Origin: Planctomycetota bacterium
GTDB lineage: Bacteria; Planctomycetota; Planctomycetia; Pirellulales; Pirellulaceae
NCBI GenBank assembly: GCA_018970165.1
Contig: JAGWWZ010000023.1
Location: 1 to 39,590 of the forward strand
DNA length: 39,590 nt
Reading direction: 5' to 3'
Below are positions 1-39,590 of this stretch, piece by piece. The translations under genes and the position numbers were made by a program. The notes beneath the pieces are model-generated. The model worked only from the letters and a program-made list of their open reading frames with translations, made no database searches and had not been told where the DNA came from. The first letter of the stretch is position 1; every line of letters begins with the position of its first letter.

Positions 1-30
1 GCGAGCGACGAAGGGTGAGAATGAGGACAC
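1..30 (-). CDS. Possible 5' end of a riboswitch-controlled gene, cut off by the window edge
   Basis: A GTG codon at 30-28 on the minus strand is preceded by AGGAG with about 9 nt spacing and opens a frame (V S S F S P F V A R) that runs off the left edge. It lies directly downstream of the glycine riboswitch, so it is a plausible start of the regulated gene. Glycine-cleavage genes such as gcvT are the usual targets of this riboswitch class, but ten codons cannot identify the product and another start further left is possible. Confidence 0.3.
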   Translation of the reverse strand, partial: MSSFSPFVAR

Positions 31-70
31 GACGGTAGGCTCCTGATCGAATGGATCGATGGTTGGGTAG

Positions 71-288
71 CCCCTCTGTCCTTGTTACCTGAGAGATCCG
101 CAGCCTGTGGCCGCTTGCCCCTTCGGTGGATTTCCGTCGACGCAGGCTATGCGACGAAGAAAATCGCTCTCCAGAGTCCATGTTTCGGTCGCGGCGGTCC
201 TTTTGCCTGAGTGTTTGTGGGACACTTTACACCTTCGGCGGCCTGAGGTTTCGCTGCTACGAAACCTCAGACGCTCTCGCGCCAGACG
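71..288 (-). promoter_or_regulatory. Tandem glycine riboswitch (two aptamers)
   Basis: Read on the minus strand, two successive glycine-aptamer cores are visible. Aptamer 1 (about 288-190) has a GAGAGC start, a strong hairpin closed by CTGAGGTTTCG/CGAAACCTCAG (245-270), GCCGAAGGTGTAA and CAGGCAAAAGGAC. Aptamer 2 (about 181-71) has CTGGAGAGC, CCGAAGGGGCAA and CTCAGGTAACAAGGACAGAG. These are the conserved words of the glycine riboswitch, including its usual two-aptamer arrangement with a short linker. The RNA is read leftward, so its target gene begins at or beyond position 1. By family knowledge it normally turns on glycine cleavage (gcvT) or export genes when glycine is abundant. The promoter should lie in 290-358, where only weak boxes are seen. 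Confidence 0.9.
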
Positions 289-358
289 TTCATGGGTCCT
301 TATAGTTTATCCCCATTGGCAAGTGCGCACAACCGAAACCGTTTTGCATGCATAGGGA

Positions 359-3300
359 TTAGGGTCCCCAATCGCAAAGTGCATCCACATAGGCGGCCGA
401 TCCATCGCGGACCCAGGGATCAAGTTGTGCGGGATCCTTCAATTGCTGGCCTCGGCAGGTGTCGACGACCATGTAATTGCAGCGAACATCCGACAAACTG
501 CTCATGTCGCCCCAAAGCTTTTCGAACTGAGTCACTGGAAACACATCTTCCTGCCCCAATCCCCATCGTTTCTTCACATCCTTGATTGTGACGTAAGTCG
601 GTAAACGGCTCGCTAATCGACGGACTGCAAGGTCGACAGCGTCGCGATCTGAAAGCTGTGAACGCTTCAGCCCAAACACTTCGAGCAATGGATCGATCGA
701 GATCCATGTCGTCATTGACGAGTAGTAGGTAAGCTTGAACTCATCTCGATCGCTCGGCATCCCCATCCCCTCGAGCAACCGCAGTTTGCCATCGACACGA
801 GCCAATCCTCCTCCGCGATCCTCGATACGCCGGCCGATGACTTCAAAGCTTAGGCACGCCTGCGATTCGATATGGGCCGACAACGGTACAGGATCAAGGT
901 TCGCACCGAGGGTATCGATGTTGTGAAGCATCAAATACTGCAGTTGCGGTTGATTCGTGAGCATGCGATGCAAGGTCCCATTGCGGAGCATATTGGGGAT
1001 CTCAAACCAATGCCCGACCGGATGCATGCACTGTTCGGGAAGATTATCGATGTAGTCGCTCGCTTCTCCCGCCGAACGGGCCCAGCCCGCGATGGCCGCA
1101 TGACCACTCTCTCGCACCTTCTGTTGCTGTTCATCGAGAACCTGGTGAGGCATCTCCTCCCAATAGTAGATCAGGTCTCGGACCGTAGGAATCATTCGCA
1201 GCCCGACCGACATACCCGGGGACAAGATGACATCACCTGGGTAGCCAAAGTCTTCGTTGTTGCGAAGGAATGATTCGATCGGTGCATGAGTCAGGTAGCC
1301 TGTAGTGAATACATGCGGTACCGAAGCATCGAACCGGCGAGATGTCTTTCGGGATTTCGCCAAATGAACTTCAACGAAACTTCGATGCCTCTCTTGTGAG
1401 CGATAGAACGGATGAAGACCTTTCACGACCCCCGCTCCATCAGTCCATCGCGACCCGACCCCGGCAGCTAATGTCACCACACCTACCTGACCGTCGCGTA
1501 ACGCATCCTCGCCGGGTTTCGATTGGTTTGATCTACTTTTGCTACTGGTTCGCAAATCGACATAATCGTTTGCTGCGATATCGCGGATATCGGTCTGGAT
1601 GGGCAATCGGTTTTCCGCCAGTCCGATCCGGCCAGCTAAAATCTCCGAGCGTATCTGCTCATGCTGTTCTCGATCGAATCCATGTTCGTCGAGCACTTCG
1701 CGTAACGATTGCTGTTGATCGTTATTCGAAGTCGCTTGCGGCAGAATCCGATCGAGCAATTTTCGAGCCCGCTCGCCATCTTGAGAACAGGATTCATTCA
1801 GCCGCATCAAATCCCGTTTGGATTGGGATGAGAGTTCCTTGACTTCCTTGCGAATCAGTTTCGGTGCTAGGATGGAGTAGTAGCCATCTGGCATCGCAGC
1901 ATGGGATCCTTGCAGCAGTTCACTCCATGATCCTCGATCGTTAATTCGAAAATCGTAAACAACGGGATCCATGGCAAAGGGGAGTCTCAGTTCCAAGCTT
2001 CGCTTGATCGAAACCAATGCTTCCAGTAGCCATGTGCGCGCTTGGCTTTGGATTTCAGGATCGAAAAAGAATCCCATCCCTCCGCCGGACATACCTCCGA
2101 GCATCATGAAGCCCCAGTAGCGATCTCCCCATCTTTCGCGGCATGCATCGATCACCGATTCGGTGAAGTGGTTGGTACACCAAGGGATAATTGTTTGAAG
2201 AGGGCCTTGGAAATTCTCGGTGGTCAAGCTGGCCAGTTTGCGAATGTTCCCACTTCGAAGTGCATCGACGATTTGTCCGAAGATATCGATGGCACGCAGA
2301 CGTGCATGCCATTCGCGCTCGCCCCGCACGAGATATTTTTCTGTAACCATTTCGAGCACCGGGCCGACGTTTTGCGCCATCCCGCCATAGATGAGGATCA
2401 GGCTCTGCTGCAAAGCGTTGCGAGCGGATGCGGGCAAATCATCATCGGCTAAGAGTGTGTGCTGAGGCAGCAATCGACCGCGACTGATTCCAAACTCCGG
2501 ATCGCTCTCCTGGGCAAACACTCCTTCGATCCGCTTGATCCCTTGCCAAATCCCTCCCGAGTCTTGCCAGCCTCCACCTGAGCCGCCGAGCCACTCGCCG
2601 AGGATGGCCCTCGCTGTGATCAAACGTTGATCGGCAGGAGCGAGCCCACCTTCGAGTTGCGATACTTGTCCTGTCGCTCGCATCAAAGCGGAGATCAAGC
2701 AGCCAAGCAAATTGGTCGATACCGCCAGGCGAGATCCTTTGGGGATATCGTTAACCTTGCTGACCAATTCCAATCCGAGTCCTTCTCGCCCGATGACGGT
2801 CTTGAGCAATTCGGCCATCGATCTTCGGCAACCTTCCATGGCGGGGGGAACGATACCTGCTGCGATCAGAGCACCCTTCAGAAGACCGAGATAGTCCTTT
2901 GCGAAATCGAAGACTTCATCGATTTGTGTCAGTTCGACTTCGGCTCCCAAGTCGGTGCTGACCAATCGCAGAACTGGGCGATCGATGACGCGCAGGTAAG
3001 CTTCGACAGGTGGGCGCGTCTCGCGATCTCGGCCGTAGACTCCCAGGTCGATCGACGCGTTGAGGACTTTGGCACCTTCGGGAAAGTCCATACCCAGAAA
3101 GAAGATGTCGCTCCATCCTGAATGGGAAAAGTCCATGCGAACACTCGTCCGTTCAAACAGGACAGGATAATCTCCGGTGAGCGAATCGCTTCGGAGGAGC
3201 ATCGGGTTCAAACGGAGCGGGTGATCATCTGGGTGGGCGATTCGAAACATCCATTGGTTGCCACGGACCGTGCGTACGCTTCGGCGCACTTGATCGGCGA

Positions 3301-3697
3301 GAGTCTGGATCCCAAGTTGATGATAAGCCCGCGCTAGAGCGCTACTGACAGCCAGAGTCGGGCCATCGCGATGCTGCTCCTCGAGCAACGCATCGATCGC
3401 TTCGGAAAACCGTCGCTCGAGGATGTTTCGATAGGCTTCGTAGGGTAATAGACCAGCGGATGATTCGGGAAATACACGAGGAAGCAGATACCGATAGATC
3501 GACGCGAGGAGCATATGAGCCCGCACGCGATGATAAAGGTTGTCGGATTGACGCCGAAAGCGATCGAGACCGTCGGCAGCTTCGAGTAGTCCTCGCGCGT
3601 CGAGCCCCGAGGCCAGGGACTCGAGTGTGCGATGCCGCTGCGTGTCCTCGGTGGCGAGGATAGTTTCGATCCAGGCATGGGTGCGATCAGCAGGCAT
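359..3697 (-). CDS. Bifunctional GHMP sugar kinase / UDPGP-type sugar-1-phosphate uridylyltransferase fusion
   Basis: This 1112-residue protein joins two enzyme halves. Residues about 180-580 look like a GHMP kinase of the fucokinase/HddA type: PKGSRLAVSTN at 319-329 is the phosphate-binding motif, GGGWQDSGG at 374-382 matches the GWQDQ signature, and GMSGGGMG at 535-542 is the third motif. Residues about 738-1112 look like a UDPGP nucleotidyltransferase: LAAGVGSRW at 743-751, a lysine in VVKG at 757-760, and HNIDTLGANLDP at 925-936. The inferred role is conversion of a free sugar to its 1-phosphate and then a UDP-sugar in the cytoplasm; the sugar is unknown. Residues 1-170 are not recognised. 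The start is supported by AAGGA 7 nt upstream. It is the last gene of the minus-strand operon, 43 bp after the GalU-like gene. The domain order is opposite to Bacteroides FKP, in which the pyrophosphorylase comes first. Confidence 0.8.
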   Translation of the reverse strand: MPADRTHAWIETILATEDTQRHRTLESLASGLDARGLLEAADGLDRFRRQSDNLYHRVRAHMLLASIYRYLLPRVFPESSAGLLPYEAYRNILERRFSEAIDALLEEQHRDGPTLAVSSALARAYHQLGIQTLADQVRRSVRTVRGNQWMFRIAHPDDHPLRLNPMLLRSDSLTGDYPVLFERTSVRMDFSHSGWSDIFFLGMDFPEGAKVLNASIDLGVYGRDRETRPPVEAYLRVIDRPVLRLVSTDLGAEVELTQIDEVFDFAKDYLGLLKGALIAAGIVPPAMEGCRRSMAELLKTVIGREGLGLELVSKVNDIPKGSRLAVSTNLLGCLISALMRATGQVSQLEGGLAPADQRLITARAILGEWLGGSGGGWQDSGGIWQGIKRIEGVFAQESDPEFGISRGRLLPQHTLLADDDLPASARNALQQSLILIYGGMAQNVGPVLEMVTEKYLVRGEREWHARLRAIDIFGQIVDALRSGNIRKLASLTTENFQGPLQTIIPWCTNHFTESVIDACRERWGDRYWGFMMLGGMSGGGMGFFFDPEIQSQARTWLLEALVSIKRSLELRLPFAMDPVVYDFRINDRGSWSELLQGSHAAMPDGYYSILAPKLIRKEVKELSSQSKRDLMRLNESCSQDGERARKLLDRILPQATSNNDQQQSLREVLDEHGFDREQHEQIRSEILAGRIGLAENRLPIQTDIRDIAANDYVDLRTSSKSRSNQSKPGEDALRDGQVGVVTLAAGVGSRWTDGAGVVKGLHPFYRSQERHRSFVEVHLAKSRKTSRRFDASVPHVFTTGYLTHAPIESFLRNNEDFGYPGDVILSPGMSVGLRMIPTVRDLIYYWEEMPHQVLDEQQQKVRESGHAAIAGWARSAGEASDYIDNLPEQCMHPVGHWFEIPNMLRNGTLHRMLTNQPQLQYLMLHNIDTLGANLDPVPLSAHIESQACLSFEVIGRRIEDRGGGLARVDGKLRLLEGMGMPSDRDEFKLTYYSSMTTWISIDPLLEVFGLKRSQLSDRDAVDLAVRRLASRLPTYVTIKDVKKRWGLGQEDVFPVTQFEKLWGDMSSLSDVRCNYMVVDTCRGQQLKDPAQLDPWVRDGSAAYVDALCDWGP

Positions 3698-3719
3698 TCG
3701 GTGTTCCTTGCTTTGGGCC

Positions 3720-3750
3720 GTTCCTAGCGTTGGGCAGTTCCTAGCGTTGG
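3720..3750. repeat. 17-bp direct duplication over a stop codon
   Basis: The 14-base word GTTCCTAGCGTTGG occurs at 3720-3733 and 3737-3750, a period of 17. The second copy contains the stop codon of the GalU-like gene (3741-3743, minus), so the duplication sits on the junction between two operon genes. It looks like a local tandem duplication; no function is evident. Confidence 0.8.
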
Positions 3751-4577
3751 ACGCTGAGCAAATCGACCAATTGAGTCAAGATCCGGTCGCGATCGACCCC
3801 GGCCAGTCCGAGCGCGAGCTGCGCACTGAGCAAACCATACTTGACTCCGATGTTGTAACGCTGGCCGTCGATCTCGCACGCGAGATAACGTTGACGACTC
3901 GCGAGTTCATTCAGGGCGTCTGCGAGCGGAACTGGCCCCGATCGTCTGGCGACTAAGTGATCGAGGATGTCGAGGACACTACTGGTCAGCACATGCATCC
4001 CAAAGAAGCAGAGATAGGTTCCATTGCGGAAACCGGCGATTGTCAACTCTTGCTCTGCCAGTGTAGGGGTTGGTTTTTCCAAGACCCGTTTGACTTCAAA
4101 GAGATTGGTTTCCTGGGCCACTCGCAACCCTCCGATCGTGCCGAAGTATGGGAGCATTTGCTCGCGCGTTGGCTGAACGGCCGAGACCGTACACTCATGA
4201 TTGCTGGCAACCTGAACCAACTGCTGAGCGCACTTCTTGCCGGCCCGACTGAGATAGAGATGGTCACCTACCAAGTGGAGAAAGGGTTGGTCGCGAACAT
4301 AATTGCGCGCACACAGGATGGCTTGTCCGTAACCGCGTGCTTCAGACTGAACAACGAAGGTCAATCGTTCCACCAACTTGCCAGCCGCTTGTCGAAAGGC
4401 ATCTTCCGTGCCGGGGCTGAGGACTACAGCGATCGAGTCGATGCCAGCTTCGGCGATCTCCTCGATGATCATTTCCAGGGCAGTTTTTTCGATTCCATCT
4501 CGGTCGACTAGTCGCTGCAGCGGCAGAGAGGACTGACCTGGGCCGGCAGCGGTCACAACAGCTTTGGATATTTTCAT
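3741..4577 (-). CDS. GalU-like sugar-phosphate nucleotidyltransferase, degenerate signature
   Basis: The 278-residue product has the overall pattern of a single-domain Rossmann-like nucleotidyltransferase: KAVVTAAGPG at residues 5-14, LVDRDGIEKTALEMIIEEI after it, and LVGDHLYL at the usual metal-binding position. It resembles UTP-glucose-1-phosphate uridylyltransferase (GalU) in length and layout. The activating signature GxGTRxLPxTK of classical GalU is here GPGQSSLPLQ, so the usual arginine and lysine are not present. It may belong to a divergent branch, act on another sugar phosphate, or be regulatory. Its start overlaps the stop of the upstream epimerase by ATGA (4574-4577), so translation is probably coupled. 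The fused kinase/uridylyltransferase follows, which makes two nucleotidyltransferases in one operon. Confidence 0.7.
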   Translation of the reverse strand: MKISKAVVTAAGPGQSSLPLQRLVDRDGIEKTALEMIIEEIAEAGIDSIAVVLSPGTEDAFRQAAGKLVERLTFVVQSEARGYGQAILCARNYVRDQPFLHLVGDHLYLSRAGKKCAQQLVQVASNHECTVSAVQPTREQMLPYFGTIGGLRVAQETNLFEVKRVLEKPTPTLAEQELTIAGFRNGTYLCFFGMHVLTSSVLDILDHLVARRSGPVPLADALNELASRQRYLACEIDGQRYNIGVKYGLLSAQLALGLAGVDRDRILTQLVDLLSVQR

Positions 4578-5629
4578 GATTTACGGCGTTTGTGTTCTTC
4601 CATTTCGATCATGTTGCCGACCATGGTTTCCAAGTTCATGCGCACATCCCATCCAGGATAATCCGAACGGAGCTTGCGCAAATCCGAGATATAGCAAATA
4701 TGGTCGCCGGTCCGGTTCCGGTCGCTGATCGTGTACTGGACGCGGTATTGGCTGATCCTCTCGATGAGCGATATGCACTCGAGAACGGACGCCGAATTAT
4801 CGCGGCCACCCCCGAGATTGTAGACCGCACCGGGACGCGGGTTGGCGGCAAAGGCCTCGAACGCTCGCACCACATCGGAGCTTTCGATCTGGTCCCGGAC
4901 CTGTTTCCCTTTGTAGCCGTAAATGGTGTAAGGCTTGTTATGGACAGCTACGTGGACCAAATACGATAAGAAGCCGTGCAGTTCGACTCCGGAGTGACTG
5001 GCTCCGGTCAAGCAACCTCCGCGGAATACACCGACCTTCATTCCGAAGTAGCGACCGTACTCTTGAGCCACGATATCAGCAGATGCTTTAGATGCCCCGA
5101 AAAGGGAATGAAGCGTTTGATCGATGCGACACGATTCGGATACACCGTGGTAGTCTTCGGGCCTCGCATATTCCCAGCGTGTCTCTTGTTCGACGAGTGG
5201 AATCTCGTTCGGTGCGTCGCCGTAAACCTTGTTCGTACTCATGTGACAAAAAACAGCATCGGGAGCGAACTGGCGAGTCGCTTCGAGCATGTGCATAGTC
5301 CCCAACGCATTGACTTCGAAATCGAGGATCGGAATTTGGGAGGCTTTGTCGTGGGATGGTTGGGCTGCGCAGTGGATAACGAGATCGGGCTGTGTTTTGG
5401 ACATCAAGTCGAAGACTCGATCGCGATCGCGGATATCGACTTCATGATGCGTAAAGCGACGCATTTCGGATTGCAGTCGCTCTAGGTTCCAGCGCGTGCT
5501 ACCTCCGCTTCCGAAGAAGACCTGACGCATGTCGTTGTCGATGCCGATGCAATCGGCACCTGCTTGATCCCAATGACGAACGGCGGCCGAACCGATCAGG
5601 CCGCTTGAGCCGGTGACGAGTACTTTCAT
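4574..5629 (-). CDS. NAD-dependent SDR epimerase/dehydratase, CDP-paratose 2-epimerase-like
   Basis: The 351-residue product is an extended short-chain dehydrogenase. The N-terminal TGSSGLIGSAAV (residues 6-17) is the NAD-binding glycine motif, VDIRD follows in the cofactor region, and MSTNKVYGD is the substrate-side strand. The sequence most resembles CDP-paratose/CDP-tyvelose 2-epimerases, which act on a nucleotide-linked sugar. The expected catalytic YxxxK reads FGASK, with Phe (codon TTC) in place of Tyr; my recollection is that some relatives share this, but I could not check. It overlaps both neighbours by ATGA (5626-5629 and 4574-4577), so it is translationally coupled to the DadA-like and GalU-like genes. 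The true substrate is unknown; the operon suggests a UDP-sugar or CDP-sugar for a surface glycan. Confidence 0.75.
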   Translation of the reverse strand: MKVLVTGSSGLIGSAAVRHWDQAGADCIGIDNDMRQVFFGSGGSTRWNLERLQSEMRRFTHHEVDIRDRDRVFDLMSKTQPDLVIHCAAQPSHDKASQIPILDFEVNALGTMHMLEATRQFAPDAVFCHMSTNKVYGDAPNEIPLVEQETRWEYARPEDYHGVSESCRIDQTLHSLFGASKASADIVAQEYGRYFGMKVGVFRGGCLTGASHSGVELHGFLSYLVHVAVHNKPYTIYGYKGKQVRDQIESSDVVRAFEAFAANPRPGAVYNLGGGRDNSASVLECISLIERISQYRVQYTISDRNRTGDHICYISDLRKLRSDYPGWDVRMNLETMVGNMIEMEEHKRRKS

Positions 5630-6882
5630 GAGTTAGCAAACCTGTCAGGTGATAGATGTCGCAGATCGATGGATGGCTTTTCACCACGAAGCACCTCACT
5701 GACGAGTTGGCCGGTGATAGGCCCGAGGCTGATGCCCATCATGGCATGCCCTGTTGCAACGGTGAGATTGGCATAGGCTTGCGTGCGGCCGATGAATGGC
5801 AGTCCATCGGGAGAAACAGGCCGCAAGCCGCACCAGGGTTGAAGCCCATCGAAGTGTTGCGGCTTGAAGCGGGGCATGTAGCGAGGGATGTTCTTGATGA
5901 TCCCGGAAACGCGACGCGGATCGATGGCTTGATTCAGTTCGCCGAGCTGCATCGTACCTCCGAATCGGAGCGATTGTCCCATCGGAGTCACCGCCACTTT
6001 GGCTTCGACCAGAATCGAGCAAACCGACGGGAGCTCAACGGGGTCCGGAACGGTCAACGAGTAGCCTTTGCCCGGTTGCATCGGCAAACGCAGTTTCAAC
6101 TCACGCACCAAACCATCGGACCATATTCCGCCACACAGTACGAACTCATCCGCATCGAACTCATGATCCTTGGTGCACACTGCAGCGATACGTCCTCCAG
6201 TTTTTTTCCAGCCAGTGACATGTTCGCGATACAGCAGTTTCACCCCCAGGGATTCCAGTCGAGAACGCAATGAGGACATCAATCGCATCGGGTCGAGATG
6301 GCAGTCCTTCGGGTAGTAGACACTCCCCGCGACTGAGTACGTTACGTTGGGATCGAGCGAAGCGGTTTCTTCGGGAGTCAAGACTGAGGCAGGGATGCCG
6401 AGCGACCGGGCCTTGGTCGCAATGGCTCCCTCTTCCTCCAGTCCATGCTGTGTCGAGCAGAGCATCAATAGTCCGCGTTTGACCAATTGGCTATCGATGC
6501 CCTTGTCTTGCCATTGAAGGTAAAGCTCGCGAGAAGCGAGGTTCATGTCTCGAAGGAGTTGCGAGCCAGCTTCGACCTGCTGCACGTGCGTCGCGAGATA
6601 GAACCTTAATCCCCATTGCATCAGATCCCAACTGACGCGTGGTTGGATGTAAAACGGCGATTCCGGATCCCTCAACCAGTGTAGTCCTTGCGAGATCACA
6701 CCCGGTGCGGCGAGCGGAATGAAGTGGCTGGGAACCACCATGCCTGAATTACCCAGCGAGCAGTTGTCGCCGTGTGGTGAGATGCGATCGATTACGGTGA
6801 CCTCCATGCCTCGCTCCGCAGCGGCCAATGCCGACGAGAGACCGATAATACCACCACCGACAATCAAAACGCGCTGACGCAT
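5626..6882 (-). CDS. D-amino-acid dehydrogenase-like FAD oxidoreductase (DadA/DAO family)
   Basis: The 418-residue product begins with RVLIVGGGIIGLSSALAAAERG, a textbook dinucleotide-binding motif, followed by an acidic residue (VIDR) at the end of the second strand. The block NCSLGNSGMVVPSH and the C-terminal GLRPVSPDGLPFIGR and TGHAMMGISLGP are characteristic of the DadA branch of the DAO family, which oxidises D-amino acids or related secondary amines. The start is supported by AGGA 6 nt upstream. It lies 36 bp after tgt and overlaps the epimerase by 4 nt. Why an amino-acid oxidase sits inside a nucleotide-sugar operon is unclear; the sequence does not reveal the substrate. Confidence 0.8.
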   Translation of the reverse strand: MRQRVLIVGGGIIGLSSALAAAERGMEVTVIDRISPHGDNCSLGNSGMVVPSHFIPLAAPGVISQGLHWLRDPESPFYIQPRVSWDLMQWGLRFYLATHVQQVEAGSQLLRDMNLASRELYLQWQDKGIDSQLVKRGLLMLCSTQHGLEEEGAIATKARSLGIPASVLTPEETASLDPNVTYSVAGSVYYPKDCHLDPMRLMSSLRSRLESLGVKLLYREHVTGWKKTGGRIAAVCTKDHEFDADEFVLCGGIWSDGLVRELKLRLPMQPGKGYSLTVPDPVELPSVCSILVEAKVAVTPMGQSLRFGGTMQLGELNQAIDPRRVSGIIKNIPRYMPRFKPQHFDGLQPWCGLRPVSPDGLPFIGRTQAYANLTVATGHAMMGISLGPITGQLVSEVLRGEKPSIDLRHLSPDRFANS

Positions 6883-6918
6883 CGCCTATCCTGGAAAAGG
6901 TTTAAGGAAGAAAAGTGT

Positions 6919-8046
6919 TTACGAAATGTTACCCGACAATCGTAATCGGTGCTCGGCTAGAAAGCTTGCGAAAGTCCCGTTTTCGATCGCGGTTCTGGCC
7001 TGCTGCATCAGGCGTTGGTAAAAAGTTAGGTTGTGAATCGAAAGAAGCGTTGGTCCGAGCATTTCGTCCGCCTGGAACAAATGTCGGATGTACGCGCGGC
7101 TGTGGCGACATGCCAGACATGGGCAATCGGCCTCGATCGGATTCGGGTCGCGGGCATGGCACTGATTCCGCATCCGGAGAGGACCATTCGCGGTAAAAGC
7201 AAGGGCATTGCGACCATTGCGTGTCGGCATCACACAGTCGAACATGTCGACCCCGCGAGCGATTCCCTCCACCAAATCGATCGGTCGACCAACACCCATC
7301 AAATATCGGGGCTGATCCACGGGTAATGCAGGGGCCGCGACATCGAGGATGCGGTACATCTCTTCAGGCGGTTCGCCGACGCTCAGCCCACCGATCGCAT
7401 AGCCGTCGAACCCGATCTCGATCAGTTTCGCTGCGCACTGGCAACGAAGTTCAGGATCGAGTCCTCCCTGGACGATCGCGAATTTGGCCTGGTCGGTTCG
7501 AACCGCCGCCTCCTTGCATCGCGCCGCCCATCGAATCGAACGGTCCATCGCATCGCGAAGCGCCTCGATCGAATTGGGGAGCGCGATGACGTGATCCAGG
7601 ACCATCGCAATGTCGCTGCCCAGTTCCTCTTGAATGCGGATCGAATCCTCGGGACGCAAATGGATCGTGGAGCCATCCAGATGCGATTTGAAAGTCGCCC
7701 CATCTTCGGTGACCCGATTCATGTCACCGAGGGAGAAAATCTGAAAGCCGCCGCTGTCGGTCAAGATCGGGCGATCCCATCCCATGAACCGATGCAGTCC
7801 GCCTAGTTCCGCAATCAGATCGCTACCCGGCCGAAGGGCAAGGTGATAGGTATTGCCCAGCAGGATCTCGGCTCCGGTCGCAACGACCTGATCGATCGAC
7901 AGGCCCTTGACGGTCCCTTGCGTTCCGACCGGCATGAAGGCCGGGGTTTGCACGATTCCATGCGGTAGATGAAGTTGCCCTCGACGCGCGGCCGTGGATA
8001 GATCGCACTTCAAGAGTTCGAAGGGGAACGAGGAAGATCTTGTCAT
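6919..8046 (-). CDS. tgt: tRNA-guanine transglycosylase
   Basis: The 375-residue protein exchanges guanine 34 of GUN-anticodon tRNAs for a queuosine precursor. [11 protein letters not shown] holds the general Asp (D97), [17 protein letters not shown] holds the nucleophile (D270), and CPCLACRHS with a later SIHN gives the zinc ligands C308, C310, C313 and H338. The length is that of bacterial TGT. The base-pocket segment usually written FDEC in bacterial enzymes reads LDHV (150-153), so the cysteine that helps recognise preQ1 is a valine, while LSVGE (221-225) keeps the bacterial-type valine. It is the first gene of the minus-strand operon and has no obvious Shine-Dalgarno site. No other queuosine gene is in the window. 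Confidence 0.95.
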
Positions 8047-8154
8047 GGCGGGATTTTAAGGGAGTTCCGTCGTTCGCCAACCTCGCTTTTCGCAACTCCT
8101 TGGCAATCTGCTACGATATTGCAAATTCCGATTGCTTAATATTCCTGAAGAAAG

Positions 8155-9204
8155 ATGCTCATGTTTCGATCACTAAACGCGCCTGCGTTGGCATTCATAG
8201 CTTTGTGCTGGGCGATGGTGGGTTGCGATGCCCCCAACGCCAAGAAGGCGGAAACGGCTGTTGCGAAAAATACAGCCTCGCAGAACAAGACCGATGCTCC
8301 GAAAGCGACCAAAGTCGCTCTGCTACTCAATTGGTATCCCGAAGCGGAGCATGGCGGGTTCTATGCCGCTCAGGTTCACGGCATCTATGAAAAGTACGGA
8401 TTGGATGTAGATATTCAACCCGGAGGGAAGAACACCGTCGTTCCGCAAAGTTTAACGTTGAGACGCGTGCAGTTCGGAGTTGCTAATGCGGACGACGTGC
8501 TAGTCGCAAGAAATCAAGATGTACCGCTGGTGGCTCTCATGGCCCCGATCCAGGATGGGCCACGTTGTATCATGGTCCGCGCTGACTCCGGCATCACATC
8601 CTTTGAACAGCTGAAAAATGTCACGCTGCAGATCGATTCGACCCGTCCCTACATTCCGTTTCTCAAGAGCAAAGGGTTACTCGATGACTCGGTCAAGCTC
8701 GCGCCGTACTTCGGATCCGTTGCTCAGCTAGTCGCCGGTCCAGGATACGCCGCCCAAGGCTACAACTTCAGCGAGCCGTTCATGGCCCGGCAACAGGGTG
8801 TGGAAGTCAATCAATTGATGATGTCGGATATCGGGTACAACCCGTATGCGAGCCTGCTTGTCGCCACGTCCGATTATGTCGATGGGAATGCAGATGTTTG
8901 CAAACGGATGGTTCAAGCTTCGAAGGAAGGTTGGGTGAAATATCTCTCGGATCCTGTTCAGACCAATGAAGTGATCTTGAAGGCGAACAAGCAAGGGCTC
9001 GAAAAGCCGGCCTTGGAATTCGGTGTGGAAGCACTCAAACCTCTATGCATGAAAGATGGCGATGAAAGTCGTGTCGGTCAGATGAGCCGTGATCGTTGGA
9101 CTCAATTGGCCGATACGCTGGTCGAGTTGAAGCTGATCGATCGAGCCAAGGTCAACGTCGACGCATCCTTCCGAGCCGACCTTCTCGAACCATCGGGAAA
9201 GTGA
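8155..9204 (+). CDS. ABC-transporter substrate-binding lipoprotein, NMT1/ThiY-like
   Basis: The 349-residue protein starts with a lipoprotein signal (hydrophobic stretch, then MVGC with the lipidated Cys at residue 24), so it should be anchored to a membrane. The mature part begins KVALLLNWYPEAEHGGFYAAQVHGIYEKYGLDV, which is the NMT1/THI5/ThiY pattern of proteins binding pyrimidine-type thiamin precursors, riboflavin-like compounds or sulfonates. No permease or ATPase gene is nearby, so its transporter must be encoded elsewhere or it acts differently. ATG at 8161 is an alternative start. It is transcribed divergently from tgt across a 108-bp gap with a TAATAT box at 8137-8142 but no good -35. 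Confidence 0.8.
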   Translation: MLMFRSLNAPALAFIALCWAMVGCDAPNAKKAETAVAKNTASQNKTDAPKATKVALLLNWYPEAEHGGFYAAQVHGIYEKYGLDVDIQPGGKNTVVPQSLTLRRVQFGVANADDVLVARNQDVPLVALMAPIQDGPRCIMVRADSGITSFEQLKNVTLQIDSTRPYIPFLKSKGLLDDSVKLAPYFGSVAQLVAGPGYAAQGYNFSEPFMARQQGVEVNQLMMSDIGYNPYASLLVATSDYVDGNADVCKRMVQASKEGWVKYLSDPVQTNEVILKANKQGLEKPALEFGVEALKPLCMKDGDESRVGQMSRDRWTQLADTLVELKLIDRAKVNVDASFRADLLEPSGK

Positions 9205-9257
9205 CAGCGTCCGCAAAAAGGTGGCAGTTACTCACGATGCGGTGATCCCACACCCGT

Positions 9258-9315
9258 CGCAAAGCCTCAGGGCGTGCCACCCTGCACGCAAAGCCTCAGG
9301 GCGTGCCACCCTGCA
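9258..9315. repeat. Perfect 29-bp tandem duplication
   Basis: The 29-bp unit starting CGCAAAGCCTCAGGGCGTGC occupies 9258-9286 and is repeated without change at 9287-9315. There are only two copies and no spacer. The unit contains a near-palindromic CAGGGCGTGCCACCCTG segment that could form a small hairpin. Confidence 0.9.
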
Positions 9316-9391
9316 TCTGAGCAGCGCTCCACGTGGACAAGCCACGCGGTGGTGGCGTTGAGTAGGGACCTCTGGTTCTGGTTTCGATCAG

Positions 9392-9420
9392 GGCTCTATG
9401 CGGACAAGGCTCTATGCGGA
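9392..9420. repeat. 13-bp direct repeat pair
   Basis: GGCTCTATGCGGA occurs at 9392-9404 and 9408-9420, a period of 16, inside the gene-free interval. The following GGAGCCGCATGGTGGC partly inverts it (GCTCTATGCGG against CCGCATGG). Confidence 0.8.
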
Positions 9421-9789
9421 GGAGCCGCATGGTGGCCTTCGCACACTTCGGTGCAGCTAATTGTTAATATTTATTGCTCGGCTTCGCGAGATCAGCGTCC
9501 TATGAGCGTTCATCAGGGGTTCCATCACACCATCTCACAAAAAAATCTTTTTGCCCAAATATTTATTGCCCTCCATCTTTCGCCAAACCGACCGCGCGGG
9601 CTCTCGGTTTGGAACTGTGGCCAACATTGCAGTGCGCCTTGCACTTCCACCCGGACGCTTGCGCATCTCGGCTAACATTTGGACGAGACGACGATCGTGC
9701 CACTATCTTCGTTTCGATCGGGATACGGGTCAATCGAGTTCGCGTCCAGGTGGTGAACGGTAGTTGCGATCCTAGCGTCGAAGCAGGAT

Positions 9790-11346
9790 TTATCGGGCCC
9801 AGATCGTTGTGATCTTCCAGCCGAATCGCCGCAGATGGGGAACGACTGCGTCATCGATCGCCCGCTTCTCATCCGTATTCAATAGCCAGTGGGTTCGAGA
9901 CGCTGCAACCACCAAGCCCGCGCAGACCAAAGCCGCTGGAAGAGCGCCCAAGATCAAGGCGACAGGCGCAGCGGCAAATGTGCACGTGGGCGCGTCGATC
10001 GCGACCCCCAAATACCTCAAGCTGAAAATCGCTAAACCCACAAGCAAGCTGCATGCTGCGACATTCGCATTCATCGCACCATGCAAACCCATTGAAGGGG
10101 TCCAACAGATGCATAATACGATGTCGGCCAGCAACGCTATAGCCGTGAGGACTCCCAACAGTCGCCCACGCTCCGCACACCAAAAATAGTTGCTTAGAAA
10201 CAGAGTGACCGACATCCAGCAACAGACCGTCAATGCCTTTGGCAATATCGATAGACCATCCGCATAACGACCTTGCAAAAGCCATCCGAACAAAAATGGC
10301 GAAGCGACGAGAGCTCCCAGCGACATGAACAAGAAGAAACAGCTCGCAAACTTGACCGAGGTCCTCAACGAGGCTGCCACGCGATCGAAACGTCCACGCT
10401 CCCAGTCGGCAACCAAATAAGGAAGTACGATTCCAGCGAGCATGACTGCAAGATTCGATAGCAGAGTTGGAATCAATTTGCCGCTATGCAGTTGACCTAC
10501 CAAAGCATGCACATCTTGCCCATGAATCTCGACCGACGAGAAGTGCAGCAGCGAATAGCGATCCACGAGATCGAACGAGTTCCAGAGCAAGTTCATGGTC
10601 CAAACGCTGGCCGCAAACGGAAGTACTCGCTGGGCAATCTCTGTCCAAGCGATGACCTGTTGGCCCTCCTTACGCCACTGATCCGAATGAAGCAAGACCT
10701 TAATCGATGGTATTATTCCCATCACGGCAGCACCAGCGAACGCAATCACCAACACTCGCCAGTCTCGAAACCAAACTAGGCCAAAGAGACTGAGGCAAGT
10801 GAATGCAATCGAATTGATTGCGTGCATGGTGGATACCGTCTTGGGCAACCTCAGACCGCTCACCAGTTCCGTCATCGCATTGAACGATATGATGCACCCG
10901 AGTGCCAATACGACCATGAACATGTCGAGACGGGAATGGGACTCACCGAAAATGATGTTGCTGCTCGCACCGTAACACAAGACCAGCGATGATCCGATCG
11001 CCAAGTAACCCGCGAGAGCGATCACCATGCTCATCAGGAGAAAGCGAGCCAGTTGGCCGCGACCTCGATAGGCTTCCACGAACCGTCCAAAAGTGCCCGG
11101 CAAACCGAGAACCGCTAGTGGTGCTGCCAAGCAAAAGAAACTGCTCGCTAGCCCCCAGATTCCTAGTTGAGCTTCCGTCAGGAAATAGCAGACCGCCAAA
11201 TTACGCGCAAAACCGATCCCCCTCTGCAGGACATTGATCACCAGCATCCAGGACATCCCCGATGCGAGACTGTCTGTGGTCTGCGGGCTGTCGAACGAGG
11301 ACTCCACGGTGGTTGCGGGAACCGTAGTTGTTGCGGCGATGCTCAC
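9790..11346 (-). CDS. Polysaccharide flippase-like membrane protein (MOP/Wzx type)
   Basis: The 518-residue protein has about twelve to fourteen hydrophobic segments spread over its length, after a Thr/Ser-rich N-terminal tail of about 30 residues. The opening GMSWMLVINVLQRGIGFARNLAVCYFLTEAQLGIWGLASSFF is typical of oligosaccharide/lipid-linked-sugar flippases of the MOP superfamily: an Arg-containing second part of helix 1, then a segment of the YG/LG type. It should sit in the cytoplasmic membrane and translocate a lipid-linked glycan. No glycosyltransferase is adjacent, although sugar-nucleotide genes lie to the left. The distal third is most divergent. The start codon used is ATG at 11346; the upstream DNA carries a 17-bp repeat array. 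Confidence 0.75.
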   Translation of the reverse strand: MSIAATTTVPATTVESSFDSPQTTDSLASGMSWMLVINVLQRGIGFARNLAVCYFLTEAQLGIWGLASSFFCLAAPLAVLGLPGTFGRFVEAYRGRGQLARFLLMSMVIALAGYLAIGSSLVLCYGASSNIIFGESHSRLDMFMVVLALGCIISFNAMTELVSGLRLPKTVSTMHAINSIAFTCLSLFGLVWFRDWRVLVIAFAGAAVMGIIPSIKVLLHSDQWRKEGQQVIAWTEIAQRVLPFAASVWTMNLLWNSFDLVDRYSLLHFSSVEIHGQDVHALVGQLHSGKLIPTLLSNLAVMLAGIVLPYLVADWERGRFDRVAASLRTSVKFASCFFLFMSLGALVASPFLFGWLLQGRYADGLSILPKALTVCCWMSVTLFLSNYFWCAERGRLLGVLTAIALLADIVLCICWTPSMGLHGAMNANVAACSLLVGLAIFSLRYLGVAIDAPTCTFAAAPVALILGALPAALVCAGLVVAASRTHWLLNTDEKRAIDDAVVPHLRRFGWKITTIWAR

Positions 11347-11393
11347 GAATTAGTAACGAACCGGTGGGGAAAGTTGGGAGCCGGCCCGTGTGT

Positions 11394-11444
11394 GAAGACA
11401 ACACGGGCAAGGAGACAACAGGGGTACGAAGACAACTTGTCTCC
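11394..11444. repeat. Three degenerate 17-bp tandem units upstream of the flippase gene
   Basis: GAAGACAAC at 11394-11402, GGAGACAAC at 11411-11419 and GAAGACAAC at 11428-11436 are spaced exactly 17 bp apart. The segment also contains inverted pairs CCCGTGT/ACACGGG and GGAGACAA/TTGTCTCC. It lies between the fliW stop and the flippase start, so it could form RNA hairpins in a read-through transcript. There is no T-run that would mark a normal terminator. Confidence 0.7.
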
Positions 11445-11549
11445 CGGGTAATATCGCTGCCCGATTCGATTTCCCGGTACTCGTAAGATTGCCTCGAATA
11501 CCTATGGCGGAGATGCTTTTTCAGCAAGTTATAACGATTGTAGCGGCAG

Positions 11550-11993
11550 TTAGGCGACCGCTCGCATCCGATGGCTGTCCATCAGAGCCAGCGGGTGAGC
11601 CAACGGTTGCTCGTCCGTCACGACCACCTGCACCGCCAATCGCTCGGTTGCATTGAGAATGATGGGGCTCTTCAAGTTCGTCGTCAGATTATCGCCCGAG
11701 CGACTGATCACCGACAAGACGAAGATTCTGTCCCGGTTGTGGATTTGGAGCATTCCAAGATCTCTGCGGTGCACATGCAGTTTGTAACTGGGGAGGAACC
11801 TCCGGGGACTGATCACCGGTAAGGCCACATCGGATAGTGCAACCGACTGAAGCCAGGCTACTTCCTCGTTCTCCTCATTCGCTAGCAATACCCAGTGGCG
11901 ACACGATTCATAGCCGATCAAGCCTTGAGGCATGAAGAGCATGTCGGAATAGTGAACGTCGAGGGTTCCAAATCGCGAAGATTGGATTTGCAT
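11550..11993 (-). CDS. fliW: Flagellar assembly factor FliW
   Basis: The 147-residue product matches FliW: FGTLDVHYSDMLFMPQGLIGYESCRHWVLL near the N-terminus, WLQSVALSDVALPVISPRRF in the middle, and LKSPIILNATERLAVQVV near the end are the typical strands. FliW binds flagellin and antagonises the RNA-binding regulator CsrA in the cytoplasm, linking flagellin level to its translation. I chose ATG at 11993 because AGGTG lies 5 nt upstream and the family starts there; an open frame runs to 12077 but adds an unrelated N-terminus. csrA often lies next to fliW in other bacteria but is not in this window, and there are no other flagellar genes here. Confidence 0.9.
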   Translation of the reverse strand: MQIQSSRFGTLDVHYSDMLFMPQGLIGYESCRHWVLLANEENEEVAWLQSVALSDVALPVISPRRFLPSYKLHVHRRDLGMLQIHNRDRIFVLSVISRSGDNLTTNLKSPIILNATERLAVQVVVTDEQPLAHPLALMDSHRMRAVA

Positions 11994-12106
11994 AATAGCA
12001 CCTAGGACAATGGAAAACTCCACACCATTTCCTTTATTCGGCAGAACCGGATGAAAGGTCTGAGGGAACCTGGACAAATTTGACGGTTTTGCTCACTCGT
12101 GAAGAA

Positions 12107-13531
12107 TTAGGATTGCGCTAGGCAGTGACGATTTGCCATCGAGATGCCGCTGACGATGGCTCCCACGATTCCCACAAATCCCTGATCGGTTCCACACAGA
12201 AACAGATTCTCAAGATGAGTCGTCCCGTCGAGTCGCTTCTCCGGAGCCCCGTAAACCGCTCCGTTGTCGTGGGATGTGAAGCGACGAATGGTTTTTGGCG
12301 TAAAGATGTCGGTATCGATTACATGGCGTCGGAAGTCAGGCATGAATCGGACCGCTGCGGAAACGGACTGATCGTACCAGCTCAGTTTCTGACGATGGTA
12401 TTCCCCTTCTTCCAATGCACCCCATCGGTCTGGATCGGCGATCGTCGTCAATCGAACGAAGCCTCCGTCGAGTTCACCATCTTCGCTAGCATATTCATAA
12501 TTATTGGGGGAGCAGATCACGCCGGTTCGGACATCGCATAGCTTATCTCGGCAGCGTTCCCAGTGGAATGTTTCGCTGTCATTGAAGAAGACGATGGTCT
12601 TGTCGAAGCCAAAGGATTGGGGTTGGCAATCGAGCACGGAAATTGACTCGATGAATGACATCTGGCCGGCGTTGACCGGTTTCTCTTCGGAGAGGGAGTC
12701 GCACATCCGCATTGTTTCGACGACACCAGCGCTTGATAGGATCCGTTTGGCGAAGAGTTTATCACCGTTTTCTAGTTCGACTGCGGCGATGCGATGGTCG
12801 TCGACATGGAGTTTGGCAACGCCGCTTCGCAGTTTCAATTGACCGCCGAGCTCGCGAAATCGCCGGACGAGATTCTTCAGGATAAGTCGAACCCCTTTGT
12901 AGGGGCGGGCGAATCCTTCCAAGAAGATACTCCGAAACATGATGCAGAACTGCCCCCAGTCCATATCGTGTTCTCTCGCGTTGCCATACCACATCAGCGG
13001 GCACAGGAGCATCTCGATGAGTAGCGGATCGGAAAGGGTTTCATTGAGGATTGCACGTGTCGAGCGTTCAAAGTCCTCTTGTTTCAGATCGTCGTAATCG
13101 ACGAGACGTTCGAGCAATCGGTTAAACGCATCGCGCTGGTGTGGGAACTTGCTGGCGATTTCGCTTTGCAGCAATCGAATATCGTTGTTGAATTGGAGGT
13201 CGACACCCGGGAATGCGATGCTGGATCCTCGCTGGGGTGCCAGATGAAAATCATCCCAACGGAAGCGAAGTTGTTTCAGCAATCGCGCCAGGGGACCTTT
13301 CTTCGCGCCACGTTGGGTAAAGTTGGTCATCGCATGAAGTCCAACATCGTAATCGCGGCCGTTCATGCGGTAGAAGGAGTTCAGTCCGCCGATCGTCCAA
13401 TGCTTTTCGAGGATGCAGACACGTTGGTCATACATGGCGAGTCGGATACCGGCGGCTAGTCCGCTCATGCCAGCACCGATGATGATGGTGTCGTACTCAG
13501 TTTCCGTTGATGGAGAAGGGGTGTCAGTCAC
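12107..13531 (-). CDS. CrtI-like NAD(P)/FAD-dependent oxidoreductase (phytoene-desaturase family)
   Basis: The 474-residue product begins YDTIIIGAGMSGLAAGIRLA, an FAD-binding motif, with CILEKH closing the second strand and GGLNSFYRMNGRDYDVGLHA after it, as in phytoene desaturases, carotene isomerases and retinol saturases. The C-terminal NLFLCGTDQGFVGIVGAIVSG is the family's second FAD contact. The substrate is not evident; a carotenoid or other isoprenoid is possible. A GTG at 13531 with AGGA 6 nt upstream is the best start, 19 bp after the pcm-like stop; the frame stays open to 13738 but that part overlaps the preceding gene. It is probably the third gene of an efp-pcm-oxidoreductase operon. 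Confidence 0.75.
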   Translation of the reverse strand: MTDTPSPSTETEYDTIIIGAGMSGLAAGIRLAMYDQRVCILEKHWTIGGLNSFYRMNGRDYDVGLHAMTNFTQRGAKKGPLARLLKQLRFRWDDFHLAPQRGSSIAFPGVDLQFNNDIRLLQSEIASKFPHQRDAFNRLLERLVDYDDLKQEDFERSTRAILNETLSDPLLIEMLLCPLMWYGNAREHDMDWGQFCIMFRSIFLEGFARPYKGVRLILKNLVRRFRELGGQLKLRSGVAKLHVDDHRIAAVELENGDKLFAKRILSSAGVVETMRMCDSLSEEKPVNAGQMSFIESISVLDCQPQSFGFDKTIVFFNDSETFHWERCRDKLCDVRTGVICSPNNYEYASEDGELDGGFVRLTTIADPDRWGALEEGEYHRQKLSWYDQSVSAAVRFMPDFRRHVIDTDIFTPKTIRRFTSHDNGAVYGAPEKRLDGTTHLENLFLCGTDQGFVGIVGAIVSGISMANRHCLAQS

Positions 13532-13550
13532 AGGATGTCCTAGTGAGTCG

Positions 13551-14804
13551 CTATTTTGTGACAGCTTGCAAGACGACACCATCGAAGCGTGCGATGCCCT
13601 CGGCACCAAAGAGTCCGATCGACACGATCGCTTCGCGTGCATGGGGTGGGACCGGAAAGATTTTCTCTTCGTATCGCCAATTGCGAGTTCCCTTAAAGCC
13701 GCCAACGTAGTTATAGCCGATGCGATTTCGGTCGGCATCGAAATACTGGATCGCGATCGAAGGAGACTTTTCCTTGTTTCTTCCTACTTTGACATCTTTG
13801 AGCGAGATGTATGCTCCGAGTTTGATCTTCTTGACGGAGCGACCGTCGATGGGAATACCCTGCAAAAGCATGCTGGGAAGATTGGGATCATTGCTTTCAA
13901 ATTGGACGACATTTTTGCCGTCTGGAGCATCCTCATCTTCGATCTGAACGCATCCGAATTGGTAATACCAACCGGGGATGTGAAAGTTGCGGATGAGGGG
14001 CTCTTCGAAGCTGGTGTTGAACAGTACCGGGTTGGAGCCATCGGGCTTATCGGGCCGCGACTGCTCGGCGTTTCCGGTCATCGGCACGAATAATGTCGGA
14101 GTTAAGGCCTCCTTCTCGAGCTTGCCATCCTTCTTGCGCATTAAGTAGAGCATTTGTTGGTAGCGTTCCCCGACGGGAATGACCATCAAGCCACCTTCTT
14201 TGAGTTGCTCCTGGAGCGGGACGGGGACATCGGAGGGGGAGCATGTGACGATGATCTTGTCGAAGGGAGCGTGTTCTTTCCAACCCTGGAAACCATCCCC
14301 GAGTTTGCAATGCACGTTGGTATAGACGCCTAGTTGTTCGAAAAGCTCAATGGTGCGTTGGCCGAGATCTTCCTTGATTTCGATCGTGTAAACATCTTTT
14401 ACCAAGGGGCTCAAAATCGCAGCTTGATAACCGCTACCGGTCCCGATTTCGAGAACGACATCGGTGGGCTTAGGTTGTAGAGCTTCGGTCATCAAAGCAA
14501 CGATGTAGGGGCTGCTGATCGTCTGCTGGTCGCCAATAGGAATCGCAATATCAAGGTAGGCCTTCGAGACATACTCAGGCGGTACGAACTCGTGGCGAGG
14601 CGTTGTGCCAACAGAGCGCAGTACCCCTTGGTCCTTGATACCTCCGGGAATCAGAACATTCCGGACCAAGCGTTCGCGTTCAACTGCGTAAGGATCGACG
14701 TTGTTTCTCTGAGCAAGTATTGGCGATGTGTTCGCGAGCAACAGACTCGCTATTCCCGTGACAAACGCGACCCAGGAATAAATCCACGAGTGGCCATATC
14801 GCAT
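13551..14804 (-). CDS. Secreted protein-L-isoaspartate O-methyltransferase with C-terminal extension
   Basis: The 417-residue product starts with a signal peptide (hydrophobic 10-30, likely cleaved after ILAQ at about residue 32). Residues about 35-245 are a PCMT: ELI-type substrate block GDQQTISSPYIVALMTE (91-107), SAM motif VLEIGTGSGYQAA (117-129) and GDGFQGW. The family repairs isoaspartyl residues using S-adenosylmethionine. Residues about 258-417 form an added domain beginning NPVLFNTSFEEPLI, which reads like a beta-sandwich of carbohydrate-binding type. Export is odd because SAM is cytoplasmic. ATG at 14804 is preceded by GAGG and lies 7 nt after the efp stop. A much longer open frame to 15188 is only the shadow of efp. 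Confidence 0.85.
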   Translation of the reverse strand: MRYGHSWIYSWVAFVTGIASLLLANTSPILAQRNNVDPYAVERERLVRNVLIPGGIKDQGVLRSVGTTPRHEFVPPEYVSKAYLDIAIPIGDQQTISSPYIVALMTEALQPKPTDVVLEIGTGSGYQAAILSPLVKDVYTIEIKEDLGQRTIELFEQLGVYTNVHCKLGDGFQGWKEHAPFDKIIVTCSPSDVPVPLQEQLKEGGLMVIPVGERYQQMLYLMRKKDGKLEKEALTPTLFVPMTGNAEQSRPDKPDGSNPVLFNTSFEEPLIRNFHIPGWYYQFGCVQIEDEDAPDGKNVVQFESNDPNLPSMLLQGIPIDGRSVKKIKLGAYISLKDVKVGRNKEKSPSIAIQYFDADRNRIGYNYVGGFKGTRNWRYEEKIFPVPPHAREAIVSIGLFGAEGIARFDGVVLQAVTK

Positions 14805-14811
14805 AGAGACC

Positions 14812-15384
14812 TCAGTCCATGCTGACACGCTCGACGTATTCGCCCGTCCGCGTATCGATCTTGATGACGTTTCCTTCCTTGATGAAACCAGGGACTTGGA
14901 ATTCCCCACCGGTTTCCACCTTTGCAGGCTTGGTAACGCTCGTGGCGGTATCGCCGCGAACGCCTGGCTCGGTCTCCAGCACTTTGAGAGTAACGTGCGA
15001 AGGAGGAGAAATCGTGATCGGATTGCCGTTGAACAGCACCATTGCCACGGGCATTCCTTCCTTGAGGTACTTCCAGTTCTCATCGACCTGGTCGGACGAC
15101 AATTCGTATTGCTCGAACGACTTGGTGTCCATGAAGACAAAGGTGCCAGCTTGATTGTAGAGAAACTGGGTGTCCAATTCCTCGACATCGGCTACTTCCA
15201 ATTCGTCGCCACCCTTAAGGGTTCGATCCAGTACCGTATTTCGGATCAGGTTCTTCAGTTTGCATTTGTACAGAGCGTTTCCTTTACCCGGCTTGACGAA
15301 GTTTACTTCGTTGAGGAGGTATGGTTCGCCGTCAATCTGAACTTTAAGACCCTTTCGGAGGTCGCTGGTTTTGTACGTTGCCAC
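14812..15384 (-). CDS. efp: Translation elongation factor P
   Basis: The 190-residue protein has the three-domain EF-P pattern. MATYKTSDLRKGLKV opens domain I, the loop KPGKGNA places the modifiable Lys at residue 34, and GEFQVPGFIKEGNVIKIDTRTGEYVERV closes domain III. EF-P binds ribosomes stalled at consecutive prolines and stimulates peptide bond formation. A Lys at 34 suggests EpmA-type lysylation, though no epmA/epmB is in the window. The start codon is GTG with no clear Shine-Dalgarno site. It is the first gene of an operon with the secreted PCMT (7-nt gap) and the CrtI-like oxidoreductase. Confidence 0.95.
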   Translation of the reverse strand: MATYKTSDLRKGLKVQIDGEPYLLNEVNFVKPGKGNALYKCKLKNLIRNTVLDRTLKGGDELEVADVEELDTQFLYNQAGTFVFMDTKSFEQYELSSDQVDENWKYLKEGMPVAMVLFNGNPITISPPSHVTLKVLETEPGVRGDTATSVTKPAKVETGGEFQVPGFIKEGNVIKIDTRTGEYVERVSMD

Positions 15385-15572
15385 GGTATCTTTGGTGAGA
15401 ATTAAGGGAAAAGATCAGTCAGTTAGCGTCAGTGTAGGGGAATTTGCGGAAATTGTCTTGCCCCCTTCGAGCATCCTGTTTTGGTTGTTGGTTGCCCGCG
15501 GGATGGGTTAGAATGGTTTGAGTGGCGCTCCGAAGACCGCCTCCATCGCCTCCGCGAGATTCTTTAGGTGAA

Positions 15573-16475
15573 ATGAGTACCGATCGCGTCGTTCAACCGA
15601 TGGTCGCTTGTCTAGGATACCCTGTCGCCGGGGATCCGACCCAGTTCGTCATGTCGCGAATCGCGCGGGAGGCATGCCTGGATTGGCGGTTTTTTACTTC
15701 CCAAGTCGAACCGGAGCAGTTCGAAACGGCCTTTCGAGGCGTTCAAGCTTTGGGGTTGTCGGGCTTGTCGATTTTGGAGCCGTTCCAACAACCGGCCGTC
15801 TCGCTTCTGAAATCTCTTTCCAACCAGGCATCTCTCCTTGGGCGGGTGAGTGTGGCTCGCCGCGAGGAAGATGGTTGGGTGGGGGATCATACCCAAGGTT
15901 CTGCCTTGATGCAGTTGCTCCGCGCACGGCTCGGTGGCCACAGCCTTCGGGAAGATGGCACCATGAGCCCTCAATCGATTTTGGTGCGTGGGTCGCGGCT
16001 GGCCGCCGAGATGCTCGAGGGCCTCACGACAACGCTCGAGGGAGACTTCCGCGTGCTCTCGTTCAAAAATGGAGATCCCGATCCCGACCCGTCCGCATCC
16101 AAGTCAACGGCGGACGATTCCACAGCCAGCACAGTTCAGACGGTTGGATACGACGAACTCGCCTCGCTCGAGCGTCCCGTGCGAGTCCTTTTGTTCGACG
16201 GAGCTTCGATGGCTCAGCAACCGGGTAAAGCCAAGAGCCTGACCAAGTGGTTGCAACAAATCGCGTGGGCAACGTCCCCTGTAGTCGTCTGTACTCATGG
16301 TCGTCAACAACTCGATGAAGGAGCCTTGGAATGGCTCAAGGGACGCGATGTGCCAATAGTCGAAGAACTGGAACTGATGGCCTACCGCGCTGCGGTCGAT
16401 TTTCATTTTTGGACCGAGTACGAACCGAGCATCGAATTGATTCGAGAGTCACTCGAGGAGTATCTGCAATGGTGA
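15573..16475 (+). CDS. Shikimate-dehydrogenase-like protein without the catalytic residues
   Basis: The 300-residue product starts MSTDRVVQPMVACLGYPVAGDPTQFVMSRIAREA and has GVQALGLSGLSILEPFQQPAVSLL, which follows the layout of the AroE substrate-binding domain (GxPxxHSxSPxxxN and GxNVTxPxK). The conserved SxSP serines and the catalytic Lys after NVTxP are not present (EPFQQ instead), so it is unlikely to be a working shikimate dehydrogenase. The C-terminal half carries an acidic Asp/Ser-rich stretch (about 165-190) and ends near the overlap. ATG at 15573 has AGGTG close upstream; an in-frame ATG at 15522 is less likely. Its stop overlaps the DUF1501 start by 7 nt (ATGGTGA), implying coupled translation and a shared role. 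Confidence 0.6.
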   Translation: MSTDRVVQPMVACLGYPVAGDPTQFVMSRIAREACLDWRFFTSQVEPEQFETAFRGVQALGLSGLSILEPFQQPAVSLLKSLSNQASLLGRVSVARREEDGWVGDHTQGSALMQLLRARLGGHSLREDGTMSPQSILVRGSRLAAEMLEGLTTTLEGDFRVLSFKNGDPDPDPSASKSTADDSTASTVQTVGYDELASLERPVRVLLFDGASMAQQPGKAKSLTKWLQQIAWATSPVVVCTHGRQQLDEGALEWLKGRDVPIVEELELMAYRAAVDFHFWTEYEPSIELIRESLEEYLQW

Positions 16476-17866
16476 GTCGTCGCGATTTCTTGATGCGATC
16501 CGCAAGCGGCTTCGGTGCAGTCGCACTGATGGCGTTGCTCGCTGAGCAGGAACGTCGTAACGCTTGTGCTGCAGATCAACTTCCTCAACCCCACTTCCAA
16601 GGTACGGCCAAGAGCGTCATCTTCCTCTACATGGACGGTGGTGTATCGCAGGTCGACACATTGGATCCCAAACCTCTACTGACCAAGTATCACGGCCGCA
16701 GTCCCGGCGAGTTCTTCGAGGTGGCCCCTACGCAGTTCAACAACGTGGGAACGGTCATGGGATCACCGTGGGAATTCTCCAAACATGGGGAGAGCGGCAT
16801 CGAGATCAGCAGTTTGTTCCCCATGATTGCGGGGCATGCCGATAAGCTGGCCGTGGTTCGCTCGATGACTTCGAAGTTTCCGGAGCACACGTCCGCCAAT
16901 TACTTTTTGCACACCGGTCATGCATTGCAGGGTCGTCCGAGCATGGGTGCGTGGGTTACCTATGGTTTGGGAAGCGAATGCCAGGATCTTCCCGGCTTTA
17001 TCGTCCTCAATGGAGGTTTGATTCCTCCTGGAGGCCTGGACTGTTTTGGAAATGGTTTCCTCGCCGCAACCTATCAGGGATCGGTCCTCAAGCCCAAGCA
17101 AGAGAGCCTCGCGAACGTGAAGCCGCTTGAGCCATCGCTCGATCTGCAGCGTCGCAAGCTCGATTTTTTGCGAAACCTCGATCGCGAAACGCTCGATACC
17201 TATGGTCAGCAAGACGCAGTCGAGTCAGCCATCGCAAACTATGAACTCGCCTTTCGCATGCAGTCGGCGGTCCCCAAAGTCTGCGATCTCTCGCAAGAAA
17301 CCGAAGCGACTCGCAAGATGTACGGCCTCGATCATGCGTATGAGCCCACGCGAATCTTCGCCCAAGAGTGCTTGATGGCTCGCAGGTTGGTGGAAAGCGG
17401 AGTCCGTTTCATCGAACTGACCTGCCCAAGCGTTGGCCACGATCGTTGGGATCAGCACAGCAACATCAAAGAAGGACACAGCAAGAATGCCTTGGCAGTC
17501 GATCAACCCATTGCTGCCTTGCTCCAGGATCTGCAGCAACGCGGATTGCTCGATTCAACTCTGGTGGTCTGGTCGGGAGAGTTCGGACGCACCCCCTTCG
17601 CACAAGGATCCGATGGTCGCGATCACAATCCCTTCGCCTTCTCGATCTGGATGGCCGGCGGAGGCATTAAGGGGGGGACTGTTCATGGCGCGACCGACGA
17701 ATGGGGGTATCGGGCCGTCGAAAACAAGTGCGAGATCCACGATCTGCACGCCACGATGCTCCACTGCCTCGGCTTGGATCACACCCGCTCCACGTTCCGA
17801 TTCGGAGGTCGCGACATGCGATTGACCGATGTTCACGGCCACGTGATCCACGAGATCCTATCCTAA
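16469..17866 (+). CDS. DUF1501 protein with Tat signal
   Basis: The 465-residue product begins with a twin-arginine signal (SRRDFLMRSASGFGAVALMALLA), so it is probably exported folded. SVIFLYMDGGVSQVDTLDPKP, SGEFGRTPFAQGSDGRDHNPFAFSIWMAGGGIKGG and HDLHATMLHCLGLDH are hallmark blocks of DUF1501, an alkaline-phosphatase/sulfatase-superfamily group very common in planctomycetes, with likely metal ligands in the GGxS and GRDH segments. The enzymatic activity is not known. The ATG at 16469 has GAGGAG about 8 nt upstream and overlaps the stop of the AroE-like gene. DUF1501 genes commonly follow a DUF1549/DUF1553 cytochrome gene; here that partner is missing and the AroE-like gene takes its place. 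Confidence 0.9.
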   Translation: MVSRRDFLMRSASGFGAVALMALLAEQERRNACAADQLPQPHFQGTAKSVIFLYMDGGVSQVDTLDPKPLLTKYHGRSPGEFFEVAPTQFNNVGTVMGSPWEFSKHGESGIEISSLFPMIAGHADKLAVVRSMTSKFPEHTSANYFLHTGHALQGRPSMGAWVTYGLGSECQDLPGFIVLNGGLIPPGGLDCFGNGFLAATYQGSVLKPKQESLANVKPLEPSLDLQRRKLDFLRNLDRETLDTYGQQDAVESAIANYELAFRMQSAVPKVCDLSQETEATRKMYGLDHAYEPTRIFAQECLMARRLVESGVRFIELTCPSVGHDRWDQHSNIKEGHSKNALAVDQPIAALLQDLQQRGLLDSTLVVWSGEFGRTPFAQGSDGRDHNPFAFSIWMAGGGIKGGTVHGATDEWGYRAVENKCEIHDLHATMLHCLGLDHTRSTFRFGGRDMRLTDVHGHVIHEILS

Positions 17867-17926
17867 CCCTAAGCGTGAGCGAGGGCCCCACGAGGGTAGG
17901 CATCGCAAGCGGACTAGGAATTCATG

Positions 17927-17932
17927 TATAAT
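17927..17932 (+). promoter_or_regulatory. Possible -10 box upstream of the PQQ-like gene
   Basis: A perfect TATAAT lies 77 bp before the chosen start of the PQQ-like protein gene. A recognisable TTGACA-type -35 is not seen at the right spacing, so this rests on the -10 match alone. Confidence 0.3.
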
Positions 17933-18008
17933 ACGATCCGTGTCCTATCAGATTCCCGACGAAATCTTAGTCCCTTTCCATCAAGCTAGACCTTTCCTGG
18001 ACCTCATC

Positions 18009-19358
18009 ATGAAACCCTCCAATCATACAGCTTACGCGCTGCGAACTGCCTGGTCAGTTGTCGCTCTGGCCGTCTTTGCCTTCGTAACCATCGGGGCAGG
18101 GGAGGGAAGGGGGGAGGATTGGCCGCAATGGATGGGGCCTAATCGAGACAATCAATGGAAGCCCGCATCCATTCCCACCAAGTTTCCCGAGGGAGGGCTT
18201 CAAGCGAAGTGGGCTGCTCCTATAGGGGGAGGTTACGCTGGTCCAGCTGTGGTCGGCAATCGCGTTTATGTGACTGATTTGATCACCCAAGCGGATGCCA
18301 AAGTTGATAACTTTGGACGCAAGTCCTTCGATGGGACCGAGCGAGTTCTCTGCATCGACGACAGCAACGGCAAACTGCTCTGGAAACATGAGTACCCGGT
18401 TCGCTACGCCATTTCGTATCCTGCAGGTCCTCGCTGCACACCGATTGTTGATGGTCCGCGAGTCTACACGTTGGGTGCCGAGGGAGATTTGTTCTGTTTC
18501 GAACGAGAAACCGGCAAGATCCTATGGTCCAAACAACTTAAGGAGGTCTACAAGACTAACTCAGCCCTTTGGGGATATGCTGCCCATCCGCTGATCGATG
18601 GCGAGAACCTCATCACCCTAGCTGGCGGCAACGGTTCGCAGACGGTCTGTCTCAACAAGACCACCGGCGAGGAAGTCTGGAGATTCGGAACCGCGAGCGA
18701 ACAAGGCTATTCCCCTCCCACCATCATCGAAGCCGCAGGTGTTCGTCAATTAATTCTCGTCAATCCCGATGCAGTAAATTCCGTTGATCCCTCAAATGGC
18801 AAACTTTATTGGACCGTTCCTTATCAAGCCGACAACGGCTCGATCATCATGAGCCCCGTGAGGTCCGGCAACTACTTGTATGTCGGAGGATATTCGAACA
18901 AAAGTCTGATGCTCGAACTGGATGCGAAGAGCCCAGGTGCTAATCCGCTTTGGCGCAACGCAGCCAAGAAAGGGATGTCTCCGGTCAACGTGCAGCCGAT
19001 GGTGATCGGCGATGTCATGTACGGTTGCGATCAGAGTGGCGAAATGATGGCCGTGAAGTTACCGAGCGGCGACCGCTTGTGGGAGACCAGCAAGCCTGTC
19101 AGCAAGCGGCCGCAAGGGAGCGGAACCGCGTTCGTGGTTCGTAGCAACGAGTTGTTTTTCTTGTTCAATGAGAGTGGGGAACTTGTGATCGCGAAGATGA
19201 ATCCTCAAGGTTACGAAGAACTGGCTCGAACCAAGATCATTGAGCCCACCAACAACGCATTTGGACGCGAAGTCGTGTGGTGCGCGCCCGCCTTCGCAAA
19301 CGGTTCAATTTACGTCCGCAACGATGAGAAACTGATCCGCGTCCCGCTATCACAGTAA
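18009..19358 (+). CDS. Secreted PQQ-like beta-propeller protein
   Basis: The 449-residue product has an N-terminal signal peptide (hydrophobic about 14-32) followed by EDWPQWMGPNRDNQW, the standard opening of planctomycete outer-membrane/periplasmic PQQ-repeat proteins. Repeated blades contain the GKxLWxxE tryptophan-docking pattern: DSNGKLLWKHEY, RETGKILWSKQL, KTTGEEVWRFG, PSNGKLYWTV and LPSGDRLWETS. It is expected to fold as an eight-bladed or similar propeller outside the cytoplasm; whether it binds PQQ is not shown, and many relatives do not. ATG at 18009 was chosen for the signal peptide; an upstream GTG at 17940 is in frame. A G-rich word (18093-18117) encodes the low-complexity GAGEGRGED linker right after the signal peptide. 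Confidence 0.85.
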   Translation: MKPSNHTAYALRTAWSVVALAVFAFVTIGAGEGRGEDWPQWMGPNRDNQWKPASIPTKFPEGGLQAKWAAPIGGGYAGPAVVGNRVYVTDLITQADAKVDNFGRKSFDGTERVLCIDDSNGKLLWKHEYPVRYAISYPAGPRCTPIVDGPRVYTLGAEGDLFCFERETGKILWSKQLKEVYKTNSALWGYAAHPLIDGENLITLAGGNGSQTVCLNKTTGEEVWRFGTASEQGYSPPTIIEAAGVRQLILVNPDAVNSVDPSNGKLYWTVPYQADNGSIIMSPVRSGNYLYVGGYSNKSLMLELDAKSPGANPLWRNAAKKGMSPVNVQPMVIGDVMYGCDQSGEMMAVKLPSGDRLWETSKPVSKRPQGSGTAFVVRSNELFFLFNESGELVIAKMNPQGYEELARTKIIEPTNNAFGREVVWCAPAFANGSIYVRNDEKLIRVPLSQ

Positions 19359-19360
19359 CC

Positions 19361-19562
19361 CAATGCAGAGCAGTTGTCCTCAACTGCCCCCGCTCAGCGT
19401 TACCAACTGGAAAGCCTTACAATCTATTTTGCCGTGCCAACGAGTCCTTGATTTGATACCGTGCGGCGAGACCGTATTCTCAACAAAATGAGAAACGCAG
19501 CGCGGGAACAGCAGAGGACTGCTGTTCTACACTGGCAATGTAGAGCCGTTGTCCTCAACTGC
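19361..19562. repeat. Dispersed hairpin repeats in the gap before the Hyi-like gene
   Basis: A 27-bp segment at 19361-19387 recurs at 19536-19562 with two mismatches; both end GTTGTCCTCAACTGC. The first copy forms the hairpin GCAGTTG-TCCT-CAACTGC (19370-19387). Between them, 19506-19527 forms GAACAGCAG-AGGA-CTGCTGTTC. The four-base loops TCCT and AGGA are complementary to each other. No T-run follows, so a simple terminator is unlikely. Confidence 0.8.
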
Positions 19563-19619
19563 TCTTGCGAGGCGCAACGTTTCATTCCCTTCAACTACAG
19601 CAAACCATCGAGACTACCT

Positions 19620-20531
19620 ATGACAACACCTAACAAATCCTCGGAAATGACGCGACGATCCTTTGGCCTGGGAGCGATCGGTACAACGGCTTCGGCGGCA
19701 GTACTTACTGGCACGATGACCGGGGCAGGGCAGGGGGCTACGGCGGCAGAGGCCGCAGTAACGCCAACTCCAAATAAAGGTCGCCTCAACCAATCCCTTT
19801 GCAAGTGGTGTTACGACCGCAATCTATCGCTCGATGATCTCTGTGTCATCGCGAAAGAACTCGGCATGGTCGGAATCGATCTGCTGACTCCCAAAGATTT
19901 TGAAACAGTAAAAAAGCATGGCTTGGTCTGCACGATGGTTTCGTCGCACCCGCTCACGGATGGATTGTGCGATCCCAAGTACTGGGACAAATCCCTTGCA
20001 GTCCTGAACGAAACGATCGAAGCAACTTCCGCTGCCGGTTTCCGCAATGTCATCACCTTTTCAGGCAATGCTCGCGGTATCGATCGCAAGACTGGAATGA
20101 AGAACTGCGCGGAGGCCCTCAAAAAGATCGTGCCGGTGGCGGAGAAGAAGAATGTGATCCTCAACATGGAACTGCTCAATAGCCGCGTTGATCATGGCGA
20201 CTACATGTGCGACTTGTCGGCGTGGGGTGTCGAGTTGTGCAAAGAGGTTGGCAGCGATCATTTCAAGCTGCTGTTCGATATCTACCACATGCAGATCATG
20301 GAAGGAGATATCATTCGAACGATCCAGAGGGATCACAAATACTTTGGTCATTACCATACCGGCGGCAATCCCGGCCGGCATGAGATCGATGACACTCAGG
20401 AGTTGTATTACCCCGCAGTCGCGAAAGCGATCGCGGATACTGGGTACGACGGTTACTTCGCGCACGAGTTCATCCCGGTTCAGGATGTCAAAGTCGGCTT
20501 GGCAGAAGCCGTCAAACGCTGCACCGTGTAG
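19620..20531 (+). CDS. Tat-exported hydroxypyruvate isomerase-like TIM-barrel protein
   Basis: The 303-residue product has a twin-arginine signal (TRRSFGLGAI, residues 11-20) and an Ala/Gly-rich linker, then an AP-endonuclease-2-type TIM barrel. The metal-ligand pattern of hydroxypyruvate isomerase is intact: E184 in NMELLNSRVDH, D220 and H223 in LFDIYHMQ, H246 in GHYHTGGNPGRHEID, and E283 in AHEFIP. Family members interconvert hydroxypyruvate and tartronate semialdehyde or isomerise other sugars; the secreted substrate here is unknown. ATG at 19620 was chosen because it precedes the Tat signal; the frame is open to 19461 but covers repeat DNA. A G-tract word (19722-19737) lies in the linker. 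The stop codon lies in an 11-bp direct repeat (20530-20555). Confidence 0.85.
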   Translation: MTTPNKSSEMTRRSFGLGAIGTTASAAVLTGTMTGAGQGATAAEAAVTPTPNKGRLNQSLCKWCYDRNLSLDDLCVIAKELGMVGIDLLTPKDFETVKKHGLVCTMVSSHPLTDGLCDPKYWDKSLAVLNETIEATSAAGFRNVITFSGNARGIDRKTGMKNCAEALKKIVPVAEKKNVILNMELLNSRVDHGDYMCDLSAWGVELCKEVGSDHFKLLFDIYHMQIMEGDIIRTIQRDHKYFGHYHTGGNPGRHEIDDTQELYYPAVAKAIADTGYDGYFAHEFIPVQDVKVGLAEAVKRCTV

Positions 20532-20555
20532 ATAGACACGATGCAGATAGACACG
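20530..20555. repeat. 11-bp direct repeat at the stop codon of the Hyi-like gene
   Basis: AGATAGACACG occurs at 20530-20540 and 20545-20555, a period of 15. The first copy includes the last two bases of the TAG stop codon (20529-20531). It fills most of the 45-bp gap between converging genes. Confidence 0.8.
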
Positions 20556-20576
20556 TCCGGTCCGTGAGCTTGATGA

Positions 20577-22058
20577 TCAATCCACTGCGTGGAGCCAAAA
20601 CGCGGACGCTTGCCATGGAGCGTGATCGAGGAACAATCCCTTCCCAGTTAAATCGTCTCCATGCCAGTCGTAGCAGGCTTCGCGAAGTTGGTCTTGCAGT
20701 TGCCACTGAGATCCTGAGAGATGCGCGAAGGGAAGTCGAACATGGCATTGGCTTTGATGCGGGGAATAGTTCACAGCAACAACCAGCGATTCCGCTTGCT
20801 TGCGTTGCCAAAGGAAAACCAAGAACGATTCGTGTGTTCCGTTTCCTTCCCAACCCGGTGTGCAGTCTAGCAGTTGCCATCGCCCATTTCGAACTGCTGG
20901 CATACGCAACACCGTCATCAGCTTTTCGTAAAAGGATCGAATCGCTGGATCGATCGGTTCGATTGGCCCGCGAATGAGGTGAGGTGAAATTCTTTTTTTT
21001 CGGCCTTCGAATTGGCCTTGGTGGAAAAAGCGAAGTCCAGGCGTGAGGAAAGTTACTGCGGCAGCGGCTTGGTATTGTTCAGGGGGGAATATCTTTGCCG
21101 CCCGCGGTTCGTCGTGGTTTTCCAAGAAGCGGGCGAGCTTGTCTTGATAATCCGGAGCCGCGCATAGATGAGCTCGCAACGGGCCAACGTGTCCGTCCCG
21201 CAATCGGTCATAAAGTCGTTTGTCGTACGTATAGTTGAATCCCTGTTGTTGGAGCGTCCACTCCAGATCCCAATACACTTCCGCCATGAACATGAAGTCT
21301 TGGAAGCGCTCTCGTACCGCAGTCGTTGCCTTCGGCCAGAACAACGGCGCCCGACGGCCCCATGTGCGTTCAAAAACATCTGGTAGAACTAACATAGCCA
21401 TATCGCAACGTACGCCATCGCATTGCTTGGCGATACGCATCAACTCTGCGATCATCGCCTCTTGCAACTTTGGGTTGGAATAATCGAGTTGCAGCGTATC
21501 AGGCCAGCCTGAGAAATACGGATCGCGGCCATAGGCGAGTATCCGGTCGCCTCCCCGGCTTTTGACCCGTGTGTAGTTATGCGGCGCACTGGTCAGGTCG
21601 TTTTCGGTTCCTTGGATGAAATGCTCGATGTGATCCTCGACCCAAGGATGCCCGAGCCCCATGTGATTAGGTACGAAATCGAGCATCAGCTTTAGGCCTC
21701 GCCCAAGCAATCGCTCTCTCAATCGAGCAAGCGCCGCATCCCCGCCAAGATTTGGATGAACCGTGTAGGAAGTGATCGCGAAACCTGAGCCAGCGATATC
21801 CTCCTCCCGTAAATCTGGGAGGGTCTCCTCAAACTCATGACGCCATTCACGATGGCTTCGGGATACCAGCCGTGCATCTGGGCCTGTTTGCCAGACGCTA
21901 AGCAACCAGATCCAATCGAACCCCATCTCGGAAATCTGATCGAGTTCCGAGTCGGGAATGTCATCTAGGGTAGCGGGCTTGCCAAGTGCACGGGACAGTT
22001 CCGTCAGCCACACGCGGGTATTGATTTGGTATAGGGACGGATAACGAGTTTCAGACAT
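20577..22058 (-). CDS. GH13 alpha-amylase-family enzyme
   Basis: The 493-residue product is a clan GH-H barrel with all four conserved regions: DFVPNH (127-132), GVRCDMAML with the nucleophile Asp (219), FMAEVYWD with the acid/base Glu (260) and ENHDEPR with the stabilising Asp (316). It lacks a signal peptide, so it acts in the cytoplasm on an alpha-glucoside, by hydrolysis or transfer; the exact specificity (glucosidase, transglycosylase or phosphorylase) cannot be read from these motifs. The C-terminal WLHAVD end fits a small beta domain. ATG at 22058 has a GAGAG just upstream; an ATG at 22103 is in frame and cannot be excluded. It is a single-gene unit, convergent with the Hyi-like gene and divergent from the GT9 gene. 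Confidence 0.85.
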   Translation of the reverse strand: MSETRYPSLYQINTRVWLTELSRALGKPATLDDIPDSELDQISEMGFDWIWLLSVWQTGPDARLVSRSHREWRHEFEETLPDLREEDIAGSGFAITSYTVHPNLGGDAALARLRERLLGRGLKLMLDFVPNHMGLGHPWVEDHIEHFIQGTENDLTSAPHNYTRVKSRGGDRILAYGRDPYFSGWPDTLQLDYSNPKLQEAMIAELMRIAKQCDGVRCDMAMLVLPDVFERTWGRRAPLFWPKATTAVRERFQDFMFMAEVYWDLEWTLQQQGFNYTYDKRLYDRLRDGHVGPLRAHLCAAPDYQDKLARFLENHDEPRAAKIFPPEQYQAAAAVTFLTPGLRFFHQGQFEGRKKRISPHLIRGPIEPIDPAIRSFYEKLMTVLRMPAVRNGRWQLLDCTPGWEGNGTHESFLVFLWQRKQAESLVVAVNYSPHQSQCHVRLPFAHLSGSQWQLQDQLREACYDWHGDDLTGKGLFLDHAPWQASAFWLHAVD

Positions 22059-22221
22059 CTTGCTCTCGCTCAAATGATCTCTAACGGCGACGTGTTTCGA
22101 CATTTTGAAACTGAGTTCAGCTTAATTGCAGGAAAACAAACGAATAGTATCGCGTCAATGAAAACACAACTGAGTTGCTCTTGACCCCAGCTTTGCGCAG
22201 CTTCTATACCTTTCCCAAATC

Positions 22222-23289
22222 ATGAAACTCGCGATCATGCTTCCGAACTGGGTGGGGGATGCCTGCATGGCAACGCCCACGTTGCGCGCTCTGCGTGAAG
22301 GTGTGCAGGAGTTTGACGAAGTCTGCTGGGTGGGGCGCCCCGCGCCGCTGATGGTCCTCGAGGGTTTGCCCTGGGCTGATTCACGCTTGATGTACAAACC
22401 ACGCGCTCGCGGGGGCGATTTGCTATCAAGGCGAGGACTGGTCCGCGAGTTGAGACGCAGACAATTCGACGCTGTCGTTTTGTTCACCAACAGCCTTTCG
22501 AGCGCCGCGATCGCATGGCTCAGCGGAATCCCGCGCCGAATCGGTTTTGCTCGAGATGGACGCTCCTGGCTACTGACCGATCGCATTCCAGTTATCGATG
22601 ACCATCACAATGCACACACCGATCCGTGCATCGATACCTATCTGCGGCTCGCATCGTACCTGGGATGCGATGTTTCAGATCGGCGGATGGAGTTGGCTGT
22701 CACGGAAGAAGATCGAAACCGGACCGATGAGCTCTGGAGGCAAGTTGGTTTCCAAGACGATCGATTCACGGTGGTCATGAATACCGGGGCAGCAATCGCC
22801 GACACGAAACGCTGGCCAGTCGAGCATGCGGCGGCCACAGCTCGTGTGTTGAGTCGACAATACGGCGCACAAGTCTTGATCCATTGCGGGCCTGCAGAGC
22901 GAGCAATCGCCGATGAGGTGCAGGCAAGGGCAGGGGAGCCGCGAGTTCGAAGCATGGGATGTATCCCCTCGCTACCCTTGGGGTTGAGCAAGGGAGCAAT
23001 TCAGAGATCGGACCTGGTTATCTCAACCGACAGCGGACCGCGGCATATGGCCGTGGCCTTTGGAAAGCCGATCGTGACTCTGTTCGGCTCGGTTTCAGCT
23101 GCCTTGACAACAACTTACAACCGTCCGGAAACGATTCTGTCGTTGGGTTTGGCATGCCAGCCGTGCGGCAAGTACCAATGCCCTCTGAAGCATGCCCGCT
23201 GCATGAAGGATCTGGACAGCCAACGCGTTCTCAACGCTGCCGTGAAAATTATCGAAGACTCACCTGGGTTGTTGCGCCGGGCAAGCTGA
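22222..23289 (+). CDS. Glycosyltransferase family 9, ADP-heptose:LPS heptosyltransferase-like
   Basis: The 355-residue product begins KLAIMLPNWVGDACMATPTLRAL, the N-terminal signature of WaaF/WaaC-type heptosyltransferases. The nucleotide-side blocks GAAIADTKRWPVEHAA and STDSGPRHMAVAFGKPIVTLFGSV are also conserved. By family it transfers a heptose (or another sugar) from an ADP-sugar to lipid A-core or a related acceptor at the cytoplasmic face of the inner membrane. The C-terminus is Cys-rich (CQPCGKYQCPLKHARCMKD), which is common in WaaF relatives. It begins a plus-strand run with apt and the GT-C-like protein. There is no Shine-Dalgarno sequence before the ATG. One G-tract word lies in a poorly conserved loop (22926-22938). 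Confidence 0.85.
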   Translation: MKLAIMLPNWVGDACMATPTLRALREGVQEFDEVCWVGRPAPLMVLEGLPWADSRLMYKPRARGGDLLSRRGLVRELRRRQFDAVVLFTNSLSSAAIAWLSGIPRRIGFARDGRSWLLTDRIPVIDDHHNAHTDPCIDTYLRLASYLGCDVSDRRMELAVTEEDRNRTDELWRQVGFQDDRFTVVMNTGAAIADTKRWPVEHAAATARVLSRQYGAQVLIHCGPAERAIADEVQARAGEPRVRSMGCIPSLPLGLSKGAIQRSDLVISTDSGPRHMAVAFGKPIVTLFGSVSAALTTTYNRPETILSLGLACQPCGKYQCPLKHARCMKDLDSQRVLNAAVKIIEDSPGLLRRAS

Positions 23290-23319
23290 TACACCAGCCA
23301 GCTCTTGCTATACTGTGAC

Positions 23320-23358
23320 GTCCACTTGGGGTTGTCCACTTGGGGTTGTCCACTTGGG
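23320..23358. repeat. 14-bp tandem repeat upstream of apt
   Basis: GTCCACTTGGGGTT occurs at 23320-23333 and 23334-23347, followed by an 11-base partial copy at 23348-23358 (2.8 copies). It lies in the 110-bp gap between the GT9 gene and apt, about 40 bp before the apt start. Confidence 0.9.
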
Positions 23359-23399
23359 ACACTCCTAGCGACAATCGTAACCTTCAATGCAAGTAAGCC

Positions 23400-23927
23400 A
23401 TGCGCGATCCTCAACTCGACCTGACCCGTTTCGTCCGCGACATCCCCGATTTTCCTAAGCCCGGGATTCTGTTCCGCGATATTACACCCTTGCTTGGAAA
23501 TCCGAGTGCCTTTCGCGAAACGATCGCGCGCATGGCCGACTTGGTGCGGGACTTGAAAGTCGATGCACTGGTGGCTGCCGAAGCTCGAGGTTTCATCTTC
23601 GCAGCACCTCTAGCCATCGAGTTGGGTGCTGCATTCATTCCGGTTCGCAAACCGGGGAAACTGCCGTACGACAAACACTCTTTCTCCTACGATCTCGAGT
23701 ACGGCAGCGACACGCTCGAGATGCACAAAGACGCCCTGCAACCCGGAGAGCGAGTTCTGCTCGTTGATGACTTGCTGGCGACCGGCGGAACTGTCGAAGC
23801 CTGTTGCCGATTGCTCGAGAATTATCAGGCTCAAGTGGTCGGATGTTTGTTCTGTATCGAACTGGCTGCGTTGGGAGGACGCCAGCGGCTCGCTCCGCAT
23901 CGCGTTGAGGCTCTTCTCAAATATTGA
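23400..23927 (+). CDS. apt: Adenine phosphoribosyltransferase
   Basis: The 175-residue protein salvages adenine with PRPP to give AMP in the cytoplasm. [22 protein letters not shown] is the typical APT N-terminus, [14 protein letters not shown] is the base-binding region, VRKPGKLPY the flexible loop, and [13 protein letters not shown] the PRPP motif. Length is normal for the family. The ATG follows AAGTAAG. The GT-C-like gene starts about 28 bp after its stop, so the two may be co-transcribed, though no functional link is evident. Confidence 0.95.
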
Positions 23928-23955
23928 TGGCAGCACTAGTGGGTATGGTCGCGAC

Positions 23956-26148
23956 GTGAGGGGGAATCGCTGGATTGCTCTCGTTGCAGCGGCCCTGATC
24001 GCAACCTACACAGGTTGCATGCTCTTGGTTCCCGCTCTGCCGATCGCAAGTCCCGGCGGAGAAGTATCTCGCATCTCGCGAGCGGAATTTTGGATGATCC
24101 TGGTGGCATCGTTCGAGACGATCTGGAACCAGTGGACGTCGGGGCAACCTCCAACAATCAGTGATCGATTTCCGAAGATAGCATGCGCCATAGCGTGGCT
24201 GGCATTGAGCGCGGTGCTCGGTTGGCCGATCGTGCGAGGAGATAGGCTGACCAATAAGGTGAATCGACTCAGTGCCCTGGCATGGAGTATTGCGATAGGT
24301 TCATCGATCGCATCGTTGTGCGTGGCAGGTAATGGGATGACCTTCGGCCCGCAATCCCGTCTCGGTTTGATCGGTTGGTTGTCAGGCATAGGGCTCGCCC
24401 TGCATCTCTGTTTCAGACGGTTTGCGATTACTCATGAAGCAACCGACACGGAAACATACGACCCTTCCTTGAATGACTCTTGGGCACGACGACTGATGGG
24501 ATTAACTTCGTTGGGAATCGTTTGGTTGTTGGTATTGACCGTCCTGGGGGCATGTTTGCCAACCTATGATGCGGACGTCCGCGAGCATCGCATCATGGCG
24601 ACACGCATCATCTACCTCGAGAATCAACTAACGCGTATCGATCACCAACGGGAAGCGAATGTACCTCAGGGGACGATGATGCCGGGGTTGTTTTGGATGA
24701 ATATGTTTGTCGGTAGACCACCGGATCCGTTGAATGAAGAGGCTGTACAGGGAATGGTGGACTCGGCTTTGGTTTGCCAGATCGTGCAAGGAATCTATTG
24801 GTGTATCGCAATCTGGATATTGATCGGATCATTAGCTCGATCGTATGGAACCTTTGCAGCTGTTCTTTCGGGTTTCGCGATAGCTTCTCTCCCTGGTTTT
24901 TTTGAATTGGTCCGTCTCGGGGGCGGGGCAGGGGAGGGGGGGATGGTTTTGGTCGCTGCAGCGTCGCTACTGCTGTTGCAATATCGCGTTCATGAGATTC
25001 CATGCGGAAGCCTAGTATGCATCGCTGCTGGGGCGGCCGGGCTAGGTTGGGTCATGTTCTTGTTAGTGACCGTACCTGTCGCGATTCGATTGACTACCAT
25101 ACCCAGCCTTGGTCTACTTCGGCGCACCTGCTTGTTAATTTTTTCCGCAGCGGTCGCAATGTTTTGGGGTGGTGCGGTTGTTGGGCAATTTGTAGACGCT
25201 GGATTGTTCCGGGGTAGGGCAGTGGGGGAGGAGCAAGCGTTCCTATCCCAGTACTTGCCCTTCTTTTTCTCGCCGTGGAGCGGGGTAGGGGAGGGTGCTT
25301 GGGACGCTTTTATGCGCATGCTCTTTTTTTCAACGGTACATTCGTTGCACTTGATCCCAATCGCTTTCCTCGGTTTGGTATTCGGACGTCATCGAGCAGG
25401 TCGAGATGCAGGGATTTGGTTTGGTGTTTGGTGCTTGCTATGGTGGATGATGACTCCGCAGCAAGATCGCGATTGGGTGCTTGCCATGCCACTTCTGGCT
25501 TGGCCGATGGCGAGCGGCGCGGCTTGGTTGCGTGAGCGAGGGCAAAGAGTACCGCTGATTTCGATTTGCGGCATATCGTTGGCGTGGTCGATCGTCGTTC
25601 TCTGCGCATGGCCAACCTCTGACAATCGGTTGCTGGTTCCTTTGGAATCGCTCGCGACGATTATTTCAGAGGAGGACGCAGAGCAGGGCAGGGGAGTGCG
25701 AGTCGACATGGCACCGAGCGTGAATCGTATTTGGAACCGTCTCGATCGGGAGCGAAAAAACGACTTCTGGTTGTTGCTAGGTTCAGCAGATGCGTTTCGC
25801 TGGCTTCCGAATGTGGAACTCTACGGCACCTATGACACCAACCTATGGGGAGAACTGGTTGAAAAATGGGATACTCATCTGGATCCCGTTCGGGACTTTC
25901 GCAGTTTGATCTTGAAGAACAAAGTTGGATATCTCGTGTTGGATTGGCAAGGAGTAATGTCTCGAGACCAGTTGCTCGGAACCCGAAGCGAACCGAGATA
26001 CCGCAACGCCATACAGAAGTTGCAGCAAATGGGTGTGTTGAAACGCGTGGAGTGGGAGTTCGATTCGAGTCGTGCCGAATGCTACGAAGTCGTGGATTCG
26101 CCATCGTCGAATCCATTGCTTTCTCCGAATGGAGATCCTCGGCTATAA
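23956..26148 (+). CDS. Multi-pass membrane protein, probable GT-C/GT39-like glycosyltransferase
   Basis: The roughly 730-residue product has an N-terminal membrane segment after a short basic tip (RGNR), then about ten to twelve hydrophobic segments and a soluble C-terminal part from about residue 560. The segment PTYDADVREH (202-211), in the first large loop after a helix, fits the acidic-motif loop of dolichyl-phosphate-mannose-type (GT39/GT-C) transferases. It would transfer a sugar from a polyprenyl-phosphate carrier outside the membrane. The start is uncertain: GTG at 23956 gives a complete first helix, while ATG at 24019 would cut it; the frame is open to 23626 but overlaps apt. Four G-tract words lie in this gene (24919-24942, 25211-25233, 25282-25295, 25684-25697), the highest density in the window. 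Confidence 0.6.
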   Translation: MRGNRWIALVAAALIATYTGCMLLVPALPIASPGGEVSRISRAEFWMILVASFETIWNQWTSGQPPTISDRFPKIACAIAWLALSAVLGWPIVRGDRLTNKVNRLSALAWSIAIGSSIASLCVAGNGMTFGPQSRLGLIGWLSGIGLALHLCFRRFAITHEATDTETYDPSLNDSWARRLMGLTSLGIVWLLVLTVLGACLPTYDADVREHRIMATRIIYLENQLTRIDHQREANVPQGTMMPGLFWMNMFVGRPPDPLNEEAVQGMVDSALVCQIVQGIYWCIAIWILIGSLARSYGTFAAVLSGFAIASLPGFFELVRLGGGAGEGGMVLVAAASLLLLQYRVHEIPCGSLVCIAAGAAGLGWVMFLLVTVPVAIRLTTIPSLGLLRRTCLLIFSAAVAMFWGGAVVGQFVDAGLFRGRAVGEEQAFLSQYLPFFFSPWSGVGEGAWDAFMRMLFFSTVHSLHLIPIAFLGLVFGRHRAGRDAGIWFGVWCLLWWMMTPQQDRDWVLAMPLLAWPMASGAAWLRERGQRVPLISICGISLAWSIVVLCAWPTSDNRLLVPLESLATIISEEDAEQGRGVRVDMAPSVNRIWNRLDRERKNDFWLLLGSADAFRWLPNVELYGTYDTNLWGELVEKWDTHLDPVRDFRSLILKNKVGYLVLDWQGVMSRDQLLGTRSEPRYRNAIQKLQQMGVLKRVEWEFDSSRAECYEVVDSPSSNPLLSPNGDPRL
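24919..24942 (+). repeat. G-tract word, longest member of a dispersed set
   Basis: This stretch is a run of GGGGGCGGGGCAGGGGAGG followed by further Gs, within the GT-C-like gene, where it encodes Gly-Gly-Gly-Ala-Gly-Glu-Gly-Gly. Related words based on GGGGCAGGGGAGGG or GGGTAGGGGAG occur at many other places in the window, in coding and intergenic DNA. Four or more G-runs separated by 1-2 bases could form a G-quadruplex. Confidence 0.85.
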
Positions 26149-26172
26149 TCGAAATGATCGCTTTATTCGAGT

Positions 26173-27201
26173 TTGTCTAAGGAATCATGGATCGTGCGAG
26201 GAATTTGCCTTCGACTTTTGATTATCGGTTTCGTTTTCACGAACATCTTTGCCGCGCTGTCCTCGGTTTCTTTCGGGCAAGTCACCGAGGCAGAGATCAG
26301 TTCGCTCCAGAAAGATGCTGAGTCGGCTCGCGCTACCGCTGGTACCGACACGTCTCGCTCTAGTGGACGACAAGGGTCGGGATTGGCCGTGAAGCAGTCG
26401 GATATCGACTTTCTCAGTTTGTTGGTGAAGGGTGGGGTCTTCATGATCCCGATCGGTATGGTCAGCTTGCTGGTGGTCACCTTTGTGATCGATCGCTGGA
26501 TTGGTTTGCGGTCAGGGAAACTGATGCCGAGCGAGTTTCGTCGCAACATGATGAAGATGATTCGCTCCGGCGATGTTGCTGATCCGCGCGATATGTATCG
26601 TCTTTGCGATCAGAATCCGTCGGCGTTGGCGAGCGTTGCGTCTGAAGCCATTGTGCGTGCCGGAAGGCCGCAAGCAGAGGTCACGGCAGCCGCATCGGAT
26701 GCCCTGCAACGGGAAGTCGATCGGGCTTATAGCCATGTTCGTTGGTTGAACCTCGCGGCAGGTATTGCGCCGCTCCTGGGGTTGCTCGGGACCGTATGGG
26801 GGCTGATCCGTGCCTTTCACGATACGACCCAATTGACGGCTGGCCAGAATCGAGCTGACTTCCTTGCGGTGGGTATTTACGAAGCCCTCGTCACGACGCT
26901 GGCCGGCTTGATCGTCGCCATCCCGGCCGCTATCGCTTCGCATTACTTCGAGGGCCGAATCACGAAGGTTTTTGGACGAATCGAGGAAACGGTCAGCGAA
27001 CTAGTGCGATCGCTGGAGCGATTTGAGGGAAAGACACGATTCGATGTCATCGGCCGGGAGTTAGCTCCTCGAGATATTCACCGTACCGCTGTGCCTCCTA
27101 TGCCCCCGCCAGTCGCCTTGAGTGCACCCAGCGCAACGGATTCGACGCGGGGTGCCGACCCATCGCGAAGCAAAAGCTCTCGCCGATCGTCGTCTTCTTG
27201 A
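26173..27201 (+). CDS. MotA/TolQ/ExbB-type proton channel protein with signal peptide
   Basis: The 342-residue protein starts at a TTG (a GTG at 26194 is an alternative) and carries a hydrophobic signal-like segment at about residues 12-32, a polar stretch, then the ExbB core. Three membrane segments appear: about 80-103, about 190-215 (APLLGLLGTVWGLIRAF) and about 230-258 (GIYEALVTTLAGLIVAIPAAIASHYF). The LLGLLGTVWGLI and ALVTTLAGLIVAIP blocks are family signatures. Such proteins use the proton motive force to energise outer-membrane transport or envelope processes, together with an ExbD/TolR partner. No ExbD gene follows; instead a secreted coiled-coil protein does. The C-terminal tail is Ser/Pro-rich. 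Confidence 0.85.
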   Translation: MSKESWIVRGICLRLLIIGFVFTNIFAALSSVSFGQVTEAEISSLQKDAESARATAGTDTSRSSGRQGSGLAVKQSDIDFLSLLVKGGVFMIPIGMVSLLVVTFVIDRWIGLRSGKLMPSEFRRNMMKMIRSGDVADPRDMYRLCDQNPSALASVASEAIVRAGRPQAEVTAAASDALQREVDRAYSHVRWLNLAAGIAPLLGLLGTVWGLIRAFHDTTQLTAGQNRADFLAVGIYEALVTTLAGLIVAIPAAIASHYFEGRITKVFGRIEETVSELVRSLERFEGKTRFDVIGRELAPRDIHRTAVPPMPPPVALSAPSATDSTRGADPSRSKSSRRSSSS

Positions 27202-27315
27202 AGGGGAGTGCTCCACGGATCGGATGTTCTCATCGAATCACGCAAGGACTATACTAAACGGGTCTGTTTCCATATGGAAAGTTTCGATTTCGGTGACTCG
27301 AATTCAGGTGTGAAA

Positions 27316-28008
27316 ATGAAAAAGAACCGCAAGTGTTTGCTCGCCTTTGCAATCGGTTTTATGGCTTCCTCTGTCCCGGCGTTTGCGGATGAGCGAGCCG
27401 AGATCAAGCAGAGGATTGAAGCGTTGCGAGTCGAAGCCAAGGAGTTGGCTAGCCATGGCAAAGAGGAAGAGGCCAGTAACCGAATGAAGCAGGTTCGGGA
27501 ATTGATGGGCAAGCTCAAGGGGATGGACGAACCGCGCAGAGCGGAAAGAGCGGAACGAGAGGAAATGCTCCAACATCTGGCGCGACGATTGGATCATATG
27601 CGAGCCGCTATACAGCATTTGAAGGAAGGAGACTTGCCCGATATGGCCCATGAACTCGCTCGACGAGCCGAGGAATTGGAAAGCCACCTTCGCAAAGAAA
27701 AGGAGGCGTTTGGAAAGGAGTTGAATAAGCATTCAGAAGCGAAAGAGCGAAGCGAAAAGATGCCGCTCATTACAGCTCAGCAAGACAAGCCTCAGCTTGT
27801 GAAACCCAGGCAAAGCGAGGAACAAGAGGCTTGGGGCGCGCGGGTCAAGGAAGAGTTGACCCGTCACGCAGAAACGATTGGCGACGTTCGCTCTGAACAA
27901 GAGAAGATGCGGCGCGAATTGAAGGAACTGCGATCGCTCATCGAGCGAATGACGTCAGAGGCGAAAAAGAGAGAACAACCAAGAAAAGACCCCACTGGCC
28001 GCGATTAA
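27316..28008 (+). CDS. Secreted coiled-coil protein, unknown function
   Basis: The 230-residue product has a clear signal peptide (MKKNRKCLLAFAIGFMASSVPAFADE, cleavage after AFA). The rest is highly charged with heptad-like patterns rich in Glu, Lys, Arg and Ala from about 30 to 150 and again from about 190 to 220, so it should be mostly coiled coil. No family was recognised. ATG at 27316 is chosen because AGGTG precedes it by about 6 nt and it starts the signal peptide; the frame is open to 27208 without support. It follows the ExbB-like gene by 114 bp and may form a unit with it, as a periplasmic partner, which is inference only. Confidence 0.75.
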   Translation: MKKNRKCLLAFAIGFMASSVPAFADERAEIKQRIEALRVEAKELASHGKEEEASNRMKQVRELMGKLKGMDEPRRAERAEREEMLQHLARRLDHMRAAIQHLKEGDLPDMAHELARRAEELESHLRKEKEAFGKELNKHSEAKERSEKMPLITAQQDKPQLVKPRQSEEQEAWGARVKEELTRHAETIGDVRSEQEKMRRELKELRSLIERMTSEAKKREQPRKDPTGRD

Positions 28009-28083
28009 TTCCCCACGCTGAGGTTGTCCCTGCTTCCTGTCCCATCGGCCCCTCTCGCCCTTTCCGTGCCGTCAGTCCTTTTT

Positions 28084-28605
28084 TCAGCCGACCTTCAACG
28101 CCAAGGCGGCGAGGGCTGCATCGTAGTTGGGTTCCGACGCGACTTCAGGAACGATTTCCTCGTAGACGACATTACCCGCTGCATCGAGAACGATCACAGC
28201 ACGAGCCAAGAGTTTGAGTTCCTCGATCATCAAGCCAGTCTTCATGCCAAAGTCGCCGGCCTGGTAGTCGCTGCCGACTCGCATCGACTTGATTTCTTCG
28301 GCTCCGCAAAAACGGTTCATGGCAAACGGGAGATCGCGGCTGATCGTGACCGCATGAATCTTGTCTCCCATCGCGGCCAATGCTGAATTGAATTTCTTGG
28401 TCTGGATCTGGCAAATGCCCGTGTCGAGGGAGGGGACGACCGAGATGATCGTGGGTTTTCCCGTCAGATCTCCTTTGGATATGGTCTTTAGCCCACCCTC
28501 AAAATAGTGAACCGTGAAGTCGGGCATCGGGGATCCGATGGATAGGGCGTTGCCGGAGAGGGTCATCGGAGCGCCCTTGAAAGTAACCAAGCCAGTTCGA
28601 GCCAT
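28084..28605 (-). CDS. tpx: Thiol peroxidase (Tpx, atypical 2-Cys peroxiredoxin)
   Basis: The 173-residue protein begins TGLVTFKGAPMTLSGNALSIGSPMPDFTV, the Tpx N-terminus. SVVPSLDTGICQIQT holds the peroxidatic Cys (C65), and NRFCGAEEIKSMRVGSDY holds the resolving Cys (C100), with the usual Tpx spacing. It reduces hydroperoxides using thioredoxin. ATG at 28605 starts the family-typical N-terminus; an ATG at 28677 is in frame but adds unrelated residues. The gene is transcribed alone, convergent with the coiled-coil gene and divergent from the kinase gene across a 226-bp gap carrying a G-tract word (28625-28651). Confidence 0.95.
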   Translation of the reverse strand: MARTGLVTFKGAPMTLSGNALSIGSPMPDFTVHYFEGGLKTISKGDLTGKPTIISVVPSLDTGICQIQTKKFNSALAAMGDKIHAVTISRDLPFAMNRFCGAEEIKSMRVGSDYQAGDFGMKTGLMIEELKLLARAVIVLDAAGNVVYEEIVPEVASEPNYDAALAALALKVG

Positions 28606-28831
28606 TTCATTTTCCTTATGAATTGCAGGGTAGGGGAGCGTAGAGCAGGGGATGTGGTTGAGGAGATCACGCCCCATCGAAACCTTTGGATGAATGTACG
28701 GGAGTCTGACGATCCGTCAATCCTTTCGGATTGTGCAGGGATGGCGTATAGTAGGGGCTGTTATGCTCCCTGTTTTTTCCGGTGCTTTTCGCTGGGCGGG
28801 GAAACTGCCTAGACACGTCCTTGGACGACTC

Positions 28832-29737
28832 ATGGTTAAAGTCAAAGATTTTCTAGGTCCCTACCGACTGGCTCGCCTTATTCGTCTTGGAAGTACCTGC
28901 CAAGTTTGGGAGGCGATCCATGACAAAGATGCCAAACGAGTGGCCCTCAAGGTTCTGCGGCCAGAACAGCGTGGGAATAAAGAAGAAATCGCTTTCCTAA
29001 AGCATGAGTACGAGGTTGCCAAGGAACTGAACCATCGTAACGTCATCAAGCTCATCGACTATGTCACCAACGCGGAAACTCCATTCATAGTCTTGGAGTT
29101 GTTCAGTGAATTGAACTTGAAGATGGCTCTGAGGCGTGGGCCTGAGCCAATCGCTTACCAACTCGCCAGCATCGTCGAACAGGCCTGTGAAGGACTCTAT
29201 TACCTTCACTCCAAAGGCTACGTTCACTGCGACATCAAGCCCGACAATCTGCTTCTCAGCCGCAATTGGGAAGTGAAATTGATCGACTTTACGATCGCTA
29301 AGAAAATCAAAACAGGGTTGGGCAAACTCTTCGGTGGCAAAACAAAAGTCGAAGGGACCCGCTCCTACATGTCTCCCGAGCAGATCCGCGGCCAGTCGCT
29401 AGACCCACGGAGCGATATCTACTCCATGGGTTGCATGCTCTATGAATTGATCGTTGGTCGTGCTCCGTACACGGGAAATACTCCCAATGAGCTTTTGAGC
29501 AAGCATCTATCGGCTGCCATTCCATCTGCGTTGGTCAACAACGACAACGTCTCCCCGGAGTTCAATAATATCCTCCGGAAAATGTTAGCAAAGAAGCCCG
29601 AGGATCGTCCGCAGACCATGTGGGACGTGCTGAAGATGATCCGCTCAACTCCGATTTTCAAAAAGCCACCCCGAATCCCCGAATCGTCTGTCTTCGATGA
29701 CTTTCAGGGTGGAGGTCGTATCGAAGCTCCTACGTAA
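28832..29737 (+). CDS. Atypical Ser/Thr protein kinase (HCD and DFT motifs)
   Basis: The 301-residue product is a single Hanks-type kinase domain without a membrane segment. The ATP Lys (K40 in VALKVL) and helix-C Glu (E59) are present, and the Asp and Asn of the catalytic loop are kept in YVHCDIKPDN (130-139). However, the HRD motif is HCD, the DFG motif is DFT (152-154), and the glycine loop is only LGSTCQVW (19-26). GTRSYMSPEQ and SDIYSMGCMLYEL are normal. It may be a slow, differently regulated or non-RD kinase rather than dead. ATG at 28832 precedes the domain by only a few residues; the frame stays open to 28694. accA starts 54 bp downstream on the same strand, so the two are probably co-transcribed. 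Confidence 0.85.
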   Translation: MVKVKDFLGPYRLARLIRLGSTCQVWEAIHDKDAKRVALKVLRPEQRGNKEEIAFLKHEYEVAKELNHRNVIKLIDYVTNAETPFIVLELFSELNLKMALRRGPEPIAYQLASIVEQACEGLYYLHSKGYVHCDIKPDNLLLSRNWEVKLIDFTIAKKIKTGLGKLFGGKTKVEGTRSYMSPEQIRGQSLDPRSDIYSMGCMLYELIVGRAPYTGNTPNELLSKHLSAAIPSALVNNDNVSPEFNNILRKMLAKKPEDRPQTMWDVLKMIRSTPIFKKPPRIPESSVFDDFQGGGRIEAPT

Positions 29738-29791
29738 TGTGCGGAGTAGTTTTCTGCACACTGTGGATTCGATTCCGCGCACAAAAGGACT

Positions 29792-30820
29792 ATGGGAGTT
29801 TCATCAGCACATATGGCTAACTCGTCTCTTGGCTTTGAATTCGAACAACCGATCTTGGATATCGAGGCCGAACTTCAGGTTCTGGAAGGTAAAGCCTCGC
29901 TAACGGAAGAAGAACAAGAACGCGTGCGGCAATTGCGTCGGCGTTGGAATGAATCAACACGCGAAATCTACGGGCGTTTGACTCCGTGGCAGATCGTTCA
30001 AGTCGCAAGGCACAAAGATCGTCCCTATACCCGCGACTATCTCAATTTCGCTTTCGACGAATTTATCGAACTCCATGGGGATAAGTTCTACGGCGATGAT
30101 CGAGCCATGCTGACCGGGTTCGCCAAGCTCGGACGGTCGAAAGTGTTGGTCGTCGGTCATCAGAAGGGACGAACGTACAAAGAGCGAGCAGCTTGCCATT
30201 TCGGATGCGCACATCCAGAGGGGTATCGCAAAGCGATGGCTAAGATGAAGCTCGCTGAGAAGTACCGTTTGCCAATCATCTGCTTCATCGATACTCCCGG
30301 CGCTTATCCCGGAGTTGGAGCCGAGGAACGGGGACAAGCGCAGGTGATCGCCGAAAGTATGTTCCTGATGAGTCAGTTGAAAACACCGATCATTTGTGTG
30401 GTGATCGGCGAGGGTGGATCGGGCGGTGCGCTCGGCATTGGTGTGGGAGACCGCATCGCAATGCTCCAGTACTCGTATTACTCAGTAATCAGTCCCGAGG
30501 GTTGTGCCGGCATTTTATGGAAGAGCCATGAGCATGCCCCCAAGGCGGCCGAAGTGCTACGCTTCACGTCATTGCATCTGCCGCAACTGGGCGTAGTCGA
30601 TGATGTGATCGAGGAACCGCTGGGGGGAGCCCATCGCGATCATCATCAAATGGCCTCGCGCGTCAAAAAGTATCTGAGCAAAACGCTTGAGCATTTGACG
30701 AAGATCCCTGTCGATGAACTCATCGCGTTGCGGTACGAGAAATTCCGACGCATGGGTTCGTATTTGGAACAGCTCGAAGATGGTTCGCTCGAAGAACGAG
30801 GCAGCATCGTCGGTAGTTGA
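29792..30820 (+). CDS. accA: Acetyl-CoA carboxylase carboxyltransferase subunit alpha
   Basis: The 342-residue protein is the alpha subunit of the carboxyltransferase that makes malonyl-CoA for fatty acid synthesis. FEQPILDIEAELQVLE, FDEFIELHGDKFYGDDRAMLTGFAKL, GCAHPEGYRKAMAKMKLAEKYRLPIICFIDTPGAYPG and GEGGSGGALGIGVGD are conserved AccA blocks, with the usual oxyanion/CoA-binding glycine strings. ATG at 29792 has AGGA very close; ATG at 29813 is an alternative. accB, accC and accD are not in the window. The upstream kinase gene lies close and on the same strand, so it could be linked to carboxylase control. Confidence 0.93.
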   Translation: MGVSSAHMANSSLGFEFEQPILDIEAELQVLEGKASLTEEEQERVRQLRRRWNESTREIYGRLTPWQIVQVARHKDRPYTRDYLNFAFDEFIELHGDKFYGDDRAMLTGFAKLGRSKVLVVGHQKGRTYKERAACHFGCAHPEGYRKAMAKMKLAEKYRLPIICFIDTPGAYPGVGAEERGQAQVIAESMFLMSQLKTPIICVVIGEGGSGGALGIGVGDRIAMLQYSYYSVISPEGCAGILWKSHEHAPKAAEVLRFTSLHLPQLGVVDDVIEEPLGGAHRDHHQMASRVKKYLSKTLEHLTKIPVDELIALRYEKFRRMGSYLEQLEDGSLEERGSIVGS

Positions 30821-30882
30821 ATTCGCAACCCGATGGGGTGAAGGAGGGCGGAGTAGGGGGGCTCGGAGCAGGGGGCCCTGCC

Positions 30883-31842
30883 CTAGCGCTTTGAATGCAA
30901 GTATTGGATGGGGTAGCCCAATCCCCGAAAGCTTGCGATCCCGCCGAGAATGATGGCCGTTTGAAGGCTTGCCTGCCAAAGAAATTGCATGGCTTGCCCG
31001 AGGGTCATTAGCGGTGTCCGGCTGGATACCACAACCACAATATAGTACAGGTCATCCAAATTTTTCACTTCCTTCCGCACGAGAAGCAAGTCGGTGAATT
31101 GGTCCACGATGGTATCGGTCGTCCAGCGAATGATGGCAGCGATGGCAATCCAAAGAATCAGGCCAGCGATGCGCCAAGATCGCCAGCGCAGCAGCCAGAA
31201 CAGAACGCTCCATTGGATGCCCAGCAGGCTTCCACCCAGGATTCCATGCAAGTACAGCGCCGTATCCCTTCCCGGGAGATTCATAAGTCGACGAGCGGTC
31301 TCTGCGCCGACCGCGCAGGCGGCAGCGATCGCGAGGATCTTTGCCAAGCTGATTTGGCTCGATCGGAGTCCTGTGGGTTCGTCGCAGACAGGCTCCGATG
31401 CGATCCCCATGCCAGTGGTCCATTGCACGAAGCGCAGCGAAAGAATCCCAAAGAAGAGATAAAGGGTCCAATGCAGCATGTTCTGCTTGAAGGCGCGGAT
31501 GGCGTTCTCCTTGGAGAGTCCCGGTAGCATCACGTTATTCCAAAGCAGGAAGGTGAGCAGGAAAAGGGCAAACGCAAGAAAGGCGAGCCGGAACCGCATG
31601 GGTTTTCCCCACCCCAAGGCCACGGTCGCAAAGCTAGCCGGCGCGAAAAGCAACATGGCGGCTGTGGTAGCAAGGATTCCGGAAGCGAAGTGGAAGGAGA
31701 GCCAACGCAGGGCAATGGCTAGGATGGCGCCTGCCACAAGGATCGCCAACGTTGCTTTCGCCGCGTGACGCTCCGCTAAATGCGTCCCAGTTTCCTGGTG
31801 ATCCGTTTGGCGAAGAGGATCGGTTTGCGTGGAGTTTTCCAT
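30883..31842 (-). CDS. Multi-pass membrane protein, unknown function
   Basis: The 319-residue product has a polar N-terminus (MENSTQTDPLRQTDHQETGT) and about eight hydrophobic segments, including AKATLAILVAGAILAIALRWL, LAFLAFALFLLTFLLW, LHWTLYLFFGILSL and IAGLILWIAIAAII. The loop with FTDLLLVRKEVKNLDD lies between late helices. No family signature was recognised. ATG at 31842 is chosen because an open frame to 31968 adds only charged, proline-rich residues with no support. It converges with accA and diverges from the giant kinase gene. The 62-bp gap to accA is almost wholly G-rich and includes a small GCAGG/CCTGC hairpin. Confidence 0.6.
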   Translation of the reverse strand: MENSTQTDPLRQTDHQETGTHLAERHAAKATLAILVAGAILAIALRWLSFHFASGILATTAAMLLFAPASFATVALGWGKPMRFRLAFLAFALFLLTFLLWNNVMLPGLSKENAIRAFKQNMLHWTLYLFFGILSLRFVQWTTGMGIASEPVCDEPTGLRSSQISLAKILAIAAACAVGAETARRLMNLPGRDTALYLHGILGGSLLGIQWSVLFWLLRWRSWRIAGLILWIAIAAIIRWTTDTIVDQFTDLLLVRKEVKNLDDLYYIVVVVSSRTPLMTLGQAMQFLWQASLQTAIILGGIASFRGLGYPIQYLHSKR

Positions 31843-32228
31843 CGAATGAGTATATCGCAAGGGTTGGCAGGTTTCGCGAGCCGGGGCAGCGTGCTTTCCA
31901 CGGCCCGGACGGCGGCCCAACGCGATGGAAAACCTGCAAATCCCAGGGATTTCTCGTTCCTCAACCAAACATAATAAACATTATCGGACGTTCGTTGTGG
32001 GATTTGCGAGGGACGCTAGCCGGAGGTTTTCCTCGTTGGAGACGCTCCTCAGCCAAGTCCGGACCGCTCGGACCGATCCGACCGATCCGACCGATCCGAC
32101 CGATCCGACCGATCACAACCGCCGTAAATTGTCCCTCGGCAACTCTCATGGTAACATCTCGCTTCCTAGCGATGGTGATGCCCAGGCAAGCTTTGATGGC
32201 GCGCCCTTTACTCGCGGAGCCGCACTCT
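31843..32228. other. Divergent intergenic region with 9-bp tandem repeats
   Basis: This 386-bp gap separates the divergent membrane-protein and giant-kinase genes and should hold both promoters. A frame reads through on the plus strand from 31752, but it lacks conserved residues and consists partly of the 9-bp repeat, so it is treated as non-coding. In-frame ATGs at 32148 and nearby cannot be fully excluded as starts of the kinase gene. No convincing -10/-35 pair was found by eye. Confidence 0.5.
32071..32114. repeat. 9-bp tandem repeat (GACCGATCC)
   Basis: Four exact copies of GACCGATCC at 32071-32106 are followed by eight matching bases of a fifth (32107-32114). A related GGACCGCTC flanks the left side. 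Because the unit is 9 bp, copy-number change would not shift a reading frame; in the forward frame it would read Arg-Pro-Ile. It lies about 115-158 bp before the chosen start of the giant kinase gene. Confidence 0.95.
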
Positions 32229-35200
32229 ATGCCCGACGATGATCCGAATCGATCCCCAGGGCCGCCACCTGGCGCTCAAGTCAATCGACCAGCTTTGAAC
32301 TCCACGCGAGTTCACAATCGCGATGCGGATGTCGAACTCAGTTTTGACGAACCGCCTGGCAGTGTCATCGGCCGCTACCAGATCCTCGAAAGATTAGGGA
32401 AAGGGGGGTTCGGGGTTGTCTTCCGCGCCGAAGACCAGCTGCTCAAGCGACAAGTCGCTATCAAAGTTCTCACTCGCTTTCGCTCGGCTGATCAAGTAGA
32501 CCTTTGGCTCGATGAGGCGCGCGTGCTGGCCAAACTCGACCATCCCGCGATTGTTCCCATCTACGATGTCGGAAAAACCGATGCTGGCGGACCGTTCATC
32601 GTCTCCAAACTGATCGAAGGGGGAACGCTCGAAGACCGACTGGAAAGCGGCGTTTGGAGCATTGATGATTCCGTGCGAGTCGCCCGGCAGCTAGCTCAGG
32701 CCTTGGAGTACCTCCACTCCCAAGGGGTCATTCATCGGGACGTAAAACCAGCGAACATCCTGACAACCCCCGATGGCAACGCGGTCTTGGCCGATTTCGG
32801 GTTGGCGATGCCTGAATCCGCGTACGGTCGAGGAGCCCATTTCGTCGGCACCCCTGCTTACATGAGCCCCGAACAGGCTCGGCATGAAGGACATCGCGTC
32901 GATGGTCGAAGCGACATCTACTCGCTCGGGGTTGTTTTCTACGAACTGCTCACCGGCAAGCGGCCTTTTCAGGTCGACGATCGGGAGCAATTGCTGGACT
33001 GCATTCGCAATGTCGAAGTCCGGCCGGTGCGACAGATTCGTTCATCGATTCCTCGTGAGCTTGAACGGATCTGCATGAAGGCGCTCGCCAAAAAAATCTC
33101 CGATCGATACAGCAGTGCACTCGACATGGCGGAGGATCTTCAGCAATGGAAATCGCTCGACTCTTCTCCCTCCCCTACCCTCCCCACCACTGGCCCCACC
33201 ACTGGCCTATTCACCCCAGTACCAGAAGGGACCGGCGATGGCGTCGTTCCGTTGACGAACTCGTCGAAATCGATTGAATTGGATGCTATTGCGGTGATCC
33301 CTCACGGATTGCGTCCCTTCGATGCCAACGACTCAGATTTTTTTCGTTATCTCGTTCCTGGGCCGCGAACTCGAGAAGGTGTCCCGGAAGCGATTCGCTT
33401 CTGGACCAACAGTATCGCAAGTCGCAGATCGGACCAGGCGTTTCAAGTCGGCGTACTGATGGGCCCCAGCGGCAGCGGCAAGTCGTCATTGATTCGCGCG
33501 GGTGTTCTTCCTCGCATCGAACGGGAGGTGGACGTTGTCTATATCGAGGCCAAGCCGGACTTGCTTGAGGAAGCGTTGTCGCGAGGAATTCGCCGTGTCT
33601 CCGATGAACCGATTGCTGATGAGCGTGACCCGGCCTGCATGCTATCTCGTGTTCGGGAATCAGGAGGATCCAAAACCAAAAAGAAATTATTGATCGTGAT
33701 CGATCAGTTCGAACAATGGTTGAATCACCATCGCCCTGGAGATCACTCTTCTCTCCGCGAAATGCTTCGGCAATGCGACGGCGTGCATGTTCAAGCTCTT
33801 CTCATCGTGCGAGATGATTTTGTACTCGGCCTATCGAGCTTTATGGATGAACTCGAAGTCTCGTTGCAGCAAAACAAAAACTTCGCTACGGTCGAAGCAT
33901 TCGGACCGGCCCACGCGAAGCAAGTCTTAGCTGCCTTCGGTCGTGCTTATGGCGCAGTCGCAGATCCAATCACGCCAACGCAACTCGCCTTTATCGAAGA
34001 TGCAATCGATGGCTTGCAGTCGCAGGGGCTGATCAATCCCGTGCAGTTGGCTCTTCTTTCGGAGATGACGAAAGGAAAAACGTGGTCCTCTGCAACACTT
34101 CGCGAACTAGGCGGGATTCGCGGAATGGGAATCGCCTTTCTGGACGAAAAGCTCGTCGGCGGTTCCGCTCATCCGGTGCTGCGAACCCACCCCGAGTCGG
34201 TTCGCTTGCTGCTCGCAGAGTTGCTTCCGCCCGATAACACGGTGATCAAGCCGCCAGCGATCCAGGAAAGCCAATTGGTTCAGATCCTTCAGTATGCGAT
34301 CCCGGCAGAGACGGTTCGCAAGATTCTGCATCTGCTCGACACCGAGCTTCGATTGATCACACCTACTAGCGGTGTGCCGACTGGCCGCAACTCTTCAACA
34401 GGCTCATCGGTTGGAGATCCCGCATACCAACTCGCTCATGACTACCTAGTCCCAACGACGCGGGAATGGCTAGCCCTGCATCAATCGGAAACACGCGCTG
34501 GCCGCGTACGCGAACAACTGCGGGAACTCGCAAACGCTTGGAATGCCAAGCCCTCGAACAAACGCCTCCCTACCTCTTGGGAATGGTTGTCGATCCGTTG
34601 GTTTACCTCGGCCGCTCATTGGACTGAACCGGAACGCCAAATGATGCGTCGAAGCGACCGCCGGGTCGCTCGCAATACACTGGGTTTTTTCCTGGGCGCG
34701 AGTTTGATTCTGCTGGTTGCTCTTTGGGCGTTGGGTTCCAATTACACGGCGTCCCTTGCTCAGCGATTGAGGCAAGCCGACTCGAGCCAAGTGGTCGAAG
34801 TACTGAAAGAACTGGATCGATTTCGATCCTCTTCGTTGCGTTTTTTCGCGAGTGAGCCTGGATGGATGCCAACCGCGGAGGATGAAGCCTCCGACCGAGC
34901 GAAATTGCAATTGGCACTCGCTGGTATCGAGGAATCACCGGAACAGGCCGAATATGTCCGTGATCATTTGCATGAATTCGAAAGTCGACATCTCGGACCG
35001 ATTCTTCTTTACTTATCGCAGAAATCGATTGGCGACGAGCGGACCTTGGTCGAATCCGTTCAGGAGGCGATCGCACATGGACAACCGCAGGCCCTGACTC
35101 TTTCTGCTCTGCTCGCACAGCGCGCGCCTCAAAACGCAGTCTGGGGAGAGATCGCATCGAGCATCGACACACTCCTGTTGAGTAAGCCAGCTACGGAGTT

Positions 35201-38200
35201 CGGATACTGGTCCGAATTATTCATGCCGGTTGCCGGCCAGCTGGTCCCGGGCCTTTTAGAGAAAGGAAAGGAATATCGTCGCGATAACGATCCGATGGCA
35301 GACACGTGTCGATTGATGATCCAGAGATTCGCCTCAAAGGATCCCGTTGCCTTGGCCGATGCAATGACATGGTCTGGGGTGGAAGGGGTCAAATCGCTGG
35401 TCGGTAACGTCACTTCCAAAGAGTCGCAGGACAAGCTCTCGCTCGAAATCCGCAACCGCATCCAACAGTTGACCCGCCCCCCCTACCCTGCTCTGGCGAG
35501 TGCGGTTTCCGGTGGTAAGGATTCCGACAAGGACGCTTCTCTCAGCAGAGATTCGAACGTACAGAGAGCGAAAGCTTTATGCGTTGCCTACGGAGGCATG
35601 GCGCATGGTCGCGGGGGTTGGATGGATCGAGTTCCTCTGGCGACGGTGGCTTCGCTCATCGATCCGATGCGGGAACTCGGCTTCAAGCCGTGGTCGATTC
35701 GTCCGAAAGCCGTGCGTTCGCCATCCGGCGAACTCACGGAGTGGGCCACCATCACTTGGGGCAAGAGCGACGAAACCTTCGAAACATTGCTCGATGTCAC
35801 TCGCGACGAGTTGAAGCAGGAGTTTGAACGAAGAAAGCAAGAAGGCTGGGTGATGATCGATTTCGCCAGTCTGCTTCGCGCGCCTGTGCCGAGCGATGGA
35901 GGAGTATACGCCGAACCGGCGGACCGTCGCTGGTGGGGTGTGTGGCGAAGGTTGCCAGAGGGAGCAAGTGAGGATCAATCGCTACTTCTCGACGCAGGAT
36001 CGTTCGCATTGGAGGAGAAAGGAGAGCGAGTGCCTCAACGCGTGCACATTCGCATTTCACCCGATGGGCGCGAACGGATTGACCTTCTATTAAGTGCGGT
36101 TACCAAGTCGATACGGGATGCACTCGAAGATCGTGCCGATGACTGTTATCAATGGAATCGTATTGCGATTGCCGCCGGGGATTTGTACCCGGGAATACCT
36201 TGTTCCGACATCCGCGTTGAAGACCTTAGCTCACTGCGAGATCGCGGGAGATTGTGGGAGGAAAAAAGCTTCTTTGCGATCGCAAGCGGAAACGAAACCC
36301 CGGTTGATACGGCGAAACGTCAAACAAGCTTGGCGGCACGGCTGTTGGAATTGGGAGAAGTCGTTTCCGCGTTGGCGGTCCTGGACCAGGTGGACATCGA
36401 GAGTCTGGACTCCCCTTCCGCATCGGTTGGCGAGCGTACGATCAACGCGTGGAAAAGAACAAGAGGCACTGCATTGGCCAAGCTCTCTCGCATCGAGGAG
36501 CTTCGCCGATGGGTTACTGAGGAGATCGATAAGTGCAGTCTTGTTTCGCACGAAAAAAATTTACTGCACTTGAGGCTAGCTCTGCTGGAGCAGGACCGGG
36601 AGCGAGCATTGTCAGCTTTTAACGCGATAAGTACTACGACCGAAACAAATCGGGAGGCCAGGGAGTCGATGTTGCGAGCTTGGGCGCTCGTCGCCTCGCA
36701 ACCGTGGGGGCGAGAATTAGTGCCGGGCGCAATGGATCAACTTTGTGTGGCTGCAGAACAGTGGTCGCGCGACCAGTCGGAGCTTTGGGCTTTCCTGTTC
36801 GGATCTGATTTTGATGGACTCCAAACCGATCCAACTTGGAGGAAATGGTGTTCGAAACACCGATTGACTTTCCGCGTATCGAGCGCGGGATGGATGCGTC
36901 TCGGGGTTGGTACCGAGGTCGACTATGGCTTAGGGGAATCCGAATTCCGACGCGCGTCTATCGATAGGTTAGAGAACGGATACTTCCCTACGGCGTTGGA
37001 ATCGACCCTCGATAGCGAAGGTAAATCGGTTTCGTGGTGCGTTTGGGAGAAGCCGGAGCCATCATTGTCGGACCGAGCGGACCGAGCACGCCAGATCGCT
37101 AATCTCGCGTTGGCCTTGGTTAACATGGGACAGCCCGACCAAATGCAGTATGGCCTTCAGGATCGGTGGGGACGGAGCGTACGTACAGCCCTGATCAGTG
37201 GTGCAACCAAAATTCTCGAACCTCGGACGATCGTGCAATCGTTCAACGAATCCCCTCCCAACATGCAGGTGGCTTACCTCGAGATCCTCGGAGGTATTCC
37301 TTTGGCATCGTTGGACCCATTGAGTCAACGTATTATCGAAGAGTCCGCGACGAGGCTCGCTGTGGACTCCGCCGATATGCGTCTCGCGAACACGGCCCGT
37401 TGGTGTTGCACGATGTGGCAGTTGCCTGTTCCCCCATTCCCCATCAATCATCCCCCAGATCCCTCTCGTAACTGGTTCACCAATAGCCTTGGTCAACAGT
37501 TCGCTATCATCGACATACCCGAACGTGTCCAATGCGGCAAACCTGGATTGAGTTGTATATGGAAGCATGTCGACCGCCGAATCGCGATTGCCACGACCGA
37601 GACCACCGGAGCTGCTTTTGAGGAGTTTTTGCAAAATCCCAGAGTAAGAGCCTGGATGGAACAGGATCGTCGCGAACGATTTGTCGAGGCAGAGGGCCCC
37701 GAGGACCCGCAATGCAAAGTTTCGTGGAATTTAGCCGTCCGATTCTGTCAATGGCTCAATGAACAGGAAAGAGTGCCAGAGGACCAATGGTGTTATCTGA
37801 ATGTTTGGGAAGCTGACTCGAACGCTTTTAGATTTGCTCCCGGCTACTTGAAACGAAAGGGTTATCGCCTCCCCACTTATGCGGAATGGAAGTACGTCTG
37901 CAGCGGCCGCACAGACGATGCATGGCACTTTGGAAGCGATTCCAAGATGATTTCGCTCTATGAGTGGACCAAGCCCCAGTCGAATAGCCGGCGGCAGAAC
38001 GCCGCAAGAAAACGCCCTAATGCGTGGGGCGTTTTCGATATCGGCGGTAGTCTTGCCGAATGGTGCGACGATCTTTCGGTGAGTCCGCTTCGTAACCGGT
38101 GGCGCACGGATAACCCCGATGAGGGTAACTCCAATCCAACCAGAGGGATTAGTAGCCGGGAAAAAATGATTCTGGCCGGTGGGCGTTTTCGATTCGAAGC

Positions 38201-38327
38201 CGAATCGGCTCGGAGCGATTCGATGGTGATCGATAGCCCCGACTACATGACGATCTCAACCGGATTTCGGGTTGCCCGCACGCTCGACGAATCAAATCCA
38301 AGTCTCCCCTCTTCTCGTCCTCGATAG
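32229..38327 (+). CDS. Giant membrane signalling protein: Ser/Thr kinase - nSTAND1 ATPase - TM - unknown region - FGE/SUMF1-like domain
   Basis: The 2032-residue protein has, in order: a Hanks kinase at about 49-307 (LGKGGFGVVF, K79, HRDVKPAN 169-176, DFGL 189-192, GTPAYMSPEQ); a linker; an nSTAND1-like ATPase at about 355-800 (HGLRPFDANDSDFF, Walker A GPSGSGKSS at 412-420, Walker B LLIVIDQFE at 488-496); a transmembrane helix at about 817-836; about 900 unrecognised residues with an EDxR/tryptophan-rich pattern; and an FGE-sulfatase/SUMF1-like domain at about 1745-2018 (VSWNLAVRFCQWL, YRLPTYAEWKYVCSG, NAWGVFDIGGSLAEWCDD, TGFRVAR). Arg-rich RRSDRRVAR before the helix predicts kinase and ATPase inside, the rest outside. 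The FGE catalytic cysteine pair is absent. The start ATG has GGAG 9 nt upstream. Confidence 0.9.
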   Translation: MPDDDPNRSPGPPPGAQVNRPALNSTRVHNRDADVELSFDEPPGSVIGRYQILERLGKGGFGVVFRAEDQLLKRQVAIKVLTRFRSADQVDLWLDEARVLAKLDHPAIVPIYDVGKTDAGGPFIVSKLIEGGTLEDRLESGVWSIDDSVRVARQLAQALEYLHSQGVIHRDVKPANILTTPDGNAVLADFGLAMPESAYGRGAHFVGTPAYMSPEQARHEGHRVDGRSDIYSLGVVFYELLTGKRPFQVDDREQLLDCIRNVEVRPVRQIRSSIPRELERICMKALAKKISDRYSSALDMAEDLQQWKSLDSSPSPTLPTTGPTTGLFTPVPEGTGDGVVPLTNSSKSIELDAIAVIPHGLRPFDANDSDFFRYLVPGPRTREGVPEAIRFWTNSIASRRSDQAFQVGVLMGPSGSGKSSLIRAGVLPRIEREVDVVYIEAKPDLLEEALSRGIRRVSDEPIADERDPACMLSRVRESGGSKTKKKLLIVIDQFEQWLNHHRPGDHSSLREMLRQCDGVHVQALLIVRDDFVLGLSSFMDELEVSLQQNKNFATVEAFGPAHAKQVLAAFGRAYGAVADPITPTQLAFIEDAIDGLQSQGLINPVQLALLSEMTKGKTWSSATLRELGGIRGMGIAFLDEKLVGGSAHPVLRTHPESVRLLLAELLPPDNTVIKPPAIQESQLVQILQYAIPAETVRKILHLLDTELRLITPTSGVPTGRNSSTGSSVGDPAYQLAHDYLVPTTREWLALHQSETRAGRVREQLRELANAWNAKPSNKRLPTSWEWLSIRWFTSAAHWTEPERQMMRRSDRRVARNTLGFFLGASLILLVALWALGSNYTASLAQRLRQADSSQVVEVLKELDRFRSSSLRFFASEPGWMPTAEDEASDRAKLQLALAGIEESPEQAEYVRDHLHEFESRHLGPILLYLSQKSIGDERTLVESVQEAIAHGQPQALTLSALLAQRAPQNAVWGEIASSIDTLLLSKPATEFGYWSELFMPVAGQLVPGLLEKGKEYRRDNDPMADTCRLMIQRFASKDPVALADAMTWSGVEGVKSLVGNVTSKESQDKLSLEIRNRIQQLTRPPYPALASAVSGGKDSDKDASLSRDSNVQRAKALCVAYGGMAHGRGGWMDRVPLATVASLIDPMRELGFKPWSIRPKAVRSPSGELTEWATITWGKSDETFETLLDVTRDELKQEFERRKQEGWVMIDFASLLRAPVPSDGGVYAEPADRRWWGVWRRLPEGASEDQSLLLDAGSFALEEKGERVPQRVHIRISPDGRERIDLLLSAVTKSIRDALEDRADDCYQWNRIAIAAGDLYPGIPCSDIRVEDLSSLRDRGRLWEEKSFFAIASGNETPVDTAKRQTSLAARLLELGEVVSALAVLDQVDIESLDSPSASVGERTINAWKRTRGTALAKLSRIEELRRWVTEEIDKCSLVSHEKNLLHLRLALLEQDRERALSAFNAISTTTETNREARESMLRAWALVASQPWGRELVPGAMDQLCVAAEQWSRDQSELWAFLFGSDFDGLQTDPTWRKWCSKHRLTFRVSSAGWMRLGVGTEVDYGLGESEFRRASIDRLENGYFPTALESTLDSEGKSVSWCVWEKPEPSLSDRADRARQIANLALALVNMGQPDQMQYGLQDRWGRSVRTALISGATKILEPRTIVQSFNESPPNMQVAYLEILGGIPLASLDPLSQRIIEESATRLAVDSADMRLANTARWCCTMWQLPVPPFPINHPPDPSRNWFTNSLGQQFAIIDIPERVQCGKPGLSCIWKHVDRRIAIATTETTGAAFEEFLQNPRVRAWMEQDRRERFVEAEGPEDPQCKVSWNLAVRFCQWLNEQERVPEDQWCYLNVWEADSNAFRFAPGYLKRKGYRLPTYAEWKYVCSGRTDDAWHFGSDSKMISLYEWTKPQSNSRRQNAARKRPNAWGVFDIGGSLAEWCDDLSVSPLRNRWRTDNPDEGNSNPTRGISSREKMILAGGRFRFEAESARSDSMVIDSPDYMTISTGFRVARTLDESNPSLPSSRPR

Positions 38328-38360
38328 CACCATTTGCCGCTCGGTATCGCCAGATGGTGC
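38327..38360. terminator. Hairpin between converging genes, possible bidirectional terminator
   Basis: GCACCATTTG (38327-38336) pairs with CAGATGGTGC (38351-38360) with one T-G pair and a 14-base loop, starting inside the stop codon of the giant kinase gene and lying before the converging gene's stop at 38381. No T-run follows, so termination would need a factor or another mechanism. Confidence 0.4.
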
Positions 38361-38380
38361 ACTGCTCGGCTGCCACGGCT

Positions 38381-39013
38381 CTAGGGTTGAATGAGACTCG
38401 TGTCTGAGATCGGACGTGGGCCTGGAACGAAGCTGAGCGTTCCGCTCGGCGTATTACTGGCATCAATGGAAATCAATTCCTCTTCGCCAATGTCGTCGAC
38501 AGGTGGTTCATCGCATGGGTTAGCGATTGCGCTAGATGCTTCCAGGTATACGGTGTTCGATTTCCATCGCACTTGCATCGCTTTGCCACTCGCGATAGGC
38601 CGCAACCAGCCAATGGTATAGGTGTTGCCGTTGGTATCCTTTTCCACCTTAATCTCGTATCCGTTGGCCACTTCATTCAAGCGGAATTCGATGAAATCTC
38701 GAGCGGTAAGGATCGAGCTCGATCCCTCCTTGATCGTAACTTTCTTTCGAGAAAACCTCGTAAGTCCGCTGTAGACAGGCTGGTACATGCAGAAATTACC
38801 CTTCAAGCTTCCGCTTGCGTCGCTGTATACGCAAAGAGCGAGCGCACGATTGATACTCGGGTTTGCATTGCGATGTGTCCATGCATAGGTCTTGTTAGTG
38901 GTCCCCGGTGGAGGGGTGGTGTTCACTTGGCCTCGCGCGATGCAAGGTGCAATACAAACTGCAAGCAGCGAACCGGCCATCATGCATGCGATTGGGAAAC
39001 TTCGAAACATCAT
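38381..39013 (-). CDS. Secreted protein of unknown function
   Basis: The 210-residue product has a signal peptide (MMFRSFPIACMMAGSLLAVCIAPCIARGQ, cleavage about residue 29) followed by a soluble part with a short threonine/proline-rich linker (NTTPPPGTTNKTY). Segments such as VTIKEGSSSILTARDFIEFRL and IGWLRPIASGKAMQVRWKSNTVYLEAS alternate like beta strands. No family was recognised. It converges on the giant kinase gene with a 53-bp gap; an association with that protein's extracytoplasmic arm is possible but unproven. Confidence 0.7.
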   Translation of the reverse strand: MMFRSFPIACMMAGSLLAVCIAPCIARGQVNTTPPPGTTNKTYAWTHRNANPSINRALALCVYSDASGSLKGNFCMYQPVYSGLTRFSRKKVTIKEGSSSILTARDFIEFRLNEVANGYEIKVEKDTNGNTYTIGWLRPIASGKAMQVRWKSNTVYLEASSAIANPCDEPPVDDIGEEELISIDASNTPSGTLSFVPGPRPISDTSLIQP

Positions 39014-39172
39014 AGGTCTCCAATGAGAAGAATCATGAAAAAGAATTCTTTAAAGACGCCTGCGATCCACGGCGTTCCATCGAAGCCTAGTCGATAACAA
39101 ACGGAATACTAGCCGCTTGGGGCTCAAAATCCGTTGAAGTGATGTCGCGCTGACAACTCCCCCAAAGCCATC

Positions 39173-39590
39173 TCACCTTGGAAGCAGCGGCTGATTGCCA
39201 GGCCAGTTTGAATTGCTGCTCGAGGAGACCGGCCATCCTGATGGTGCGTTGTTCGGGGTGGGATTGCTGCCGCCGGAGTTGTTGCGAGGCGGAAAGAATC
39301 GTTCGAGGATCCCCCCCTGCCCTGCCCCTCGTTGTCCACCCGTCTCCAGGCCGTGGGGGATTTGGCCCGTCCCGTTAGGAGTGGAAGGGAGAAAGTCGCG
39401 TCCAAACTCGGTCATCTTGGAATCGAGAGCCCTACCCCAGACGTCCAGATTCGGGTTGAGGGTTCCATCGGAAGGACTGGGGACAAAATGGGGATCCCTC
39501 CCCTGCTCGAGTTGCTGATTGACCCGATCGATGTAGGGGCCGATGACTTGGACGACTTCTTTTGGAAGAATCGAGCCGGCTTTCGATAGC
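39173..39590 (-). CDS. C-terminal part of a Gly/Asn/Ser/Pro-rich protein, 5' end beyond the window
   Basis: An open minus-strand frame enters from the right edge and stops at 39173, giving 138 residues of a C-terminus. The first 45 residues look ordinary (PKEVVQVIGPYIDRVNQQLEQGRDPHFVPS), then composition shifts to Gly, Asn, Ser, Pro and Gln with WPVSSSSNSNWPGNQPLLPR at the end. Two G-tract words are coded here (39311-39330 and 39491-39510). Internal ATGs exist but the upstream frame stays open, so the start is outside. No family was recognised. The 159 bp between this stop and the next gene start show nothing notable. Confidence 0.5.
   Translation of the reverse strand, partial: LSKAGSILPKEVVQVIGPYIDRVNQQLEQGRDPHFVPSPSDGTLNPNLDVWGRALDSKMTEFGRDFLPSTPNGTGQIPHGLETGGQRGAGQGGILERFFPPRNNSGGSNPTPNNAPSGWPVSSSSNSNWPGNQPLLPR

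Follow-up and report, generated by a model that had tools for sequence, protein, structure and literature searches.

A planctomycete protein joining a Hanks-type kinase, an nSTAND1 NTPase, a transmembrane helix and an FGE-like tip, a candidate membrane-anchored STAND receptor kinase

Introduction

Combinations of kinase, nSTAND1, FGE and diversity-generating retroelement (DGR) components have already been published in general form, as NTPase-FGS conflict systems; in the part of that source available to us, their N-terminal effectors include S/T/Y kinases, and nSTAND1 is named (Kaur et al., 2021; PMC8195603). According to the accessible part of a report on Thiohalocapsa PB-PSB1, the DGR-diversified STAND sensors of this organism are putative antigen sensors, of which the nSTAND1 targets carry EAD8 instead of a kinase and are predicted to be cytoplasmic; the same text describes antiviral STAND (Avs) proteins, which detect phage proteins through a C-terminal sensor of TPR type (Dore et al., 2024; PMC10907252). 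For cyanobacterial Ser/Thr kinase-CLec variable proteins, ligand-released autoinhibition has been proposed; the portion of the text at hand gives most of them as predicted cytosolic and mentions no STAND module (Vallota-Eastman et al., 2020; PMC7517822).

Here we describe P0001, a protein encoded by a Planctomycetota bacterium (Pirellulaceae; assembly GCA_018970165.1, contig JAGWWZ010000023.1). The window, the whole stretch of DNA analysed, comprises 39,590 nucleotides (positions 1–39,590, forward strand). As far as the available text of Kaur et al. goes, P0001 has in common with NTPase-FGS systems the order of N-terminal effector, central NTPase and C-terminal FGS and the presence of a DGR in the genome; it differs in its conserved transmembrane (TM) helix with the FGS-like tip predicted outside, in a long folded arm between STAND module and tip, and in that effector-associated-domain partners were not recognised. 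The planctomycete family itself is without description in that text (PMC8195603). With the Thiohalocapsa sensors, in the part of the report seen, P0001 shares nSTAND1 and a C-terminal FGE/CLec domain, theirs with a variable region, whereas P0001 is not itself a DGR target (PMC10907252); with the cyanobacterial proteins, as far as the source is available, it shares the linkage of a kinase to a CLec domain of DGR type (PMC7517822). The additions made here are the TM form, the folded middle, the planctomycete family and a candidate partner.

Results

P0001 (32229..38327, + strand, as are all its parts below) is an open frame of 2032 residues. The frame reaches upstream to a TTG at 31752, but since the kinase starts at about residue 50 counted from the ATG at 32229, with a GGAG a short way 5' of that codon, we take 32229 as a reasonable start. 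Pfam matches were obtained for Pkinase (residues 50–296, 4.8e-49), nSTAND1 (399–775, 3.3e-21) and FGE-sulfatase (1779–2017, 1e-19). Together with hydropathy they confirmed the original prediction of a kinase, a STAND module, one TM helix and an FGE-like domain in a single reading frame, and none of the three contrary results named beforehand (no STAND fold, an extra TM segment, unlinked genes) appeared. Among 61 complete homologous ORFs (80 loci fetched), almost all from Planctomycetota, 55 carried kinase, STAND and FGE-like domain, so that the STAND/TM/FGE order whose conservation was to be checked is indeed kept. Since the entire order recurs in relatives, the architecture is far beyond chance. 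One family gene is found in a cultured planctomycete, Singulisphaera acidiphila (locus L147).

The kinase (residues 50–296, 32376..33116) is of Hanks type, with catalytic Lys (AIK), HRD (HRDVKPAN) and DFG all present; 64 of the 77 full kinases of the family share these motifs. The nSTAND1 NTPase with its winged-helix region (residues 356–835, 33294..34733; Pfam, alignment, model and fold search) scored 76.8 bits against a profile cut-off of 27.1, with Walker A (GPSGSGKS, residues 412–419, 33462..33485) and Walker B (LLIVID followed by QFEQ, about residues 487–496, 33687..33716) both intact. In a 31-row STAND alignment the GPSGSGKS and DQFEQW stretch was invariant save at a few Walker A positions. 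The module was modelled with a pLDDT of 89.8 as a P-loop ATPase followed by a winged helix in the Apaf-1/NLR style, and Apaf-1, plant NLR, NLRP3, NLRC4 and MalT were among the best 50 fold matches. The STAND fold thus held up, though archaeal ORC/Cdc6 ATPases scored equal to or above these STAND proteins (Apaf-1, Z 15.4 over 298 residues, and ZAR1, 14.9, at rmsd 7–11; ORC2, Z 17.2). Therefore, the fold by itself does not single out STAND.

A single TM helix follows the STAND module (residues 818–836, 34680..34736; hydropathy, alignment). Its hydropathy is 2.28, with six K/R before and two after it, in agreement with the Arg-rich residues noted earlier ahead of it. Hydropathy of at least 1.4 after the STAND module was found in 79 of 85 members, and the K/R count was higher before the helix in 64, the same on both sides in 15 and higher after it in 6. 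From hydropathy and charge alone, we infer that kinase and nSTAND1 are in the cytoplasm and that arm and tip are outside the membrane. At a threshold of 1.5, a few members (L070/L129 second gene, L150, L200) showed a second hydrophobic stretch past the helix, which in all of them falls short of 1.6.

The region at about 840–1740 had been thought to match nothing recognisable. This view was not upheld: the model of the middle is confident (pLDDT 88) and shows helical solenoids and polyglycine-hydrolase-type repeats. A HEAT-like helical solenoid (residues 840–1120, 34746..35588) is followed by alpha/beta repeats of polyglycine-hydrolase type (1124–1334, 35598..36230), a second helical stretch (1339–1543, 36243..36857), a further alpha/beta repeat (1548–1609, 36870..37055; weak BTRD1 match at 1563–1608, E 0.099) and a third helical stretch ahead of the tip (1613–1729, 37065..37415), all as modelled. 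HEAT_2 was matched in the arms of 9 of 37 relatives, with no match in the P0001 arm itself, and BTRD1 in 8 of 37. The middle was fold-searched together with the tip rather than folded alone, and the listed matches were mostly tip-driven; polyglycine hydrolase (7tpu, Z 20.6, 242 residues) was the one match bearing on the middle among the matches listed.

The tip (residues 1746–2019, 37464..38285; Pfam, phmmer and fold search) has an FGE-like/C-type-lectin fold. Both catalytic cysteines of formylglycine-generating enzyme are missing from it; across the family the first position was empty in 45/45 readable tails and the pair was present in none. The nearest solved structure was TvpA of Treponema denticola (PDB 2y3c), a DGR variable protein, by phmmer (2.4e-14 vs 1e-3 for FGE) as well as by fold (Z 27.0 vs 22.7), with PvdO and EgtB also among the fold matches. 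The domain looks like a binder rather than an enzyme, in line with the earlier suggestion that an FGE domain lacking the cysteine pair may serve in binding.

The genome of P0001 encodes Avd, a reverse transcriptase and a template, together a DGR. Comparison of the template with the tip of the sibling protein C36 (genome G000) gave identity at 68/68 non-A and 11/28 A positions, the pattern of a DGR variable protein. The kinase half of C36 falls off its contig; across 1075 residues C36 shares 76.6% identity with C86, a full kinase-STAND-TM-FGE paralogue. The P0001 segment equivalent to the siblings' variable region (38178..38279), by contrast, showed no template match (non-A 31/73, A 9/29; one template, incomplete assembly), and unlike TvpA, a stand-alone variable protein, the P0001 tip matches no template found in its genome. 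Nor did P0001 give a hit in C65 at E ≤ 0.1 (one template, incomplete assembly). In the one close orthologue pair, G002 and G003, the tip loop differed by 3 nonsynonymous and 6 synonymous codons, without hypermutation. Among 14 DGR-like tips listed across the genus, 4 were accompanied by any family STAND segment and 1 by a kinase; most appear to sit in FGE proteins of other build. A template-like tip motif (9/69) does not count as evidence of DGR action. The paralogues G018 and G005 were set aside as such evidence: their C-terminus is variable, but the changes are spread across the last 250 residues.

Convergent to P0001 and downstream of it lies P0002 (38381..39013, – strand), a small protein of 210 residues, apparently secreted, with a signal peptide recognised by eye and a conserved PCDEPPxDDIGEEE tail. 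Its homologues were present in 6 of 7 genomes bearing a P0001 orthologue, G003 being the one where it was not found, vs 0 of 53 without one; the gene was convergent and adjacent to the receptor in 4 of the 6 and not adjacent in G002 and G025. P0002 matched nothing in the PDB and nothing of weight in Pfam.

Neighbours of 39 family genes and P0001 clustered only within close orthologues or syntenic pairs, which led us to reject a conserved operon, and no defence or signalling operon was found among them; the proposed clustering in defence islands was not seen. In passing, an ECF sigma partner was not noticed either. Because of this, 'surveillance' rests on the architecture and the DGR-diversified sibling, not on context. 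The 25 PADLOC matches listed hit kinase-bearing models and cover essentially the kinase (save C3a189, 56–423), so PADLOC is uninformative on the system and a defence-specific filing was rejected. A kinase-accA block was kept in 20/20 fetched relatives (G020 and G021 left out); neither receptor arm nor P0002 was found near accA in these 20 (at least about 4 kb past accA in 16, less in 4). Neither the receptor nor P0002 had relatives among viral contigs. In a phylum scan at least 11 of 392 genomes had a relative at E ≤ 1e-50, a lower bound, as four candidates were scored per genome and the known member C86 was missed. Presence of the receptor is patchy and its genomic site variable, which makes it look accessory rather than housekeeping. 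The one-protein surveillance or envelope device of the earlier reading is not a lone one, several paralogues being present per genome.

Discussion

P0001 is probably a membrane-anchored STAND receptor kinase that senses something outside the cell. The kinase and nSTAND1 switch would be cytoplasmic, with one helix spanning the membrane and an arm of ~1190 residues, built of solenoids and repeats, holding the FGE-like binding domain outside. Binding at arm or tip would free the STAND module to form an oligomer driven by ATP, bringing the kinases together for mutual activation and phosphorylation of targets. On siblings with this architecture the tip is varied by a DGR, as the template comparison shows for C36; the tip of the P0001 orthologue group is fixed and would recognise a set ligand, possibly the neighbouring, apparently secreted P0002.

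An ordinary TM sensor kinase of the envelope or of cell contact, cued by stress, by neighbours or by peptidoglycan or glycans and playing no part against phage or other invaders, is a possible though somewhat doubtful reading. The predicted extracytoplasmic arm, the lack of defence neighbours, the dedicated, apparently secreted P0002 and the ordinary constraint on the fixed G002/G003 tip are all consistent with it, but plain envelope sensing would not usually come with a STAND module and a sibling varied by a DGR, and the accessory look of the distribution also argues against it. Were the helix instead buried or peripheral, the arm could sense invaders inside the cell in the manner of NTPase-FGS conflict systems; in the parts of the sources available, FGS domains are treated as intracellular invader sensors (Kaur et al., 2021; PMC8195603) and most STAND-type DGR targets are predicted to be cytoplasmic (Dore et al., 2024; PMC10907252). 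The hydropathy of the P0001 helix (2.28) and its recurrence in the same place in 79/85 members, with N-side positive charge, make this unlikely. That the tip is a catalytic FGE or another FGE-fold enzyme, working beyond the membrane under regulation by the kinase, is highly improbable: the Pfam FGE-sulfatase match and the PvdO and EgtB fold matches point that way, but the cysteine pair is absent throughout the readable tails and sequence and fold comparisons both put TvpA first.

Beyond a membrane-anchored STAND receptor kinase, we tentatively raise, while doubting it on balance, that these proteins form a family of bacterial TM immune receptors with an NLR-type switch acting on the kinase inside and a tip of one of two kinds outside. 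In the C36 type the DGR would rewrite the tip in the living population; in the P0001 type the tip would be fixed and would bind or guard a dedicated secreted partner, P0002. The usual view places NLR-type receptors within the cell and receptor kinases at its surface. If the idea is correct, receptor kinase, NLR and targeted hypermutation would be united in single proteins of one surface receptor system. The tracking of the receptor by P0002 across genomes provides a first concrete ligand candidate. A conserved family that joins both receptor types in one chain, with the sensor fold of a sibling varied by a retroelement, would provide planctomycetes with a repertoire of surface sensors, and may offer a simple system for assaying ligand, switch and kinase output together.

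Domain order, topology and arm of the receptor family

The open frame and domain set of the original prediction were confirmed for the receptor gene at 32229-38327 (+), which encodes 2032 residues with matches to Pkinase (residues 50-296), nSTAND1 (399-775; hereafter STAND) and FGE-sulfatase (1779-2017; FGE, formylglycine-generating enzyme). Lys, HRD and DFG motifs are intact in the kinase, the NTPase has both Walker A and Walker B, and a single hydrophobic helix (residues 818-836) directly follows the STAND module. A tandem GACCGATCC repeat (32062-32114, 5.9 copies) lies shortly upstream of the gene.

Orthologues were found in 7 of 60 related genomes (G000, the window's own, and G002, G003, G011, G015, G020 and G025); paralogues are numerous across the 60, with several inside the window's genome. 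A scan of GTDB genome contigs, seeded with the STAND part and sampling only STAND-bearing relatives, confirmed 165 relatives. The best 80 of the 165 were retained (by record title, 76 planctomycetes, some of them assigned by genus name, 3 'bacterium' and 1 Verrucomicrobiales), and their loci hold 81 STAND ORFs. Kinase, STAND and FGE-like domain occur together in 55 of the 61 complete ORFs; of the other 6, 4 have no FGE-like domain and 2 have neither this domain nor a kinase. The remaining 20 ORFs extend past their locus ends and are outside this count. In the STAND tree, the window protein and seven others form one clade (support 1.0), separate from a paralogue linked to a diversity-generating retroelement (DGR), C86. 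Another copy in the window's genome (L063 10778-12490, contig C254), a broken kinase-STAND ORF followed by a separate FGE-tip frame, appears to be a family member that has decayed or been rearranged.

Topology was assessed by hydropathy and charge in the 85 of 86 family proteins that could be examined. A segment with hydropathy of at least 1.4 immediately follows the STAND module in 79 of the 85, and K/R residues are more numerous before the helix than after it in 64, equal in 15 and fewer in 6. No further segment of at least 1.6 was found in the arm among these 85. The pattern supports, short of proof, a cytoplasmic kinase and STAND module with the arm outside.

The STAND-to-tip distance varies from 212 to 1018 residues among the 55 full-order ORFs. 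A profile of the orthologues' middle region matched 63 of 86 members (no match in 23); its front and back parts are common to many, and a long stretch between them was noted in the longest. AlphaFold modeling of the window arm with 36 relatives (pLDDT 88.1, pTM 0.85) predicted helices, alpha/beta repeats, helices, one more repeat, helices and then the tip. Across 37 arms of relatives, matches were obtained to FGE (36), HEAT_2 (9) and the polyglycine-hydrolase repeat BTRD1 (8), and the polyglycine hydrolase 7tpu (labelled chitinase-modifying protein) aligned to the arm model at Z 20.6.

The tip and its relation to a DGR

Among 45 readable tails, the first FGE catalytic cysteine is present in none, the second in 12 and both in none; judged on these residues, the tip is therefore not an FGE. 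Its best PDB match by sequence is TvpA (2.4e-14; FGEs, ~1e-3), which also ranked first in Foldseek (1.5e-8) and in fold Z score (27.0), followed by PvdO and CarF (24.2) and FGE (22.7). TaqVP, also a DGR protein, scored just 13.4.

On contig C330 of the window's genome, a gene for Avd (NF033474, 106.4 bits against a cut-off of 80; bAvd, 1.6e-20) occurs together with a reverse transcriptase gene and a template in which AAC and AAT codons are frequent (L078 43-1600). No target gene adjoining this locus was recognised; the targets sit on other contigs. The reverse transcriptase was called as putatively DGR-type from Avd, the template and its IGNQTSQ motif, which we take to be a DGR-type signature; its top NCBIfam match is a group II model, under cut-off. 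Two more reverse transcriptase genes are present in this genome.

Apart from one chance-like 23-base match, the template matched only the sibling receptor genes C36 and C86 in this genome. Against C36, non-A positions agree at 68/68 and A positions at 11/28 over 32 codons (72/73 and 12/29 over 34 codons). The C36 sequence opens at a contig end, partway into the STAND module, and continues through the TM helix and the arm to an FGE-like tip. Over 1075 residues it shares 76.6% identity with C86, a full kinase-STAND-TM-FGE paralogue. Non-A agreement for C86 is 56/68, suggestive of an old target that has since decayed. The window tip agrees at 31/73 and is not a DGR target. Nor was there a sign of hypermutation in its orthologue group when changed codons of the tip loop (3 nonsynonymous, 6 synonymous) were compared with the remainder (46 and 124) in the G002/G003 pair, 92.7% identical across 686 arm residues. 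Among 14 template-like tips shown from DGR-bearing relatives (non-A identity of at least 65%), a family STAND segment of some kind is found in 4, a kinase in 1. With C36 the only family member among the four strongest matches (69/69 twice, 71/72, 68/68), and with so few family tips, DGR variation of the kinase-STAND-TM-FGE build rests mainly on one genome.

Genomic site and the convergent gene P0002

A stand-alone Ser/Thr kinase gene (28694-30820) lies immediately upstream of accA. All 20 relatives fetched keep this kinase-accA pair with no receptor gene next to accA, so the receptor looks accessory at this site.

P0002 (38381-39013 (-), 210 aa, apparently secreted, signal peptide by eye) is convergent to the receptor gene, 54 bases downstream. 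Homologues (E ≤ 1e-3) were found in 6 of the 60 genomes, comprising 6 of 7 with a receptor orthologue and 0 of 53 without; none was found at this threshold in the orthologue-bearing G003, whose genome is 77% complete. The co-occurrence gave Fisher values of 2.4e-5 in the genus and 1.4e-7 over the 60 genomes, with relatedness ignored. In the accA tree the carriers G000, G002 and G020 are scattered; the other four of the seven had no accA match and are thus outside it. The homologue is convergent beside the receptor in G000, G011, G015 and G020 and lies elsewhere in G002 and G025; in G020 it sits between two kinase-STAND genes (L070 8288-19495, contig C34). The six homologues are 24-31% identical to P0002 and share an acidic tail, PCDEPPxDDIGEEE, with invariant C, PP, DD and GEEE. 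No family could be assigned to P0002 among known families. We hypothesize that it may be a partner guarded or bound by the receptor.

Relation to described systems

STAND NTPase proteins with an FGE-like (FGS) domain may carry S/T/Y kinases, can have an nSTAND1 NTPase and are accompanied by DGRs (Kaur 2021, PMC8195603). Neither the transmembrane planctomycete family nor P0002 was found described in the passages covered from the openly available main texts of this and further related literature (Kaur 2020, PMC7159879; Dore 2024, PMC10907252; Vallota-Eastman 2020, PMC7517822). The general kinase/nSTAND1/FGS/DGR combination is published.
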